Shown: in pieces, positions 1-64,000 of the stretch
How positions within the stretch are numbered: the stretch's first letter is position 1
Layout of the letters: each line of letters starts with the position of its first letter
Origin: Ruminococcus sp.
GTDB lineage: Bacteria; Bacillota; Clostridia; Oscillospirales; Ruminococcaceae
Assembly (NCBI GenBank): GCA_017519415.1
Contig: JAFWSI010000015.1
Coordinates: forward strand, 23,197-87,196
Direction of reading: 5' to 3'
Length of the DNA: 64,000 bases
Notes under the pieces: model-generated
Told to the model about the DNA's origin: nothing
Database searches by the model: none
The model's input: only the letters and a program-made list of their open reading frames with translations
Position numbers and translations under genes: made by a program

Positions 1-330
1 GTCCATATTGTACTGAGGCTCGGCCGGTTTGCCGTTTATGCTTGCCTCCATTACCTCGATACCCTGTATGTATTCAAGCGGATCATCGGGATTGAATATC
101 TCCTTATAAAAGCGTGTGAAATTTCCGCTTTTAAAGCTTACATCGTATTTCTCGGAGATCACGGCGTCGCCCTCGGCAGTGAACGAGACCGTAAATTCTG
201 CGCTGTTTACATCGTAGACCTTGTTGTCGGCAGCTGCACCGATGGGACAGGCTGCGGCTGCAAGGGTGAACAGCAATGCCGTTATGACCAGCAGTCTTGC
301 CGTAAATCTCTTTATAAGGCTTGATCTCAT
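1..330 (-). CDS. Secreted or membrane protein, DUF2207-like N-terminus (partial)
   Basis: Only the first 110 codons are in the window; the gene runs off the left edge. The start codon at 330 has a GGAGGG-type ribosome site just upstream. Residues 1-33 form a signal peptide: a basic start, a hydrophobic core, and an AAA/GAAA cleavage region. The mature part begins with a beta-rich stretch (YDVNSAEFTVSF, then a dipeptide GD turn and EKYDVSF), followed by FTRFYKEI. That spacing resembles DUF2207 ectodomains, which are usually followed by membrane helices. The gene lies 31 bases downstream of the radical SAM gene on the same strand, so they are probably co-transcribed. The family call is by resemblance only; being secreted is better supported. 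Confidence 0.6.
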   Translation of the reverse strand, partial: MRSSLIKRFTARLLVITALLFTLAAAACPIGAAADNKVYDVNSAEFTVSFTAEGDAVISEKYDVSFKSGNFTRFYKEIFNPDDPLEYIQGIEVMEASINGKPAEPQYNMD

Positions 331-361
331 ATTTCCCTCCTGATTTGTTATCGGAATATCC

Positions 362-1351
362 TCAGTATTTATAGTAGCAGTTTACATCTTTTCCTCTGTA
401 ATCGCCTGTCATGGCGTATGTCAGACATTTTGCACCGCCCCTGCACAGTACCGCATGGGGGCATGGCAGACATTCTTCCGGTATCCGCTGTTCCTGCAAT
501 TCACGTATGAGCTCGCTTTTTTCGCACAGTTCCGTCATATCGTCCGCAAGGCAGTTCCCGATAGGTATGGGCAGACGCCGGCAGGGGAGGAGAGTACCGT
601 CGGCGAGCAGCGTCAGCAGAGTCTTTCCGGCGGCGCATTGGTAGTAGCAGCTGCCTCCCCCGAGAAACTGGAGGGAACGGTTCAGATGTACGTCCGTATG
701 GGAGAAAAGATGCTTTCTGGAGTGCTCAGCTGTAAGTATCTCAATTACCTCGCGGTATTCCTCATCCGAGAGCGCATCCTCATTGCTGCTTCCCATGGGT
801 ACGAGCCTGTCCGCCCAGAAGCGGTCTGTTTTATTTCTGCGGACGATACGTATAACGTCCTTTAGTTCCTTATAGTTGCGCTTATGGCACGTGAATGCAG
901 CCATTGTCTGTATGCCGCGGTCACCTGCGAGACGCAGACCGTTGAGGACTCTGCGGAAATTCCCCTTGCCGCGGACGCTGTCATGTGTCTGCTCTGTACC
1001 GTCAATACTTACCTGAACAAAGGAAAGTCCGCGGAAAAGGCTGAGTCTGTCCGCAATTTCATCGTTTATCATGGTGCCGTTGGTGAGCAGTCCGAATGTG
1101 AGCTTATTTTTATCACACAGCTCCATAAGAGGAAAAAGGTGACCGGAAAGAAGCGGTTCACCGCCTGTGAAGTTTATATGGCCGTGAAATGCATTCTTTT
1201 CACAAAAACGGAGATACTGGTATAAAAGCCTTTCAAGCTCGCCGAACGAAAGTTCTGAGCTGTATTCGTCCTGATAACAATGACTGCACCTCAGATTGCA
1301 CCTGTGGGTGATATGCCACTGCATAACGTGTTTGATTTTATGTTCCTGCAT
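362..1351 (-). CDS. Radical SAM/SPASM domain protein (first copy)
   Basis: A 329-residue enzyme with the radical SAM iron-sulfur motif CxxxCxxC at C18, C22 and C25 (HRCNLRCSHC) and a GGEPLL motif about 35 residues later. The C-terminus is cysteine-rich and SPASM-like (LPCRR, then CLPCPHAVLC, C and C), which would bind auxiliary iron-sulfur clusters. Such proteins usually modify ribosomally made peptides or activate sulfatases. The start at 1351 is chosen because an AGGAG site sits eight bases before it; the reading frame stays open further upstream but without a ribosome site. A minus-strand promoter precedes it, and a secreted-protein gene follows 31 bases downstream. The substrate is unknown; the neighbouring secreted protein is a guess. 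Confidence 0.85.
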   Translation of the reverse strand: MQEHKIKHVMQWHITHRCNLRCSHCYQDEYSSELSFGELERLLYQYLRFCEKNAFHGHINFTGGEPLLSGHLFPLMELCDKNKLTFGLLTNGTMINDEIADRLSLFRGLSFVQVSIDGTEQTHDSVRGKGNFRRVLNGLRLAGDRGIQTMAAFTCHKRNYKELKDVIRIVRRNKTDRFWADRLVPMGSSNEDALSDEEYREVIEILTAEHSRKHLFSHTDVHLNRSLQFLGGGSCYYQCAAGKTLLTLLADGTLLPCRRLPIPIGNCLADDMTELCEKSELIRELQEQRIPEECLPCPHAVLCRGGAKCLTYAMTGDYRGKDVNCYYKY

Positions 1352-1373
1352 TGACATCACTCCTGTCGTGAAT

Positions 1374-1402
1374 ATTATAGCATTATGATTATTTTTTGTC
1401 AA
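1374..1402 (-). promoter_or_regulatory. Sigma-A promoter for the first radical SAM gene
   Basis: On the minus strand there is a consensus TTGACA (1402-1397), a 17-base spacer and a consensus TATAAT (1379-1374). It lies 23 bases before the start codon at 1351, with an AGGAG site between. Both hexamers are perfect. Confidence 0.8.
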
Positions 1403-1797
1403 TATATGCGGGATTTGTTTGATTGCGGAAGGAAAATATAATAATGAAATCTGTATTGAAAGCAAAGATGCAGATGAGTTCTCCCGCATGACCTGTGCAA
1501 CGGAAATGAAGATGAAATCAGCTGTACAGGCATATGCACCATAAGCAATTATGATGACAATACCTGTACAGTAACTGTTGCTGGCCGTCTGTCCGCGGAA
1601 AGTGTTTCCTTGATCCTTTTTAAAGCGATTGTATATAGCGCACATTTTGTATTGACATATATGGAATAAAATGCTATAATCAGTATATACTCAATAAACG
1701 CTTCAGGCGGTTATTGTCCTGAACCTTATTCAGGGTGCGCAAATGCTTTAAAACACGGATAGCTTTATCCGATCTGACATGAAAGGAGTTTTTTCTT
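1403..1797. other. Gene-free stretch between divergent genes
   Basis: No convincing gene on either strand. It contains the promoter of the radical SAM gene at one end and that of the serpin gene at the other. The middle is AT-rich and I see no repeat or strong hairpin in it. Confidence 0.5.
1652..1680 (+). promoter_or_regulatory. Sigma-A promoter for the dockerin-serpin gene
   Basis: Perfect TTGACA (1652-1657) and perfect TATAAT (1675-1680) with a 17-base spacer. The transcript would carry a leader of about 110 bases before the start codon at 1798. Confidence 0.8.
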
Positions 1798-3738
1798 ATG
1801 GGTGATCTGACAAAATTAAAACGTATTGCGGCAGCGGTAATGAGCGCTGCATTTGTAATGGGCTGCACGGGCAGCCTGGAGCCGGCAGCAGGTCCCGCTG
1901 CTGCTGCGGAGACCGAAGAGGAAGAAAACGAAAACATCAGGGTTTCTTATAATGAAGAGACACATATGTACGAATATGAATTCTTAGACGTGTACATATA
2001 TGATATTTACGTTTCCGCTTCACGGATAGAAATTGAGTTCCTGCCGTCAGAGGGCGGAAATACCTTTTTTTATGAGGACCTCAAGAGAATAATACTTATG
2101 GAACCCGACTATCGGGATTATTTCGGCGAACACAAATCAGGCCATGAATGGGTCATGGATATTAAAAAGGGAGAAAGATACGATATTAAATTTGCCTCGC
2201 AGGACAAGTACGATGACATTACCCAGACCGGATACTGGGGGCGTTCGGGAGGACGTGACAAGGAATATTATATAGATAAGATCATATATGTAAGGGATCC
2301 CGATGCGCACTACTACGGAGATATTAACGACGACGGAGTTGTGGATTCTTTTGACGTTCTCATGTACAGGAAGTACATTTCAGGCACTCTTGCCAAAAAG
2401 CTCAGTGAGGATCAGTTCCTCAATGCCGACATAAACTATGATACCGTTATTGACGAGGAGGACCTTCAGCAGGTAGTGGACTTCACTCTCGGCAGCGTCA
2501 AGGCCTTCAACGGAGCTTCTTCCATAGGCAGCGTCCGTCTTGACAATACCGTAAATGTACAGGCCTCCGAGGGTGTTGCTACCGACGAGAAGTTCGCAGG
2601 CGCAGAAATGAAGCTGGGCGTTGAGCTGCTCAAAAAATGCTATGAAGAAGACAAGGATACGGAGAAAAACCTGCTTCTGTCGCCTTTTTCAATCTCGGCA
2701 GCTCTTTCAATGACTGCCAACGGAGCTGACGGAGAGACCTTGCAGGAAATGGAGAAGGTACTCGGAAACAACAACCTCTCACTTGACGATATAAATGAGT
2801 ACATGGCCTATTATATAAGCCAGCTTCCCGATGAGGAAAAGGAGAAGGTATACCTTGCGGATTCAATATGGTTCAAGGACGTTTCCTCATTCAAGGTATA
2901 TGACGAGTTCCTTGAAGCCAACAAGAAGTTCTACAACGCAGAGATATACAAGAGCGCCTTTGAGCCGAACAGCATCGTAAAGGATGTGAACAGCTGGGTC
3001 AACAAGAAGACCAACGGCATGATACCGTCCCTTATAACAAAGGCGAATATCAAGGACAATACCATGATGCTCCTCATCAATACCCTTTACTTTGAGGCCG
3101 AGTGGTGGAGTCCTTATCTCAGTACAACAGAAGGCAAATTCACAGACCTTGACGGAAAAAAATACCCGATCCAGAAAATGGAAAGCAAGGAGAGGCAGTA
3201 CTTTGACCTCGGAAATGCAGACGCCTTCAAGAAGCAGTACAAGAACGGCAATTACAGCTTCGTGGGTATACTTCCTCACGAGGACGTTGACTTCAATGAC
3301 TACATCAGAAATCTCGACGCAGCTGCTCTTGCAGAGGGACTGAAGGAGTGCGAGGATCCGGATACCGTTGATCTGTACGTAATGATACCCAAGTTCAAGT
3401 ATAACTACAGCAAATCTCTCAAGGAGATACTTCCCGAGCTCGGTATGGATACAGCCTTTGATCCCTACATGGCGGACTTCTCAAAGATCAACGATATGTC
3501 AGTCGATGGAGCTCTTCCGCTCTATATCGACGATGTTATTCACAAGACAAAGATCGAGGTCACTGAAAAGGGTACAAAGGCAGCAGCTGCTACAGCTGTC
3601 GTAATGGGTGCAGGGGCTGCGGCTCCCATCGAGAAGAAAAAGGTATATATCTACCTTGACAGACCCTTCGTTTATATGATAGTGGATAAGAACAATGTTC
3701 CGTTATTCATCGGAGCAGCTACCAGGATCGAGTCATAA
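1798..3738 (+). CDS. Serpin with an internal dockerin module (cellulosomal protease inhibitor)
   Basis: 646 residues. The N-terminal export signal ends in VMGC, which could be a weak lipobox or part of an ordinary signal peptide. A domain of unknown type follows. A dockerin lies at about residues 173-232, with calcium loops GDINDDGVVDSFD and ADINYDTVIDEED. A full serpin fold follows from about 265 to the end: NLLLSPFSISAALSMTANGA near its start and RPFVYMIVDKNNVPLFIGA at its end. The reactive-loop hinge EKGTKAAAATAVV (around 590-603) is of the inhibitory type, with small residues where A, G and T are required. The following MGAGAAAP region would hold the scissile bond and suggests a target that prefers small residues. 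Dockerin-serpins are known in cellulosome producers, where they are thought to protect the complex from proteases. Confidence 0.92.
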   Translation: MGDLTKLKRIAAAVMSAAFVMGCTGSLEPAAGPAAAAETEEEENENIRVSYNEETHMYEYEFLDVYIYDIYVSASRIEIEFLPSEGGNTFFYEDLKRIILMEPDYRDYFGEHKSGHEWVMDIKKGERYDIKFASQDKYDDITQTGYWGRSGGRDKEYYIDKIIYVRDPDAHYYGDINDDGVVDSFDVLMYRKYISGTLAKKLSEDQFLNADINYDTVIDEEDLQQVVDFTLGSVKAFNGASSIGSVRLDNTVNVQASEGVATDEKFAGAEMKLGVELLKKCYEEDKDTEKNLLLSPFSISAALSMTANGADGETLQEMEKVLGNNNLSLDDINEYMAYYISQLPDEEKEKVYLADSIWFKDVSSFKVYDEFLEANKKFYNAEIYKSAFEPNSIVKDVNSWVNKKTNGMIPSLITKANIKDNTMMLLINTLYFEAEWWSPYLSTTEGKFTDLDGKKYPIQKMESKERQYFDLGNADAFKKQYKNGNYSFVGILPHEDVDFNDYIRNLDAAALAEGLKECEDPDTVDLYVMIPKFKYNYSKSLKEILPELGMDTAFDPYMADFSKINDMSVDGALPLYIDDVIHKTKIEVTEKGTKAAAATAVVMGAGAAAPIEKKKVYIYLDRPFVYMIVDKNNVPLFIGAATRIES

Positions 3739-3747
3739 TGTTTTTCG

Positions 3748-3784
3748 GCAGCCGGTACAGACGTATCGGCTGCTTTGCTTTTTT
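3748..3784 (+). terminator. Terminator after the serpin gene
   Basis: GCAGCCG and CGGCTGC arms around a 12-base loop, followed by TTTG and a run of six T. Placed just after the serpin stop codon. Confidence 0.65.
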
Positions 3785-3802
3785 GCTGCGTCTGAATATC
3801 AG

Positions 3803-3836
3803 AAAAGCTCCCCGGAAAGTTACCCGGGGAGCTTTT
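3803..3836 (-). terminator. Strong hairpin terminator for the Thr-repeat gene (works both ways)
   Basis: A 13-base-pair perfect stem (3803-3815 with 3824-3836) with AAAA/TTTT ends lies between two convergent genes. It sits 18 bases past the stop of the minus-strand gene and would also back up the serpin terminator. Confidence 0.8.
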
Positions 3837-3853
3837 GTATGATCGATATTATG

Positions 3854-4978
3854 TCAGGACTCGGTCTGAGGCACAAAAAGGTTGAATTTCTCGCCGTCTC
3901 TGACTCTGATGTAGTAGAAGTTTTCGGAGCCGTTATCGATGAAGATCAGTGTATCGCCGTCAATCCTGAGGTAATTGGCGCTGCCGACAGTACGTCCGCC
4001 GAGAATCACCGTATCGTCTTTTATTTCCCATGTTCCGCTGCCTATATAGCTGCTGAGATTGCCTTCGTAGTACTTATATTTTCCGTTCTCGTAAAAATCA
4101 ATGGTGAAGTCTCCGCCGAAGCCCTCTTTTTCATATACGAATCTCTTTCCTGCAAGCAGAGAGGTATCCGTGTTCTGAACAGTATCATATTCGGACAGAC
4201 CGAGGAGCTTCTTCTGAACGGCCAGTGCGTCGCCGACGGTCAGTCCGTCGCCGTTCATATCGGCGTTCATTTTTCCGAATACGGTAAGGTGGTTCTTTGC
4301 CGTACCGTTTTCACCGTACTTATCGGGGTTCGAAAGAGCCTGCATGATAAGCACCGCGTCGGACATATCGAGGGTCCCGTCACAGTTGGCGTCGCCGTCG
4401 GCAGGAGCAAGATCACCCATGAGAGGCGGCAGCTCCACTGTTGTTGTAGTGGTCGTGACAGTTGTAGTATCAGGGGCAGTCATGGTGCCCTGAAGAGGCG
4501 GGATAGTAGACGTGGTGGTAGTTGTTGTGTCAAGCTCTGTCACAGTGCCGATGAGCGAGGGGATAGCAGTTGCAGTGGTCGTTGTTGCAGCGACTGCGAC
4601 GCCCGCAAGAGGCGGTATGGTAGTTGTGACAGCTGGCGGAGCTATATCTCCCATTAAAGGCGGCAGCTCTTCCTCAGATGTAGTAGTTGTTGTCTCGGCT
4701 ATAGAAGTGCCGATGAGAGCTGTAGTTGTCGTTGGCGGTTTTGTTACGATATCGGACGGAGCCTCCGCTCCCACGATCGGAACGGGTTCATCGGGCGATA
4801 CAGTTGTACCTGTCAATTTGACCGCTACTTTTTCAGAAGTATTTGTTACCGTGTCGGAAGTTGTCATCTGTCCCGACAGCTGTACGATCTCCTCCGAGGA
4901 AGCAGAAGCCGCTCCGGCAGACATTCCGACAGCAACAGTAGCTAAAAGTGAAGTTATCTCTTTAGTGAACTTTCTCAT
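3854..4978 (-). CDS. Secreted [ILV]PxLxG/threonine-repeat protein with dockerin
   Basis: 374 residues. A signal peptide (residues 1-27, ending ASA-S) is followed by a low-complexity region at about 60-190. There a motif of the form [ILV]PxLxG, for example LPPLMGD, IPPLAGV, IPSLIGT and IPPLQGT, recurs about seven times, alternating with tracts of three to six threonines. A dockerin follows: DGDANCDGTLDMSDAVLIM, then MNADMNGDGLTVGDALAV. The last 90 residues form a beta-rich domain (FTIDFYENGKYKYY, then GSGTWEI) like small lipocalin or META-type folds. The start overlaps the end of the upstream radical SAM gene by 17 bases, which implies translational coupling. The repeated core makes it a plausible substrate for that enzyme; this is inference. 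It could instead be an ordinary cellulosomal protein with a long linker. Confidence 0.8.
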   Translation of the reverse strand: MRKFTKEITSLLATVAVGMSAGAASASSEEIVQLSGQMTTSDTVTNTSEKVAVKLTGTTVSPDEPVPIVGAEAPSDIVTKPPTTTTALIGTSIAETTTTTSEEELPPLMGDIAPPAVTTTIPPLAGVAVAATTTTATAIPSLIGTVTELDTTTTTTSTIPPLQGTMTAPDTTTVTTTTTTVELPPLMGDLAPADGDANCDGTLDMSDAVLIMQALSNPDKYGENGTAKNHLTVFGKMNADMNGDGLTVGDALAVQKKLLGLSEYDTVQNTDTSLLAGKRFVYEKEGFGGDFTIDFYENGKYKYYEGNLSSYIGSGTWEIKDDTVILGGRTVGSANYLRIDGDTLIFIDNGSENFYYIRVRDGEKFNLFVPQTES

Positions 4979-5954
4979 TTTTTATACCCCCGTTTTCTTT
5001 GGATATTATTTCCAGTGCAGTGAGAATATGCACCTGTTCTTCCATGCAGGCGGCTTCCGAAATATCCCTTACCGTGCCTGTTGTGGCCATTTTTCTGCAC
5101 GCGCAGGAATTGCGGCAGTATGCGGCTATCTCACAGCCCCGGCATCTCTCGGAGACCATTGAATAATCGGGATGCTCCCTTCTGGCTTTTTCGGCCTGAA
5201 GTCCCACAAAAACGTCGCCGCAGCGGTATTCGGGAATGTTCTGGAACTGGACGCAGGGATAGAAGCTCCCGTCCCAGTTTATGAAGATCTTCTTTTTGCA
5301 GATCTCGCAGAGGCTTCGCTTGTTTTCCCTGATATACTTCTTTTTGACTGCAAGCTCATAAACGAACAGATCGGGTATGTCGGCGATCTTCTTCCATTGT
5401 TCCCTTAAAGTGTCGCCGAAGCTGTCCGCATCGTCGGGAACAAGGAAGGCGTCCATTGCAGCGGAGACCTTTTTTACGCCGAGCCCTTTCAGATACATGA
5501 TATTATCGTACAGCTCCGGAAGAGTCTGCTTTGTGTAGACGAGCTGTACCAGTGTTTCAGGCTGATATTTCAGCAGCAGCTTCAGATTTGCGTCAAGAAC
5601 TGCCGTGTCGGCGCCGCGGTCCGTACATTCGATGCCGTCGTGGGACATATTGATGATGACCTTTCGCTCCGCGCACCATTTTATGAATTCCTCGTCGAGC
5701 AGGGTCCCGTTGGTGGTGATGACGAACTCCTTCGCTTTGAAGGCTTCGCAGAAGTATTTTACGGTCTCCTTGTAAAGCAGGGGCTCTCCGCCGAAAAGGT
5801 AAACTGTTTCCGCATTGTCCTGACGTCTTATAAAATCCGCGATCCTGTCTCTTGTTTCGTTATTTATGCAGCCGTAGGCGGTATTAAGGTGTCTCTCATA
5901 ACAATAGCTGCACCTGAGGTTGCATTTGTTTGTTATGCTGATGGTATAATCCAA
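4962..5954 (-). CDS. Radical SAM/SPASM domain protein (second copy), coupled to the repeat protein
   Basis: 330 residues. The CxxxCxxC cluster motif is at C11, C15 and C18 (NKCNLRCSYC), followed by FGGEPLL. The C-terminal SPASM-like region has many cysteines: CEIC, YPC, CRGC, AYCRNSCAC and a late C. The start is a TTG codon at 5954 with a GAGGTGA ribosome site five bases away; no in-frame ATG exists nearby upstream. It differs clearly from the first radical SAM protein in the window. The stop codon lies inside the next gene, so the two are read as a unit. Enzymes of this class commonly install crosslinks or other changes in peptides made by an adjacent gene. A lineage-restricted maturase group has been described for Ruminococcus and Fibrobacter; membership was not tested. 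Confidence 0.88.
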   Translation of the reverse strand: MDYTISITNKCNLRCSYCYERHLNTAYGCINNETRDRIADFIRRQDNAETVYLFGGEPLLYKETVKYFCEAFKAKEFVITTNGTLLDEEFIKWCAERKVIINMSHDGIECTDRGADTAVLDANLKLLLKYQPETLVQLVYTKQTLPELYDNIMYLKGLGVKKVSAAMDAFLVPDDADSFGDTLREQWKKIADIPDLFVYELAVKKKYIRENKRSLCEICKKKIFINWDGSFYPCVQFQNIPEYRCGDVFVGLQAEKARREHPDYSMVSERCRGCEIAAYCRNSCACRKMATTGTVRDISEAACMEEQVHILTALEIISKENGGIKNEKVH

Positions 5955-5995
5955 AATATCACCTCGTTCTGCATCTTACGGCTGTCCTTACAATC

Positions 5996-6024
5996 AGTAT
6001 AATACATATTTGGGAAAAAAGCAA
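5996..6024 (-). promoter_or_regulatory. Promoter for the second radical SAM and repeat-protein pair
   Basis: On the minus strand, TTGCTT (6024-6019), a 17-base spacer and TATACT (6001-5996). It lies about 40 bases before the TTG start codon. The hexamers are near-consensus. Confidence 0.5.
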
Positions 6025-6331
6025 TATTTTTCACCGAAAAGTAAATAAGGTAACCAATAGTGCGGCAGCTTTTCGCATTTTGCTCTATACCTATAAGACG
6101 AACGAAAGCCCGAAAACTCTCACCCTCTGACAAAAATTTTTTCTTTTATAAAAATACCGTGTTCTTTTCGGGAGGCCATCAGAGCGGAAGTATATTGAAT
6201 CCAGGAGGGAAATATGATAAAATAACAGACAGATCATGATTTTTTTGCATGAGGTGTAACACTTCGTGATCGTGCTCCGAATGTAGTAGATGAAAGGCCG
6301 ACCTTAAAAAACAACGCAAGGAGGAATGAAC
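6025..6331. other. Gene-free stretch upstream of the ECF sigma gene
   Basis: No convincing gene. It holds the start region of the leftward radical SAM transcript and the probable promoter of the rightward sigma factor gene. An AAGGAGG ribosome site is at 6318-6324. Confidence 0.5.
6255..6283 (+). promoter_or_regulatory. Possible ECF-type (self-regulated) promoter of the sigma factor gene
   Basis: A TGTAAC element at 6255-6260 and CGAATG at 6278-6283 are 17 bases apart, resembling the TGAAAC/CGTA pattern of ECF promoters. Such genes often drive their own promoter. There is no good sigma-A pair nearby. Resemblance is loose. Confidence 0.3.
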
Positions 6332-6898
6332 ATGACAAGCAGGGAAATGGCAGAAATGATGAAGAAGTCAGCTGCGGACTGTCATAAAGCACTTGTCAGG
6401 GAATACGGCAGATATGTCTATGCCATCGTATACAACAAGCTCAGAGGCTGCGGTACAAAGGAGGATATAGAGGAATGCGTCAGCGATGTATTCGCGGATC
6501 TTTTTATGAAATGCGAGATAGATACGTCCTACGAAAACGATCTGAAATACCTCATAGGAACTATCGCAAAGCGTGAGGCTATCGACAGCTTCAGGAGACT
6601 GACTGCGAAGGCGGGTCACATTGCCGATACCGGCGAGGACGATATGCGGGAGCTTGCTTCGGATTTCAGCGTCGATGAGCACGTTGACCGTTCTGAACTC
6701 CGCCGCGTGCTTATAGATAAGATAGACGAACTGGGAGAACCGGACTCCACCATACTTATCCAGAAATTCTATTATAACCGTAATTCCAGGGAAATAGCCC
6801 AAAGTCTTTCCATGACCGCAGTTGCGGTCAGACAAAGGTGCTCGAGGGCTATGGACAAGCTTCGCACTAAGCTTCTGGAAACGGGTATAACTCTTTAA
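6332..6898 (+). CDS. ECF-family RNA polymerase sigma factor
   Basis: 188 residues. The N-terminal half matches sigma region 2 (LVREYGRYVYAIVYNKL, then EECVSDVFADLF). The C-terminal half is a region 4 helix-turn-helix (NSREIAQSLSMTAVAVRQRCSRAMDKLR). The start at 6332 is preferred over the ATG six bases earlier because the AAGGAGG site is seven bases from it and would touch the other. The anti-sigma gene begins 15 bases after the stop. Cytoplasmic; it would redirect RNA polymerase on a signal relayed by the membrane partner. Which genes it controls cannot be read from the sequence. Confidence 0.88.
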   Translation: MTSREMAEMMKKSAADCHKALVREYGRYVYAIVYNKLRGCGTKEDIEECVSDVFADLFMKCEIDTSYENDLKYLIGTIAKREAIDSFRRLTAKAGHIADTGEDDMRELASDFSVDEHVDRSELRRVLIDKIDELGEPDSTILIQKFYYNRNSREIAQSLSMTAVAVRQRCSRAMDKLRTKLLETGITL

Positions 6899-6913
6899 GG
6901 GGAGGGAGAAGCA

Positions 6914-8209
6914 ATGAAAGATAAAAAAATATTCGATATTCTTGAAAATGCGGAGAATGATACAATGAAGAGACTTATCGATAAATGCCCCGAGATCTCC
7001 GACGAACAGCTCGACAGGATATTTGTCATGAGCGAGAAGAAGTTCAGATCAAGAAAGAACAGCATAGACGAAGCGGAGAGGGACGAAAGGATAAAAATGA
7101 CAGAGGGCGATGTTGTCGAGGGAGTCGAGCACAGCAGAAGACCTGCATGGTTCGCACCTGTGAGCGCGGCTGCTTCGATGATACTTGTTGCGGGCATCGC
7201 TGTGGGAAGCGTACTTATGCTCAGGAACAAGGGTCCCGAGATAGTGGGAAATGTAAATAACCCGCCTGCGGTCACGGTCACCACAACTGTGGTTTCGGGC
7301 ACTTCCGTCACGGTAACGGATAATGACGGCTCCGGGACAGCGACCTCCTTCGCAGCCGTATCGGGTACGGGTGATAAAACCACCACCACAACAACAGAGG
7401 CTGTTACCGATCCCGCAAAGGAAGAGGCGGCAGATACGGAGTTTATAAAGCCCTATGTAGGACGTTGGAGGTATCAGACCTCACCCAACAACACCGTTCA
7501 CATAGACGGAGTCGATACGGGCACCGTGGATATATACGAGGACGCAACATACACATATACGGATAAAAACGGAAACGTCTCAACAGGTACCGTGAAGAAG
7601 GCTGTTGAGGAGATAGGCGGAACGGAGCTGTTCGGACTTGACTTCTCGGGCAATAGCTTCATAGGTCACCGTGCGATATATGTTGAGTCCGCGCCTGACG
7701 AGCTTCATTTCGGAAACGGCGACGCAGCTCGTATAGTACGCGGAACTGCCAACAAGACCTACAGCGAGACAGCTGCCGAAAAGATGGATAATTTTGACCG
7801 TATCGAGGGGCTGATGGCTGTTGAACACCACAGCAGCGAGCTGTCATTCAGTGAAAACGGAGTGGATTACTACAGATATACAGGCTCCGAGTTCGGATCG
7901 CTGGCTGAGATCAGAGCGCTTATCGAGGATACAATGACAGGCGACCTGAGAGATGAGTATATGGGTGAATGTGAAAGCCGCTACAAGGAAAGGGACGGCG
8001 TCATTTATCAGTCGAGAGGTCAGAGAGGAACATTTTCATTTGATACCAGCGGCGGAGTGGTCATATCCGAGGTGAACGACAGCCGGTTCACGGCAACAGC
8101 CGTTAATGCAAATTTTGTACCCGCACAGGGCAGGGGCTCGGCTGTGTTCAAAAAGGAAAACGGCGAATGGAAGATGAGCGGATATTCTGCCGGCGAGCCC
8201 ATGGGCTGA
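6914..8209 (+). CDS. Membrane-spanning anti-sigma factor with extracellular sensor domain
   Basis: 431 residues. A cytoplasmic N-terminus of about 78 residues is rich in charged helices and would bind the sigma factor encoded just upstream. One membrane helix covers about residues 79-103 (WFAPVSAAASMILVAGIAVG). Outside, a Thr/Val-rich stalk (VTVTTTVVSG, then TTTTTTEA) leads to a domain starting YVGRWRYQ, with a strand pattern VDIYEDATYTYTDKNGN. That domain looks like the C-terminal beta domain of the threonine-repeat protein at 3854-4978. The role follows from topology and gene order; no zinc motif of the ZAS type is seen. A hairpin terminator follows. Confidence 0.75.
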   Translation: MKDKKIFDILENAENDTMKRLIDKCPEISDEQLDRIFVMSEKKFRSRKNSIDEAERDERIKMTEGDVVEGVEHSRRPAWFAPVSAAASMILVAGIAVGSVLMLRNKGPEIVGNVNNPPAVTVTTTVVSGTSVTVTDNDGSGTATSFAAVSGTGDKTTTTTTEAVTDPAKEEAADTEFIKPYVGRWRYQTSPNNTVHIDGVDTGTVDIYEDATYTYTDKNGNVSTGTVKKAVEEIGGTELFGLDFSGNSFIGHRAIYVESAPDELHFGNGDAARIVRGTANKTYSETAAEKMDNFDRIEGLMAVEHHSSELSFSENGVDYYRYTGSEFGSLAEIRALIEDTMTGDLRDEYMGECESRYKERDGVIYQSRGQRGTFSFDTSGGVVISEVNDSRFTATAVNANFVPAQGRGSAVFKKENGEWKMSGYSAGEPMG

Positions 8210-8233
8210 ACAGACTGAAAACCGATATTATAC

Positions 8234-8269
8234 AAAGAGCTCCCCGTAAGAAAAACGGGGAGCTCTTTT
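8234..8269 (+). terminator. Terminator after the sigma/anti-sigma operon
   Basis: AAAGAGCTCCCCGT pairs with ACGGGGAGCTCTTT across a short A-rich loop, ending in TTTTC. The stem is 14 base pairs. Confidence 0.8.
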
Positions 8270-8396
8270 CTGTATTCCGGCGTGAGTCTTCTTGTTGCAG
8301 CGTCTGCGCTTGAATGCTTTGCGGAAATAATGCACAGGGAATTTTTTCATGGATCTTCGTCTTTTTGGGCTCCTGAAATCACTTATATATGAAAGC

Positions 8397-8425
8397 TTGC
8401 ATTTGAGCATGAAATATGGCATAAT
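8397..8425 (+). promoter_or_regulatory. Probable promoter of the GH3 gene
   Basis: TTGCAT (8397-8402), 17 bases, CATAAT (8420-8425). It lies 40 bases before the start codon at 8465. Confidence 0.45.
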
Positions 8426-8464
8426 AATGGAAGCGGCATAATAACGTACTGAAAGGAGCGCATT

Positions 8465-10939
8465 ATGAAAAAAGCACTCGCATTACTGCTGGGGCTGACC
8501 ATGCTTTCATCTCTGGCAGCCTGCAATTCAAAGAACAAAAAAAGTGAGTTATCCGAGCTTCCGTCCAATAACTCAGCATCGGGTACGGCAAAGGAATTTG
8601 AGTTCAAATATCAGAAATACGCAGCCATGACTCCCGAAGAGATAGTTGCGGAGCTGACGCTGGAGCAGAAGGCGGATCAGATGGTCCAGCCTGCGATCTA
8701 CAATATTACCGAGTATGATATGAAGAAAAACGATTACGGCAGCATACTCTCCACGGCAGGCTGTATCGACGCCGCTTCATGGCGCGAGACAGTGGACGCC
8801 TTCCAGAAAGCGGCTGTTGAATCGGAGGCAGGTATACCCTATGTCTACGGACAGGACGACGTTCACGGCGTGAATTACTGCCTCAACGCAGTTTATTTCC
8901 CGCACAACATCGGACAGGGGGCTGCCAACGACGAGGAGCTTGCCTATCAGGTGGGACTTATAACGGCGGACGAAGCCAAGCTCTGCCATATGCTGTGGAA
9001 CTTCTCTCCCGTCGTGGCTCAGTCCGTGGACCCCCGCTGGGGCAGGACCTATGAGTCCTACGGCTCAGACCTTGAGACCATAACAAAGCTCAGCACCGCA
9101 TACACAAAGGGTCTCATAGACGGCGGTATCATCGCCTGTACAAAGCACTTCTTTGCAGACGGAAACGTGGTGTACGGCACAGGAGAGCAGGGCGATGTGA
9201 AAATGCTCATCGACCGCGGCGACGCTCAGCTTTCGGACGCCGAGATAAAGGAGCTCCTGAAGGTATATCAGGCGCAGATAGACGCGGGAGTGCAGACGAT
9301 AATGATAAGTCATTCGTCCCTCAACGGCGTGAAGATGCACGAGAACAAGGAATACATAATGAAGCTGAAGGACGAAATGGGCTTTGAGGGCTTTATTGTG
9401 AGCGACTGGGGCTCGGTTGGTAATATCACGGGCTCGTCCTATGAGGAGCAGGTCATAAAGAGCGTCAACGCAGGCATAGATATGCTCATGGAGACAGACC
9501 GCTTTGAAGAGGCGAGGGATATTATCGTTGACGCCGTGGGCAGCGGCGATATAAGCGAAGACCGTGTGGACGATGCGGTCACAAGGATAATTAAGGTCAA
9601 GAAGGACGCAGGGCTGTTTGACGATCCTTTCCTTGAAACGATGAAGACGGGACAGACCGAGACAGGCTCAGCCGAATACAGGTCAGTAGCCGAGAAGCTT
9701 GTGGAGAAGAGCCTCGTTCTTCTCAAGAACGACAAGGAAGTCCTGCCCTTCAAAGAAGGCACGAAGATATATATAACAGGTCCTGCGGCGGATAACGGAC
9801 AGGCTCAGTGCGGCGGCTGGACCATAGACTGGAACAGTGCTCCCTCAAAGGAGGTCTCAGGTGTAACAACTATACTGGAGGCATTTGAGAGATATGCCGC
9901 GGATTACGGTATCGAGGTCATCACCGACCTCGCAGAAGCATCTGAGGCTGACGCAGTACTCCTCTGCGTGGGCGAGCAGGCCTATGCCGAGTGGAACGGC
10001 GACACCGAGGATCTTGAGCTCTGCGGCAAGCTGGGACTCAGCGGCAATAAGGACGCCATAAAGAAGGCAAAGGAGCTCGGCAAGCCCACAGTCACCTGCA
10101 TCGTAGCGGGCAGGAACGTTATCCTTGACGAAAAAGACTATGAGGGCTGGGACAGTGTCGTTATGTGCTATCTTCCCGGCTCAGAGGGCAAGGGCATATC
10201 CGATGTGCTCTGCGGCTGTGCCGACTTCACGGGCAGGCTCCCCTCGGACTGGTACGGTTCACTGGATCAGATCGGCACGGACAAATGCTTCCTTGAGCGC
10301 GGTTACGGTCTGTCCTACGGCAGCGGCTTCAAGCCCCGCACAGAGCCAAAAACGCTTTCGGATACTTCGGATGAAGCTCCTTCAAGCGAGGCTATGGAGG
10401 GTACAAGCTATACTCCGGGTCTCTTCAAGGACGGCGTATATGTCAATGACTGCGCAGGTATCAGGCTGAACGTACCTGGGGATCTGACGCCGATCAGTAA
10501 AAGCGAGCTGGAGATGTACAGAAGCGAGCACCTTTCTGACGTGACCGACGATGAACAGAAGGTAATTGAGTCCGCTACGGCATGGGACAGCAGCTTCGAC
10601 GGCGACGGCGAAAGCATTTCCGTCGACTTCCTGAATATGAAGCTCGGTATACCCGATGATAAGAACTATACCGAGGGCAAGTATCTGGACTACTGGAAGA
10701 GCCTGCTGGCAGGTTACCTCAGCAATTACAGCATAGATGTTGATTTCGGGGACAGGACAAATGTCAGCCTCGGGGACAAGGAATATGTAAGGGAAACCGT
10801 TGTGCTTTCGCAAAGCGGAGGTGCAAGGCAGACTCTCTATAAGTATGTAAGGAAAATCGACGACAGCCTTATGTGTATCATAGAGATAGGCACCTTTTCT
10901 GAAAAGACTCCAGAGGAATTCGAGGCACTGTTCGGCTGA
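8465..10939 (+). CDS. GH3-family beta-glucosidase-like lipoprotein
   Basis: 824 residues. The signal sequence ends in LAAC, a good lipobox, so the protein should be lipid-anchored outside the membrane. The GH3 catalytic domain shows YGQDDVHGVNY, SPVVAQSVDPRWGRTYESYG, CTKHFFADG and the nucleophile region IVSDWGS (Asp near residue 312). The second GH3 domain runs to about 640 (GRLPSDWY, then ERGYGLSYGSGFK). About 165 further residues carry no motif I recognise. The start is set by an AAAGGAG site. GH3 enzymes of this type release glucose or other sugars from oligosaccharides. No dockerin is present, so it acts on the cell surface and not in the cellulosome. It stands alone between terminators. 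Confidence 0.9.
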   Translation: MKKALALLLGLTMLSSLAACNSKNKKSELSELPSNNSASGTAKEFEFKYQKYAAMTPEEIVAELTLEQKADQMVQPAIYNITEYDMKKNDYGSILSTAGCIDAASWRETVDAFQKAAVESEAGIPYVYGQDDVHGVNYCLNAVYFPHNIGQGAANDEELAYQVGLITADEAKLCHMLWNFSPVVAQSVDPRWGRTYESYGSDLETITKLSTAYTKGLIDGGIIACTKHFFADGNVVYGTGEQGDVKMLIDRGDAQLSDAEIKELLKVYQAQIDAGVQTIMISHSSLNGVKMHENKEYIMKLKDEMGFEGFIVSDWGSVGNITGSSYEEQVIKSVNAGIDMLMETDRFEEARDIIVDAVGSGDISEDRVDDAVTRIIKVKKDAGLFDDPFLETMKTGQTETGSAEYRSVAEKLVEKSLVLLKNDKEVLPFKEGTKIYITGPAADNGQAQCGGWTIDWNSAPSKEVSGVTTILEAFERYAADYGIEVITDLAEASEADAVLLCVGEQAYAEWNGDTEDLELCGKLGLSGNKDAIKKAKELGKPTVTCIVAGRNVILDEKDYEGWDSVVMCYLPGSEGKGISDVLCGCADFTGRLPSDWYGSLDQIGTDKCFLERGYGLSYGSGFKPRTEPKTLSDTSDEAPSSEAMEGTSYTPGLFKDGVYVNDCAGIRLNVPGDLTPISKSELEMYRSEHLSDVTDDEQKVIESATAWDSSFDGDGESISVDFLNMKLGIPDDKNYTEGKYLDYWKSLLAGYLSNYSIDVDFGDRTNVSLGDKEYVRETVVLSQSGGARQTLYKYVRKIDDSLMCIIEIGTFSEKTPEEFEALFG

Positions 10940-10966
10940 TCCCATGGGAAAATGAGATATATGAAA

Positions 10967-10994
10967 AAAGGGCGGCAGCCAAGCTCCGCCCTTT
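10967..10994 (+). terminator. Bidirectional terminator between GH3 and degV
   Basis: AAAGGGCGG and CCGCCCTTT arms (10967-10975 and 10986-10994) around a 10-base loop, between convergent genes. Confidence 0.75.
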
Positions 10995-11002
10995 ATGAAA
11001 AA

Positions 11003-11875
11003 TCATTTGTTTTTTCGCCTTACGACTACCGCTACGAGGTCCGGTCCGATATTTGAAGTGACTACAGCGCCGATATTTCCGAACATCTCCGCCTTTCTTC
11101 CGGTTTTCTTTATGAGCTCCTTTTCCACCTCACGGGCGACCGTGTCGTCTCTGCCGTAGAGCATTATGTAAGGAGTCTGCGGAGTCATATTTTTCTCCAG
11201 TATGTCCACCAGCTTGGGAACGATATTCTTCTCGCCCCTTATCTTATCTACTGTGGAGGTCTCGCCGTCCGAGAAAAGAATAACGGGCTTGAGACCGAGA
11301 AGCTCTCCGGCAAATGCCTTTGCAGCCGATATGCGTCCCGACTTCTTGGCATATTTCAGATTGTAGGGCACGGCATATACGCCGCATACGCTGAACCAGT
11401 CCTCAAGATATGCCACTATCTCCTCGGCGTCAGCGCCGCGGCGGATCTTCTTTGCGGCTTCCATTACGGGATAGCCGTAGAAGAGAGTGTAGCATTTTGA
11501 ATCGAGGTTGAATATGCGGAGCTTGTCTTTTGCTTCGGGATTGTTCTCAAAGAATTCATTTTTTGCCATGACCGAGTTGTTGAAGGTCCCCGAGCCCTTT
11601 GAGTTCAGAGATACGCTTATAATATCCGTATATCCCTGAGCGTAGAGCTCCTTGTAGGCTTCCTCGAAGTCCACGGGCGGGATCTGCGAGTGCTTCGGTA
11701 TCTCGTCGGTATTCTCCAGAAGCTCGTAGAATTCCTTGGTGGATTTGTCATAGATCTCCCTGAAGCTCTCTCCGCCTACGGTCAGAGTGAAGGGAAGCAC
11801 CTTTATACCCAGCTCGTCTATTATTTCTTTTGGCAGATCGCAGCATGAATCGGTAAGCATGATTATCTTTGACAT
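11003..11875 (-). CDS. DegV-family fatty-acid-binding protein
   Basis: 290 residues, the usual DegV length. Hallmarks: MLTDSCCDLP at the N-terminus, a serine/threonine-rich loop SVSLNSKGSGTFNN, and YAKKSGRIS in the second half. Family members (FakB in Staphylococcus) hold a fatty acid and present it to the kinase FakA for phospholipid synthesis. Which lipid is bound here cannot be told. An AAAGGAGA site precedes the start at 11875. It lies 13 bases after the TrmL gene on the same strand, so they share a transcript. Confidence 0.92.
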   Translation of the reverse strand: MSKIIMLTDSCCDLPKEIIDELGIKVLPFTLTVGGESFREIYDKSTKEFYELLENTDEIPKHSQIPPVDFEEAYKELYAQGYTDIISVSLNSKGSGTFNNSVMAKNEFFENNPEAKDKLRIFNLDSKCYTLFYGYPVMEAAKKIRRGADAEEIVAYLEDWFSVCGVYAVPYNLKYAKKSGRISAAKAFAGELLGLKPVILFSDGETSTVDKIRGEKNIVPKLVDILEKNMTPQTPYIMLYGRDDTVAREVEKELIKKTGRKAEMFGNIGAVVTSNIGPDLVAVVVRRKNK

Positions 11876-11888
11876 AATATTATCTCCT

Positions 11889-12386
11889 TTACCATTCGTA
11901 TTTTGTAAGTTTTCCCTCGCGGGAAAGCTCGGGGTAATCCCATTGTCTCAGCACCTCATAGACCGCTATGGCCACAGAGTTGGAAAGATTCAGGCTGCGC
12001 AGTTCATTGCGCATCGGTATTCTTACACAGCACTCCGGGTTTTCGTGAAGAAGCTCCTCGGGAAGGCCCTTGTCCTCCCGTCCGAAGACGAGGTAGGCGT
12101 TGTCGGGGTATTCCGCTTCGCTGTGGACACGGCGTCCTTTTGTGGTGAAGTAGAAAAAATCCCCGTCCCTGTTCTTCTCAAAGAAATCCGCAAGGCTGTC
12201 GTAATAGGTGATGTCCAGTTTGTCCCAGTAGTCAAGGCCTGCACGTTTAAGGTGCTTGTCGCTCACCTCGAAGCCCAGAGGACGGACGAGGTGGAGTCTT
12301 GCTCCCGTAACCGCGCAGGTGCGGGAGATATTTCCCGTGTTTTGCGGTATCTGGGGCTCTACAAGGACGATATTGAGATTATGCAT
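11889..12386 (-). CDS. trmL: tRNA (cytidine/uridine-34 2'-O)-methyltransferase TrmL
   Basis: 165 residues, the standard length for this SPOUT-class enzyme. Motifs: NIVLVEPQIPQNTGNISRTC at the start, LVFGREDKGLPEEL in the middle, and the knot sequence IPMRNELRSLNLSNSVAIAVYE. It methylates the ribose of the wobble base in certain leucine tRNAs. The start at 12386 is chosen because it gives the family N-terminus and an AAGGAG site lies just upstream; the frame is open further upstream without support. It is followed by degV. Confidence 0.92.
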   Translation of the reverse strand: MHNLNIVLVEPQIPQNTGNISRTCAVTGARLHLVRPLGFEVSDKHLKRAGLDYWDKLDITYYDSLADFFEKNRDGDFFYFTTKGRRVHSEAEYPDNAYLVFGREDKGLPEELLHENPECCVRIPMRNELRSLNLSNSVAIAVYEVLRQWDYPELSREGKLTKYEW

Positions 12387-12567
12387 AGGTCTCCTTTTAG
12401 GGAAAAGCGGCTGTTGATCATCCTGCTTTTCCCTTGATTTTTTTATTCGGCGGCAGCCGCCGTATGCAGAAGTTTTTTCATATGTTCCCGTACAGAATAT
12501 AACGTATCTTTTTTCAGATACTATTACTGTCCGCACTGCGGATAATAAAAAACGGAGTTATTGTAAA

Positions 12568-12741
12568 ATGAATATGAAATCGCTTGCCAAGGGTGCGGCT
12601 GCGGGAGTTGTAGCGGGTTTTGCCTGCTATGCGCTTTCCAACGCACGTCCTTTTAAGAAAATGAGTATAAAGCGGGACGCAGGCAGGACTCTGAAGGCTG
12701 CGGGAGATCTTTTTGACGATATAAAGTCTGTGATCATGTAG
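12568..12741 (+). CDS. 57-residue membrane-associated small protein
   Basis: A short gene with a CGGAG ribosome site 10 bases before the ATG. The product begins MNMKSLAKG, has one hydrophobic segment (AAAGVVAGFACYALS, about residues 10-24) and a basic/amphipathic tail ending DDIKSVIM. It recalls YtxH-like small membrane proteins but no family is certain. Its last 8 bases overlap the end of ruvX on the other strand. The codon choice is like the surrounding genes, which supports real coding. Confidence 0.65.
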   Translation: MNMKSLAKGAAAGVVAGFACYALSNARPFKKMSIKRDAGRTLKAAGDLFDDIKSVIM

Positions 12742-13162
12742 GCTCTCCCGAGTTTCGCCTGTAACCGAGATAGCTCTCGAGGATGAGAACGGCTGCCACC
12801 GCGTCAACGACTGCCTTGCGCTTTTTGCCGCGTGTGTTGGTGACATTCAGCGCATTATGGGCTGAAACGGTGGTACAGCGCTCGTCCCAGAGCTTTACGG
12901 GACAACCTGCGAGCTTTTCGAGCTCCCCGGCAAAGAGCTGACACTTCTCGGCTCTTTCGCCGACTGTTCCGTTCATATTCATGGGATAGCCCACGACTAT
13001 CTGTTCCGCACGCTGCTCTTTGGCGAGAGCGGCGGTTTTTTCTATACATTTATAGAAGTCCTTTTCGGCGATGACGGTCACGGGCGAGGCGATCATCTCG
13101 CTTTTACCGCAGACAGCTATGCCCGTTCTCGAATCGCCGAAATCAACTGACATTATTATCAT
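12734..13162 (-). CDS. ruvX: RuvX/YqgF-family Holliday junction resolvase-like nuclease
   Basis: 142 residues, a typical RuvX length. RNase H-like motifs: MSVDFGDSRTGIAV at the N-terminus, VVGYPMNMNGTVGERA, LWDERCTTVSA and a final VVDAVAAVLILESYL with the catalytic aspartate. Proposed to process 16S rRNA precursor or Holliday junctions. The start at 13162 follows an AAGGAT site; upstream extension has no ribosome site. Its tail overlaps the tail of the small-protein gene on the plus strand by 8 bases. Confidence 0.9.
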   Translation of the reverse strand: MIIMSVDFGDSRTGIAVCGKSEMIASPVTVIAEKDFYKCIEKTAALAKEQRAEQIVVGYPMNMNGTVGERAEKCQLFAGELEKLAGCPVKLWDERCTTVSAHNALNVTNTRGKKRKAVVDAVAAVLILESYLGYRRNSGEPT

Positions 13163-13180
13163 ATGAAACCATCCTTTGTA

Positions 13181-13211
13181 GATCATAATTCTGCGGAGCA
13201 AAATCATGATC
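13181..13211. repeat. Dispersed palindrome with CGGAG loop (copy 1)
   Basis: Arms of 13 bases (11 paired) flank the loop CGGAG. The same palindrome, with perfect 14-base arms and the same loop, occurs at 56234-56266. See that entry. Confidence 0.7.
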
Positions 13212-13446
13212 TGAGCCGTTAGCAATTAGCCTGTTGTAAGGGCGAACAATGTGCGCACCCTCAAATGCGGCAGAGCTGTTAAGTTTGATTTATACTATTA
13301 TAACATATATTGCGTGATTTATCAAGCTTATGTTGTGCATGACTGTATGTGGGCGAAAAAACGTGAAAAAATATGTAAATCAATGAAAAACAGTGATAAA
13401 TTACAAAAAACATTTAAAAACACTTCAAAACGACTGCGGATAATAT

Positions 13447-13475
13447 TTGCGGTTCGTATGAACTTGTGATATAAT
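13447..13475 (+). promoter_or_regulatory. Promoter of the DUF1836 gene
   Basis: TTGCGG (13447-13452), 17 bases, perfect TATAAT (13470-13475). It lies 30 bases before the start at 13506. Confidence 0.6.
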
Positions 13476-13505
13476 CAAATCATCACGAGAGAGGAAGTGT
13501 TGACT

Positions 13506-14072
13506 ATGAACAGGTTGATCCCGGGTACTGCAATGAAGTTTTCCGAACAGGCAAGAGAGTCTGCGTTTTCACTCATTTCTCCCGTCCTTGAGGCTACAGG
13601 CGGGCTTACGCTGTCGCAGCTTTCAAAGCTGACGGGACTGGAGGGCACTACTATCCAGAACTGGATAAAACGCGGCTGGGTCTCTGCTACCAACGGGAAA
13701 AAGTATTCGGAGCAGCAGATACTGAGAATACTCCTTATCAATATGCTCCGCAAGGCAATGAAGCTTGAGGATATTGCAAATCTTATGAGATATATCAACG
13801 GCGACGTCGAGGACAAGTCCGACGACATCATTGACGAGATACTTCTTTACAATATCCTTTGCAGGATAATATTTACGGCAGAGGACGAGGGCGCTTTTGA
13901 TCCCGATAAGGTAAAGGAGCTCGTTTCGCGTGAGATAGCCGATTATAAGTCGGAGATCGCCGATGTTGACAAGCTCAGGAAGGCCATGTTCGTCATGGTC
14001 ATGGGTTACAGGAGCGGCTGTCTCAGGACAGAAATGGAAAAGGGATTGGAAGTCATTCTTGACGAGATGTAA
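13506..14072 (+). CDS. DUF1836 family protein, probable DNA-binding regulator
   Basis: 188 residues. A MerR-like winged helix-turn-helix occupies about residues 35-90 (GGLTLSQLSKLTGLEGTTIQNWIKRGWV, then YSEQQILRILLINML). The rest is helical. This matches DUF1836 proteins of Firmicutes, whose targets are not known. GTG and TTG codons lie slightly upstream in frame, but the ATG at 13506 has the better distance from GAGGAAG. It heads a same-strand series with two small genes and an SPFH gene and may regulate them; that is inference. Confidence 0.8.
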   Translation: MNRLIPGTAMKFSEQARESAFSLISPVLEATGGLTLSQLSKLTGLEGTTIQNWIKRGWVSATNGKKYSEQQILRILLINMLRKAMKLEDIANLMRYINGDVEDKSDDIIDEILLYNILCRIIFTAEDEGAFDPDKVKELVSREIADYKSEIADVDKLRKAMFVMVMGYRSGCLRTEMEKGLEVILDEM

Positions 14073-14115
14073 GATCCTGAAAAAATAAGATACATGATAT
14101 AGGAGATCATTGAAA

Positions 14116-14313
14116 ATGAATGTTGTAACTGCACTACTAATGAGCAAAAAGAAGATCATCAGGCTTTTTGAAAGCTCAAAGGCGTTGTCTGCGGACAGTG
14201 CCAAGACGCTAGACGAAATGGGCATATTCAATCCCGAGGCAACATACGAGCTGCTGTACGATAATGTCATCTCGGCAACAGAGGACGGTAAATACTATCT
14301 TAACAAGAATTAA
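14116..14313 (+). CDS. Small protein, first of two tandem paralogues
   Basis: 65 residues, starting MNVVTALLMSKKKIIRLFESS. The pattern is a short hydrophobic start, a basic KKKII segment, a predicted helix pair with an EMGIFNPEATYELLYD core, and the ending DGKYYLNKN. The next gene has the same layout (ETGLFNPYAF, ending DGRYYLNR). The compact C-terminal part with a final YYLN looks like a tiny winged helix. An AGGAG site precedes the ATG by 10 bases; a TTG six bases upstream is possible. Function unknown. The small proteins sit directly before an SPFH gene. Confidence 0.7.
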   Translation: MNVVTALLMSKKKIIRLFESSKALSADSAKTLDEMGIFNPEATYELLYDNVISATEDGKYYLNKN

Positions 14314-14345
14314 AGCATATGACGCATAATAAAGGGGGGATCATT

Positions 14346-14561
14346 ATGGCGTTCGTATTTGTTCCGCCTGTTGGACTTATAAGGAGGAAAAGAATAATCA
14401 GGGTGCTTATGAGAGCAAATGCTTATTCGGAAAGCACCGCCAGAAGGCTTAATGAAACAGGACTTTTCAATCCTTATGCTTTTCCGTTCCTTACTCGCAG
14501 AATGGTAAAACGACATATCATATCAGTAACAGATGACGGAAGGTATTATCTTAACAGATAA
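14346..14561 (+). CDS. Small protein, second tandem paralogue
   Basis: 71 residues. It has a hydrophobic start (MAFVFVPPVGLI), then RRKRIIRVLMRA, a NETGLFNPYAF core and the ending TDDGRYYLNR. Aligned by eye with the preceding gene, about a third of positions agree, mostly in the second half. The start at 14346 follows a GGGGGA site; an ATG 27 bases upstream lacks one. It probably arose by duplication. Function unknown. Confidence 0.72.
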   Translation: MAFVFVPPVGLIRRKRIIRVLMRANAYSESTARRLNETGLFNPYAFPFLTRRMVKRHIISVTDDGRYYLNR

Positions 14562-14594
14562 AAACTGAACACAGAATATCAAAGGAGAATCATT

Positions 14595-15497
14595 ATGGGT
14601 GTTAATGTTAGGGAGATAAATGGAAATGCTCCGAAAAAACCAAGCCTTAAGGGCATAAAGTGGCTGATAGCGGGAATTGCCGCACTGTTCATCGCCGCAA
14701 ATTCCTTCACCATAGTTCCCGCAGGTAATACGGGAGTAGTTCTTACGCTGGGCGAGGTAGCGGAAAAGCCTTTATCCGAGGGTTTCCATTTAAAAGCGCC
14801 ATTTATCCAGACAGTTGAGGATATGTCCAACAAGATACAGGTCTATGAGACTCCTGCTTCGGCGGTCTCAAAGGACCTCCAGACTGTAAGCAGCAAGATC
14901 GCTGTGAACTACAGGCTTATCTCGGACAAGTCCCCGAATATGTACAAGGACGTAGGCGTTGATTATCAGACGATACTTATCGCGCCCGTAGTTCAGGAGT
15001 GCATGAAGTCTGCAACAGCCAAGTACAACGCAGAGCAGCTCATAACGGAGCGTGCTGCGGTAAGTGACGAGGTAAAGACAGCTCTTGACGGCAAGCTCAA
15101 CAACTACGGCATATTCATAGAGAAGTTCAATATCGTGAACTTTGACTTTTCGGCTGAGTTCAATACTGCTATCGAAGCAAAGCAGGTAGCGGAGCAGAAC
15201 CTGCTCAAGACCAAGACAGAGCAGGAACAGGCAAAGGTAATCGCAAAGACAGAGGCTGAAAAGAAGGTCATTGCTGCAAATGCAGAGGCGGAGGCAATAC
15301 TTGCCCAGGCACAGGCTCAGGCGGACGCCAACAAGCTTCTTGAGGAGTCGCTTTCGGGTAAGGTCATCGCATATGAGCAGATCCAGAAATGGAACGGCGT
15401 AATGCCCAAGGTTACCGGCAAGGACGGCGGACTGCTCATAGATGTGGATATAGACGAGCCGTCAGGCAGCTCCGCAGCACAGACACCTAACGGATAA
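14595..15497 (+). CDS. SPFH/prohibitin-family membrane protein
   Basis: 300 residues. One N-terminal membrane helix (about 22-41, WLIAGIAALFIAANSFTIV) is followed by the SPFH domain starting VPAGNTGVVLTLGEVAEKPLSEGFHLKAPF. A long Ala/Glu/Gln coiled coil runs from about 195 to 255, and the tail is VTGKDGGLLIDVDI. This is the HflK/prohibitin-like layout, in which subunits form large rings at the membrane that organise proteases or lipids. RBS AAAGGAG. It closes a series of a DUF1836 regulator and two small paralogues; the mRNA probably runs on into the G-run hairpin region. Confidence 0.9.
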   Translation: MGVNVREINGNAPKKPSLKGIKWLIAGIAALFIAANSFTIVPAGNTGVVLTLGEVAEKPLSEGFHLKAPFIQTVEDMSNKIQVYETPASAVSKDLQTVSSKIAVNYRLISDKSPNMYKDVGVDYQTILIAPVVQECMKSATAKYNAEQLITERAAVSDEVKTALDGKLNNYGIFIEKFNIVNFDFSAEFNTAIEAKQVAEQNLLKTKTEQEQAKVIAKTEAEKKVIAANAEAEAILAQAQAQADANKLLEESLSGKVIAYEQIQKWNGVMPKVTGKDGGLLIDVDIDEPSGSSAAQTPNG

Positions 15498-15499
15498 TA

Positions 15500-15957
15500 A
15501 GTCTTTCGGGGGGATAATGCTGTTCACGGAACAGCGCAATACTGAGTTTCTTCCTCCGTTTAGGGGACGGAGGAGGAGCTCGCTCATCTGACTGATAACA
15601 GAGATCCCGGAGCTTTTTATTAGGGGGAAGCTTCGTGTATATAGATCTCATGCGGGATGTTGGGGAACATAACGCACATGGGGGACATGAGATGTGACAT
15701 CGGAGGAATGACGTAACGGCTGCGACAGGGGCGATCGGGGGTAAATGACCGCTCCGCCGCAGAAGGACAGCGGCAGTATAGGGGGACATGAGTTGTGACA
15801 TTGAAGGAATGACATAACGGCTATGATATAGGGGTGATCGGGGGTAAACGGTCACCAGCCGCAGGGTGGTTTTGCGGCAGCATATGCAGGGGAAAGGATC
15901 ATCTGCAATTCAGGGGGAAATGAGAAAAGCTTATGTCGGGGGGACATAAGCTTTTTT
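15500..15957 (+). ncRNA. Candidate structured RNA rich in G-run hairpin loops, with a tandem 101-base repeat
   Basis: No gene fits here, but the plus strand has 13 runs of four to six G in about 440 bases, many in hairpin loops. Examples: CCTCCGT/ACGGAGG around TTAGGGG (15553-15573); ATGTT/AACAT around GGGG (15657-15670); and the final stem at 15925-15955, whose loop is GGGGG. A unit of about 101 bases occurs twice, at about 15680-15780 and 15781-15884. Between copies one pair in the stem before GGGGGTAAA changes C-G to T-A, keeping the pairing. A strong terminator ends the region. No promoter is seen, so it may be the 3' part of the SPFH mRNA. I do not recognise a known RNA family. It could instead be a non-RNA repeat. 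Confidence 0.55.
15925..15957 (+). terminator. Terminator ending the G-run RNA (also serves ispE)
   Basis: A 13-base-pair perfect stem, 15925-15937 with 15943-15955, with a five-G loop and a T-run. It is directly next to the ispE stop codon on the other strand, so it may work in both directions. Confidence 0.85.
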
Positions 15958-15958
15958 G

Positions 15959-16816
15959 TTATATTATTATGAAGCTTTCGGGAACGGTTTCGCATACTGC
16001 GGCAAAATACCCTTTTTCCCTGAGCTTGTCGACGCATCTGGCAGCCTGTGCAGCGTCCTCAAAAAGTCCGAAAACCGCCGAGCCGCTGCCTGTCATGACA
16101 GCTCTGAGGGCACGGTATTCCAGCATATCGCTTCTGATGTCCTCCACCTCGGGAAGCCTGACGGCCTGTTCAAAGAGATTGCCGAAGTATTTATAAGCTG
16201 TATCCGGAGCGGTCTTTATCGCTTCTGCAAGCTTTTGCGTTTCGGGGTGCAGCGGTTCTTCAAGGCCGTCGATATTACGGTAAGCCTCCGCAGTAGAAAC
16301 GCCCTCTTTTCCCTTGGCGATGACCAGTATGCGTCCCGAATAATCGGCTATGGGAGTTATCCTCTCGCCGATACCCTCAACATAGGCAGTTCCTCCCGTA
16401 AGGAAGAAGGGAACGTCTGCTCCCAGCTTTTCGGGAGCGTTTATGCTTTTTCCCGTCATTCTGCCGAGACACCAGAGCACAGCCGCAGCGTCGGTGCTGC
16501 CTCCGCCCATGCCCGCCTGTGAGGGTATGCCCTTTTTTATATGTATCCGGCAGCCGCAGTCTATTCCGTTCTGCTCAAAGAAGAACTTGGCCGCTTTACA
16601 GGCGATATTCCGTTCATCACAGGGTATGGGATCGGAGTCTGCAAACTCTCCCGGCACCTCGCAGGAAAGCTCAATACCTCCCTTTGTAAGCTCCACCTCT
16701 ACCTCGTCGTAAAGTCCCACTGTCTGAAAAACGCTTTCAAGGCTGTGGTAGCCGTTGGGTAGCTTTCCCGTTACGTCCAGCGCAAGATTGATCTTTGCAG
16801 CCGTTTTAACCCTCAT
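15959..16816 (-). CDS. ispE: 4-diphosphocytidyl-2-C-methyl-D-erythritol kinase
   Basis: 285 residues, a standard IspE. GHMP-kinase motifs: AKINLALDVTGKLPNGYH at the start, the ATP loop IPSQAGMGGGSTDAAA and a late MTGSGSAVFGLF. It phosphorylates CDP-methylerythritol in the non-mevalonate isoprenoid pathway. It overlaps the aminotransferase gene upstream by 11 bases and lies in an lrp-like, aminotransferase, ispE series. Confidence 0.95.
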   Translation of the reverse strand: MRVKTAAKINLALDVTGKLPNGYHSLESVFQTVGLYDEVEVELTKGGIELSCEVPGEFADSDPIPCDERNIACKAAKFFFEQNGIDCGCRIHIKKGIPSQAGMGGGSTDAAAVLWCLGRMTGKSINAPEKLGADVPFFLTGGTAYVEGIGERITPIADYSGRILVIAKGKEGVSTAEAYRNIDGLEEPLHPETQKLAEAIKTAPDTAYKYFGNLFEQAVRLPEVEDIRSDMLEYRALRAVMTGSGSAVFGLFEDAAQAARCVDKLREKGYFAAVCETVPESFIII

Positions 16817-17993
16817 GCTTTTCAGCCTCCAGTTTTGTCAGGAACTTCTCTATGCGGCGGATAGCCTCCATGAGATGCTTGAGGGAGTAGGCGTAGGATA
16901 TACGGATATAGCCCTCTCCGCTGTCGCCGAAGGCGCTTCCGGGAACGGTTGCGACTCTTTCCTCGAAGAGCAGTCTCTCGCAGAATTCCTCACTGGAAAG
17001 CCCCGTGCTCCTGATGCATGGGAACACATAGAAGGCTCCCTCGGGATTGAAGCAGGTAAGTCCGAGACGGTTGAATTCGCCCACAAGATAGCGGCGGCGT
17101 ACATTGTACTCGTCCACCATTTTTTCGACCTCTGCGTCGCAGGAGGTAAGAGCCTCAACGGCGGCGTTCTGACTTATGAAGGGACTGCACATGATACCGT
17201 ACTGATGTATCTTCGAGATCTGAGAGATTATCGGAGCGGGAGCGGATACATAGCCCAGTCTCCAGCCTGTCATGGCGTATGCCTTTGAGAAGCCGTTTAC
17301 GTATACGGTGCGTTCTCTCATGCCCTCCAGCTCTATGATCGAAAAATGCTTTCTGCCGTAGGTGAGCTCGGAATATATCTCGTCCGACAGTACCATTATA
17401 TTGGTATCGCGGAGAAATTCCGCAATGGGTTCGAGGTCATGCTTTGTCATTACAGCTCCCGTAGGATTGTTCGGGAACGGAAGTATTAGGAGCTTTGTGC
17501 GCTCTGTGACCTTGTCCCTGAAGTCGTCAAGGGTAAGCTTGAAGTTGTTTTCTATCCTCGTGGGTACAGGTACCGCTACACCGCCGGCCAGCTCGACAAG
17601 GGGCGCATAACAGACGAAGCAGGGCTCCACCACCAGGACTTCGTCGCCGGGGTCTATAAGGCCCCTTACGGTCAGGTCTATGGCTTCCGAGCCGCCGACT
17701 GTAACGATTATCTCCTTGTCGGGATCGTATCTGACTCCGTGTTTTTTCTCGATGTGGGACGAGATAGTGTTTCTGAGAGAAGCAAGACCCTTGTTTGGCC
17801 CGTAGATTATGTGTTTCCTCTCCAGAACCTGAATGGCAGCCTTTCTTATGGCCCAGGGCGTATTGAAGTCGGGCTCGCCAACGCCGAGGGATATGACGTC
17901 CTTCATGGTGCCCGCTATATCAAAGAATTTGCGGATACCCGAGGGCTTTATGCTTTTTATCTTGTCCGAGAGGACTTTATCGTAATCGATCAC
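16806..17993 (-). CDS. Class I/II PLP-dependent aminotransferase
   Basis: 395 residues. Starts at a GTG codon (17993). Class I signatures: LGVGEPDFNTPWAI, the YGPNKGLASLR loop, PNNPTGAV, the lysine-binding loop VNGFSKAYAMTGWRLGY and a late RISYAYS arginine. Similar enzymes are annotated PatA or AspC and transfer amino groups between aspartate, aromatic or other amino acids and 2-oxoglutarate. The exact substrate cannot be told. Just two bases separate it from the stop of an Lrp-type regulator gene, which suggests local control by amino acids. Confidence 0.9.
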   Translation of the reverse strand: MIDYDKVLSDKIKSIKPSGIRKFFDIAGTMKDVISLGVGEPDFNTPWAIRKAAIQVLERKHIIYGPNKGLASLRNTISSHIEKKHGVRYDPDKEIIVTVGGSEAIDLTVRGLIDPGDEVLVVEPCFVCYAPLVELAGGVAVPVPTRIENNFKLTLDDFRDKVTERTKLLILPFPNNPTGAVMTKHDLEPIAEFLRDTNIMVLSDEIYSELTYGRKHFSIIELEGMRERTVYVNGFSKAYAMTGWRLGYVSAPAPIISQISKIHQYGIMCSPFISQNAAVEALTSCDAEVEKMVDEYNVRRRYLVGEFNRLGLTCFNPEGAFYVFPCIRSTGLSSEEFCERLLFEERVATVPGSAFGDSGEGYIRISYAYSLKHLMEAIRRIEKFLTKLEAEKHEG

Positions 17994-17995
17994 GC

Positions 17996-18472
17996 TTAGC
18001 CGAGTCCCCTTTCATCGGGTTCTTCGTTGTCGATAAAGATGCCCTTTTCCTTGTATTTTTTAAGAATGAAGTGTGTTGAAGTCGAAAGGATACCGTCGAT
18101 CGTGGCAAGGCGCTCGGAAACGAAGAAGGCAACGTCCTTGAGGTTGTTTCCCTTGACCTCGACTGCGAGGTCGTAGGCTCCCGAGGACATGAGGCTGACG
18201 CTCTCCACCTCGTCATACATCATTATGGTCTTGGCAATATCGTCAAAGCCGCAGTCGCGCTGAGGAGTGACCTTGAGCTCGATGGTTGCATATACTGTGG
18301 ATTTATCGTACAGATCGTCATCTACGATAACGCTGTAGCCCTTAATGACTCCGTCCTTTTCAAGCTGTTCGATCTTTGCGGCGGCTTCCGCGGCGGATAT
18401 GCCGAGCATTTCACCGAGAGCGCTGTCGGAGATACGTGCATTCTGCTGTAAGAGCTTTATGATGTCGTTCAT
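17996..18472 (-). CDS. Lrp/AsnC-family transcriptional regulator
   Basis: 158 residues. The N-terminal helix-turn-helix is LLQQNARISDSALGEMLGISAAEAAAKIEQLEKDGVIKGY. The C-terminal RAM/ACT-like ligand domain includes ATIELKV, VESVSLMSSGAYDLAVEVKG and a final helix. These regulators sense an amino acid and control its metabolism. Its gene heads the run into the aminotransferase and ispE, so the aminotransferase gene is a natural target. RBS is AAAGGAA before the ATG. Confidence 0.9.
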   Translation of the reverse strand: MNDIIKLLQQNARISDSALGEMLGISAAEAAAKIEQLEKDGVIKGYSVIVDDDLYDKSTVYATIELKVTPQRDCGFDDIAKTIMMYDEVESVSLMSSGAYDLAVEVKGNNLKDVAFFVSERLATIDGILSTSTHFILKKYKEKGIFIDNEEPDERGLG

Positions 18473-18522
18473 ATAATCATTTCCTTTCGTAAAGTTATGT
18501 GGTATTTATCGGAAAGAGAGGC

Positions 18523-19062
18523 TCATTTCTTTGCGCCGATGTCAACTCCCGAAAATTTACCCGAAGAGAAGCCGAAGTGCTTGAGTACTCCGTCCCAGTC
18601 GTCTGCGTCAAGATCGCCTATGTTCTTGGTCTTGCCGTAGCAGCCCACAAAGCGGGTATCCGTTCCGTCTATCCAGGTCAGGGTAGTCTCTGCACGTCCG
18701 TCCTTGTCGAACATCATTACATATTCAATATCGCCGTCAAAGGAGTCGCCGAACTGGGAAACGAGGTAGTTGCCGAATTCTCCGCCGTCGCGCATATTCG
18801 CGTATATAACGCCGGGAGTTGTCTCGGGGTCTACCGGATACCAGCGTGCCTCGAAGGCTATCGCCTTGGCGACGGTGTTGCAGTATGCGTCGGCATACTC
18901 CATAGTATCAAATCTGGGCTGTGTTTCACTGTCTGCCTTTTTTGTCGGCGCTGTGGCTGCGGGAATATTCGTGTCGGGCTCGGGGAAAAGTGCCGAGCAG
19001 CCTGCTGAGGATACCGAGGCTATAAGAGCCATGGCAAGAATAAAAGCTTTCTTTTTAAACAT
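18523..19062 (-). CDS. Lipoprotein of unknown function
   Basis: 179 residues starting MFKKKAFILAMALIASVSSAGCSALF. The lipobox SSAGC is clear, so it is anchored outside the membrane. The rest carries no motif I recognise; the second half has W/D-rich stretches (TLTWIDGTDTRFVGCYG, then DLDADDWDGVLKHFG). The start at 19062 follows GGAGA; an in-frame ATG 18 bases upstream is possible. It follows the PHP phosphatase gene by 14 bases on the same strand, probably one transcript. Confidence 0.75.
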   Translation of the reverse strand: MFKKKAFILAMALIASVSSAGCSALFPEPDTNIPAATAPTKKADSETQPRFDTMEYADAYCNTVAKAIAFEARWYPVDPETTPGVIYANMRDGGEFGNYLVSQFGDSFDGDIEYVMMFDKDGRAETTLTWIDGTDTRFVGCYGKTKNIGDLDADDWDGVLKHFGFSSGKFSGVDIGAKK

Positions 19063-19076
19063 AGTGATTCTCCATT

Positions 19077-19931
19077 TCATTTTATACTTATAAAGTACGG
19101 TTTTCTTTTCTTGAAATAGGCGACCCTTGCGAAGCCTGCGGCCCGCGCAAGTTCAATCCCGTCGGCGGCGTTTGCCGCTATATCCTCAACGGTATGGGAG
19201 TCGGAGCCGATATTTATTATCTCTCCGCCCATATCGCGGAACATCTTTACGTATTTGAGATCGGGGAAGCAGTCCCCGAAGCCCTGCCTCAGTCCCGAGG
19301 TATTTATCTCTATGCCCTTGCCGCTGTGAGCGAGATTGCGGAAGGTCTCGGCGATAATGTCGTCATACCGGCTTATATCGGCTTCGATGCCGTGTCTCTG
19401 CTTCATGTAGCGCAGGCAGTAGGTGATATGACCGATAACATCGAAGAGCTCCGTCTTGCTGAGGGCGTATATCTCCCTGAAATAGCGCTCCAGCAGTCCG
19501 TATATCCCGTCCATGGTCATTTTATCATATTCGATGAAGTAGAAATCCTTCTCGCCCATGACCTGATGCACTGAACCGATGATGAAATCAACTCTGCCGT
19601 CGGCGTTAACTGTCTTTGCCGCGTCGGTATCGTGAAGTATCTGTCCCAGCTCCACGCCGCAGATAAGGTTCAGCTTTCCTGCCCACTTCTCTTTCAGTGC
19701 AGTTACTGCCGATACGGAGCTCTCAAAATCAGCTCTGTAATTGAAGTAATCAAGAAGCTCCCACGTCTCCACGGGATAGTTCTCCTTTTCGTACCATCCG
19801 TTGCATTCACAGTGGTCAGTAATGGCGTATGCCGCAAGTCCGAGCTCCGCGGCTCGCTTGACGCAGAGGTCGATATCCGCCTCTGAATCCATGGAAAACT
19901 GCGTATGCGTGTGGCAGTCCATAAGCTTCAT
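19077..19931 (-). CDS. Histidinol-phosphatase-like PHP domain protein
   Basis: 284 residues. PHP metal motifs: DCHTHTQFSMD, ITDHCECNGW, GVELGQ, GSVHQV, DVIGHI and GSDSHTVEDI. The layout matches HisK-type histidinol phosphatases, which remove phosphate in histidine synthesis. No other his gene is nearby, so a different phosphoester substrate is possible. It starts at 19931 with an AGGAGGG site. Confidence 0.88.
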   Translation of the reverse strand: MKLMDCHTHTQFSMDSEADIDLCVKRAAELGLAAYAITDHCECNGWYEKENYPVETWELLDYFNYRADFESSVSAVTALKEKWAGKLNLICGVELGQILHDTDAAKTVNADGRVDFIIGSVHQVMGEKDFYFIEYDKMTMDGIYGLLERYFREIYALSKTELFDVIGHITYCLRYMKQRHGIEADISRYDDIIAETFRNLAHSGKGIEINTSGLRQGFGDCFPDLKYVKMFRDMGGEIINIGSDSHTVEDIAANAADGIELARAAGFARVAYFKKRKPYFISIK

Positions 19932-20039
19932 CGTATCACCCTCCTGATTTATATTATATTATTATAACACATTGCGGGAAATATTTCTACTGTTTTGCAA
20001 AAAAAATTTGCCGTCGGACAGCCATGTGTCCTTTTTGCG

Positions 20040-20068
20040 TTGACTGGGACGGTTTAATGTGATAGAAT
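20040..20068 (+). promoter_or_regulatory. Promoter of the DinB-like gene
   Basis: TTGACT (20040-20045), 17 bases, TAGAAT (20063-20068), with an AAGAGGTGA site before the ATG at 20091. Confidence 0.65.
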
Positions 20069-20090
20069 ATACAGCAAGAGGTGATATTAT

Positions 20091-20597
20091 ATGAGAAAGC
20101 TCACGGAAATGATAAAAAGCGAGACCAATGCCAATTTTGTCAATCTGAGGACGGCGCTGATGACCTATGACAGAAATGCACTTGTATGCGGCTCTCCCGC
20201 ATGGAGATACGCCTATCATACCATACATTCCGCGGACAAGTGGTACTTCAACCCCAATGTGTTCACGGAGCCGGAGTTCCAGAGGGAGGAGGGCATGGAC
20301 AATCCCGATAAGCCCTGCACCGCTGTCCTCAGCGACGGGGAGCTGCTTGACTACCTTGAACAGGTTCGCCTCAAGACCATGGATTATCTTGACGGTCTCA
20401 CCGACGAGCAGCTGTACGAATATCCCGAGAACTGCCATTTCATGCGCCTTGAGCTGGTGCTGAGGCAGTTCCGTCACATATCCTTCCATACGGGTATGCT
20501 CAACGGACAGACCGTTGAGCGCACCGGAAGATTTCCCGTGTATGTGAGCCAAAACAATCTTGACAGGCTTGACAAGGGGCTTTACGACGAGGGGTAA
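20091..20597 (+). CDS. DinB-superfamily protein
   Basis: 168 residues. It has the four-helix, metal-binding pattern of the DinB/YfiT fold: a histidine in AYHTIHSADKWYF and the paired histidines of RQFRHISFHTGMLNG near the end. Members include thiol S-transferases and hydrolases; the substrate here is unknown. A monocistronic gene with its own promoter. Confidence 0.8.
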   Translation: MRKLTEMIKSETNANFVNLRTALMTYDRNALVCGSPAWRYAYHTIHSADKWYFNPNVFTEPEFQREEGMDNPDKPCTAVLSDGELLDYLEQVRLKTMDYLDGLTDEQLYEYPENCHFMRLELVLRQFRHISFHTGMLNGQTVERTGRFPVYVSQNNLDRLDKGLYDEG

Positions 20598-20636
20598 GGC
20601 AGATTTTCGCACACCGAAAAAATTCCACCGCGGCTG

Positions 20637-20665
20637 TTGCTTTTTTATCAGCTGTGTGTTATAAT
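20637..20665 (+). promoter_or_regulatory. Promoter of the ACT/UPF0210 operon
   Basis: TTGCTT (20637-20642), 17 bases, perfect TATAAT (20660-20665). Confidence 0.65.
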
Positions 20666-20718
20666 TATATCAATCATTCGGGATACGCCGAATAACAAGA
20701 AAACGGAGGTCTTTGACT

Positions 20719-20988
20719 ATGAGAGCAGTTGTAACTGTTATTGGTAAGGATACCGTGGGTATCCTCCACAAGGTAAGCGGTATCTGCGCCGAATATAACG
20801 TAAATGTCATCGAGGTGACGCAGAGCGTTCTTCAGGATATGTTCGCTATGATAATGCTGGTGGATATTTCCGCGATAAAGGGCGATTTCTCGGAGCTTGT
20901 CGACAGAATGACGGCTCTCGGCACCGAGCTGGGGCTCTCTATCCATACCATGCATGAGGATATATTCAACTCCATGCACAGCGTCTGA
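20719..20988 (+). CDS. ACT-domain protein (UPF0237)
   Basis: 89 residues forming a single ACT domain, from the conserved start RAVVTVIGKDTVGILHKVSGICAE. ACT domains bind amino acids and form dimers. This protein family is nearly always encoded next to the UPF0210 gene, as here, 18 bases upstream. Start at 20719 with a CGGAGG site eight bases before it. Function of the pair is unknown. Confidence 0.9.
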   Translation: MRAVVTVIGKDTVGILHKVSGICAEYNVNVIEVTQSVLQDMFAMIMLVDISAIKGDFSELVDRMTALGTELGLSIHTMHEDIFNSMHSV

Positions 20989-21006
20989 GGAAAGGAAGTC
21001 CGCTAA

Positions 21007-22365
21007 ATGCTTAACGTATATAATATACTTGAAACGATCCGCATGATACAGGACGAATGCCTTGATATACGAACTATAACTATGGGTATCTCTCTGCTGG
21101 ACTGTATCGACACGGACATAGAAAAGGCCTGCGATAAGGTATACAATAAAATAGTGTCAAAGGCGGGCAGCCTTGTTGCTACAGGTCAGCAGATAGAGAC
21201 CGAGTACGGCATACCCATAGTCAACAAGCGTATATCCGTAACTCCCATAGCTATGCTGGCGGCAGCCTGTCCCGACGGAGATCCCGTTAAATTCGCAAGA
21301 GCTCTTCAGAAAGCTGCGGACACCTGCGGGGTTAACTTCATAGGCGGCTATTCCGCGCTGGTGCATAAGGGCTTCAGTGCGGGGGATATGGCGCTGATAA
21401 GGTCTATTCCCGAGGCTCTGGACGTTACACAGAATATCTGCTCGTCTGTAAATATAGGCTCCACCAAGTCGGGTATCAACATGGACGCCGTAAAGCTCAT
21501 GGGAGAGATCGTTAAGGAGACCGCCGTAAGGACTGCTGACCGCGACTGCATAGGACCCGCAAAGCTGGTGGTGTTCTGCAATGCCGTTGAGGATAACCCT
21601 TTCATGGCAGGTGCTTTCCACGGCGTAGGAGAGCCAGACTGCGAGATACACGTCGGCGTTTCAGGTCCCGGAGTTGTACGCGCAGCTCTTACAAAGTATC
21701 CTGACGCTTCAATAAATGAAATCGCAGACATAATCAAGAAGACCGCGTTCAAGATAACCCGTATGGGACAGCTTGTCGGCGCGAGAGCCTCCGAGCTCCT
21801 CGGCGTGCCCTTCGGCATAGTCGATCTTTCCCTTGCTCCCACACCTGCTGTGGGCGACAGCGTCGCTCATATCCTTGAGGAAATGGGACTTGAGATGTGC
21901 GGCACCCACGGCACCACAGCCTGCCTTGCAATGCTCAACGATGCGGTAAAGAAAGGCGGAGTCATGGCTTCGTCCACAGTAGGCGGACTTTCGGGAGCTT
22001 TCATTCCCGTATCCGAGGATGCAGGCATGATAGACGCGGCTGTTGCGGGAGTTCTCAGTCTTGAAAAGCTGGAGGCTATGACAGCAGTATGCTCCGTAGG
22101 ACTGGATATGATAGTGGTCCCGGGCGAGATAGCTCCCGAGACCATATCCGCTATCATCGCGGACGAGGCGGCTATCGGCATGGTCAACTCAAAGACCACC
22201 GCTGTACGTCTTATCCCCGCTATCGGCAAGAAGGAGGGCGATACCCTCGAATTCGGCGGACTTCTCGGAAGCGGCCCTGTTATGCCTATCCGTGAGAAGT
22301 CATCGGCCAAGTTCATAAACCGCGGAGGACGTATCCCCGCACCTATGCAGAGCCTTAAAAACTAA
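21007..22365 (+). CDS. UPF0210 (DUF711) family protein
   Basis: 452 residues, standard length. Conserved stretches include [28 protein letters not shown] at the N-terminus, [53 protein letters not shown] and the C-terminal [10 protein letters not shown]. The family belongs to the PFL-like fold group, but no reaction is established. It is in the operon with the ACT-domain gene, consistent with amino-acid-linked control. Confidence 0.92.
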
Positions 22366-22418
22366 ACTGTATAACGCCGCGGATAATGCGGAAAAATATA
22401 AAACCGAGGTGAGATTTT

Positions 22419-22898
22419 ATGACGGCTATCAATTCAACCGGTGGAAAATGTCCCAGCTGCGGCGCAGATGTTTTAAAGGAATATTCTGTTTTAAAGGAAT
22501 ACAGCTCTCCCATAAGGACCTGTAAGAAGTGCGGTCAGCAGTATCATGACAAGCGCTTCAAGGAGCTTGCGATAAGCGGTATTCCAGAAAAGAACCTGAG
22601 CTATAAGCAGAGCCTGATCATGGCTGCCTTGGGGGTGATCTGTGTTCTTGTATTCGGTATCCCCACATATTTCTCGATAACAAGAAGCGGATATTACTAT
22701 ACGGGCGTTGTTGCTATGCTGATAACAGGCTTCATTATGCTTATAATGAGTATTATCGATGCTGTAACGATAAAAACGGGCATAAAGAAAAAGGGCTACG
22801 AGAAGAAGCTTGCCCTCTCTGAGGAAAGGCTCAGCAACAGGGCTTATGCTCAGCAGCTTGCCGACCTCGGGTATAATGTCCCCGACAAATATCTTTGA
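22419..22898 (+). CDS. Zinc-ribbon membrane protein of unknown function
   Basis: 159 residues. The N-terminus has a four-cysteine ribbon, CPSC (around residue 11) and CKKC (around 35). Two membrane helices follow (IMAALGVICVLVFGIPTYF and TGVVAMLITGFIMLIMSII), then a charged tail ending ADLGYNVPDKYL. RBS CCGAGGTGA. It stands 53 bases downstream of the UPF0210 gene with a terminator after it. No specific function can be given. Confidence 0.65.
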   Translation: MTAINSTGGKCPSCGADVLKEYSVLKEYSSPIRTCKKCGQQYHDKRFKELAISGIPEKNLSYKQSLIMAALGVICVLVFGIPTYFSITRSGYYYTGVVAMLITGFIMLIMSIIDAVTIKTGIKKKGYEKKLALSEERLSNRAYAQQLADLGYNVPDKYL

Positions 22899-22902
22899 CT
22901 TT

Positions 22903-22927
22903 AAGGGCGGATGATCCGCCCTTTTCA
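22903..22927 (+). terminator. Terminator after the zinc-ribbon gene
   Basis: AAGGGCGGA and TCCGCCCTT with loop TGA, ending TTTTC. Confidence 0.75.
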
Positions 22928-23008
22928 ATTCTGACATCAGAAGCGGACTGTCAAATAAGCATTGTCAGCTCCTGCACTGATCACTTTTCACTGAAACGGA
23001 GTGGTACT

Positions 23009-23977
23009 ATGAATATCCGAAGTATACCCACGCTCTTCGGGCTTCCCGAGGCTTCTGAACTGACTGAGCTGAATGCAGGACACATTAACCGTACCTTCCT
23101 TGCTGTCTGCGGCGGCGAAAAATACATACTCCAGTCCCTGAACAGGTCTGTTTTCTGCCGACCCGAGTCCGTTATGGACAACATCAGACGTATTGAAGAG
23201 ACTTTTGCGGGGGCGGGCGGTTCTTTTACGGCCGTCCCGCATTTTATCGCCTGCGGCGATAAAAACTATGCGGCCGCCGACGGAGAGCTGTGGCGTATGT
23301 ACAGGTATATCACGGCGGCCGCAGGAGCCGCGGCTGACGCCGCGGCAGCGGGACGTGCCTTCGGAGCCTTCATAAAAACCATGGACGGACGGAGTCTCTG
23401 CTCCGTATCGGGTATAGAGGGCTATCACGATATTGATGGCTATTTCGGAAGACTGGCGGCAAAGGGGAGCATTGACCGTGAAAATGCGGCTGTGCTTGAA
23501 AAAGTGAGAGCAGAACTCGGAGAAGTTTTCGATAAGGATATGCCGGAGCGTATTATTCACGGCGACGCCAAGACCGACAACGTTATAACGGGAGAGCACA
23601 CTGTGCTTATAGACCTTGATACTGTTATGTACGGGTATGCGGCGCTGGACTACGGAGACCTTATCCGCTCGGTATCTGCTGAGGAGTTCCCAGATACAGA
23701 AAGGATAAGGGAAGCGACGCTGGGCTTCGCGGAGGGGCTGGACGGACTTCTTACCGATGCGGAGGTCGGGTCGCTTTACTACGGAATACTCCGCAGCATA
23801 GCTGAGCTGGCGGTGAGATACTTTGCCGACAGCCTCAGCGATGAAAAATATTTTCGCGGGAAAAGCTCCGCAGACTGCCTTGTCCGTGCCGGGCAGCTGA
23901 TGAGACAGCTGAGCAGCTTCATAGAACGTGAGAATGAGCTGAAAAAGCTGATTTACCGATGCTTTGACAGGGGATAG
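23009..23977 (+). CDS. Aminoglycoside-phosphotransferase-fold kinase, possibly for an amino sugar
   Basis: 322 residues. Protein-kinase-like motifs of the APH family: LNAGHINRTFLAVCGGEKYILQSLN at the N-lobe, the catalytic loop IIHGDAKTDNV and the metal loop VLIDLDTVMYG. The opening and the loop resemble N-acetylhexosamine 1-kinase (NahK). A role in salvage of amino sugars is plausible, but neighbours do not confirm it. It starts at 23009 after a CGGAGTGG site; a terminator follows. Confidence 0.8.
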   Translation: MNIRSIPTLFGLPEASELTELNAGHINRTFLAVCGGEKYILQSLNRSVFCRPESVMDNIRRIEETFAGAGGSFTAVPHFIACGDKNYAAADGELWRMYRYITAAAGAAADAAAAGRAFGAFIKTMDGRSLCSVSGIEGYHDIDGYFGRLAAKGSIDRENAAVLEKVRAELGEVFDKDMPERIIHGDAKTDNVITGEHTVLIDLDTVMYGYAALDYGDLIRSVSAEEFPDTERIREATLGFAEGLDGLLTDAEVGSLYYGILRSIAELAVRYFADSLSDEKYFRGKSSADCLVRAGQLMRQLSSFIERENELKKLIYRCFDRG

Positions 23978-24019
23978 CGTGAGTACAGAAAGCAATTCCG
24001 ATACAGCTTTTCAAAAACT

Positions 24020-24057
24020 GCCGATTGACAGGAGTTTCCTGTAAGTCGGCTTTTTTT
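24020..24057 (+). terminator. Terminator after the kinase gene
   Basis: GCCGATT and AAGTCGGC arms with an inner ACAGGA/TCCTGT stem, then seven T. Confidence 0.75.
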
Positions 24058-24090
24058 GTCCGTTGATTTGATGAAAATTCACAAAAACTA

Positions 24091-24119
24091 TTGACAAGCG
24101 CAGCATATTCAGTTATAAT
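24091..24119 (+). promoter_or_regulatory. Promoter of the DUF1508 gene
   Basis: Perfect TTGACA (24091-24096), 17 bases, perfect TATAAT (24114-24119). The gene should be strongly expressed. Confidence 0.8.
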
Positions 24120-24188
24120 TATAATATAATTCCAAGTAATCGGTCGGAAACGATCGGTTTATATTGCTGAAAGGTGTTGAAAAAAATT

Positions 24189-24575
24189 ATGGGAAAATTT
24201 ATCATCAAGGCTACCAAAACAGGTTTCACATTCAGCCTCAAGGCTGGAAACGGTGAGATCATCGCGACAGGCGGCGAGGTATACAATACCCTTGCCAATG
24301 TAAAGAACGGTATCGCAAGCGTTGCCAAGAACGCTCCCGTTGCTAATCTTGAAGATCAGACAGTAGAAGGCTTCCAGACGGAAACAAATCCTAAGTTTGA
24401 GATATACAAGGATAAGGCTGGCGAGTTCAGATTCCGCCTTAAAGCAAAGAACGGTGAGATCATCGCAGCCAGCGAGGGCTATGTCAAGAAGGACAGCTGC
24501 AAGAAGGGCATCGCCAGCGTAAGGAAGAACGCTGTTGACGCTATCGTTATCGAGCCCGAGCCTGACAAGAAATGA
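24189..24575 (+). CDS. DUF1508/YegP-like protein, two tandem repeats
   Basis: 128 residues made of two copies of a 50-residue unit: FIIKATKTGFTFSLKAGNGEIIATGG... and FEIYKDKAGEFRFRLKAKNGEIIAASEG.... Each repeat ends in a KNGIASVAKNA / KKGIASVRKNA segment. This is the DUF1508 fold; many members have the same tandem arrangement and no agreed function. Start taken at the ATG (24189) following an AAAGGTG site; a GTG 15 bases upstream is less likely. Confidence 0.9.
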   Translation: MGKFIIKATKTGFTFSLKAGNGEIIATGGEVYNTLANVKNGIASVAKNAPVANLEDQTVEGFQTETNPKFEIYKDKAGEFRFRLKAKNGEIIAASEGYVKKDSCKKGIASVRKNAVDAIVIEPEPDKK

Positions 24576-24584
24576 TAAATGACG

Positions 24585-24612
24585 GACTGTCGCTTCGGCG
24601 GCAGTCTTTTTT
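24585..24612 (+). terminator. Terminator after the DUF1508 gene
   Basis: GACTGTCG and CGGCAGTC arms with a six-T run. Confidence 0.75.
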
Positions 24613-24627
24613 ATTCTGAATTAGGTG

Positions 24628-24657
24628 TTGACAATACATATAAAATTGATATATAAT
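24628..24657 (+). promoter_or_regulatory. Promoter of the dapF-dapL operon
   Basis: Perfect TTGACA (24628-24633), 18 bases, perfect TATAAT (24652-24657). The leader of about 95 bases has a small TGCGGCA/TGCCGCA hairpin; it does not look like a lysine riboswitch. Confidence 0.75.
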
Positions 24658-24757
24658 ATACTCGCAGAGTGCGGCAGCGTGTTAGCAGCGCTTATGCCGC
24701 AGGACTGCTTTGCTTTACTGCTCTCTTCTGTGAGTCACCTGTGATGGGAGCAATATT

Positions 24758-25636
24758 ATGAGATTTTCAAAAATGCATGGTATCGGTAATGACTATATCT
24801 ATGTGAACTGCTTCGAGGAGACCGTCAGCGAGCCCGAAAAGGTCTCGGTGGTGCTCAGCGACAGACACAAGGGAATCGGCTCGGACGGACTGGTGCTCAT
24901 CATGCCCTCGGACAAGGCTGATTTCCGCATGAGGATATTCAATGCGGACGGCTCGGAGGCTATGATGTGCGGCAACGCTACACGCTGCATCGGAAAATAC
25001 GTGTACGATACGGGACTTACCGACAAGACCGACATTACACTTGAGACGAATTCTGGCATAAAATATCTTAAGCTTTATCTTAAGGACGATAAGGTGGACT
25101 CCGTTACCGTTGATATGGGCAAGGCTGTGCTTGTGCCGGGGGACATTCCCGTAAACAGCGACAAGGAGCGCTTCATCAGCGAGCCCGTTGAGGTATGTGG
25201 CAGAACGTGGAAGATTACCTCCGTTTCAATGGGCAATCCCCACGCAGTCATATTCACTGAGGGCGTGGCGGAGCTTGACCTCGAGAAGATAGGCCCCTGC
25301 TTCGAGAACCACAGCCTGTTCCCGAACCGCGTGAATACGGAGTTCGCAGAGGTCATCGACAGTCATACTCTCAATATGCGCGTCTGGGAGCGCGGCAGCG
25401 GCGAGACCTTCGCCTGCGGCACGGGAACCTGTGCTACGGTTGTAGCGGCTGTGCTAAACGGCATATGCAGGTATGACGAGGAAGTCCTTGTGCATCTGAG
25501 GGGCGGAGACCTGCGTATCACCTATAAGTCCGACGGCACCGTGCTTATGACGGGACCTGCCGAGTACGTTTTCGAGGGAACTGTTTCCGACGAATTCATC
25601 AATAAAGCAAAGGAGAATGTTGTATGCCGCAGCTGA
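24758..25636 (+). CDS. dapF: Diaminopimelate epimerase
   Basis: 292 residues. Motifs around the two catalytic cysteines: AMMCGNATRCIGKY and GETFACGTGTCATVVAA. The start MHGIGNDYIYVN and SMGNPHAVIF are typical. Converts LL-diaminopimelate to the meso form, for peptidoglycan and lysine. It overlaps the dapL gene by 13 bases, so the two are coupled. Confidence 0.95.
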   Translation: MRFSKMHGIGNDYIYVNCFEETVSEPEKVSVVLSDRHKGIGSDGLVLIMPSDKADFRMRIFNADGSEAMMCGNATRCIGKYVYDTGLTDKTDITLETNSGIKYLKLYLKDDKVDSVTVDMGKAVLVPGDIPVNSDKERFISEPVEVCGRTWKITSVSMGNPHAVIFTEGVAELDLEKIGPCFENHSLFPNRVNTEFAEVIDSHTLNMRVWERGSGETFACGTGTCATVVAAVLNGICRYDEEVLVHLRGGDLRITYKSDGTVLMTGPAEYVFEGTVSDEFINKAKENVVCRS

Positions 25637-26835
25637 ACGAAAACTTTCTCAGACTTGAGAAAAACTACCTTTTTATTAATATAGCAAAGAAAATCGCCGC
25701 ATTCAAGGAGCTTCACCCGGAGGCTGACATAATCAGAATGGGTATCGGCGACGTTACCCTGCCTATCGCCCCTGTAGTCATAGAAGCCATGAAGAAGGGC
25801 TGCGATGAAATGGGCGTTAAGGAGACCTTCCGCGGCTATGAGGACAGCGGCGCAGGCTATGACTTTCTGCGCGAGGCTGTTTCACGTTATTATAAGAGCT
25901 TCGGAGCCGATGTGGCTCCCTCGGAGATAAGGATCAACGACGGTGCAAAGTCTGACTGCGGAAATATCGTGGATATATTCGGCGACGACAATATCATTCT
26001 CGTCACGGATCCCGCTTATCCCGTATATGTGGACTCCAATCTCATGAGCGGCAGGAAGATAATCTATGCCGACTCCAACGAGGAGAACGGCTTTGCGGCT
26101 ATGCCCGATCAGTCTGTTCATGCGGACATCATTTATCTCTGCTCACCCAATAATCCCACGGGCTCTGTCTATACCCGCTCTCAGCTTGAGGAGTGGATAG
26201 CCTATGCGAAGCGCAATAACGCTGTTATCATCTATGATTCGGCTTATGAAGCCTTTATCACAGACCCCGATGTGCCGAGGAGCATTTTCTGCGTCGAGGG
26301 CGCAAAGGAGTGCTGTATCGAGATGTGCTCCCTTTCCAAGACCGCGGGCTTTACGGGTATGCGCTGCGGATATACCGTTATCCCGGAGGCTCTCATCGTA
26401 AAGGCGGGCGACGGTACGGATGTCTCCGTAGCTCAGATATGGGGAAGACGTCAGGGAAGCAAGTTCAACGGTGTTTCATATCCCGTGCAGTGCGCGGCAG
26501 CAGCCGTTTTCACCGACGAGGGACTCAGGCAGGTGCATGAGAATATCGCCTATTATCAGGAGAATGCCCGCATAATATCAGATACCATGAAAAGGCTGGG
26601 CGTGAAGTTCACGGGCGGAGTGAATTCTCCGTATATATGGTTCAAGTGTCCCAATGACATGAAGAGCTGGGATTTCTTTGATCTTATGCTGGAAAAGATC
26701 GCCGTTGTGGGTACTCCCGGTGCGGGCTTCGGCAGGAACGGGGAGGGCTGGTTCAGACTCACCTCCTTCGGTGACAGACAGCGTACCATTGAAGCTATGG
26801 AACGCTTTGAAAGGCTTGTAAATGAAATGAAATAA
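25624..26835 (+). CDS. dapL: LL-diaminopimelate aminotransferase
   Basis: 403 residues, the usual DapL length. Hallmarks: NYLFINIAKKIAAF, IIRMGIGDVTLPIAPVVIEAM, FRGYEDSGAGYDFLREAV, the PLP-lysine loop CSLSKTAGFTGMRCGYTVIP and a late WFRLTSFG. It makes LL-diaminopimelate directly from tetrahydrodipicolinate, bypassing acylated intermediates. With dapA and dapB further along and dapF just before it, this gives the aminotransferase route. RBS AAAGGAG lies inside dapF. Confidence 0.95.
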   Translation: MPQLNENFLRLEKNYLFINIAKKIAAFKELHPEADIIRMGIGDVTLPIAPVVIEAMKKGCDEMGVKETFRGYEDSGAGYDFLREAVSRYYKSFGADVAPSEIRINDGAKSDCGNIVDIFGDDNIILVTDPAYPVYVDSNLMSGRKIIYADSNEENGFAAMPDQSVHADIIYLCSPNNPTGSVYTRSQLEEWIAYAKRNNAVIIYDSAYEAFITDPDVPRSIFCVEGAKECCIEMCSLSKTAGFTGMRCGYTVIPEALIVKAGDGTDVSVAQIWGRRQGSKFNGVSYPVQCAAAAVFTDEGLRQVHENIAYYQENARIISDTMKRLGVKFTGGVNSPYIWFKCPNDMKSWDFFDLMLEKIAVVGTPGAGFGRNGEGWFRLTSFGDRQRTIEAMERFERLVNEMK

Positions 26836-26860
26836 CTTAAAGGGCGGGTTACCGCCCTTT
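26834..26860 (+). terminator. Terminator after dapL
   Basis: AAAGGGCGG and CCGCCCTTT with loop GTTA, then T-rich, starting at the stop codon. Confidence 0.8.
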
Positions 26861-26935
26861 TTTCTTTAAATAAAAAAAATAATATCCCTGTTAATATTTA
26901 ATTCACAAAAATCTATTGACATAACGTCTGAAATA

Positions 26936-26964
26936 ATATATAATAATGATGTTGTATTTATTTG
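26936..26964 (+). promoter_or_regulatory. Promoter of the RNase Y gene
   Basis: Perfect TTGACA (26936-26941), 17 bases, perfect TATAAT (26959-26964). It lies 273 bases before the start codon, giving an unusually long leader. Confidence 0.75.
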
Positions 26965-27237
26965 CATAATATTACTTTGGCAGTATATGCAGCTTTGTTT
27001 TAAATCATTATCCACGGAAATGCGATAAATAAAGAGGATTTCCGTGTTTAAATATGATAACGGAACAAATTTTGGACGAGACATCGTCCGCCTATGTTTT
27101 GCGGACCTCGCCTTCGGGCAGGTTCTTGGAATATATATTTAAATGAATAAAATAATGCGGCATTTACCGCCTTTCAGTAATAATTAAATTAAGATACAAA
27201 CGTTTAATTATATTCAGAAAAGGAGGTAATGCACTGT
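26965..27237 (+). promoter_or_regulatory. Long structured 5' leader of the RNase Y mRNA
   Basis: About 265 bases without a gene. It contains a hairpin with CACGGAAAT and ATTTCCGTG arms (27013-27047), a GTCCGC/GCGGAC hairpin around 27086-27107, and a CGCCTTCGGGC element at 27110-27121. No T-run follows them, so a terminator is not obvious. The leader could set the level of RNase Y. No known riboswitch family is recognised. Confidence 0.45.
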
Positions 27238-28815
27238 ATGAACTTAGGTCTTGCTATCGTTCTTATCCTTGTTGCACTGGCAGCAGGCGTAGGCGTGGGA
27301 TATGCCCTTTTCTACAAGAAGGGTGTCGATGCCGGCGTAGAGAAGCGTAAGCATGACGCAGAGACTATATTGGGCTCTGCGGAACAGCAGGCAGAGCGTA
27401 TCGTAGAGGACGCTGTGAAGGACGCTGACAGTAAGAAGAAAAGCGCACTTATCGAGGCTAAGGACGAAATACATAAGCTCCGCACAGAGGCGGATAAAGA
27501 GATCAAGGATCGCAGAGCAGAGCTGTCACGTCAGGAAAGACGTATGCAGCAGAAGGAAGAAAATTTAGACAAGAAAACTGATAATCTTGAAAAGAAGGAG
27601 GACGCGCTCAATCAGAAGATAAAGACAGCCGACGAGAAGCTCAAGGAGGCTGACGCCATCAAGAAAAGCCAGATGGATATTCTCGAGCGTATTTCCGAAT
27701 TCACCAAGGATCAGGCTAAGGAGTACATAATCTCAAAGCTTGAGGACGATCTTGTGCACGAAAAGGCAGTTAAGATCGCAGCCTATGAACAGCTGATCAA
27801 GGACGAATGTCAGGAGAAGGCGAGAAGCTATATCTCCCTCGCAATCGCCAAGGTCGCTGCGGATCAGGTGTCAGAGGCGGCAGTATCTGTCGTTCCTCTT
27901 CCGAATGACGAGATGAAGGGCCGTATCATCGGCCGTGAGGGACGCAATATCAGGACCCTCGAAACTCTTACGGGAGTAGATCTTATCATCGACGATACCC
28001 CCGAGGCAATAACTATTTCCTGCTTTGACCAGATCAGGCGTGAGGTCGCAAGGATAGCGCTCGAAAAGCTTATAGCTGACGGCCGTATCCACCCGACACG
28101 CATCGAGGAAATGGTCGAAAAAGCCAAGCGCGAAGTTGAGTACCGTATCAAGCAGGAGGGTGAGCGTGCTGTGATAGAGACCAATGTCCACGGCCTCAAT
28201 CATGAGCTCATAAAGCTCATCGGACGCCTCAAGTTCCGTACAAGCTACAGACAGAATGTACTCGATCATTCGATCGAAGTAGCAAAGCTCTGCGGAGTAC
28301 TTGCCTCAGAGCTTGGCGTTGACGCTAATATCGCAAGACGAGCAGGTCTTCTTCACGACATCGGTAAGGCTCTTACCGCCGAGATAGAGGGCTCGCACGT
28401 TCAGATAGGCGTTGATGTTTGTAAAAAATACAACGAAAACCCTGTTATTATCCATGCTGTGGAGGCTCACCATAACGATGTTGAGCCAAGAACAGTCATT
28501 GCCTGCATAGTTCAGGCAGCCGACGCTATCTCCGCTGCAAGGCCTGCCGCAAGAAGCGAAAACTATGAAAGCTATATCAAGCGCCTTCAGAAGCTTGAGG
28601 AGATATGCAACTCCTACGAGGGCGTTGAGAAATGCTTTGCCGTACAGGCGGGTCGTGAAGTCAGGATCATGGTGGTACCCGAAGTTATCAACGATGAGAA
28701 AATGGTCATCGTCGCAAGACAGATCGCACAGCAGATCGAGACCGAGATGGATTATCCCGGACAGATCAAGGTCAACCTCATCCGCGAGAGCAGGGTATCT
28801 GATTACGCAAAGTAA
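27238..28815 (+). CDS. rny: Ribonuclease Y
   Basis: 525 residues. An N-terminal membrane helix ([23 protein letters not shown]) is followed by a coiled coil up to about 160 rich in K, E and Q. A KH domain ([15 protein letters not shown]) and an HD domain (LLHDIGKA, with HSIEVAKL before it) follow, then a C-terminal Rny domain. It starts mRNA decay as a membrane-bound endonuclease. The start at 27238 is used because AGGAGG is 11 bases away; an ATG nine bases earlier is too close. The terminator is at 28863. Confidence 0.95.
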
Positions 28816-28862
28816 TAAGGTCCTGTATGGAGATGCAAGTATCCTGAAAAGGGATGACCCAT

Positions 28863-28898
28863 CGGCTGTCGGGCTTTTTGCTCGACAGCCGTTTTATT
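28863..28898 (+). terminator. Terminator after rny
   Basis: CGGCTGTCG and CGACAGCCG arms, 11-base loop, then TTTTATTTT. Confidence 0.85.
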
Positions 28899-28900
28899 TT

Positions 28901-28971
28901 CATTAGATCATTTATTTCATTGCGAAGTCTTTAGGAAGCTCCCAGAGTCTTCGGAATGAAATAACCTAATG
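28901..28971 (+). repeat. Long imperfect palindrome in front of the dockerin-protease gene
   Basis: Arms TTATTTCATTGCGAAG (28912-28927) and CTTCGGAATGAAATAA (28949-28964) differ in one base, and outer CATTAG/CTAATG arms also pair. As RNA this is a hairpin of over 20 base pairs ending 22 bases before the start codon at 28993. It could be a regulatory hairpin, an mRNA stabiliser or a small mobile remnant. Confidence 0.6.
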
Positions 28972-28992
28972 ATAAAGGGGGTCCAAAACACC

Positions 28993-30753
28993 ATGAAAAG
29001 GCTATCATTCTTAAGTGCAATGGGGTCAGCACTCGCTTCGGCAGTGCTTGCACTTTCGGCCGTACAGTTAAGTACGGGAGCTGCCTGGGAAAAGGTCGAT
29101 CGTCTCGGCGATGTAAACAATGACGGCTGCGTCAGCATTGCAGATGTCGTCCTGCTTTCCAGATACCTGAGAGGAGCGTCCGAACTCGGCGGTGAGAGCG
29201 TATATAATATCGGAAATTCCTATTATTCAATAGGCAACGAGAATTATTATGCATTACCTGCTTACGGAGGCGTAAAGCTCAGCAGCACCGGTACTATACT
29301 GAAGGCTGACATCAATCAGGACGGTTCTATCGACATATTCGATCTCGTAAGGTTGAAATCAGAGATCGTAACGTCAGATCCGTCAGGATACATCTATCGC
29401 TGGTACAATGAGACCGCGACTACAACAACTACCACTACTACTACGACAACGACAACCGCCACGACAACAACTACTGAGACCATTTATACAGAACCTGCTG
29501 CTACAGACACCGCTGTCCCTATAAAGAGGGAGTATATTGCTGCACCGATCTATGATATGTACGGTACTCTTCCGTCACAGGGAGAAGCTGATCTTCTGAT
29601 CTTCTATGTTGATTTCCCGGATTGTAAATTCAGTTACGAGCCTACGACGGAGCGCATAGAGGAGATTGCCTTCGGACCTGAGGATACTCAGTCACTATTG
29701 TACCCCTTTGAAAGCTGTTCTGCTTTCTATTCAAGATCTTCGAAAGGCATGATGAACCTTACTGGTAAGGCTTACAGGTATACTACACAGAAGGAAATGT
29801 CAGCCTATGGAGGAGATGTGTTCAAGGTCGACTTCACTACCGAGGTCCTCAGAGAAATGGATCCGTATGTGGATTATTCACAGTTTGATGCTGATCGGGA
29901 CGGTATCGTAGACGCGATACTGTTCTGTGTTCCGTCTGAGGCGCCTGACAGTGACTGGTGGCCCTGTGCCGGTGAATTCGGCGGAAATGCGGCAATAAGA
30001 CTGGACAGCAAGGCAATAGGACATGTCATTACAGGAAACGCCGCTATACAGGGAGATCAGGACTATTCAGCCTTTGTTACCACATATCTGCATGAAATGG
30101 GTCACTGTATGGGACTTCCCGATTATTATCTTTTCGGCAAGGACGACTATGAGGGGCTTCATGGCTCCGCAGGTTATGAGCTTATGGATGAAGCGCGTTC
30201 GGATTTCTCGTGCGTGTCAAAGCTTATGCTTGGGTGGTATACCAGGGATCAGATAATGATATATGACAGAAGCAGCGGCCCTGCAAACTTTACGCTGAAG
30301 AACTGTGAGACCGCAGAGGGCAACTGTCTTATCATACCGGTAGGAGATCTTGACAATAACTTCAAGAGCGAGTTCTTCATACTTGAATATTTTACTCTCG
30401 ACGGCAATAACAGTAACATTGACGATTATTTCTGGTGGCGTCATACTGGAGAGGGTATAAGATGCTTCCATGTTGAGGCTACAGAGTACTTTGACGGCGT
30501 ACGTACCTTCTTCAAATATGAGAGCGGAAACGATCATTTTACCGATAATGATGAAGGAATAAGATTTATCCGCCTTGTAAATGACATCGAGAAGGATAAC
30601 TTCTTCAGGACAGGAAGTCACATAAACAGCGCTATAAAGGGCTTTTCAAGATATATCAACAGCGCTTCGACATACAGAGATCTGCGCGTAAACATTGATA
30701 TTAACGAGAATTACGGCGACGATTATGTTGTATGCATATGGCCGTACTATTAA
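28993..30753 (+). CDS. Secreted dockerin protein with M6-type metalloprotease domain
   Basis: 586 residues. A signal peptide (MKRLSFLSAMGSALASAVLAL, cleaved near STGAA) is followed directly by a dockerin: GDVNNDGCVSIADVVLLSRYL and ADINQDGSIDIFDLVRL, with an insert between the two repeats. A tract of about 20 threonines with a few alanines follows. The rest is a protease of the immune-inhibitor A / M6 type, with the zinc motif HEMGHCMGLPD starting near residue 367. A signal peptide and a dockerin on a protease suggest it is docked on the cellulosome. The start at 28993 follows GGGGG; an ATG 24 bases upstream is possible. The dockerin near the N-terminus is unusual. Confidence 0.88.
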   Translation: MKRLSFLSAMGSALASAVLALSAVQLSTGAAWEKVDRLGDVNNDGCVSIADVVLLSRYLRGASELGGESVYNIGNSYYSIGNENYYALPAYGGVKLSSTGTILKADINQDGSIDIFDLVRLKSEIVTSDPSGYIYRWYNETATTTTTTTTTTTTTATTTTTETIYTEPAATDTAVPIKREYIAAPIYDMYGTLPSQGEADLLIFYVDFPDCKFSYEPTTERIEEIAFGPEDTQSLLYPFESCSAFYSRSSKGMMNLTGKAYRYTTQKEMSAYGGDVFKVDFTTEVLREMDPYVDYSQFDADRDGIVDAILFCVPSEAPDSDWWPCAGEFGGNAAIRLDSKAIGHVITGNAAIQGDQDYSAFVTTYLHEMGHCMGLPDYYLFGKDDYEGLHGSAGYELMDEARSDFSCVSKLMLGWYTRDQIMIYDRSSGPANFTLKNCETAEGNCLIIPVGDLDNNFKSEFFILEYFTLDGNNSNIDDYFWWRHTGEGIRCFHVEATEYFDGVRTFFKYESGNDHFTDNDEGIRFIRLVNDIEKDNFFRTGSHINSAIKGFSRYINSASTYRDLRVNIDINENYGDDYVVCIWPYY

Positions 30754-30777
30754 TCTGAGGAAGGAAAGTAACAGCAC

Positions 30778-32229
30778 ATGGCAAAGACAATATTCCATAC
30801 CACGGAAAAATCAAATTTCATTCTGAACATGACGGAGGAGCAGTATTCTTCTCTGGCAGTAAAGGGCCTTATCACTGCGTTGTTTGCAGTGCCGCTGTTT
30901 ACGCTTATACCGGAGATCGCTAACAAGACCATCTATGTTCTTTCCGCGGCAGGACTTGCCGTTGCCGGTGTTATAAACCTTATCCTTGCTCTTATTGCAA
31001 TCGTAAAAAAATATATAGACAAGCGCGTCATGCTGCCCGTATGTGCTATGGGCGCATTGGTGGCATGGGGCGTTGTCTCTCTCGTAAACGGCTATGATTT
31101 TCACACGGCCCTTTACGGATATTCGGACAGAGGCGAGGGACTTCTTGCCATACTGTTCTACTTCGGATTTTTCACCACGGCTGTCGCTGTAAAGCGGGAG
31201 AAAGCCCGTTCCTCGCTGATAAACGGTATTATAGGATTAGGTCTTCTCAACAGCATCGTTTCCCTTGTGCAGATTTTCACAGGCAAGCTCGGTCAGTATG
31301 ATCTGGCAGATCTTGACATAGAGGAAAGAGCTGCATCGGGTCTTTCGATGTCTCCGCTTTTCATGGCTATGGTGCTCACACTTTCACTCACAGCTGCACT
31401 TATAGCTTTCGTGACCTCTGAAAGCAAAAAACGTAGAATAATATGTATTTTCTCTGCTGCACTATTTTCATTCATCATCATGTTCACATATTCCCTCATC
31501 GGTATATGCGGACTGGTTTTCTCGGTGATCGCGGCGGCAGTTGCGGTGTTTGTGATGAAGGCGCCAAAGCTCAGGCTTGTTTCCGTGCTGGCGGCGGCTG
31601 TTCCGGCAGCATTGGCTGTAATAATAGTCAATGCCGGACTTATCGGAAATATCAGTTCATACAGACTTTACGACGGAAGGATCCTGTGGTGGGCGGACGC
31701 CTACATGAGAGCCTCTGCGTCGGGCAGCTTCAATGAAAAGGTCGTGGATATAGACGATACCCTTGAGGTGTATTCGTATCTTAACGACAAGACAATGAAT
31801 ATAATACATAAGTATCCTCTGACGGGAACAGGTCCCGAGCAGCTCGTATTCCCTCAGCTTTATACCGCTCAGGGATTCGGCGAGGATGTTGAGATCAGCT
31901 ATATCATTCCTTTCAACACGGGTACGTTTGACAAGGTATATAATGAGTATCTGTACACCGCGGCGACAAGAGGAATACCCTCTCTTATCGCTCTTGTGCT
32001 GGTGCTCCTTCCTTCACTTGTCATAAGTGTAAAGAGCTTCCGCAGAAGAAGTACGGCCGAAGCATTCACGCTCACGGCTCTTCTGATCGGCGGCATGCTT
32101 CTGTTCTTCATAGGCTGCAGCAGCATTTCCTTCGCACCCGTTTTCTGGGCTGCGGCGGGAGCTTCCTGTGCAGGCATAAAGGATGAAAAGAAGGACGGTA
32201 CAGCAAAAAAGGCTGCAAAGAAAAAGTAA
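30778..32229 (+). CDS. O-antigen-ligase-like multi-pass membrane protein
   Basis: 483 residues with about 11 hydrophobic membrane segments and a large external loop (around residues 295-385). The short motif GYSDRGEGLLA in an early loop and the loop layout are typical of the O-antigen ligase / WzyE-like family, which polymerise or attach surface polysaccharide. The C-terminus is lysine/alanine rich. It begins 24 bases after the dockerin-protease gene, so the two are probably co-transcribed. Whether it makes a surface polymer or a glycan on proteins is unknown. Confidence 0.72.
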   Translation: MAKTIFHTTEKSNFILNMTEEQYSSLAVKGLITALFAVPLFTLIPEIANKTIYVLSAAGLAVAGVINLILALIAIVKKYIDKRVMLPVCAMGALVAWGVVSLVNGYDFHTALYGYSDRGEGLLAILFYFGFFTTAVAVKREKARSSLINGIIGLGLLNSIVSLVQIFTGKLGQYDLADLDIEERAASGLSMSPLFMAMVLTLSLTAALIAFVTSESKKRRIICIFSAALFSFIIMFTYSLIGICGLVFSVIAAAVAVFVMKAPKLRLVSVLAAAVPAALAVIIVNAGLIGNISSYRLYDGRILWWADAYMRASASGSFNEKVVDIDDTLEVYSYLNDKTMNIIHKYPLTGTGPEQLVFPQLYTAQGFGEDVEISYIIPFNTGTFDKVYNEYLYTAATRGIPSLIALVLVLLPSLVISVKSFRRRSTAEAFTLTALLIGGMLLFFIGCSSISFAPVFWAAAGASCAGIKDEKKDGTAKKAAKKK

Positions 32230-32251
32230 TGTGATGATATGATGAAAGATT

Positions 32252-32284
32252 AAGCCCGCGAGCTCAGCCCGCGGGCTTTTTTGT
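32252..32284 (+). terminator. Terminator after the membrane protein
   Basis: AAGCCCGCG and CGCGGGCTT arms, nine-base loop, then a T-run. Confidence 0.85.
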
Positions 32285-32339
32285 CGGAAAACAGCGAAAT
32301 ATCAGGAAATTAATGTAAGTAGACACTAACAAAAAGCTA

Positions 32340-32367
32340 TTGATTTTTAACGCAGATATGTTAAAAT
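32340..32367 (+). promoter_or_regulatory. Promoter of the ferredoxin gene
   Basis: TTGATT (32340-32345), 16 bases, TAAAAT (32362-32367). Confidence 0.5.
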
Positions 32368-32417
32368 AAAAATACGAGGAGCAGCAAGCTCCCGAATAAT
32401 ACGGAGGTGTATGTATA

Positions 32418-32588
32418 ATGGCATATATTATTTCTGATGATTGTGTTGCTTGCGGCGCTTGCGCTGGAGAGTGCCCTGTAGGCGCTATCTCTGAGGGCGA
32501 CGGCAAGTACGTTATCGATGCAGACGCTTGCGTTGAGTGCGGTGCTTGTGCAGGTGTATGTCCTGTTGGCGCTCCTAATGCTGAGTGA
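32418..32588 (+). CDS. Two-[4Fe-4S] ferredoxin
   Basis: 56 residues. Two CxxCxxCxxxCP cluster motifs: CVACGACAGECP (residues 9-20) and CVECGACAGVCP (38-49). It follows CGGAGGTG with nine-base spacing. Carries electrons in anaerobic metabolism (pyruvate and hydrogen reactions). A standalone gene with its own promoter and terminator. Clear despite its small size. Confidence 0.97.
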   Translation: MAYIISDDCVACGACAGECPVGAISEGDGKYVIDADACVECGACAGVCPVGAPNAE

Positions 32589-32602
32589 TCAAGAAAAGAC
32601 AG

Positions 32603-32638
32603 ATAAGCAGTTCCTTATGAGGAACTGCTTATTTTTTT
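32603..32638 (+). terminator. Terminator after the ferredoxin gene
   Basis: A perfect 13-base-pair stem (32603-32615 with 32620-32632) and a run of T. Confidence 0.85.
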
Positions 32639-32647
32639 GCCCTCAGC

Positions 32648-32830
32648 TCATTCGCAGCCGCCTGAGCGTCTTACAAAGGAGTTGCAGTCTGTACATTCCG
32701 GTACCGTGGGATCCTCCTCATGGGTGCCGACGGAGATACTGTCAAGGGTGCAGTAATGCTCGGTGCAGAGATTGTGTCTGCACTGTGATACATCACATCT
32801 GATGCAGGGGTTCTTCTTATGCTCTTCCAT
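32648..32830 (-). CDS. DUF1540-type cysteine-rich small protein
   Basis: 60 residues with nine cysteines. The pattern CDVSQCRHNLCTEHYCTLDSI then a final ECTDCNSF matches DUF1540, predicted to bind a metal ion. Many members occur as pairs of such repeats; this has one. An AAGGAAG site precedes the ATG at 32830. It shares the intergenic terminator with the ferredoxin gene on the other strand. Function unknown. Confidence 0.8.
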   Translation of the reverse strand: MEEHKKNPCIRCDVSQCRHNLCTEHYCTLDSISVGTHEEDPTVPECTDCNSFVRRSGGCE

Positions 32831-33025
32831 ATCTATCTTCCTTTCTTTTTATCGTCCGTAAGGGACTGTGGTTATTATGTGCGTTATATTGTTAAATATT
32901 CGTAAAGTTTATATTACGGGATTGCTACATTTTATATGTGAATATTGACTTTGACAGAAGTATGTGATAATATTAACATTAAGGAGCAATGGGCTCCCAA
33001 TGATATAATTTCAGGAGGGGATCAT

Positions 33026-34984
33026 ATGTTTGAAAACAATGATAACAATCAGTCAATGAGAGATCCGCAGTTCGAGGTACCGTCACAGTTTGACGACGGC
33101 TATGTTTCGGGCGTGGAAAATGTGACTAAGGGAAGCAGGGGGAAGAAGGCTGCATTGATAGGCGGAATATCCGCAGCAGTTCTCGTGGGCGGCTCCGCAG
33201 CGGCATACGGACTTTCCGATACGGTCAAGAATCAGGTAAAGCTCAGACTCAGCAAGCCGGAGAAGTATTACGCATGGGTAAACGAGAACAATGCGGAAAC
33301 TATTGGCAGCAAGGCTGCGGAGTTTTACAGAAAACGCCTTGACCTTTATGAAAAAGGCCTGTCGGGCGAGCTGAATATCACCTTTGCACCCACCGAGGAG
33401 GGCAAAAACGAGCTTTACGACGAGCTTTTCGGCTACCATAGCTCGGATTCCTCCAATCCTTTCAGAGATATATTCGACAAGAACAGCGAGATCGGCCTAA
33501 ATGTGGAGGGCTCACTGAAGAAGGGCTCGGCAGATCTTTCCATCGGCTTTGATGCGAACAGGGACAGGATCGCGAATTTCGACATCAGGAAAGACAGCAG
33601 CGACAGCGGTCTGTTCATGCGTATCCCCCAGCTCAAGGAACAGTGGATATATACCGATCTTGATAATATCGGCGCAAGTCTGACTGGTTTTTTCCTCGGC
33701 AGGGGAGCTGAAACGGATATGCTCCGTCAGATGATCAACGATCCTGCGTCATTCCTGTCTCCCGAGGATCTCGAAACAGAGGTTAACAGGTATGTTGGCG
33801 TATGGAACAGTATCGCGGACGATGTAAGGATAGAAAAGAAGGAAAGCATTGACATATGCGGTATTACTTCGGATTATACCGTTGCTAAGGTGGAGTTCAC
33901 GGAAAAGGATGTTGACAGACTTGAACTGGCTATGCTCAGGGAGCTCCGCGGCGATAGTATAATCAAGAATATAGTGGTTGATAAGGCGGGCTTTATTGAG
34001 GAGTCCGAGTACTATGAGGACATTGACGGCGAAATAGCTGAGCTGGAAAGTGATCTTGAAGCTGACAGCTACAGTGATGATGTTGAGTTCACCGTAGATA
34101 CATACATCGACGGATCAGGCGTTATAAGAGGAATGTCGTTCTCCGAGGACGATAACAGCAGTACGTTTATAATAGGCAGGGACGGAGATAATATCCGCGG
34201 ATATGTCAGTCGTGTATATGACGGTGCTGAGAATTACAGAGCAGAGCTTTTTGCCGAGGAGAAAGGAAAGAGGAAGTATTCGGGCGAGATCAGAATAAGC
34301 TATGCAGACAATGATTATGTCTACAATGAGGAAAAAGACAGGTATACTATGGAGGAGACACAGAAGAGCGCAGAAATAACCTTCAGGGATGCAGAACTCG
34401 TAAACGAGGAAAAGCTCTATTTCAACTGTGATCTGAAGGTGAATATCCCCGATGAGAATCCTGTTGCAGTAAGCTTCTCAACTGACGGCAAGTCTCAGAA
34501 GATCAAATATGAGGCAGTCTTTGACGAGGTGGATTACGGCGAACTCAATATAACCTATTCCATTAACGACAAGGCAGATATTGAGATCCCCGACAAGAAC
34601 GGCGCATTCGTTCTTGATCCTGAAAATATGGAAGATTTCGAGATCGAGGACTACGTTTCATGGGACGAGATCGAAAGCTTTATCGTTAAAGCGCTGAAGG
34701 GTCTCGGAGTCAGCGACGAAGCGGTCGAAAGTGCGGCAAAAAGCTTCAGAAATGGCTATACCGACCGTGCGGACTATGTCAACGGTCTTAAAGACGAGAT
34801 CGAGATCACTACAGACGAATTTGAAGATTATGACGATGAAGACAACGACTTTTCAACTGCCGGTTCCGGCTTTGAGTTCAACCGCGACGACTATAAGTAT
34901 GAGGATTACAAGGACACTATGTCGGAAGAAGATTTTGAACAGAGGATGGATATGCTCGAAGAGTTTTACAAGAGCGCTGCATAA
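33026..34984 (+). CDS. Large single-pass membrane-anchored protein of unknown function
   Basis: 652 residues. A cytoplasmic stretch of about 37 residues, rich in N/D/Q, is followed by a helix at about 38-58 (KAALIGGISAAVLVGGSAAAYG). The long outer part, about 590 residues, is acidic and strand-rich, with repeated phrases such as GELNITF and GELNITY and ending DEEDFEQRMDMLEEFYKSAA. No catalytic motif is visible. The layout resembles uncharacterised surface proteins of Firmicutes. Start at 33026 after AGGAGG with seven bases between; the reading frame extends upstream without ribosome site. Terminator follows. Confidence 0.65.
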   Translation: MFENNDNNQSMRDPQFEVPSQFDDGYVSGVENVTKGSRGKKAALIGGISAAVLVGGSAAAYGLSDTVKNQVKLRLSKPEKYYAWVNENNAETIGSKAAEFYRKRLDLYEKGLSGELNITFAPTEEGKNELYDELFGYHSSDSSNPFRDIFDKNSEIGLNVEGSLKKGSADLSIGFDANRDRIANFDIRKDSSDSGLFMRIPQLKEQWIYTDLDNIGASLTGFFLGRGAETDMLRQMINDPASFLSPEDLETEVNRYVGVWNSIADDVRIEKKESIDICGITSDYTVAKVEFTEKDVDRLELAMLRELRGDSIIKNIVVDKAGFIEESEYYEDIDGEIAELESDLEADSYSDDVEFTVDTYIDGSGVIRGMSFSEDDNSSTFIIGRDGDNIRGYVSRVYDGAENYRAELFAEEKGKRKYSGEIRISYADNDYVYNEEKDRYTMEETQKSAEITFRDAELVNEEKLYFNCDLKVNIPDENPVAVSFSTDGKSQKIKYEAVFDEVDYGELNITYSINDKADIEIPDKNGAFVLDPENMEDFEIEDYVSWDEIESFIVKALKGLGVSDEAVESAAKSFRNGYTDRADYVNGLKDEIEITTDEFEDYDDEDNDFSTAGSGFEFNRDDYKYEDYKDTMSEEDFEQRMDMLEEFYKSAA

Positions 34985-34995
34985 GATATAAAGAT

Positions 34996-35026
34996 AACGG
35001 CCTCCGTTTGAACGGAGGCCGTTTTT
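34996..35026 (+). terminator. Bidirectional terminator between the surface protein and coaBC
   Basis: AACGGCCTCCGTT and AACGGAGGCCGTT arms with a T-run. Confidence 0.8.
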
Positions 35027-35029
35027 GTG

Positions 35030-36229
35030 TTATTTCTTTTCCGAGAGCTTTTTGAGCTTTGTGAGTATGACGTTTGCAGCGTCGAATTTACTCATCAGCT
35101 CCATTTCCTCGGTATCGTCCCTGGTTATCATGGTGATGATATTGGTATCCGTGCCGAATCCCGAACCTGCGGTCCTCAGGGAGTTTGCACATATCATGTC
35201 GCAGTTTTTCTTTGTAAGCTTTGCACGGGAATTCTCGATAACGTTGTCGGTCTCCATGGAAAAGCCGCAGATGACCTGTCCCTCGCGGCGGTTCTCGCCG
35301 ATATATTTGAGTATGTCGGCGGTGCGCCTGAGAGGTATGCTCATATCGCCGTCGGACTTCTTTATCTTGCTGTCGGCCACAGTTTCGGGAGTATAATCCG
35401 CAACGGCGGCGGCCTTGATTATGATGTCGGTTCCGTCAAGACGCTCCTTAACGGCATTGAACATATCCTCGGCGGACTTTACGGGAACTACGTTCACAAA
35501 CATGGGCGGATCAACGTCCGTGTGCGCCGCAACAACGGTAACATCGGCGCCGCGGAGCATTGCTGCCCTTGCAAGGGCGAAGCCCATTTTCCCGCTGGAA
35601 TGATTGGAGATGAAGCGGACGGGGTCTATGCTTTCACGGGTAGCGCCTGCGGTAACGAGTATCTTTTTTCCTGACAGATCCTTCTCAAAAGCAGCTTCAC
35701 GTACTATATACTCCAAGAGAGTTTCCTCGTCGGGGAGCTTTCCGTCGCCGATGTCGCGGTTCGCAAGCATTCCGCGGACGGGCTCCACTATCTCATAGCC
35801 GAATTTTTTCAGTTTTTCGATATTGTCCTGAACGATGGGATTATGGAACATATTGTGATTCATGGCTGGGGCGATTATCTTCTTGCAGGTGCAGGCCATG
35901 ACCGTTGTGGTGAGCATATCGTCTGCGATGCCGTTTGCTATCTTGCCGATGACGTTGGCGGAAGCAGGAGCTATCATAACTACATCAGCCTTTTTGGCTA
36001 TGGAAACGTGCTCCACGCTGTACTCGAAGCTGCGGTCAAAGGTGTCTATAAGGCATTTGTTCTGAGTAAGGGTCTCAAAAGTGAGGGGGTGTACGAAGTT
36101 AAGGGAATTTGGCGTCATTGCAACGTGTACGTCTGCTCCGAGCTTTGTGAGCATACGGGCAAGGTTGCATATCTTGTATACGGCTATAGAGCCTGTTACG
36201 CCGAGTAATACTGTTTTTCCTGTAAGCAT
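35030..36229 (-). CDS. coaBC: Bifunctional phosphopantothenoylcysteine decarboxylase / synthase
   Basis: 399 residues. N-terminal flavoprotein CoaC: VLLGVTGSIAVYKICNLARML, then PAMNHNMFHNPIVQDN, a decarboxylase signature. C-terminal CoaB: KILVTAGATRESIDPVRFISNHSSGKMGFALARAA and IIKAAAVADYTPE. Makes 4'-phosphopantetheine, the coenzyme A precursor. The start at 36229 follows a GAGGTG site. Upstream on the same strand are D-lactate dehydrogenase and other genes; the run is tight enough for one operon. Confidence 0.95.
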   Translation of the reverse strand: MLTGKTVLLGVTGSIAVYKICNLARMLTKLGADVHVAMTPNSLNFVHPLTFETLTQNKCLIDTFDRSFEYSVEHVSIAKKADVVMIAPASANVIGKIANGIADDMLTTTVMACTCKKIIAPAMNHNMFHNPIVQDNIEKLKKFGYEIVEPVRGMLANRDIGDGKLPDEETLLEYIVREAAFEKDLSGKKILVTAGATRESIDPVRFISNHSSGKMGFALARAAMLRGADVTVVAAHTDVDPPMFVNVVPVKSAEDMFNAVKERLDGTDIIIKAAAVADYTPETVADSKIKKSDGDMSIPLRRTADILKYIGENRREGQVICGFSMETDNVIENSRAKLTKKNCDMICANSLRTAGSGFGTDTNIITMITRDDTEEMELMSKFDAANVILTKLKKLSEKK

Positions 36230-36239
36230 GGCATTCACC

Positions 36240-37220
36240 TCATATATGGAGCTCGTTTGCGCACTCTTCGCCGTTGTGGCAGGCGAGAATATTGCTGACT
36301 GTAGTCTCTGCGATATTGTGGAGAGCCTCCTCTGTAAGGAAAGCCTGATGTGAAGTAACGATGACATTGGGCATGGAACTGAGCCTTGCAAGGGTATCGT
36401 CGGCAATGATATGTCCCGAGAAATCCTGGAAGAACACGTCAGCCTCCTCCTCGTATACGTCAAGGCAGGCAGCTCCTATCTTACGTGCCTTTATGCCCTC
36501 AAGGAGAGCCTCTGCGTCGATAAGTGCGCCTCTGGAAGTATTGATGATGACCACGCCTTTTTTCAGCTTGTCTATGGAGCTGCTGTCTATCATATGGTAG
36601 GTCTCCTCGGTGAGGGGGCAGTGGAAGGAGATAATATCGCTGCGGCTGAAAAGCTCGTCCAGCTCTACGTACTCGATGCCGCTGTCCTTTGCGGGGAACT
36701 TGTCATAGGCGATGACGTTCATGCCGAAGCCGCGGCAGATATTTATGAAGATACGTCCTATCTTACCTGTACCCACAACGCCTACGGTCTTGCCGTGAAG
36801 GTCGAAGCCCGTGAGACCGTTCAGCGAGAAGTTGTGGTCTCTTGTGCGGATATAGGCCTTGTGTACACGGCGTATGGACGTTAGGAGAAGAGCCATTGCG
36901 TGCTCGGCGACCGCATAGGGCGAGTAGGCAGGCACGCTGACTACTCTCAGCTTGTCCTTGGCGTATTTTATATCGACATTGTTATAGCCCGCACAGCGGA
37001 GCGCAAGCGTCTTCACGCCAAGCTCGCAGAGCTTGTCAATGACGGCTGCGTTTACGGTATCGTTTACGAATACGCAGGCTGCCTCGCAGCCCTTTGCCAG
37101 CTCTGCGGTATCCTCGTTGAGCTTTGTCTCGTAGAATTTGAAGCGTATATCGTTTTCTTTGCCGAATTTTTCAAATGACGGGATGTCATAGGTCTTTGTA
37201 TCGAAAAAAGCTACCTTCAT
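36240..37220 (-). CDS. ldhA: D-lactate dehydrogenase (2-hydroxyacid dehydrogenase family)
   Basis: 326 residues. NAD-binding motif VGVVGTGKIGRIF, the arginine in LALRCAGYNNVD, NTSRGALIDAEAL, and the histidine in VTSHQAFLTEEAL. This is the arrangement of D-lactate dehydrogenases of the LdhA type; it reduces pyruvate with NADH in fermentation. Related enzymes can reduce other 2-oxoacids. It starts at 37220 after an AAAGG site and lies 10 bases before coaBC. Confidence 0.88.
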   Translation of the reverse strand: MKVAFFDTKTYDIPSFEKFGKENDIRFKFYETKLNEDTAELAKGCEAACVFVNDTVNAAVIDKLCELGVKTLALRCAGYNNVDIKYAKDKLRVVSVPAYSPYAVAEHAMALLLTSIRRVHKAYIRTRDHNFSLNGLTGFDLHGKTVGVVGTGKIGRIFINICRGFGMNVIAYDKFPAKDSGIEYVELDELFSRSDIISFHCPLTEETYHMIDSSSIDKLKKGVVIINTSRGALIDAEALLEGIKARKIGAACLDVYEEEADVFFQDFSGHIIADDTLARLSSMPNVIVTSHQAFLTEEALHNIAETTVSNILACHNGEECANELHI

Positions 37221-37249
37221 GGCTTTCACCTTTCCTTTCGCTATAAGAA

Positions 37250-38533
37250 TTATTTTATATCTATAAGTCTGCTGTCAAGCATTTCCTGCGCGGCCAGCAT
37301 GACTCCGAGCTTGCCGCCGGTATAGGTTATGCCGCCCTGCATCCACACCGCATAGGGCTCCCGGAGGGGAGCGTCTGCGGACAGCTCTATGGAGGCGCCG
37401 TTGGTAAATGCTCCCGCCGCCATTATCACCTGACTGGAATAGCCCGGCATATCCCAAGGCTCGGGAGTAACAAAGGAATCAACGGGAGCGCCCTTCTGTA
37501 TACCGCGGCAGAATGCGCATAAATGCTCCTCGTCGCCGAGCTTCACCGCAGTGATTATATCGCCGCGGGGCTCGTCCTTGCGGGGAGAGCATTCAAAGCC
37601 CAGCATAGTGAAAAGCTCGCTGGCAAATGCCGAGGTCTTGATCGCGCTTGCCACCACGTCGGGAGCAAAGAACAGTCCCAGCAGCATCTCACGGTTCATG
37701 CCGAGAGTGCAGCCCACTTCCTTTCCCATGCCGACGCAGGTAAGACGGTATGAGCAGAGCTCCACAAGATCGGCTCTTCCTGCGATATATCCGCCTGTGC
37801 GGGCAATGCCTCCGCCTGCGTTCTTTATGAGTGAGCCGATTATTACGTCCGCGCCTACAGCCGTCGGCTCTCTGTCCTCGACGAACTCTCCGTAGCAGTT
37901 GTCCACCATGACGATAATATCGGGGTTGCCAGTTCTGGCTGCCCTGATCATCTTTTCTATATCTGCAACGGTAAAGGCTCCTCTAAGTGAGTATCCCCGC
38001 GAACGCTGGATATATGCCACCTTTGCGTTTTTTACGGCTGCGGTTATGCCCTCGAGATCGGGGGAGCCGTTTTCAAGGAGATCTACCTGACCGTATTCAA
38101 CGCCATAGTCCATAAGGGAGCCGTTCCCCTTTGTGCCGCTTATGCCGATGACCTCTTCAAGGGTATCGTAGGGCTTTCCCGTGATGGATACTATCCTGTC
38201 GCCTGTGCGGAGTACTCCGAAGAGCGCAACCGACAGCGCATGGGTGCCCGAAACGAAGTTGAAGCGCACCAGTGCGTCCTCGGCTCCGAGAGCCTGTGCG
38301 AATACCTTGTCTATGATCTCTCTGCCCATATCTCCGTAGCCGTAGCCTGTGGAGCCGTAAAAGCAGGGCTCGCTGACCTTGTTGTCGGAGAAGGCCTTCA
38401 GCACCTTGGCGCCGCAGTATTCCGCATTCGCCTCAATAGCCGCAAAGGCTTCCCTGCAATTCTTTTCGGCCTGTGCGGCAAGCTCTGCGAGCCTGCTGTC
38501 AAAGCCGTACAATGCGTTTATCCTGTCGTTCAT
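37250..38533 (-). CDS. Methionine-gamma-lyase-family PLP enzyme (aluminium-resistance protein)
   Basis: 427 residues. It matches the YnbB-type family often called aluminum resistance protein: FNFVSGTHALSVALFGVLR, YGSTGYGYGDMGRE, AYIQRSRGYSLR, VDNCYGEF and SLIKNAGGGIARTGGYIAG, where the lysine would hold PLP. Family members resemble cystathionine gamma/beta-lyases; the true substrate is not settled. RBS AAGGA before the start at 38533. Confidence 0.88.
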   Translation of the reverse strand: MNDRINALYGFDSRLAELAAQAEKNCREAFAAIEANAEYCGAKVLKAFSDNKVSEPCFYGSTGYGYGDMGREIIDKVFAQALGAEDALVRFNFVSGTHALSVALFGVLRTGDRIVSITGKPYDTLEEVIGISGTKGNGSLMDYGVEYGQVDLLENGSPDLEGITAAVKNAKVAYIQRSRGYSLRGAFTVADIEKMIRAARTGNPDIIVMVDNCYGEFVEDREPTAVGADVIIGSLIKNAGGGIARTGGYIAGRADLVELCSYRLTCVGMGKEVGCTLGMNREMLLGLFFAPDVVASAIKTSAFASELFTMLGFECSPRKDEPRGDIITAVKLGDEEHLCAFCRGIQKGAPVDSFVTPEPWDMPGYSSQVIMAAGAFTNGASIELSADAPLREPYAVWMQGGITYTGGKLGVMLAAQEMLDSRLIDIK

Positions 38534-38563
38534 ATCTTATCCTTTCCTTATACGGAGCGCATT

Positions 38564-39364
38564 TCACGCTCTCTCCTCGAGGCGGCCCTTTGCCGCGCTT
38601 TCCTTCTCGATGTCGATACGCTCGAGAACTATCTCACGTCCCGCAACGCGGAAACCGATCTCCTTGTAGAAGCTTACCCTGACGTCAAGGGCCAGCAGAT
38701 AGGCTCTCTTTCCGAGTCCGTTGAAGAACTTTGCCAGCCATTTCAGGAATTCCCTTGCGTAGCCCCGTCCGCGGGCTGCGGTATTGGTGGCCACCTGACC
38801 TATGAGGACAGTGCTGCCTATATCGTATACTGCCGAAGCCGTGGTTGAATCGCGGTAGGTGAACACACGGCTGATACCGTGGCGGCAGCGATGGGAGGTA
38901 TCGGTGTACCAAAGAGAGAAATCCGCTATATTCGGGAAGCCCTCGCTGAGTATCTTGTATACGTCGGAGAGATTGGGATTGAACTCAACGTGCTCCTCGA
39001 TGGCTTCAAGGGGAGAATCGTCGGGTATGAGCTCGAATATGGTGCGGTTGAGCACCTGATACCTTTCGGGTATCTTTATCCCCTCAAGTATCTTCTGATC
39101 GCCCTCAATGCGGAAGGGCACGTTCATGCTCACGAAGAGGTCGATCTCCTCGTTGGGCTCGAGATTGCCGTCGCCGCAGATAATGAGGGTGGAATTGATT
39201 ATGAACATGAAGCCTGTGCCTGTTCCGTCGGTTATCTTGTAAAAGCGGCAGAATTCGTAATTCGGCCCGTAGGCTCTCATATATGCCAGCATTTTCTTGC
39301 CCGAGAGCGTCTTGTTGAGCAGTGCGCGGTCAAGCTCGTGCTCGTGTTCGATAAGTTTTATCAT
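38564..39364 (-). CDS. GNAT-family N-acetyltransferase
   Basis: 266 residues. The C-terminal half has the acetyl-CoA motif GQVATNTAARGRGYAREFLKWL and LALDVRVSFYKEIGF. The N-terminal half is family-typical of GNAT proteins from Clostridia but has no assigned substrate. It overlaps the next gene upstream by four bases (ATGA), so translation is coupled with the M42 peptidase genes. Substrate unknown. Confidence 0.82.
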   Translation of the reverse strand: MIKLIEHEHELDRALLNKTLSGKKMLAYMRAYGPNYEFCRFYKITDGTGTGFMFIINSTLIICGDGNLEPNEEIDLFVSMNVPFRIEGDQKILEGIKIPERYQVLNRTIFELIPDDSPLEAIEEHVEFNPNLSDVYKILSEGFPNIADFSLWYTDTSHRCRHGISRVFTYRDSTTASAVYDIGSTVLIGQVATNTAARGRGYAREFLKWLAKFFNGLGKRAYLLALDVRVSFYKEIGFRVAGREIVLERIDIEKESAAKGRLEERA

Positions 39365-40377
39365 AATTCGGGTATCCTCTTGGAAAGTGTTCTTACAAGC
39401 CTGTATGTGCTTTCAAGGTCGGCGGATTCTATCACCGACGAGGGGGAATGCAGGTATCTGCACGGCAGGGATACGGCAATCGTGCGGACTCCCTTACCGC
39501 TTATATGGATAGCTCCCGCGTCGTTTCCGCCTGCTATCATGGTCTTGGTCTGACAGGGAAGCCCTTCCTCCTTTGCAATATCAAAGGCAAGGCTGTAGAG
39601 CTCCTTGTCGTATATGGTATGACGGTCCATGAAGGAGATCACGGGTCCCTTGCCCAGCTCGCACACTCTCTTTGCGCCTTCCGCGCCGTCAATGTCGGCG
39701 GCTGTCGTGGCTTCGAGGACTATCGCATAGTCGGGAGCTACTGCAAAGGCGGAGACTGCCGAGCCGCGGAGCCCTATCTCTTCCTGTACGTTGAAAACGA
39801 AATAGGTGTCATATTCGTGCTCTTCACGGAGCAGTTCTATCATCATGGCGCAGCCTGCACGGTCGTCCAGAGCCTTTGACTTTATGCGTGTGCCCAGCTC
39901 GGCGAACTCCGAGGAGAAGTAAGCGCAGTCTCCGGGAGAGACATACTTTTCAGCCTCGGCTTTGTCAGCGGCTCCGATGTCTATGTAAAGACTGTCGGTG
40001 TCGGGAGCCTTTTCGCGCTGCTCCTTGCTGAGATTGTGGACTGCGGTGGAGCCAACCACTCCGTTTATGCGTTCTTTCCCCACGCGGACCTGTCTGCCGA
40101 TGATGACCGATGGGTCTATGCCGCCTACGGTCCCGAAGCTCAGGGTGCCGTCGCCTCTTACGGAGGTTATCATAAAGCCCACCTCGTCCATATGTGCGCA
40201 TATCATCAGTTTCTTTGCGGGAGTCTTTCTGCCCTTTCTGAAGCAGATGATACTGCCGAGGCTGTCCACGCGGTATTCGCAGACGTCCTTGATTTTATTG
40301 ATTATAAGTTCGCGGACTGCGCTCTCATCGCCGGAGATCCCGTCGGTAAGGCACAGCTCTTTCAGTAATTCCTTCAT
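39361..40377 (-). CDS. M42-family glutamyl aminopeptidase / cellulase-M-like
   Basis: 338 residues. Metal-binding and catalytic motifs: AHMDEVG, ALDDRAGCAMM, VQEEIGLRGS, LEATTAAD and RYLHSPSSV. M42 peptidases form large tetrahedral particles that trim peptides. It is the downstream one of two tandem M42 genes, separated from the other by a one-base overlap (40377). The two are diverged paralogues and may have different peptide preferences. Confidence 0.93.
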   Translation of the reverse strand: MKELLKELCLTDGISGDESAVRELIINKIKDVCEYRVDSLGSIICFRKGRKTPAKKLMICAHMDEVGFMITSVRGDGTLSFGTVGGIDPSVIIGRQVRVGKERINGVVGSTAVHNLSKEQREKAPDTDSLYIDIGAADKAEAEKYVSPGDCAYFSSEFAELGTRIKSKALDDRAGCAMMIELLREEHEYDTYFVFNVQEEIGLRGSAVSAFAVAPDYAIVLEATTAADIDGAEGAKRVCELGKGPVISFMDRHTIYDKELYSLAFDIAKEEGLPCQTKTMIAGGNDAGAIHISGKGVRTIAVSLPCRYLHSPSSVIESADLESTYRLVRTLSKRIPEL

Positions 40378-41390
40378 TATTCGCCCTCCGTTATAAATCC
40401 TGCCAGCAGCCTTGCAGTCAGCTCAACATCTGTAAGGTCTATGACCTCGGCGGGAGTGTGCATATTCCGCAGGGGTATTGACAGGGTGCAGGCCTTTGCA
40501 CCGCAGCGGTTCACGGAATAGCGGTCGGCGTTGGTGGAGGTGAGACCGCTCATTACTTCGGTCTGATAGGGTATATTTCCCGCCTTTGCGGCGTTTATCA
40601 GTCCGTCGCTGATCTCTCTTGACAGAGAGGGCGAAATGCCTATCATGGGACCTTTCCCGAGATAGCCGCATTTGCTCTCGTCCTCGCCAATGGCGTATGC
40701 GAAGCTAACGTCCACAGCAATAGCAATATCGGGGTTTATATCAAAAGCGCCTATCTTCGCGCCGCGCTCGCCCACCTCCTCCTGAGCGGAGAAAATGACG
40801 GTGACGTTGTATGCGGTCTTTTTGCCTTTCAGCATCTCCAGTGCGTAAAGTATGGCGGCCGCTCCGCAGCGGTCGTCCAGAGCGCCGCCTGTGATGCGGC
40901 TGCCGAGGAGCTCACGGCAGGATACGTCAAAGGTGACTGAGTCGCCCTGAGATATAATGAGTTCAAGCTCTTCCTTTGTCATACCCGTATCTATGGACAC
41001 CTCGTCTATCTCGGGGACCTTGCTGCTGCCGCCTGTAAGATGAGGAGGCACGGAGCATATAACGCCCTTTATGTCGCGTTTGCCGTGTATCACCACGGGC
41101 TGAGCCGGGAGGAGCCTGCGGTCGATGCCGCCGATATTCCCCACTTTTATGAAGCCGTCGTCGGTTATATAGGTCACGGCGAAGCCTATCTGATCTATAT
41201 GAGCGTCCAGCACCAGAGAGGGAAGCCCTTCCCTGTGTTCGCCGAAGTGCCCTGTAACGTTTCCGTTTATTATACCGGCGTCGGGGCAGAAGCTCCGCAG
41301 CATTTCCAGCGCAGCCTCCGCAGCGTTCCTTTCGCTGCCTGAGGCTCCGTGAACCTCCGAAAGCGCTGTAACAGTCTGTTTCAGATCCAT
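40377..41390 (-). CDS. M42-family aminopeptidase (second tandem copy)
   Basis: 337 residues. Motifs: AHIDQIGF, GALDDRCGAAAIL, SAQEEVGERGA, AVDVSFA and the final NMHTPAEVI. The start at 41390 is used because AAAGGA lies nine bases before it; an in-frame ATG 18 bases upstream has no ribosome site. Tandem M42 copies suggest hetero-oligomers as seen in some archaea; this is inference. Confidence 0.93.
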   Translation of the reverse strand: MDLKQTVTALSEVHGASGSERNAAEAALEMLRSFCPDAGIINGNVTGHFGEHREGLPSLVLDAHIDQIGFAVTYITDDGFIKVGNIGGIDRRLLPAQPVVIHGKRDIKGVICSVPPHLTGGSSKVPEIDEVSIDTGMTKEELELIISQGDSVTFDVSCRELLGSRITGGALDDRCGAAAILYALEMLKGKKTAYNVTVIFSAQEEVGERGAKIGAFDINPDIAIAVDVSFAYAIGEDESKCGYLGKGPMIGISPSLSREISDGLINAAKAGNIPYQTEVMSGLTSTNADRYSVNRCGAKACTLSIPLRNMHTPAEVIDLTDVELTARLLAGFITEGE

Positions 41391-41461
41391 TTTGTCAGTT
41401 CCTTTCATACCGAGGGGTAAAAATATATCAACTTATATTATATCAGAGATCGGAAGTTTTT

Positions 41462-42031
41462 TCAATAGCTTTTGCTGTCTTGTATTTTATTTCCGCGGGG
41501 AGATGGCATGAGCTCACATACGGCCGCAACGAAGCTGCCTCCCTTTATGATGAACTGCCGGAAGCGGCAGCCGGGGAGATCGGTAATTATCCTGTCTCCC
41601 TCGAAGCGGAACTCCACTGTGTCCATAGGGTAGGATATGCCCGAGCCTATGGCCTTTACATAGGACTCCTTCAGCGTCCACAGGCGGAAGAAGATCAGGT
41701 CTTTTTCGGCCTCGGGAGCGCTTTCCACCATTTTGCGCTCGCTTGCTGAAAAGGCTCGCTTCATCACATTGGGGCGGTATTTTCTTACTTTTTCGCAGTC
41801 GATACCGCATTCATAATCCGAGACTATGCAGGCTGTAATCCCCTCGGCATGGGAGAGGTTGTAGTGGACGTCGGGGTGCTCGGCAAGAGAGGGCTTGCCC
41901 ATTCTGCCCTTTATAACGGGAGTGTCCTCGCTGTATTCTATTTTCCGCAGCTTCAGGCATTCCCCGAGAAGTCTGTGGGCATGGCGGTGGAGTCCGCCTC
42001 TGTCCGTGCAGGTCAAAGAGATCATTATCAT
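41462..42031 (-). CDS. 4'-phosphopantetheinyl transferase (Sfp type)
   Basis: 189 residues. Motifs: GKPSLAEHPDVHYNLSHAEG, CGIDCEKVR and FFRLWTLKESYVKAIGSG. It activates carrier proteins by attaching phosphopantetheine. No polyketide or nonribosomal synthetase gene is in the window, so the partner lies elsewhere. Starts at 42031 after AGGTGAT. It has its own promoter. Confidence 0.9.
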   Translation of the reverse strand: MIMISLTCTDRGGLHRHAHRLLGECLKLRKIEYSEDTPVIKGRMGKPSLAEHPDVHYNLSHAEGITACIVSDYECGIDCEKVRKYRPNVMKRAFSASERKMVESAPEAEKDLIFFRLWTLKESYVKAIGSGISYPMDTVEFRFEGDRIITDLPGCRFRQFIIKGGSFVAAVCELMPSPRGNKIQDSKSY

Positions 42032-42047
42032 AATTATCACCTATGTT

Positions 42048-42076
42048 ATTATATCAGATACCGTGTACTTTTACAA
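42048..42076 (-). promoter_or_regulatory. Promoter of the phosphopantetheinyl transferase gene
   Basis: On the minus strand, TTGTAA (42076-42071), 17 bases, perfect TATAAT (42053-42048). Confidence 0.65.
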
Positions 42077-42145
42077 GCGGAAGTGACAAATGTAATTGTG
42101 AAAGTGACATACATTACCTTGAATACAGAGCCAAAGGGAGGTATT

Positions 42146-42257
42146 ATAGTAACAGAGAACGATATTGAAGTCTGCGGAAAAGATCTTTGAAGCGCTGCTT
42201 GAAGCAACCTGCGGCAGCTGCTGCGATGAGATACAGAAAACAGGAGCTATAGGCTGA
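42146..42257 (+). pseudogene. Possible broken small gene or cysteine-rich peptide
   Basis: Two overlapping reading frames join at an A-run near 42178-42181: the first gives VTENDIEVCGK and the second KIFEALLEATCGSCCDEIQK to a stop at 42255. A GGGAGG site lies at 42136-42141, but no proper start codon follows it in the first frame. The second frame could start at a TTG (42165). It may be a decayed gene or a short peptide with a CGSCC motif. Weak evidence. Confidence 0.25.
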
Positions 42258-42266
42258 TGAATGATA

Positions 42267-42295
42267 TTGAATCGGCCTGTTATATGTGGTATAAT
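42267..42295 (+). promoter_or_regulatory. Promoter of the small-membrane-protein/PstS-like operon
   Basis: TTGAAT (42267-42272), 17 bases, perfect TATAAT (42290-42295). Confidence 0.65.
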
Positions 42296-42349
42296 CAAGA
42301 CAGACGATATGTGCTGTCAGACAATTGAAATACGAAAGGAGTTCTGAGT

Positions 42350-42580
42350 ATGAGTACTATAGTCTTTATCATCGATCTTATCATTTTTCTGGGCATTCCC
42401 CTGGCTATACTTATCTTTTTCATAGTATCTCTGGTGAGATTCTGCAAAACGCCGAAGGACGCTCCGGCAAGAGGAGGAAGAAAGGTCGCCCTGATAATTT
42501 CGGCGGTGCTTTTCGGACTGCTCGCCGCATTTATTGTATTCCTTGCTGTAGGTTTTACCGCAGCTATGAACCATATGTGA
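42350..42580 (+). CDS. Small two-helix membrane protein
   Basis: 76 residues with two hydrophobic helices (IVFIIDLIIFLGIPLAILIFFIV and ALIISAVLFGLLAAFIVFLAV) separated by a basic loop CKTPKDAPARGGRK. It follows an AAAGGAG site and starts an operon with a 45-residue membrane protein and a PstS-like protein. No family recognised. Confidence 0.75.
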   Translation: MSTIVFIIDLIIFLGIPLAILIFFIVSLVRFCKTPKDAPARGGRKVALIISAVLFGLLAAFIVFLAVGFTAAMNHM

Positions 42581-42590
42581 GGTGACGGAT

Positions 42591-42728
42591 ATGAAGGACA
42601 AGACATTCAGACGTATCATAGCACTCATAACGGCTGTCGGCCTGCTGACCTCGGGGGGACTTGTATGGTATACCTGTCATCTCCGTGAAAACTGCTCCAT
42701 AGTATCCTATGTGGCAAACGGGAGGTGA
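42591..42728 (+). CDS. 45-residue single-helix membrane protein
   Basis: Starts MKDKTFRR, then one membrane helix (IIALITAVGLLTSGGLVWYTC), then a short outer tail with a second cysteine (ENCSIVSYVANGR). A GAGGTGA ribosome site precedes it. It lies 10 bases after the two-helix protein and 4 bases before the PstS-like gene, so it is read with both. Function unknown; two cysteines could form a disulfide outside. Confidence 0.6.
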   Translation: MKDKTFRRIIALITAVGLLTSGGLVWYTCHLRENCSIVSYVANGR

Positions 42729-42732
42729 GCGG

Positions 42733-43686
42733 ATGGGAACAGGTAAGAAAATAGCGGCTATAGCTCTGCTTATCGGAGCGTTTGCCGGCTTTGACCTGTC
42801 GGTGTACAGCCTTTTCACAAAGCGCTGCATAGACACCTCAAGCGAGGAGATGCAGAAATACTCCGTGGAGCTCCACAGGTATATGCCCTTTGACGGGAGC
42901 TCCGAGGCAGTGAAGGCAGATACGGATATGAAGCTGGAGGGCGAGCTCCCCGTGCTGGACGGAGCCGCAGCACTTTATCCCGTATTCTCGGGCATAGTGA
43001 ATTCCGTTTATCCGGAGGACAGCGTCAGATTTGAAAACGGCGGCTTTACGGCAGACAGCGCCCTGCATTTCACCAATACCCGGGGAGCCTACAAGGCGGT
43101 TGCCGACGGCGACGCGGATATTGTTTTCTGTGCAAAGCCCAATGACGAACAGCTGAAATACGCTGAGGAAAAGGGCGCAGAGCTGGAAATGGTGCCCATA
43201 GGAAGAGAGGCCTTCGTTTTTATAGTGAATAAGGTAAATCCTGTTGACGGACTCACCACCGAGCAGGTGAGGAATATATTTTCAGGGGATATAACCGTCT
43301 GGTCCGAGGTTGGCGGCGAGCCGCTGCCCATCGAAGCTCTTTCAAGGAATCCGGGCAGCGGCAGTCAGACCACAATGGACAAATTCATGGCGGGAAGAGA
43401 GCAGAAGGCAAGCCCGTGGGGAGCCTTCGGCAGATCCATAGGATATTCCTTCCGTTACTATGTGGACAATATGGTGGAGAACGGAGGCGCAAAAAAGCTG
43501 TCGCTGGACGGAGTTTACCCCGATAAGGAGCACATAGCGGACGGTACATACCCGCTGGCAAGCACCTTCTATGCCGTATACCGCAGGGATAACGAAAACC
43601 CCAATATATCCGTGCTTATGGACTGGATACTCTCCGACGAGGGACAGTCCGTGGTGGAAAAGGCGGGATATGTTCCCCTTGCGTAA
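42733..43686 (+). CDS. PstS-like substrate-binding domain protein, membrane-anchored
   Basis: 317 residues. An N-terminal hydrophobic segment (IAAIALLIGAFAGFDLSVYSLF) anchors or exports it; there is no lipobox. The rest is a phosphate-binding-protein-like domain: DGAAALYPVFSGIV, GDADIVFCAKP, VNPVDGLTTEQVRNIFSGDITVW and SRNPGSGSQTTMD, the last a phosphate-loop signature. No phosphate transporter genes are nearby, so it may be a sensor or signalling protein rather than transporter subunit. Start at 42733 after GGAGGTG. Confidence 0.8.
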   Translation: MGTGKKIAAIALLIGAFAGFDLSVYSLFTKRCIDTSSEEMQKYSVELHRYMPFDGSSEAVKADTDMKLEGELPVLDGAAALYPVFSGIVNSVYPEDSVRFENGGFTADSALHFTNTRGAYKAVADGDADIVFCAKPNDEQLKYAEEKGAELEMVPIGREAFVFIVNKVNPVDGLTTEQVRNIFSGDITVWSEVGGEPLPIEALSRNPGSGSQTTMDKFMAGREQKASPWGAFGRSIGYSFRYYVDNMVENGGAKKLSLDGVYPDKEHIADGTYPLASTFYAVYRRDNENPNISVLMDWILSDEGQSVVEKAGYVPLA

Positions 43687-43725
43687 AAAGAAAAGGCTTT
43701 ACAGGCTGAGCATCTGATTTTGTTG

Positions 43726-43754
43726 AAATAGCGGACTTTGTCCGCTATTTTGAT
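43726..43754 (+). terminator. Terminator after the PstS-like operon
   Basis: AAATAGCGGA and TCCGCTATTT arms, five-base loop, then TTGATTT. Confidence 0.75.
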
Positions 43755-43763
43755 TTATGGGTA

Positions 43764-43792
43764 TTGACAAACCATGTCGTTTGTTGTACAAT
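43764..43792 (+). promoter_or_regulatory. Promoter of secA
   Basis: Perfect TTGACA (43764-43769), 17 bases, TACAAT (43787-43792). Confidence 0.75.
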
Positions 43793-43863
43793 ATATTATG
43801 TGTATTTATATGATCTATCAGACCTACACTATAAATATAATATTGTAAAGGCGGAAAACAGAA

Positions 43864-46626
<2,763 letters not shown>

Positions 46627-46727
46627 TATTTCAGGGGCGGAGTTTTTCCGCTCCGCTTCTGCACTGTTGCAGATTAGGGGAATAAAAAGCAGGTTACAGA
46701 GAAAAGAAAGTTTCTTGAGGTGACAAT

Positions 46728-47690
46728 ATGAAAAAGTATATTTTACCTGTTATCCTTCTCGCGCTCCTTACGGGCTGCGGAAAGGTCACAGATTCTTCGG
46801 GCGACGAAAGCCGCATCAGTATCGTTTCGGGTACTATCGAAGGCTCTGCGAGTCCGATGACTACCTCCACAAGAGAGACGGTCACGGAGAACACTACCAC
46901 CACTGATCAGACTACCACCGACAAAAAAGTTGCAGGGGATAAGATCGAGGATACCACTACTACGAGAAAGGCTCCGACTCAGCCCACAACAAGGTCTGTT
47001 TCGGGAGGAACATCTTCGGGAAGGGGCGCAGGGACCACAAGATATGTTCCGCCTATGCCGAGAACTACCACCACAACTGCTGAGACAACTCAGACCACTA
47101 CAGTGGATTACAGGGATCAGTCCGGCCTTACCTACGCGGTAAAGGAAGGCGAGATCAGCGTAATGCGCGACGGAAAGAATATTCAGAGGCTCGAGAATGT
47201 GGATACAGATGAGGTGCTCCCGCTTCTTGAGAGCAGCTCAGTTTCCCAGGACGAGGTGATAGTTCAGGGCGATTTCGACTTTGACGGCATCAACGATCTC
47301 TTTGTTGCCGAGAAGATCGGCGCCATGAACACTACGGGAAAGTATTACAGATACGATACCGAAAAGGGCATTTACATTGCATGGAGCGACCTCAACAAGC
47401 GTCAGTTCAAGGCAAGCTTGAACTCCAATGACAATACCCTTACCTTCTACGACAAGAGCGAGGATAAGATAGAGTATGAGTCATGGACCTGCAAGTGGAA
47501 TGACAAGAAGGAGCTCATCACCATAGAGTATGAGCGCGCATACAAGGATGCCGGCGATCCTGACAAGGTCTATTATCAGACTATAAAGTATGACGAGGAG
47601 ACAGGAGCCGAGCTGTCAAACATAACCCGTGACAGCGAGGGCAACGAGGTGGGCGTGGATCCGCCTGAGGAGCAGCCGCAGACAGAATAA
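46728..47690 (+). CDS. Thr-rich lipoprotein with a calcium-loop-like domain
   Basis: 320 residues. Signal ends LLTGC, a good lipobox. A low-complexity stalk (about 35-125) is rich in T, S and P (TTTTDQTTTD, TTTTTAETTQTTT). The rest is a folded domain with a DFDFDGINDLFVAEK loop, which resembles calcium-binding FG-GAP/EF-hand loops, and then strands. Anchored outside the membrane. Related proteins in ruminococci are uncharacterised. Start follows TTGAGGTGACAAT. Confidence 0.75.
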   Translation: MKKYILPVILLALLTGCGKVTDSSGDESRISIVSGTIEGSASPMTTSTRETVTENTTTTDQTTTDKKVAGDKIEDTTTTRKAPTQPTTRSVSGGTSSGRGAGTTRYVPPMPRTTTTTAETTQTTTVDYRDQSGLTYAVKEGEISVMRDGKNIQRLENVDTDEVLPLLESSSVSQDEVIVQGDFDFDGINDLFVAEKIGAMNTTGKYYRYDTEKGIYIAWSDLNKRQFKASLNSNDNTLTFYDKSEDKIEYESWTCKWNDKKELITIEYERAYKDAGDPDKVYYQTIKYDEETGAELSNITRDSEGNEVGVDPPEEQPQTE

Positions 47691-47721
47691 GGACGTCTGT
47701 TCCGGTATGAGCAGATATATC

Positions 47722-47753
47722 AAGGGGCTGTGCCTGAAAAGGCACAGCCCCTT
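47722..47753 (+). terminator. Perfect hairpin lacking a T-run
   Basis: AAGGGGCTGTGCC and GGCACAGCCCCTT arms, six-base loop. No run of T follows (GTCACAG), so termination may be weak; it may instead process or stabilise RNA between the genes. Confidence 0.35.
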
Positions 47754-47791
47754 GTCACAGCAGTAAAGAGGAAGCCGAAAGGAAGTAAGAT

Positions 47792-48559
47792 ATGAGCGGA
47801 TACAGTGTGTTTGCACGGTACTATGACGAGCTTACGGCAAATATAGACTACAGGAAGCGCGGAGAATACTTTCACGGCATCATACAGCGCTTCAAGACCA
47901 CAAGGGAGAATATACTTCTTGATCTTGCCTGCGGCACGGGAAGTATATCGGAGGTCATGGCAGGCCTCGGCTACGACGTTATAGGTGTGGACAATTCCGA
48001 CGAAATGCTGGGGATAGCCCTTGACAAGAAGTTCGGCAGCGGACTGGACATACAGTACCTCTGTCAGGATATGCGCAGGCTGGATATGTTCGGTACGGTG
48101 GATATAACCATATGCGCTCTCGACAGCATAAACCACCTTGGCAGTCTTGAGGACGTCAGGAAGGTATTTGAGAATGTAGCCTTTTTCTCTGAGCAGGACG
48201 GACTTTTCATTTTCGACGTGAATACTCCCTACAAGCACCGGGAGATACTTGCGGACAATACCTTTACCTATGAGACGGAGCACGTCTACTGCGTTTGGGA
48301 AAACACCCTCGACCCCGATACTCTTGAAGTAAAAATGCAGCTGGAGTTCTTCGAGCGTGAGGATAACGGGCTGTATTCCCGGAGCTCTGACAGCTTCTCG
48401 GAAAAGGCCTACAGCAGCGAGGACATCGAAAGGCTGCTGCATGAGTGCGGCTTTGAGGTGCTGGGTAAGTACGGCGACGACAGTCCGGAGCCGCCGAAGC
48501 CCGATTCGCAGCGCATAGTCTATGCCGCAAGATGTATCAGAAGCGGCCAGAAATACTGA
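47792..48559 (+). CDS. Class I SAM-dependent methyltransferase
   Basis: 255 residues. Motif I is LLDLACGTGSIS, followed by VIGVDNSDEML and the acidic ALDSINHLG. The layout is that of small-molecule methyltransferases; substrate unknown. It is followed 13 bases later by hslO. Confidence 0.85.
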   Translation: MSGYSVFARYYDELTANIDYRKRGEYFHGIIQRFKTTRENILLDLACGTGSISEVMAGLGYDVIGVDNSDEMLGIALDKKFGSGLDIQYLCQDMRRLDMFGTVDITICALDSINHLGSLEDVRKVFENVAFFSEQDGLFIFDVNTPYKHREILADNTFTYETEHVYCVWENTLDPDTLEVKMQLEFFEREDNGLYSRSSDSFSEKAYSSEDIERLLHECGFEVLGKYGDDSPEPPKPDSQRIVYAARCIRSGQKY

Positions 48560-48572
48560 AAGGATAATTGAA

Positions 48573-49445
48573 ATGGGAAATTTATACAGAGCGATCTCTG
48601 CGGACGGCTCGGCATTTGCCGCCGTACTTGACGCAAAGGATATAGTTTCGGAAATAGAACGCATACACAGGACCTCGGCGGTGGTCACCGCAGGCCTCGG
48701 AAGACTGACAATAGCTGCCTCCCTTATGGGCTATATGCTCAAGGGCGAGGAGGACAGCGTTACTCTGCGGGTTGACGGCGGCGGCCCTGCGGGACAGCTT
48801 GTGGCGGTAGCGGACAGCCGCGGAAACGTAAAGAGCTGCGTGAATAATCCCGTAGTGGAGATACCGCTGAACCCTCAGGGCAAGCTGGACGTAGGCGGAG
48901 CAGTCGGAAGGGACGGCACTCTCTCGGTAGTCAAGGATATGGGACTCAAGGAGCCCTATGTGGGAGTGATACCCCTTGTTTCCGGTGAGATAGCCGAGGA
49001 TATAGCCAGCTATTACGCCACCAGCGAGCAGATACCCACGGTGTGCAGCCTCGGAGTCCTTGTGAACCCCGATCTTACGGTAAAGGCTGCGGGAGGCTTC
49101 CTTGTGCAGCTCCTGCCCTTTGCGGACGAGAAGTGCATAGACACCATTGAAAGGAACGTGGCGAAGATACGTCCTGTATCGGCAATGCTTGATGATGGCA
49201 TAACTCCCGGGGAGATAGCAGATATGCTCCTTGACGGGCTCAACCCCAACGAGCTGGACACAGCCGCTCCCGTATACAAATGTGATTGCAGCCGCGAACG
49301 CACTGAGAAGGTGCTTATCAGTATCGGGAAGGACGAACTCAGATCAATAGCCGACGAGGGTAAGGACACCTCCGTAAGCTGCCATTTCTGCGGTAAGGAG
49401 TACGTTTTTACTCCCGATGAGATACGCGGGCTGATAGGGGAATAA
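48573..49445 (+). CDS. hslO: Redox-regulated chaperone Hsp33
   Basis: 290 residues. It has the N-terminal MGNLYRAISADGSAFAAV and the C-terminal zinc/redox switch with CDCSRER and CHFCGKEY. Oxidation releases zinc and turns on chaperone activity. The start at 48573 follows AAAGGA; the frame extends upstream without ribosome site. It is directly before the HAD gene (four bases apart). Confidence 0.94.
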   Translation: MGNLYRAISADGSAFAAVLDAKDIVSEIERIHRTSAVVTAGLGRLTIAASLMGYMLKGEEDSVTLRVDGGGPAGQLVAVADSRGNVKSCVNNPVVEIPLNPQGKLDVGGAVGRDGTLSVVKDMGLKEPYVGVIPLVSGEIAEDIASYYATSEQIPTVCSLGVLVNPDLTVKAAGGFLVQLLPFADEKCIDTIERNVAKIRPVSAMLDDGITPGEIADMLLDGLNPNELDTAAPVYKCDCSRERTEKVLISIGKDELRSIADEGKDTSVSCHFCGKEYVFTPDEIRGLIGE

Positions 49446-49449
49446 GGAA

Positions 49450-50091
49450 ATGAAAACTGCCATATTTGATCTTGACGGAACTATTGCGGATACCATATGC
49501 GACCTCGGCGACGCGGTAAATTACGGACTGGAGCAGCTCGGCTGTCCCGTACATGACTATGCAGCCTACAAGAAAATGGTGGGCAACGGCGCGAAGAAGC
49601 TCTGCGAAAGGGCGCTTCCCGAGGGGAAAAAGGACAGAGCGGAGGAGCTCCGCAGCCTTTTCAGGGAGTATTACGGAGCTCATTACCTTGATAAGACAAG
49701 GCTCTATGACGGCATTGAGGAAGTCCTTGAAAAATTGCAGAAAAAAGGCGTTTATCTTGCAGTCGCCACCAATAAGCCCGAGAGCGCGGCCCGTGATATT
49801 ATCTCGGCGCTGCTTCCCGGCATTGATTTCGTGCGGGTGCTGGGGGGCAGGGACGACAGACCGACAAAGCCCGATACTGTGATACTTACAGAGATATTTG
49901 CCGCTCTTCCCGACAAGGAGAACGAGGTGTACATGATAGGCGACAGCAATGTGGATATGCAGACCGCTAAGAATGCAGGTATACGCTCGATAGGCTGTGC
50001 ATGGGGCTTCCGCGGACGCGCTGAGCTTGAGGCGGAGGGCGCTGACTTTATCGCGGAAAAACCCGGAGATATTGCCGATATTATTCTATAG
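49450..50091 (+). CDS. HAD-superfamily phosphatase, phosphoglycolate-phosphatase-like
   Basis: 213 residues. HAD motifs: AIFDLDGTIAD, ATNKP, and VYMIGDSNVDMQTAKNAG. This is the Gph/PGP-like layout, removing phosphate from 2-phosphoglycolate or a similar small molecule. It follows hslO by four bases. The last coding base is close to the terminator hairpin that also serves the convergent GH53 gene. Confidence 0.9.
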   Translation: MKTAIFDLDGTIADTICDLGDAVNYGLEQLGCPVHDYAAYKKMVGNGAKKLCERALPEGKKDRAEELRSLFREYYGAHYLDKTRLYDGIEEVLEKLQKKGVYLAVATNKPESAARDIISALLPGIDFVRVLGGRDDRPTKPDTVILTEIFAALPDKENEVYMIGDSNVDMQTAKNAGIRSIGCAWGFRGRAELEAEGADFIAEKPGDIADIIL

Positions 50092-50093
50092 CA

Positions 50094-50122
50094 GAAAAAA
50101 GCCGCTGGATCACCAGCGGCTC
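50094..50122 (-). terminator. Terminator overlapping the GH53 stop codon
   Basis: GCCGCTGG and CCAGCGGC arms (50101-50108, 50113-50120). The GH53 stop codon (50112-50110) lies in the ATCA loop and the T-run follows at once on the minus strand. It may also stop the phosphatase transcript. Confidence 0.75.
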
Positions 50123-51747
50123 ATATCCCAGCGGCTTGCATCATCTATACCGGGATCAAATTGGAAGGACACAGTGAGCTTTGACAGGTCACTGTCGGAG
50201 TATCCCAGAACATAGCGCTGGAGCTTTACAAAGTCGGCGGTATTGAAATAGCCGTCGCTGTTAAGGTCGATAGAGCCGTCCGGGGTGCTGCTGTTGTTTG
50301 ACGAGATAAGCAGCGTTCGCATTCTTATCAGATCGAATACATCTATGACGCCGTCGTTGTTGACGTCACCTCTTACAACGTCCATTGCGGATGTGGGAAT
50401 AGTAGTAGTTGTCGTTGTAGTGGTGGTCGTAGTTGAGGTTGTGGTAGTCGTCGTTGTCGTTGTTGTAGTTGCAGTTACCGCCTCGTTCCGGGGGTATATG
50501 TTCAGGAACAGATCCAGTGACTCCAGAGGCTTTCCATGGAAGTCGAAAAGCGCCTGATTATCAAATGATGAACCGCCTGTTTCGGTGGCGTCCTTGTCGT
50601 AGCTGCCTGCGTAGGCAGTTGCCCAGCCCGAGCCCTGCTGCTCCCAGTGCTGCTTCTGCTCGCTGTAGGAGATACCGGGTACGCCCAGCCATGCGGGTTC
50701 CCAGTAGAATACGCCTATACCGTGGCCGTTGCAGTTGGCAACGGTCTGAAATACATCGGCAAGAGCCTTTGCCTGACCCTGCACGGATATGTCGTACCTC
50801 AGATCGACGCCGCTGGTGCTTGAGGTAACGGTATTGCCGAAGCTGTCACCGTCCTCATTGGTGTAGGGATAAGCGGTCTCAACTACCATAACGTACTTGT
50901 TGTATCTGTTTCCGATATCGGTAAGGGTCTTTTGCAGATTGTCGAGAGAGCCGTGCCAGTAGGAATAGTAAGAGCAGGCGAAAATATCATAATCCAGACT
51001 GCATTCGTTCATCACCTGAGCATACCAGCCGAAATGGCCGTTGCCTGCATTGGCAAAGTGATGAGCTATGAGGATATTCCTGTCAAAGTCGCGGACAGCC
51101 TTCTCTCCGCTGGAGAAGAGGTCGCATATCCTGTACATATCCTTTTCGCCGCAGAAGAAGCACTCGGTCTCGTTGCCCACCTGCACCATGCCGATGTCAC
51201 TGCCGTTTTCTGTGAGATATTTCAGCACCCATGAGGTCCAGTTGTATATCTCGCGTTTAAGGGTGTCGTGATCGTGCTGCTGCCAGTATTTCGGGCGGGT
51301 CTGCTTTGCAGGGTCTGCCCAGAAGTCGGAATACTGTATATCCGCAAGGAGCTTCATGCCGTTCTCGGCAGCTCTCTTTCCTATGGCCGCAGCGGTCTCG
51401 AGGTCGGAGTTTCCGCCGCCGTAGCTGTGACCGTTGCCGTCGTTGGGCTCGTTCCATATCCTTACGCGGATATAGTTTACGCCGTGGTCGGCGAGAGTCC
51501 TGAAAATATCCTGTTCGTTGCCGTTATCGTCATAGAACCTCACACCCGCCTTTTCTATGGATATTATCGAGGAAATATCCACGCCGCGTATGGGCTCGCC
51601 GCCGTTTATGCGGCTGTCGAAATTGGTGAAGGTCACGGACGGTATATCGGCAGCCTGCGCGGGAGAGAGGGTACCCGTTGTTCTTGCAGCCGAAGGCAGC
51701 AGGGTAAGTACAGCAGCTGCCGCTGCGATCAGTTTTCTGAGTTTCAT
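50110..51747 (-). CDS. GH53 arabinogalactan endo-beta-1,4-galactanase with dockerin
   Basis: 545 residues. Signal peptide ends AQAA. The GH53 domain (about 30-400) has RGVDISSIISIEKAG, the acid/base in MVQVGNETE (around 192) and the nucleophile in MVVETAYPYT (around 288). Then comes a linker of about 25 threonines with serines, a dockerin with GDVNNDGVIDVFDLIRM and DLNSDGYFNTADFVKL, and a 28-residue tail ending DMSRW. It cuts pectic galactan side chains and would be part of the cellulosome. Its minus-strand promoter is perfect. The short tail after the dockerin is odd. Confidence 0.95.
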   Translation of the reverse strand: MKLRKLIAAAAAVLTLLPSAARTTGTLSPAQAADIPSVTFTNFDSRINGGEPIRGVDISSIISIEKAGVRFYDDNGNEQDIFRTLADHGVNYIRVRIWNEPNDGNGHSYGGGNSDLETAAAIGKRAAENGMKLLADIQYSDFWADPAKQTRPKYWQQHDHDTLKREIYNWTSWVLKYLTENGSDIGMVQVGNETECFFCGEKDMYRICDLFSSGEKAVRDFDRNILIAHHFANAGNGHFGWYAQVMNECSLDYDIFACSYYSYWHGSLDNLQKTLTDIGNRYNKYVMVVETAYPYTNEDGDSFGNTVTSSTSGVDLRYDISVQGQAKALADVFQTVANCNGHGIGVFYWEPAWLGVPGISYSEQKQHWEQQGSGWATAYAGSYDKDATETGGSSFDNQALFDFHGKPLESLDLFLNIYPRNEAVTATTTTTTTTTTTSTTTTTTTTTTTIPTSAMDVVRGDVNNDGVIDVFDLIRMRTLLISSNNSSTPDGSIDLNSDGYFNTADFVKLQRYVLGYSDSDLSKLTVSFQFDPGIDDASRWDMSRW

Positions 51748-51807
51748 AGCATACTCCTTTTCGTATTTTTTCCGAAGATCTTATGACACGTAGCTTTTTC
51801 TAAGAAC

Positions 51808-51836
51808 ATTATACAGCCTTTTGCCTCCTGTGTCAA
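51808..51836 (-). promoter_or_regulatory. Promoter of the GH53 gene
   Basis: Minus strand: perfect TTGACA (51836-51831), 17 bases, perfect TATAAT (51813-51808). A leader of about 55 bases precedes the start at 51747. Confidence 0.8.
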
Positions 51837-51837
51837 T

Positions 51838-51865
51838 GAAAAAAGCAGGGACCCGGGTCCCTGCC
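51838..51865 (-). terminator. Terminator after hflX
   Basis: A GC-rich inverted repeat (GCAGGGACCC/GGGTCCCTGC, 51845-51864) directly after the hflX stop, followed by six T on the minus strand. Confidence 0.75.
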
Positions 51866-53113
51866 TTAACACGTATACTTTTCCGCTTCCTTTACGAGCT
51901 TTATATCCACCAGCGCGTCGATAAGAGTGCCGTTTTCGGTATATTCCTCGGAGAACACCTTTCCGTCCTGTCTGATCCTGCCTATGAAAGCTGTCCTGTC
52001 GTAGGGTATCATCAGCTTCATGCGCCTTGCGGTCTCCGGAAGGTTTTTCATTATACATTCCAGCAGCCTGTCAAAGCCCGTTTTTTCCTTTGCGCTTATC
52101 ATAACGGTGGTATCGTCCTCGAAGACCGTATCCGTAAAGGAAGCAGCATCGGCCTTGTTCATGACGTATATCTGAGGTATTCCCTCGCAGCCCAGCTCCT
52201 TGAGGAGCTTTTCTGTTACCTCAGCGTGCTCCTTAGCCTCGGGAGAGGACATATCCTGTACATTCAGGATAATATCCGCTGCCGCGGCTTCCTCGAGGGT
52301 GGATCTGAAGGCTTCCACAAGATTATGGGGGAGCCTCCTTATAAGTCCTACCGTATCTATGAGCATTACGCTCCTGCCGTCGGGGAGCCCGATAGAGCGG
52401 GAGGTTATATCCAGCGTTGCAAAGAGCTTGTTTTCCGCAAGGACGCCCGCGTCGGTAAGGGCGTTGAGTAGAGTGGATTTTCCCACATTGGTGTAGCCCA
52501 CGATAGCCGCGCAGAGCACACCGTCCTTTTTACGGCGCGAGCGGGAGAAATCGCGGTGCTTCTTCAGCTCATCAAGCTCTGCTTCAAGGTAGTTTATACG
52601 CTTGCGGATATGGCGCTTGTCGGTCTCGAGCTTCGTTTCACCGGGACCTCTCGTGCCTATTCCTCCGCCCAGTCTTGAAAGGGAGGTACCCATGCCCGTA
52701 AGACGCGGTAGACGGTACTTCTGCTGGGCAAGCTCTACCTGGAGCTTGCCCTCCCTTGTGCGTGCACGCTGGGCAAAAATATCAAGTATCAGGGTAGTTC
52801 TGTCGATGACTCTGACGTCGAGTATCTTTTCTATATTGCGGACCTGGATTCCTGTCAGCTCATGGTCGAAGATCACAAGCTCAGCTTCAAGGGCGTCAAG
52901 CTGCTCTTTAAGCTCCTCGAGTCTTCCCGCACCCATGCAGGTAGCGGGGTCGTAGGCGGGCCGCTTCTGTATAACAGAGCCTACTACCTCCGCATTGGCG
53001 GTGGCGGCAAGCTCCTCAAGCTCGTTTATTGAGACCTCCGCGTCGAATTCGCCTGTATCAACGCAGGCAAGCACGGTCTTAACGGGAAGGTCCTCGGTCT
53101 TGTTTTCGTACAT
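51866..53113 (-). CDS. hflX: Ribosome-associated GTPase HflX
   Basis: 415 residues. The N-terminal HflX domain has the GGGIGTRGPGETKLETDKR motif. The GTPase motifs are VGYTNVGKSTLLNAL, DTVGLIRRLP and VMNKAD. It splits stalled ribosomes. It runs 12 bases after the GIY-YIG gene on the same strand. Confidence 0.94.
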   Translation of the reverse strand: MYENKTEDLPVKTVLACVDTGEFDAEVSINELEELAATANAEVVGSVIQKRPAYDPATCMGAGRLEELKEQLDALEAELVIFDHELTGIQVRNIEKILDVRVIDRTTLILDIFAQRARTREGKLQVELAQQKYRLPRLTGMGTSLSRLGGGIGTRGPGETKLETDKRHIRKRINYLEAELDELKKHRDFSRSRRKKDGVLCAAIVGYTNVGKSTLLNALTDAGVLAENKLFATLDITSRSIGLPDGRSVMLIDTVGLIRRLPHNLVEAFRSTLEEAAAADIILNVQDMSSPEAKEHAEVTEKLLKELGCEGIPQIYVMNKADAASFTDTVFEDDTTVMISAKEKTGFDRLLECIMKNLPETARRMKLMIPYDRTAFIGRIRQDGKVFSEEYTENGTLIDALVDIKLVKEAEKYTC

Positions 53114-53125
53114 GGTTGCTCCTTT

Positions 53126-53434
53126 TCAGATGTTCTCGCGGCGGTACAGAGCTGCGTTCTCTTCGCCGAAAAGCTCTGCGAAGCAGTCGTTGCAGGCGAT
53201 GAGCCTTAGCTTCTGCGCCTTTGTGAGCCGTTTTATGCGGTACTCCAGCTTTGATGCGAGACTGCGGTCACCGGCGCTCCACAGCGCCTCCAGCGAAACA
53301 GCCTTATGGGAACGGGTGAACTTCGCGCATTTTTCCGTCCTGCCGAAATGCTCGTCCATACGCCGTTCCACATCGGTGGTGATCCCCGTGTAGAGCAGCT
53401 CTCCCTCGCATTTTATTATGTAGATGTAGTACAT
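53126..53434 (-). CDS. GIY-YIG nuclease-family protein
   Basis: 102 residues: MYYIYIIKCEGELLYTGIT at the start (the YIY and YTGIT motifs), then VERRMDEHF. Matches small UvrC-like GIY-YIG proteins of the YhbQ type; cellular role unclear. The start at 53434 is preferred because AAGGAT lies seven bases before it; one at 53440, overlapping the tgt stop as ATGA, is also possible. Probably in an operon with tgt and hflX. Confidence 0.9.
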   Translation of the reverse strand: MYYIYIIKCEGELLYTGITTDVERRMDEHFGRTEKCAKFTRSHKAVSLEALWSAGDRSLASKLEYRIKRLTKAQKLRLIACNDCFAELFGEENAALYRRENI

Positions 53435-53436
53435 CT

Positions 53437-54567
53437 TCATATCCTTGTGGCAAGGAGTTCCGAATACTTTCCGCGGAACTGCTCGAAACGGTCCTCGTCA
53501 ATGGCTTCCCTTATCCTTTCGGTGAGGGTATTGTAGAAATAGAGGTTGTGCTGCACGGCGAGCCTGCCGGCAAGCTGCTCGTCGGCCTTGAACAGGTGAC
53601 GTATGTATGCACGGCTGAAATTGCGGCAGGTGGGGCAGTCGCACTGTTCGTCAACAGGCCTCGGGTCTGTTTCGTAGCACTTGTTGTTCAGATGCATTAT
53701 GCCGCTCCATGTGAATACCGTTGCGTGGCGGGCATTGCGGCTGGGCATTACGCAGTCGAACATATCCACGCCGCGGGCAACTGCTTCGATTATATTCGAA
53801 GGAGTACCCACTCCCATGAGGTAGCGGGGCTTGTTTACGGGCATATACGGCTCCACCACATCGATAATGCGGTACATCTCCTCGGTGGCTTCACCCACGG
53901 CAAGGCCTCCTATGGCGTAGCCGTCGAGTTCGAGTTTTGCTATGTCCTCCATGTGCTTGATGCGCAGGTCGTCAAAGGTCGAGCCCTGATTTATGCCGAA
54001 AAGCAGCTGATGTCTGTTTATGGTATCGGGAAGGCTGTTAAGCCTTGACATTTCCTCCTTGCAGCGTATGAGCCAGCGCGTGGTGCGCTCTATGGAAGCC
54101 GCGACGTACTTGTAGGGCGACGGGTTTTCGATACACTCATCAAAAGCCATGGCGATAGTGGAGCCCAGATTGGACTGTATCTGCATACTCTCCTCGGGAC
54201 CCATGAAGATACGGTGTCCGTCGATATGGGAGGCGAAGTAAACGCCCTCCTCTTTTATTTTACGGAGCTGAGCAAGGGAAAAGACCTGGAATCCTCCGCT
54301 GTCGGTGAGGATAGGCTTGTCCCAGTTCATGAACCTGTGCAGGCCGCCCATTTGTTTAACCACATGGTCGCCCGGACGCAGATGAAGATGATAGGTATTG
54401 CAGAGCTCCACCTGTGTTTTGAGTCCCTTCAGATCAACAGAGGATATGCCTCCCTTTATGGCGGCGGCAGTGCCGACATTCATAAAGCATGGGGTCTGGA
54501 AGGTGCCGTGGACAGTCTCAAAGCTGCCGCGCCGGGCTTTTTTATCGGTTTTAAGAAGTGTGAACAT
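53437..54567 (-). CDS. tgt: Queuine tRNA-ribosyltransferase
   Basis: 376 residues. Motifs: PCFMNVGTAAAIKGG, LTDSGGFQVFSL with the first aspartate, GGLAVGEATEEMYRII, and the zinc site CDCPTCRNFSRAYIRHLFK. Swaps guanine for the queuosine precursor preQ1 in the anticodon of certain tRNAs. It works with QueA, encoded two genes away on the same strand. Confidence 0.96.
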   Translation of the reverse strand: MFTLLKTDKKARRGSFETVHGTFQTPCFMNVGTAAAIKGGISSVDLKGLKTQVELCNTYHLHLRPGDHVVKQMGGLHRFMNWDKPILTDSGGFQVFSLAQLRKIKEEGVYFASHIDGHRIFMGPEESMQIQSNLGSTIAMAFDECIENPSPYKYVAASIERTTRWLIRCKEEMSRLNSLPDTINRHQLLFGINQGSTFDDLRIKHMEDIAKLELDGYAIGGLAVGEATEEMYRIIDVVEPYMPVNKPRYLMGVGTPSNIIEAVARGVDMFDCVMPSRNARHATVFTWSGIMHLNNKCYETDPRPVDEQCDCPTCRNFSRAYIRHLFKADEQLAGRLAVQHNLYFYNTLTERIREAIDEDRFEQFRGKYSELLATRI

Positions 54568-54601
54568 AGCTTCTCCTTTTATTATTCAGTGATCAGTGAG
54601 T

Positions 54602-54664
54602 AGTCATTAGTGCTTAGTGTATGCAAATGATAAGCAGCAGTTGGTTAACTGAGCACTAATCACT
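54602..54664. repeat. Palindromic repeat with TTAGTGNTTAGTG-type arms
   Basis: Arms of 17 bases (54602-54618 and 54648-54664) that pair with two mismatches around a 29-base centre. A larger related palindrome lies at 56130-56232, on the other side of the PAS and queA genes. The repeat unit is TAGTGATTAGT-like. Resembles short non-coding mobile elements. Confidence 0.6.
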
Positions 54665-54682
54665 AAAAACAGATAACTCAGG

Positions 54683-55060
54683 TCAGTCGAGGTCGAGTAT
54701 CTTTCCCGTGTCGGGGTTGCGGTACTCACGGCGTCCGTAGAAGCCTATGAGTTCGTTTTGGGCGTTGCGAATAGCAAGTATGTACATATCCATGTTGAGT
54801 TTATCGTCATGGAACGCGAAAACGCGGTTGTTATCAATGCTTTCCTTGAACCATTCAACGCTTATCCTCACCTTGCTGAGCATTTCCTCGTCCATGAGCG
54901 TCTCGAGCAGCTTGCCGGTGAGGGGAGAAGCGGGAGCGTAATAATTCATAGCAGCAGGGTTTTCGTAAACTATCCTGTAATCTATATTGCAAATGACGAT
55001 AGGTCCTTCCTCATAGTCGAGTATTCCCTTGAAATAATCAAAAAGTTCTAAATCTGCCAT
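54683..55060 (-). CDS. Single PAS-domain protein
   Basis: 125 residues forming one PAS domain: ILDYEEGPIVICNIDYRIVYENPAAMNYY, then FHDDKLNMDMYILAIRNAQNELIGFYGRREY. No output domain is attached, so it may act by binding another protein. It lies between queA and tgt on the same strand, with an AAGGAGA site. Why a sensor protein sits in a queuosine operon is not clear. Confidence 0.8.
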   Translation of the reverse strand: MADLELFDYFKGILDYEEGPIVICNIDYRIVYENPAAMNYYAPASPLTGKLLETLMDEEMLSKVRISVEWFKESIDNNRVFAFHDDKLNMDMYILAIRNAQNELIGFYGRREYRNPDTGKILDLD

Positions 55061-55080
55061 TTTTTTCTCCTTAAAATATC

Positions 55081-56112
55081 TTAAAGTATGCACATGCTGT
55101 CGCCGAAGCTGAAGAAGCGGTAGCGCTCGGCAACGGCTGTTTTATATGCGTTCATTGTGTTTTCGTAGCCCATAAAGGCTGAAACGAGCATTATGAGAGT
55201 GCTTTCGGGCAGGTGGAAATTGGTGATGAGCCCGTCTATGCATTTGAATTGGTAGGAGGGGTATATGAATATATCAGTATAGCCTTCGTGCTCGGTGATG
55301 CCGTTGCAGAATGTTGCCACGCTCTCAAGGGTGCGGCAGGTGGTGGTGCCCACTGCGATAACGCGGCCGCCATTCTTTTTTGTCTCGTTGATAAGGTCGG
55401 CTGTTTCCTTAGGAAGACAGTAATGCTCGCTGTGCATTTTATGATCGAGGACGTTATCCTCCTTGACGGGACGGAAGGTGCCAAGCCCCACATGGAGAGT
55501 TACGAATGCAGTCTTTATTCCCCGCGCCCTCAGATCGTCCAGCATTTCGGGAGTAAAGTGCAATCCCGCTGTGGGAGCGGCAGCAGAGCCCAGTTCGCGG
55601 GAATATACCGTCTGATAGCGCTCGCGGTTCTCCAGCTTTTCCTTTATGTAAGGCGGCAGAGGCATCTGTCCCACGTCCTCGAGAGCCGTAAAGAAGTTGC
55701 CGTCGCATTCAAACTGCACTATGCGGTTTCCGTCGTCCTTGACTTCCACGACCTCTGCAACCAGCCTGCCGTTGCCGAAGGAGAAGCGGGTTCCAACCTT
55801 TGCTTTCTTGCCCGGGCGGCATATTATCTCCCAGCGCTTGTCGCCCTTCTGCTCCAGCAGCAGGAACTCGATAAAGGTGCCGTTGCCGATCTTCTCGCCG
55901 TAGAGCCTTGCGGGGATAACGCGGGAGTCGTTCATGACCAGCAGGTCACCTTCTCTCAGGTGATCGCATAGATTATAGAAGTGATCGTGAGTTACGGCTC
56001 CCGTAGCGCGGTCCACGCACATCATGCGTGAAGCGTTGCGGGGCTCTATGGGTGTCTGGGCTATGAGTTCCTCGGGAAGCTCGTAATAGAAATCCGATTT
56101 AAGAAGTTCCAT
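55081..56112 (-). CDS. queA: S-adenosylmethionine:tRNA ribosyltransferase-isomerase
   Basis: 343 residues, standard length. Motifs: FYYELPEELIAQTPIEPR, LLVMNDSRVIPARLYG, GSAAAPTAGLHFTPEML, HVGLGTFRPVK and TNFHLPESTLIMLVSAF. Adds the epoxy ring in queuosine synthesis. Queuine-related tgt is downstream on the same strand. RBS AAGGAGA. Confidence 0.95.
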   Translation of the reverse strand: MELLKSDFYYELPEELIAQTPIEPRNASRMMCVDRATGAVTHDHFYNLCDHLREGDLLVMNDSRVIPARLYGEKIGNGTFIEFLLLEQKGDKRWEIICRPGKKAKVGTRFSFGNGRLVAEVVEVKDDGNRIVQFECDGNFFTALEDVGQMPLPPYIKEKLENRERYQTVYSRELGSAAAPTAGLHFTPEMLDDLRARGIKTAFVTLHVGLGTFRPVKEDNVLDHKMHSEHYCLPKETADLINETKKNGGRVIAVGTTTCRTLESVATFCNGITEHEGYTDIFIYPSYQFKCIDGLITNFHLPESTLIMLVSAFMGYENTMNAYKTAVAERYRFFSFGDSMCIL

Positions 56113-56129
56113 TAATATCTCCTTAGCTT

Positions 56130-56232
56130 AGTGATTAGTTGTTAGTGATCAGTGATTAGTAAAAACTTTTGCAGGCTGTCATAGGAAGCCCACTGCAAAT
56201 AACTAATCACTATGCACTGATAACTAACAACT
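56130..56232. repeat. Larger palindrome of the TAGTGATTAGT family
   Basis: Arms of 31 bases (56130-56160 and 56202-56232) that are approximate inverted copies, with small gaps. A TTGCAG/CTGCAA hairpin sits inside. It is directly followed by the CGGAG-loop palindrome, so two repeat families lie together. Confidence 0.6.
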
Positions 56233-56233
56233 C

Positions 56234-56266
56234 AAATCATAATTTTGCGGAGCAAAATTATGATTT
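56234..56266. repeat. Dispersed palindrome with CGGAG loop (copy 2)
   Basis: A perfect 14-base-pair stem, AAATCATAATTTTG paired with its complement, loop CGGAG. The same palindrome with slightly worse arms occurs at 13181-13211. Family of intergenic palindromes; likely dispersed in the genome. Confidence 0.75.
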
Positions 56267-56290
56267 GGCAAATAAAATTTCGAGAATGTA

Positions 56291-56319
56291 TTGACAACAG
56301 GATATTTAAGTGCTATTAT
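56291..56319 (+). promoter_or_regulatory. Promoter of the riboswitch-controlled asd gene
   Basis: Perfect TTGACA (56291-56296), 17 bases, TATTAT (56314-56319). Confidence 0.75.
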
Positions 56320-56324
56320 AGTTA

Positions 56325-56472
56325 CAAGGTAGAGGCGCGGCTGCGAACAGTACCTGTACACGGGACGACCGGTCCGATGGTGTGCAGCGAAAGGCAATGC
56401 CGCCGAAGAGCTGTTTTTGGTAAACTCAGCTCTGGCTGTGTGCCGAACAGGTATTCAGCTGTCATCATGCTT
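56325..56472 (+). ncRNA. Lysine riboswitch (L-box)
   Basis: Core elements in order, as known from the B. subtilis lysC switch: AGAGGCGCG (56331-56339), AGTA (56349-56352), GAAAGG (56389-56394), GCCGCCGAAG (56399-56408), a GAGCTG/CAGCTC hairpin (56408-56413 with 56426-56431), GGCTG (56434-56438) and a closing GCTGTCA. The asd gene is downstream, and a terminator hairpin (56540-56559) follows. In known L-boxes lysine binding favours termination. Likely controls asd and perhaps the dap genes past it. Confidence 0.88.
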
Positions 56473-56539
56473 TTGATGGAGAGCTATCGGCATATTTGTT
56501 TCTCGATATGTCAACATTTCTATTATAACGCATGATGAG

Positions 56540-56559
56540 CCGGTTTGCAACCGGTTTTT
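56540..56559 (+). terminator. Riboswitch expression-platform terminator
   Basis: CCGGTT and AACCGG with loop TGC, then a run of five T, 37 bases before the asd start. The stem is short, as fits a switchable terminator. Confidence 0.7.
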
Positions 56560-56595
56560 GTTATTTTATGGAAATTTTTTAAGGAGAGGTAAAGT

Positions 56596-57675
56596 ATGAA
56601 ACAGTACAATGTGGGTATTATAGGCGCAACGGGCATGGTAGGACAGCGCTTTGCAACGCTGCTTGAGAACCATCCCTGGTTCAATGTAAAGGTGCTGGCA
56701 GCTTCGCCGAGAAGCGCAGGCCAGACGTATGAGCAGGCTGCGGGAAGCCGCTGGAAGATGTCCGTTCCCATGCCGGCAGCAATGAAGGATATGATCCTCA
56801 TGGACGCAACGGGCGATATCGAGAAGATCGCAGGCATGGTGGATTTCTGCTTCTGCGCAGTTGATATGAAAAAGGACGAGATAAAGGCTCTCGAGGAGGC
56901 TTACGCCAAGGCTGAGTGTCCTATCGTTTCCAATAATTCCGCTCACAGATTTACTCCCGATGTTCCTATGGTAGTTCCGGAGATAAATCCCGAGCACATC
57001 GAGATAATCAAGGCTCAGCGCCAGCGTCTCGGCACAAAGAGAGGCTTCATCGCTGTCAAGTCAAACTGCTCAATACAGAGCTATGTTCCCGCACTCCACC
57101 CCCTGAGAAAGTTTGGTCTGAAGAACGTTCTCGCCTGCACTTATCAGGCTATATCGGGCGCAGGAAAGAACTTTGAGACATGGCCCGAAATGGTGGATAA
57201 CCTTATCCCGTACATCGGCGGCGAGGAGGAGAAGTCCGAGCAGGAGCCCCTTAAGGTATGGGGCGAGATAAAGGGCAATGAGATCGTGAAGGCTTCAACG
57301 CCCAATATCACAACACAGTGTCTCCGTGTTCCCGTTTCGGACGGACATACGGCAGCTGTATTCGTAAGCTTCGAGAACAAGCCCTCCAAGGAGGAGATAC
57401 TCAAGCTCTGTGCTGACTTCAAGGGCGTTCCCCAGGAGCTTGATCTTCCCAGCGCTCCCAAGCAGTTCATTCACTATTTCGAGGAGAACGACCGTCCGCA
57501 GGCTAAGCTTGACAGGAACCTCGAGGGCGGTATGGCAGTATCCACGGGACGTCTCAGAGAGGATACACAGTACGATTACAAGTTCGTATGCCTTTCACAT
57601 AATACTCTCAGAGGTGCAGCAGGTGGCGGCGTGCTTCTTGCAGAGCTTCTTGCAGCAAAGGGCTACTTCGACTAA
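56596..57675 (+). CDS. asd: Aspartate-semialdehyde dehydrogenase
   Basis: 359 residues. N-terminal NADP motif VGIIGATGMVGQRF and catalytic cysteine in AVKSNCSIQSYVPAL. The length and insert resemble the archaeal/fungal-type enzyme, which differs from the E. coli type. Makes aspartate semialdehyde, the branch point for lysine, threonine and methionine. AAGGAGAGG lies before the ATG. Confidence 0.95.
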   Translation: MKQYNVGIIGATGMVGQRFATLLENHPWFNVKVLAASPRSAGQTYEQAAGSRWKMSVPMPAAMKDMILMDATGDIEKIAGMVDFCFCAVDMKKDEIKALEEAYAKAECPIVSNNSAHRFTPDVPMVVPEINPEHIEIIKAQRQRLGTKRGFIAVKSNCSIQSYVPALHPLRKFGLKNVLACTYQAISGAGKNFETWPEMVDNLIPYIGGEEEKSEQEPLKVWGEIKGNEIVKASTPNITTQCLRVPVSDGHTAAVFVSFENKPSKEEILKLCADFKGVPQELDLPSAPKQFIHYFEENDRPQAKLDRNLEGGMAVSTGRLREDTQYDYKFVCLSHNTLRGAAGGGVLLAELLAAKGYFD

Positions 57676-57983
57676 GCGGGGAGCCCCCGCGGGCTTCCAC
57701 ATTGACGCTTGTAAACTCGCTGACTTTTAATAAATATTAAAGTCTGCTATCGCTTACGGCACAAAATAAATTTGTAGGGGCGGATATTATCCGCCCGAGA
57801 AAAAAGTCAATTGTAGGGGAGGGCGCCCTCGCCCTCCCGCAATACAACAACAGCAACCTTTCGGGAGCCCGAGGGCGGGCTCCCCTACAGTTCAATACTC
57901 AAAATTTGTAACATAATGGGCGAATGCGTATAATTACGCATTATGCATTATGAATTATGAATTAGACGAAAGGATTTGAGTCT
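57676..57983. other. Intergenic stretch of mixed palindromic repeats between asd and dapA
   Basis: No gene. Contains three separate palindromic elements described in the next entry, then a GAAAGG site for dapA. It may weaken read-through from the riboswitch-controlled transcript into dapA. Confidence 0.6.
57771..57964. repeat. Three palindromic elements in tandem
   Basis: (1) TGTAGGGGCGGAT with GGGCGGAT/ATCCGCCC arms at 57778-57796. (2) A larger inverted repeat at 57811-57890: TTGTAGGGGAGGGCGCC... returns as ...GGGCTCCCCTACA. (3) A TGCGTA/TACGCA hairpin at 57925-57941 followed by a direct run of ATTATGCATTATGAATTATG. Similar GTAGGGG units are common dispersed repeats in gut Firmicutes; here they are packed together. 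Confidence 0.6.
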
Positions 57984-58874
57984 ATGAAGAATACGATTTT
58001 CACCGGCGCTGCTATCGCTATCATCACTCCCATGAACAGCGACGGTTCCATAAACTATGACGAGCTTGGACGTGTTATCGACGACCAGATCGCAAGAGGC
58101 ACAGACGCTGTCGTTATCTGCGGTACTACAGGCGAGTCCGCTACAATGACCGACGACGAGCACCGCGACTGTATCAGGTTCGCGGTAAAGCACGTTGCAG
58201 GCAGAGTTCCCGTTATCGCAGGCGCAGGCAGCAACGATACCCACTATGCGGTGGAGCTTTCCAAGGAGGCTGAGGCAGCAGGTGCAGACGCTCTGCTCCA
58301 TGTTACTCCATACTATAACAAGGCTTCACAGAAGGGCCTTATAGCGCACTTTACCGCTATCGCCGATTCTGTGAATATACCTATAATCCTTTACAACGTT
58401 CCCAGCAGAACAGGCTGCGGATTTGATGTGGCTACGGTAAAGGAGCTGGCAAAGCACAGGAATATCGCAGCTATCAAGGAGGCAAGCGGCAATATCAGCT
58501 ATGTTGCAAAGATCGCTGCCGAGTGCGGTAACGACATAGACATATACAGCGGCAACGACGATATGGTAGTGCCTATAATGTCTTTGGGAGGCAAGGGCGT
58601 TATCTCAGTTGCTTCCCATGTTATACCTAAGGAAATGCACGATATGGTGCAGCTCTGCCTCGACAACAACTTCGCAGAGGCTATGAAGCTCCAGCTGAAG
58701 TATCTTGATATAATCAACGACCTGTTCATCGAGGTCAACCCCATTCCCGTAAAGGAAGCCATGAATATGCTGGGCTGGAACGCAGGTCCCTGCCGTCTGC
58801 CGCTCTGTGAGCTAACTGACGAACACAGGGCAAAGCTGAAGGCAACTCTTGCAAAGCACGGTCTCATTAAATAA
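57984..58874 (+). CDS. dapA: 4-hydroxy-tetrahydrodipicolinate synthase
   Basis: 296 residues. Motifs: GAAIAIITPM, GTTGESATMTDDEH, the tyrosine and YNVPSRTGC, and the Schiff-base lysine in AAIKEASGNISY. Condenses pyruvate and aspartate semialdehyde. Sits between asd and dapB on the same strand. Confidence 0.96.
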   Translation: MKNTIFTGAAIAIITPMNSDGSINYDELGRVIDDQIARGTDAVVICGTTGESATMTDDEHRDCIRFAVKHVAGRVPVIAGAGSNDTHYAVELSKEAEAAGADALLHVTPYYNKASQKGLIAHFTAIADSVNIPIILYNVPSRTGCGFDVATVKELAKHRNIAAIKEASGNISYVAKIAAECGNDIDIYSGNDDMVVPIMSLGGKGVISVASHVIPKEMHDMVQLCLDNNFAEAMKLQLKYLDIINDLFIEVNPIPVKEAMNMLGWNAGPCRLPLCELTDEHRAKLKATLAKHGLIK

Positions 58875-58921
58875 TCCGTAATTCTAAGGCGTATCGAATG
58901 AATATAAAGGAAGTGTAAAAT

Positions 58922-59671
58922 ATGACAAATATAGCAATATGCGGTGCAAACGGCAAAATGGGCAAAACTATATACAACTGCGTCAGGGAGCGCGAGGACT
59001 GCGAGGTCGTGGCGGGTATAGACATATATACCGAGCAGTATGCGGATTTCCCCATAGTTGAGACTCCCGACAAGCTTCCTGTAAAGCCTGACGTTATCAT
59101 TGATTTCTCGAATCCCGCCCTGCTGGAGAGACTTCTTGACTATTGTCTGTCAACGGGCACTCCTCTTGTTATAGGCTCGACTGGCTACAGCGAGGAGCAG
59201 ATAGGAAGGATAAAGGCTGCTGCAAGGCAGATCCCCGTATTCTTCACCTTCAATATGTCACTGGGCATAAATCTCCTTGTACAGCTTGCAAAGAAGGCAG
59301 CTTCCGTACTTGGCGGCCAGTACGACATAGAGATAGTTGAAAAGCATCACAATCAGAAGATAGACGCTCCCAGCGGAACGGCAATAATGCTGGCTAATGC
59401 CATAAACGAGACTCTTGACAACTCGAAGCACTATGTGTACGACCGCCATTCAAGGCTCCAGAAACGCGAGAAATCCGAGATAGGAATGCATTCTATACGC
59501 GGAGGCACTATAGTTGGCGAGCATGACATCATATTTGCGGGACACGACGAGGTGATAACCCTGTCCCATTCCGCCGCTTCCAAGAGCGTTTTCGCGGAGG
59601 GAGCGATAAATGCGGCACTGTTCCTCAAGGATCAGCCCGCAGGACTTTACGATATGTCGGAACTGGTATGA
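58922..59671 (+). CDS. dapB: 4-hydroxy-tetrahydrodipicolinate reductase
   Basis: 249 residues. Motifs: IAICGANGKMGKTI at the start, IGSTGY, and the catalytic stretch EIVEKHHNQKIDAPSGTA. It makes tetrahydrodipicolinate for DapL. An AAAGGAAGTG site precedes the ATG. The three dap-pathway genes asd, dapA and dapB probably share lysine control. Confidence 0.96.
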   Translation: MTNIAICGANGKMGKTIYNCVREREDCEVVAGIDIYTEQYADFPIVETPDKLPVKPDVIIDFSNPALLERLLDYCLSTGTPLVIGSTGYSEEQIGRIKAAARQIPVFFTFNMSLGINLLVQLAKKAASVLGGQYDIEIVEKHHNQKIDAPSGTAIMLANAINETLDNSKHYVYDRHSRLQKREKSEIGMHSIRGGTIVGEHDIIFAGHDEVITLSHSAASKSVFAEGAINAALFLKDQPAGLYDMSELV

Positions 59672-59674
59672 GAC

Positions 59675-59718
59675 ATCTTCCCCTGATATAGCTTCTATGT
59701 CAGGGGAAAGATTTTTTG
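59675..59718 (+). terminator. Terminator after dapB
   Basis: ATCTTCCCCTGATATA pairs with TATGTCAGGGGAAAGAT (one mismatch and a bulge), then six T. Confidence 0.8.
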
Positions 59719-59745
59719 ATACGGAATAAATGAAAGGAGCAGAAT

Positions 59746-60309
59746 ATGCTGACACATACCGGGACACAGACTATAGAGACAGAAAGGCTCATACTGAGAA
59801 AATTTGAATATACAGACTGCGATGCGGTATTCAGGAACTGGGCAAGCGACGAGCACGTGCAGACCATGTACTCCGAGCCTGCCTACCGCACCATAGAGGA
59901 GGTCAACGGACTTCTTGAGAAGTATATCGGAAATTACGAGCGTGAGGACTACTATCGCTGGGCTGTCATTGACAGGGAGAGCGGAGAGTGTATAGGTCAG
60001 ATAGCCTATTTCCTCGTTGACAGCAAGAACCACTTCGCAGAGATAGAGTACTGTATCGGTGCGGACTTCCAGTGCAGGGGATACTGCACAGAGGCTGCAA
60101 AGGCTGTTATTGCCTTCGGCTTTGATAAGATGAATCTGCATAAAGTCCAGATATGCACCAAGACTGTAAATGCGCCGTCAAAAAGAGTTATCGAGAAATG
60201 CGGCTTCACCTATGAGGGAACCCTCAGGGACTATTTCTTTATGGACGGGCAGTACGTAGGCAGGCTTTACTTCTCGATGCTCAGAGATGAATACGAAAAC
60301 AGGAGGTAA
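59746..60309 (+). CDS. GNAT acetyltransferase of the RimJ/RimL type
   Basis: 187 residues. Starts TIETERLILRKFEYTD, has the acetyl-CoA motif CRGYCTEAAKAVIAFGF, and NAPSKRVIEKCGFTYEGTLRDYFF. Resembles enzymes that acetylate ribosomal-protein N-termini or small molecules. The thioesterase gene starts 3 bases after its stop. Confidence 0.9.
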   Translation: MLTHTGTQTIETERLILRKFEYTDCDAVFRNWASDEHVQTMYSEPAYRTIEEVNGLLEKYIGNYEREDYYRWAVIDRESGECIGQIAYFLVDSKNHFAEIEYCIGADFQCRGYCTEAAKAVIAFGFDKMNLHKVQICTKTVNAPSKRVIEKCGFTYEGTLRDYFFMDGQYVGRLYFSMLRDEYENRR

Positions 60310-60312
60310 TAT

Positions 60313-60714
60313 ATGACCGACATGGAAACACTGGAAAAGGTGCGCGAATTATTTAAAAACGACCGCTTCGCCACGGAAGCGGGAGCCGTTATCGACGAGA
60401 TAGGCGACCATTATGCAAAATGCAGCCTCGTTATCAATGAGCACCATAAAAACGCAGTAGGCGGAGTTATGGGCGGAGTGTACTTCACTCTTGCGGATTT
60501 TGCATTCGCAGTCGCTTCAAACTGGCAGAACGGGGGAGTTGTAGGTCTCAACTGTGACGCTTCGTTTATAGGAGTTCCGAAAACGGAGCGTATCATCGCC
60601 GAAGCCAAGCTCATAAAGGACGGCAGGACCATATGCTGCTATAATGTGGATATAAGGGACGAGCTGGACAATCCCGTAGCTGCGGTACAGTGTGTAGGCT
60701 TCAGAAAAGCGTGA
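60313..60714 (+). CDS. Hotdog-fold thioesterase (PaaI-like)
   Basis: 133 residues. The motif NAVGGVMGGVYFTLADFAFAVASN and VGLNCDASFIGVPKTERI are the PaaI thioesterase core. Hydrolyses acyl-CoA thioesters; substrate unknown. RBS AGGAGG inside the upstream gene end. Confidence 0.88.
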   Translation: MTDMETLEKVRELFKNDRFATEAGAVIDEIGDHYAKCSLVINEHHKNAVGGVMGGVYFTLADFAFAVASNWQNGGVVGLNCDASFIGVPKTERIIAEAKLIKDGRTICCYNVDIRDELDNPVAAVQCVGFRKA

Positions 60715-60742
60715 ACCGCGCCTGCCGATAAGAAAGGGTGAT

Positions 60743-61276
60743 ATGATGCAGGAAAAGAAAGAGTATAAGGGCGACCCGCTGGCCGAGGTGGAGGCGATAC
60801 TCCGCGGCGAAGCCCTGCCGCCTCCCGTGCCGGCGGGCAGGAAGAGCAGTCCGCCCGGCGCCGGAGATGAAGCTGTAAATGAAGATGTTCCGCTGACTGC
60901 CGAAGATAGGGAGGATATTCCCGGAACGGCTGAGGAAAAGGAAGAGAGAGAACTTACCCCCGAAGAAAAGGTAGCGGAGATGTTTGCGCTGGCAGGGGAG
61001 CCGAAGCGTAAAAAGAAGAGCGGGACCGGTCTGTCTTCTCTTGGGGCAGAGGTGTTTATACTTGAGTTCATCTCGGTATTCATATATTTCCTGAGCCTGA
61101 GGGCTTCTGTTCCCGATCTTGTAGTGCTCCTTGCGGTGCTTATGCCTGTTATCGTCGGGATAGGAGTACGGGTGCTGAAGCAGCAGCTAACGCTTAAGGA
61201 AGCTGTTTCAAAGTGTAAGCTGCATATAGCTCTGACCTCTTTCTTTCTGCTTTGTATAATCCTTTCTGCCATTTGA
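60743..61276 (+). CDS. Membrane protein with a long charged N-terminal region
   Basis: 177 residues. About 95 residues are rich in E, P, K and G and likely disordered (EERELTPEEKVAEMFALAG). Three helices follow (AEVFILEFISVFIYFLSL, LVVLLAVLMPVIVGIG and HIALTSFFLLCIILSAI). No family recognised. The long acidic arm before helices may bind a partner. AAAGGGTGAT precedes it. Confidence 0.7.
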   Translation: MMQEKKEYKGDPLAEVEAILRGEALPPPVPAGRKSSPPGAGDEAVNEDVPLTAEDREDIPGTAEEKEERELTPEEKVAEMFALAGEPKRKKKSGTGLSSLGAEVFILEFISVFIYFLSLRASVPDLVVLLAVLMPVIVGIGVRVLKQQLTLKEAVSKCKLHIALTSFFLLCIILSAI

Positions 61277-61301
61277 CTCAAAAAAGTACGGACAATAAAA
61301 C

Positions 61302-61338
61302 AAAGCCTGAAAGCATAGACAGCTTTCAGGCTTTTCTC
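61302..61338 (+). terminator. Bidirectional terminator between convergent genes
   Basis: AAAGCCTGAAAGC and GCTTTCAGGCTTT arms (61302-61314 with 61322-61334), then T-rich. It also ends the minus-strand sensor gene. Confidence 0.8.
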
Positions 61339-61339
61339 T

Positions 61340-63250
61340 TTACATTTTTTCGGACTTGCGGGCCCGCTTTTTCTGCTTTTTGATCTCGTACATCGCGTCG
61401 TCGGCCTTTTTGATTATACTGTACAGGGTGTCATTTTCCTTTGCGAAGGTCGTGACACTTCCGATACTTGCGGAGATCAGATAGGGCTTCTGCACCAGAT
61501 TGTTGATGTCCTCAAGCTCTGTGTTGAACTTGCGGGCAAGAGCGCTTTCGTCGCCCTTTTTGGCGTCTACGGTGAATATGATGAATTCGTCGCCGCCGAA
61601 GCGTGCACATATACTGTTCCTGCCGCAGCAGTCCTGTATTATGTTCGCAAGGCGCTGTATAGCGAAGTCACCCTCGTTATGGCCGTAGTTGTCGTTTATG
61701 AACTTAAGTCCGTCCATATCTATGAAGCTGAGCATGACGCACTTGTTTTCCTTGACGCAATCCTTGAACATATCGTCTGCGATATTTATGAAGCCGTTAC
61801 GGTTATAGATATTGCAGAGGGGATCGATGATATAGAGCCTGTTCAGCTCGTCCATGGCCTTGTTGAGGTGGAAGAGCTTGCGGATATTTTCTATGGAATT
61901 GCTCAGCACCATGGTGAGCGTATGGCACAGGAGACTGTATATCGGGAAATCTCCGTTTGTGACTATGTAGTATCCAAGGCAGCGCTCGCTGAAATGCAGG
62001 GGCAGGAAGTAGTTTATGCAGGCTCTGGTCTCAAAGCCCTCGGGGAACATATTGCTGCTGGGGAAGTAGCCGACGCTCCTGCGTTTGCCGTTGTCCCATA
62101 TCAGCGGAGCCGTCATGTATCCCGAATAGAAATCGGGATCGGTCACCGATGACGAGGAATTGAAGGCGTCCTGCCAGTCGTCCGTCAGGCATACAGCAAA
62201 TTTTTCGCAGCCGAGGTCGCCGATGAGTTCTTCGATAACATTGAAGAACTCGGTGGAAGTCTCGGTTTCGGCAAGACCTGCCGTCAGCCTGTTGACGATG
62301 TGTATATTGGAGTTTATGACCTCCATGCGCTTATATGTGATCTTCTTGTATTCCTTGAGGTCGTCGGTGGTCTCGGAGGGACAGCCGCAGCTCTCCGCAA
62401 AAACGGGAGCGGCTTCAAGCAAGGTGCTGTGGGGCTGTTCGATTCCGTTTATGAGATTGTAAACTATCTCGGCGGCCTTCTGACCGGCGGTGAAAAGCGG
62501 ACGCTTTACGGAGGTTATGGACGGGAATGAGTTCCTTGCACTGAAGGTGTTGTCAAATCCGGTTACTATAACGTCCTCGGGAATCTTGTATCCAAGCTTT
62601 TCCAGTGCTGAGGCCGCTGTAAGAGCCATACTGTCGTTGGCGCAGATGAAGGCGTCGGGCAGTGGAAGATTTGAGTCGGCAAAATCCTCTATAGCCTGTT
62701 TTCCGTCATGGCTCTTGAAGTCTCCGTAAAAGATACGATCCTCCTCGACTTCGAGGCCGTTGTCCTTCATAGCGCTGAGGAAAGCCTCATATCTTGCTCT
62801 TCCCTCGGGATTTGCGAGAGGACCCGAAATAAAGTTCAGCACCCTAGCGCCGTGGAAGTTGATTATATGGTCGACGAGCCTCTTCATGACCGTGAAGTTA
62901 TCTATGCTGATGTCGTAGAATTCAGGATATTCATGGCTTTCAAACACTACTGTGGGTATTCCGGCTGAACGCACACCGGAGAATATCTTGCTTCTCATAT
63001 CGGCCTCACTGAAGGTGTTTGTCATAAGGATCGCACCGTCGAACTTGGAATAGTCGATAAGATTGTATATGCTGTATTCTCCCCTGTCGAAGACCTTACT
63101 CCCCACCATGCCGCCGAAAGCCGCAAAATAGGAGAGATTCATACCGTGTTCAAGAGCAAAGGTATTCATACCGCGTATAATGTTATACTGGTATTCCTCA
63201 TCAAGACCTGAAACGACAACAACTATATTTTTTGTTTTTTCAGAATCCAT
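61340..63250 (-). CDS. LacI-type ligand-binding sensor fused to a GGDEF diguanylate cyclase
   Basis: 636 residues. No signal peptide or membrane helix, so cytoplasmic. The N-terminal half resembles periplasmic-binding/LacI sensor domains: VVVVSGLDEEYQYNIIRGMNTFA, FVFESHEY-type strand turns, FICANDSMALTAASALEKLG and VIVTGFDNTFSARNSFPSITSV. A middle region (about 320-465) is GAF-like in size. The C-terminus is a GGDEF domain with the intact ARFGGDEF motif near 550. Thus a ligand may tune cyclic-di-GMP. The start at 63250 has GGGGGA before it; an ATG 12 bases upstream lies within that site. Confidence 0.88.
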   Translation of the reverse strand: MDSEKTKNIVVVVSGLDEEYQYNIIRGMNTFALEHGMNLSYFAAFGGMVGSKVFDRGEYSIYNLIDYSKFDGAILMTNTFSEADMRSKIFSGVRSAGIPTVVFESHEYPEFYDISIDNFTVMKRLVDHIINFHGARVLNFISGPLANPEGRARYEAFLSAMKDNGLEVEEDRIFYGDFKSHDGKQAIEDFADSNLPLPDAFICANDSMALTAASALEKLGYKIPEDVIVTGFDNTFSARNSFPSITSVKRPLFTAGQKAAEIVYNLINGIEQPHSTLLEAAPVFAESCGCPSETTDDLKEYKKITYKRMEVINSNIHIVNRLTAGLAETETSTEFFNVIEELIGDLGCEKFAVCLTDDWQDAFNSSSSVTDPDFYSGYMTAPLIWDNGKRRSVGYFPSSNMFPEGFETRACINYFLPLHFSERCLGYYIVTNGDFPIYSLLCHTLTMVLSNSIENIRKLFHLNKAMDELNRLYIIDPLCNIYNRNGFINIADDMFKDCVKENKCVMLSFIDMDGLKFINDNYGHNEGDFAIQRLANIIQDCCGRNSICARFGGDEFIIFTVDAKKGDESALARKFNTELEDINNLVQKPYLISASIGSVTTFAKENDTLYSIIKKADDAMYEIKKQKKRARKSEKM

Positions 63251-63880
63251 AATTTCCCCCATAATAATAAAAAGAATAGTTATTTATATTATAACACTTT
63301 TTGTAGAAAAATAAAGGCTTTATCAAAAATTTGTAGAAGTTCACATTAAAAAGGAAATGAATTTATGAAATACTGACAAAAGAAAATGGCGCATTTAAGC
63401 TGAGAAAGCAGAAAAAAAGCAGTAAAAAGCTAATATTGACCAAAATGGAAGACCAATACTTGCGGTGACATACGCAGATACGTTACCTGTCATTTTTGCG
63501 ATGAAGCTGAAATGAGGTATATTTCTAATAGAAAAAAACAAGAAAAGTTACAGCCGCCTTATTGTAATATCATTGCACGATAATACTAATTGTTATCAAA
63601 ATCGTGGTTCGGAAATGGCGTAAAATAGGCATAAAATAAAGGTTGCATAAAAATGTGCAACATTTGACAGCGAAAATGTATAAAAAGAGCAAAAAATGAG
63701 CAAGCAAAAAAATTGTTAGCAAGAATTGACTTGAAATGTTCACAGAAATGTAATAAAATTAAGGCAAGAACTAAGGGGAAGGAGGGACGTAAAAGCACCC
63801 TATAGGCTTTTATGCTTTTCCTTGGTTGACATGCATTCAAAATATATTAATCATTATTGAGAAAGTGAGGAATGATCAAC
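63251..63880. other. Long gene-free region upstream of the last gene
   Basis: 630 bases with no convincing gene; AT-rich, with many A-runs. It contains a GTTGCA/TGCAAC inverted repeat (63642-63661), a TTGACT at 63726-63731 with TGTAAT 17 bases downstream (63749-63754), and a TAAAAGC/GCTTTTA hairpin around 63791-63814, before the secreted-protein gene. Likely holds its regulatory region. Confidence 0.5.
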
Positions 63881-64000
63881 ATGAAAAAGGGCATCTTCAA
63901 GAGGCTCGTCGGCGCAAGCGTTACAGCGCTGATGGTAGCTTCAAGTGTCCCTTCGGTTCCTTCCGCTTATGCTGCTGACCAGCAGGTAAGAGGCAACATC
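63881..64000 (+). CDS. Secreted protein, start only (possibly a GH11 xylanase)
   Basis: The first 40 residues: MKKGIFKRLVGASVTALMVASS is a signal peptide, ending about SAYAA, then DQQVRGNI. The start follows GAAAGTGAGGAATGATCAAC. Mature ends of ruminococcal xylanases of family GH11 begin in much this way (ADQQTRGN...), so that is a reasonable guess, but the catalytic part is outside the window. Partial. Confidence 0.6.
   Translation, partial: MKKGIFKRLVGASVTALMVASSVPSVPSAYAADQQVRGNI

Follow-up and report, generated by a model that had tools for sequence, protein, structure and literature searches.

A G-run hairpin RNA behind an SPFH gene of Ruminococcus: probable multivalent sponge, or multi-site target, of a C-rich small RNA

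The SPFH gene of a presumed operon in Ruminococcus sp. is followed by a stretch dense in G-runs and hairpins. Our best reading of its sequence is that it encodes an RNA with many sites for a C-rich small RNA (sRNA) predicted at a separate locus, either as its multivalent sponge or as a multi-site target. We give a probability of about 70% to the view that a hairpin scaffold displaying G-run landing sites titrates this one trans-encoded sRNA off its other targets. We infer that both RNAs are transcribed, that they bind each other in vivo and that the net result is sequestration; a lowering of the sRNA activity is suggested by the number of sites, by their position after the last gene and by retention of the RNA without SPFH.

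The G-run stretch spans positions 15498–15957 of the window (the whole 64-kb stretch of DNA analyzed) and contains, as the first-pass annotation had counted, 13 runs of four to six G (starting at 15508, 15563, 15623, 15662, 15680, 15728, 15737, 15781, 15831, 15840, 15889, 15913, and 15938) and no C-runs of four or more. Scanned in 20-nt steps from starts outside 15000–16000, the window otherwise reached at most four G-runs per 460 nt. The predicted fold of the stretch reaches −169.6 kcal/mol vs. a mean of −131.6 kcal/mol for dinucleotide shuffles and was more stable than 100 out of 100 of these (z −6.98), in agreement with the structured RNA proposed earlier. All three hairpins named in the first-pass annotation (15553–15573, 15657–15670, and 15925–15955) are present, and the last of them, a perfect 13-bp inverted repeat, bears out the strong terminator said to end the stretch. 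G-runs are predicted to be unpaired at 0.63, vs. 0.30 for other G, and 14 of 14 close relatives agree in the sign of this difference. Directly 5′ of the G-run RNA, no sigma-70-like promoter was detected.

The tandem 101-base repeat reported for this stretch is real, yet inexact: 42 nt are repeated at 90% identity with a spacing of 101 and 19 nt at 95% with a spacing of 103, the two spacings being indicative of indels. The repeat was absent from the output of Tandem Repeats Finder. The stem change that had been noticed between the copies is also present, GCGATC/GACCGC of the H5 stem in copy 1 being replaced by GGTGATCG/CGGTCACC in copy 2, i.e., C-G by T-A around GGGGGTAAA, and a GCCGC/GCGGC stem is common to both copies with a different loop. 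A small protein gene was considered for this stretch and rejected, as no conserved frame was found: no + strand ORF of at least 80 aa lies wholly inside, the ORFs touching the stretch are one of 122 aa on the − strand (15487–15855) and two on the + strand starting at 15933 and 15956, and the sizes of indels in the G-run RNAs of 18 relatives include 1, 2, and 4 nt. The features of the locus are as follows.

13497..14072, + strand: DUF1836/MerR-type regulator gene, first of the presumed operon (Pfam PF08876 and PF13411)
14116..14313, + strand: small protein copy A, 65 aa, no Pfam match
14319..14561, + strand: small protein copy B, winged-helix-like by eye, no Pfam match
14595..15497, + strand: SPFH/Band 7 protein gene, 5′ of the G-run RNA (Pfam PF01145, E 8.1e-32)
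15498..15957, + strand: G-run RNA (proposed sponge), from the SPFH stop to the terminator, ends putative; based on G-runs, z −6.98, and homologues
15519..15535, + strand: hairpin H1 (GCTGTTC ACG GAACAGC), kept in close relatives; 7 pairs, 4 with double changes
15550..15577, + strand: hairpin H2, G-run in the loop; 11 consensus pairs, 7 with double changes
15583..15606, + strand: CTCATCTGACTGAT..AGAGAT motif, complementary to the sRNA strand AUCAUGGCAGAUGAG (−16.1 kcal/mol); possibly a small hairpin
15610..15634, + strand: hairpin H3 (GAGCTT..AAGCTTC) with GGGGG; based on fold and relatives
15651..15676, + strand: hairpin H4 with a GGGG tetraloop (GTT GGGG AAC); weak match to hairpin model R1 (E 0.79), within a predicted sRNA site at 15643–15668 (−23.8 kcal/mol)
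15680..15780, + strand: repeat copy 1, from the repeat search
15731..15752, + strand: H5 copy 1, loop GGGGGTAAA; GGGGUAAA complements the sRNA loop UUUACCCC, predicted site at 15718–15743 (−22.0 kcal/mol)
15781..15883, end approximate, + strand: repeat copy 2, diverged and with indels, from the repeat search
15820..15845, + strand: best predicted sRNA site (GCUAUGAUAUAGGGGUGAUCGGGGGU), −36.7 kcal/mol
15833..15856, + strand: H5 copy 2 (GGTGATCG GGGGTAAA CGGTCACC), from repeat and hairpin analysis
15925..15955, + strand: intrinsic terminator with a G-run in the loop, 13-bp arms separated by 5 nt

The two small genes at 14116–14313 and 14319–14561 are tandem copies of one 65–80-aa protein, winged-helix-like by eye, which close relatives carry in one to three copies 5′ of SPFH; in L123, L131, L132, and L137 one copy is located 3′ of SPFH, L131 being the SPFH locus of R. 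flavefaciens FD-1. Elsewhere, the window holds a lysine riboswitch at 56322–56494 (Rfam RF00168, 101 bits) and tandem repeats with periods of 15 and 21 bases at 50400–50476.

A DNA search recovered the RNA core in three further genomes of the genus (G006, G007, and G010), again directly 3′ of SPFH, where the gene past the terminator is an amidohydrolase (by eye) and not ispE. Since the homologues are syntenic, a simple insertion repeat, the outcome against which the first-pass annotation had set its claim, was rejected. In close relatives the succession H1, H2, CTCATCTG, H3, H4 is preserved; most of them also have GGGGTAAAC before the terminator and AGGGGT as the terminator loop, and ATGATATAGGGGTGATCGGGG is kept in part of them. 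Covariation was seen as well: among 18 close relatives, 11 of the 27 predicted pairs in the 5′ domain showed at least one compensatory double change.

With a cutoff of E 1e-60, the SPFH protein was detected in 94 of the 125 genus genomes; the genus in the named records is Ruminococcus, with R. flavefaciens prominent. In 78 of the 80 named loci DUF1836 lies at most 1.5 kb 5′ of SPFH, and it was not found in seven other genomes of the family Ruminococcaceae, a result that shows little. Downstream regions from 90 of the 94 SPFH genomes were used (30 loci plus 60 of 64 others, leaving out G086, G090, G132, and G137). At least one GGGG-loop hairpin was found downstream of SPFH in 60 of these 90 loci and, by the same test, none in the remaining 30, although for related genomes such counts do not represent independent events. 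When hairpins were picked by stem (6 bp) and loop length (4 nt) alone, whatever the loop sequence, 73 of 179 in the 90 regions of 500 nt had a GGGG loop, vs. none of 296 on both strands of the window. Stems vary from subclade to subclade, and the GGGG tetraloops persist. Over 80 loci, 64 sense-strand GGGG loops are located 0–500 nt 3′ of SPFH and 12 in the remainder of the 3 kb downstream; a further 15 lie up to 750 nt 5′ of SPFH (two inside DUF1836, the other 13 between this gene and SPFH), none lies inside SPFH, and CCCC loops, which equal GGGG on the opposite strand, numbered one in all 80 loci.

As whole hairpin modules aligned poorly as DNA, a 26-nt ungapped set was used instead, and a GGGG-hairpin model (R1) was built from 21 of the 27 long-stem hairpins of the SPFH-downstream loci; the covariation count of the 26-nt set is circular, since its hairpins were chosen for pairing, and was not taken as evidence. 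R1 gave a single match in the own genome, the weak one inside the G-run stretch. Nine of nine matches in ten other genomes were at SPFH, and in the 125 genus genomes 19 of 22 adjoined SPFH, one adjoined DUF1836 (L208, from a genome without an SPFH match) and two were elsewhere. The position at SPFH arises partly by construction, as the model was built there, so that only the scarcity elsewhere is informative; even this is no proof of absence, given that the 125-genome scan used stricter filters, scored only part of the candidates and missed known sites of the own genome, G019, G035, and G060.

Other small genes occur at these loci. In L108, L120, L148, L153, L172, L173, and others, the stretch from SPFH to the CTCATCTG motif, or the DNA further 3′, codes for tiny acidic-hydrophobic peptides of ~23–51 aa, which often have a basic N-terminus and are possibly membrane-active. 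L208 carries, next to DUF1836 and the GGGG hairpin, a 63-aa gene (L208:1603–1794, − strand) that is LSm-like by eye and has no Pfam match.

The putative partner is found at a place distinct from the SPFH locus. A search with YTCATCTGNCNWKATA gave matches in 96 of 125 genus genomes, and 19 of 30 such loci hold CTCATCTGCCATGATA in one shared surrounding, the opposite strand of which reads as a free-standing sRNA gene in which TATAAT is followed by a body and then by an intrinsic terminator. The own copy, of ~132 nt with assumed ends, lies at G000:C9:47182–47313 (= L273:483–614), and the sRNA query matched the own genome at G000:C9:47161–47311 with 93% identity. The sRNA was detected in 110 of 125 genus genomes, the own one included, and in 65 of 68 of those of good quality; in three of the 110 (G018, G092, and G100) the match is a 24–31-nt fragment, probably due to chance. 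Flanks were translated in five genomes (G000, G012, G035, G061, and G075), which placed a histidine kinase gene 5′ of the sRNA and, in G000, G035, and G061, metK 3′ of it; Pfam returned HisKA, HATPase_c, and S-AdoMet_synt for the G035 locus (L243).

In an alignment of 70 copies from the 110 genomes (30 plus 40 more), an exact TATAAT and the loop UUUACCCCAA were each present in 61, AAUCCCCAAUAAUCCCUAUAUCAU in 67, and the whole of AAUCCCCAAUAAUCCCUAUAUCAUGGCAGAUGAG in 59, and species-specific variants of the loop are few. The model alignment, made of 40 of 54 distinct copies, showed double changes in 12 of 22 pairs, with 99% of cells pairing. The sRNA core has three C-runs, all predicted to be open (0.80–1.00), and a further C-run, in the first hairpin, is not; the exposed ones lie in the hairpin loop UUUACCCCAA and in the near-invariant, predicted single strand AAUCCCCAAUAAUCCCUAUAUCAUGGCAGAUGAG before the terminator. 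At four loci of the sRNA no Rfam family reached the gathering score, and up to E 5 the own copy gave only sub-threshold, chance-level matches to rli60 and GlsR14. Rfam includes an RsaE model, and no match to a model of the RsaE/RoxS kind was obtained. With its own promoter, structured body, exposed C-rich strand, intrinsic terminator and conservation, the partner looks like a gene for a trans-encoded base-pairing sRNA. Outside the genus, matches were obtained in 10 of 394 genomes of the order, two of them Ruminococcus; of the eight others, two (L317 and L322, from one genus of the same family) look by eye like real but diverged copies and the remaining ones were judged mostly chance. A TTCACA-N5-TACACA-like direct repeat precedes the −10 box, with 40 of 70 copies fitting a loose pattern; it may be a response-regulator site.

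The two RNAs are complementary in their conserved parts. Motifs GUUGGGGUAAAC, UUGGGGA, AUAGGGA, and CUCAUCUGNCAUGAU of the G-run RNA complement the loop UUUACCCCAA and the strand AAUCCCCAAUAAUCCCUAUAUCAUGGCAGAUGAG, and the reverse complement of the sRNA strands yields the G-run RNA motifs GUUGGGGUAAAC, UUGGGGAUU, AUAGGGAUU, and CUCAUCUGCCAUGAU. Over 80 loci, 168 perfect sense-strand 9-mers to the sRNA core were counted 0–500 nt 3′ of SPFH (4.25 per kb), vs. 114 in 1 kb upstream and 14 within SPFH (0.19 per kb); the downstream controls gave 21 on the antisense strand and seven for the reversed core.

We then took the best 26-nt duplex with each genome's own sRNA in 60 of the 61 genomes with both RNAs (one dropped, N). 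Its mean was −30.4 kcal/mol for the sense strand vs. −17.0 for the antisense strand, −19.3 at 450–900 nt, and −19.9 for shuffled sequences. The sense duplex was stronger than the antisense one in 60 of 60 genomes, indicative of strand specificity, and fell below all four shuffles in 56, the best duplexes of G026, G093, G106, and G117 failing to do so. Duplexes of −30 kcal/mol or lower were obtained in 30 of 60 genomes, compared with 0/60 antisense, 0/59 at 450–900 nt, and 0/240 shuffles; these scores ignore accessibility, and thresholds were chosen after inspection of the data. Sites at or below −17 numbered 10 in the own RNA, with an all-genome mean of 4.6 and 2.2 in shuffles, while a lax threshold of −9 did not discriminate (19 sites vs. 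a shuffle mean of 18.9). The site at 15820–15845 ranked first among 42670 stretches on both strands of the window, the next, located elsewhere, reaching −30.3 kcal/mol; in the own genome only this top site stands out alone, as 68 of the 72 window sites at or below −20 lie outside the G-run RNA. Weak sites excepted, complementarity to the exposed C-rich regions of the sRNA was thus above chance, as would be expected of a sponge of the RosA/RsaI kind.

For the mechanism we propose that the G-run stretch is the 3′ end of the DUF1836–SPFH transcript, or an RNA cut from it, and that in its hairpin scaffold numerous loops and linkers with G-runs would be on display for the sRNA to land on. UGGGGA loops would pair with the UCCCCA strand of the sRNA, AGGGGU(AAA) and GGGGUAAAC with its loop UUUACCCC, and CUCAUCUGNCAUGAUAUAGGGA with the 3′ part of its strand; two kinds of closing pair would be explained by UGGGGA meeting the UCCCCA strand and AGGGGU(AAA) the UUUACCCC loop. 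By means of about 10 sites the sRNA could be titrated from other targets, e.g., mRNAs with the same motif at the Shine-Dalgarno region. Two other genes (L358, L360, L364, and L366; one gene in three genomes) have CATGATATAGGGG directly before the start codon, which makes both candidate mRNA targets of the sRNA. Among 20 further CATGATATAGGG places, four are the G-run RNA itself, four are at gene start regions, and 12 lie in or beside coding sequence and are chance-like. Hfq was found in 39 of 40 genus genomes.

The RNA could also be an ordinary, unusually site-rich target, by which the sRNA controls the DUF1836–SPFH operon through a translation block or a change in decay, titration being a side effect. 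Predicted sites between operon genes or near gene starts fit such direct control as well as they fit a sponge: there are the 13 GGGG hairpins between DUF1836 and SPFH, a site directly before the start of small-protein copy A (14089–14114, −22.1 kcal/mol), and another before a small gene in L115. We nevertheless consider this explanation unlikely, because the densest sites of the window sit past the last gene, 5′ of the terminator, and about 10 of them seem more than the control of one operon needs. Furthermore, DUF1836 and the G-run RNA in its full length are both kept in G063, G065, G073, and G101, which belong to the 31 genomes lacking an SPFH match and show none in the 3 kb around the RNA either; these four were examined via a motif match, and G030, also one of the 31, via R1. 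This retention (INDEPENDENCE from SPFH) argues that the RNA is more than a tail on the SPFH message.

One loop motif repeated on varying stems, as seen here, is a hallmark of protein decoys. CsrB/RsmZ decoys, in which many hairpins with one loop motif titrate the CsrA protein through GGA loops, share with the G-run RNA both this architecture and the titration proposed here, and in L208 the LSm-like gene stands beside a GGGG hairpin. Still, it is very improbable that the GGGG loops bind an RNA-binding protein in the manner of CsrB and that the sRNA match has another cause, as the complementarity reaches far past GGGG (CUCAUCUGNCAUGAUAUAGGGA, GGGGUAAAC) and is antisense. Moreover, the loops keep GGGG (197 of 841, closed by U-A or A-U in 24 of the 27 long-stem hairpins), which fits an sRNA, and not the CsrA motif ANGGA (11 of 841), so that the CsrB-like role offered by the first-pass annotation was abandoned. 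What stands of its multi-hairpin RNA soaking up a protein are the conserved hairpins, the G-runs in loops and soaking up as the best mechanism; the soaked-up partner is most likely the C-rich sRNA. Its other proposal, pairing with the anti-Shine-Dalgarno sequence, would make the hairpins pseudo-Shine-Dalgarno elements binding the 16S rRNA 3′ end, where GGGGG may pair with CCUCC via one G-U and AGGGGUGAUC resembles AGGAGGUGAUC of 16S rRNA. We find this barely credible and a poorer fit, since GGGG is kept and not GGAGG (303 G-runs vs. 13 AGGAGG in the 90 regions of 500 nt downstream), and the conserved flanking letters, like the longer motifs CUCAUCUGNCAUGAUAUAGGGA and GGGGUAAAC, match the sRNA. 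Finally, long antisense identity at single sites (CUCAUCUGNCAUGAUAUAGGG) might suggest that the sRNA gene was duplicated in inverted orientation, or that the stretch is a DNA repeat with no role as RNA. This rival can practically be set aside, because stems and spacers diverge among subclades while loops and sites persist, and a DNA search of the own genome for further copies of the G-run stretch gave short fragments only (E 0.04 or worse).

A G-rich sponge of a C-rich sRNA is an already known kind of RNA in Firmicutes. RosA of Bacillus subtilis, a stand-alone RNA with two G-rich regions, is a sponge of the sRNAs RoxS and FsrA (PMC8216469), and RsaI of Staphylococcus aureus, a stand-alone sRNA, is a sponge of RsaE, its two GGGG motifs pairing with repeated UCCCC motifs (PMC9217828). 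The Ruminococcus pair would resemble RosA, likewise from a Firmicute, in that an mRNA-acting sRNA base-pairs through its C-rich regions with G-rich ones in a second RNA, and RsaI/RsaE in that GGGG motifs fit C-run motifs of an sRNA, the pairing being predicted here. Unlike these RNAs, and as a more elaborate case, the G-run RNA has 13 G-runs, with several GGGG tetraloops, and carries its many GGGG motifs at the 3′ end of an operon. Rfam, at gathering score or up to E 5, gave no sign of a sequence relation between RosA/RoxS or RsaI/RsaE and the Ruminococcus RNAs; the G-run stretch had no match at gathering score and ten sub-threshold ones up to E 5, which correspond to the terminator hairpin or to noise and do not include RosA or RsaI by name. 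Many Gram-negative sponges derive from other transcripts, as stated in PMC8216469, and a decoy at the end of a coding transcript is similar to these; the number of sites and the tetraloops on changing stems distinguish it from them as a class. Among the literature matches listed, there was no description of the Ruminococcus sRNA or its sponge, which is weak evidence of absence, and the top matches listed on Ruminococcus included no sRNA work. In our reading, the new aspects are the number of sites, the tetraloop display, the operon location and the fast turnover of stems.

Taken further, and at somewhat below even odds, the data could describe a genus-wide two-RNA circuit. A near-invariant C-rich sRNA, perhaps switched by the adjacent sensor-kinase system, would face a fast-evolving multivalent antagonist whose GGGG tetraloops, on changing stems, kiss its C loops; this antagonist could outlive the protein gene, so that the DUF1836 operon would be kept partly for its non-coding sites. 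Finding the complementary RNA is a way to tell an RNA decoy from a supposed protein decoy. A sponge of about 10 sites with constant loops and changing stems, where RosA and RsaI have two G-rich regions, would make multivalency and the evolution of an sRNA–sponge pair directly testable. Both halves of a likely post-transcriptional circuit would then be at hand in a major fibre-degrading genus of the gut and rumen.
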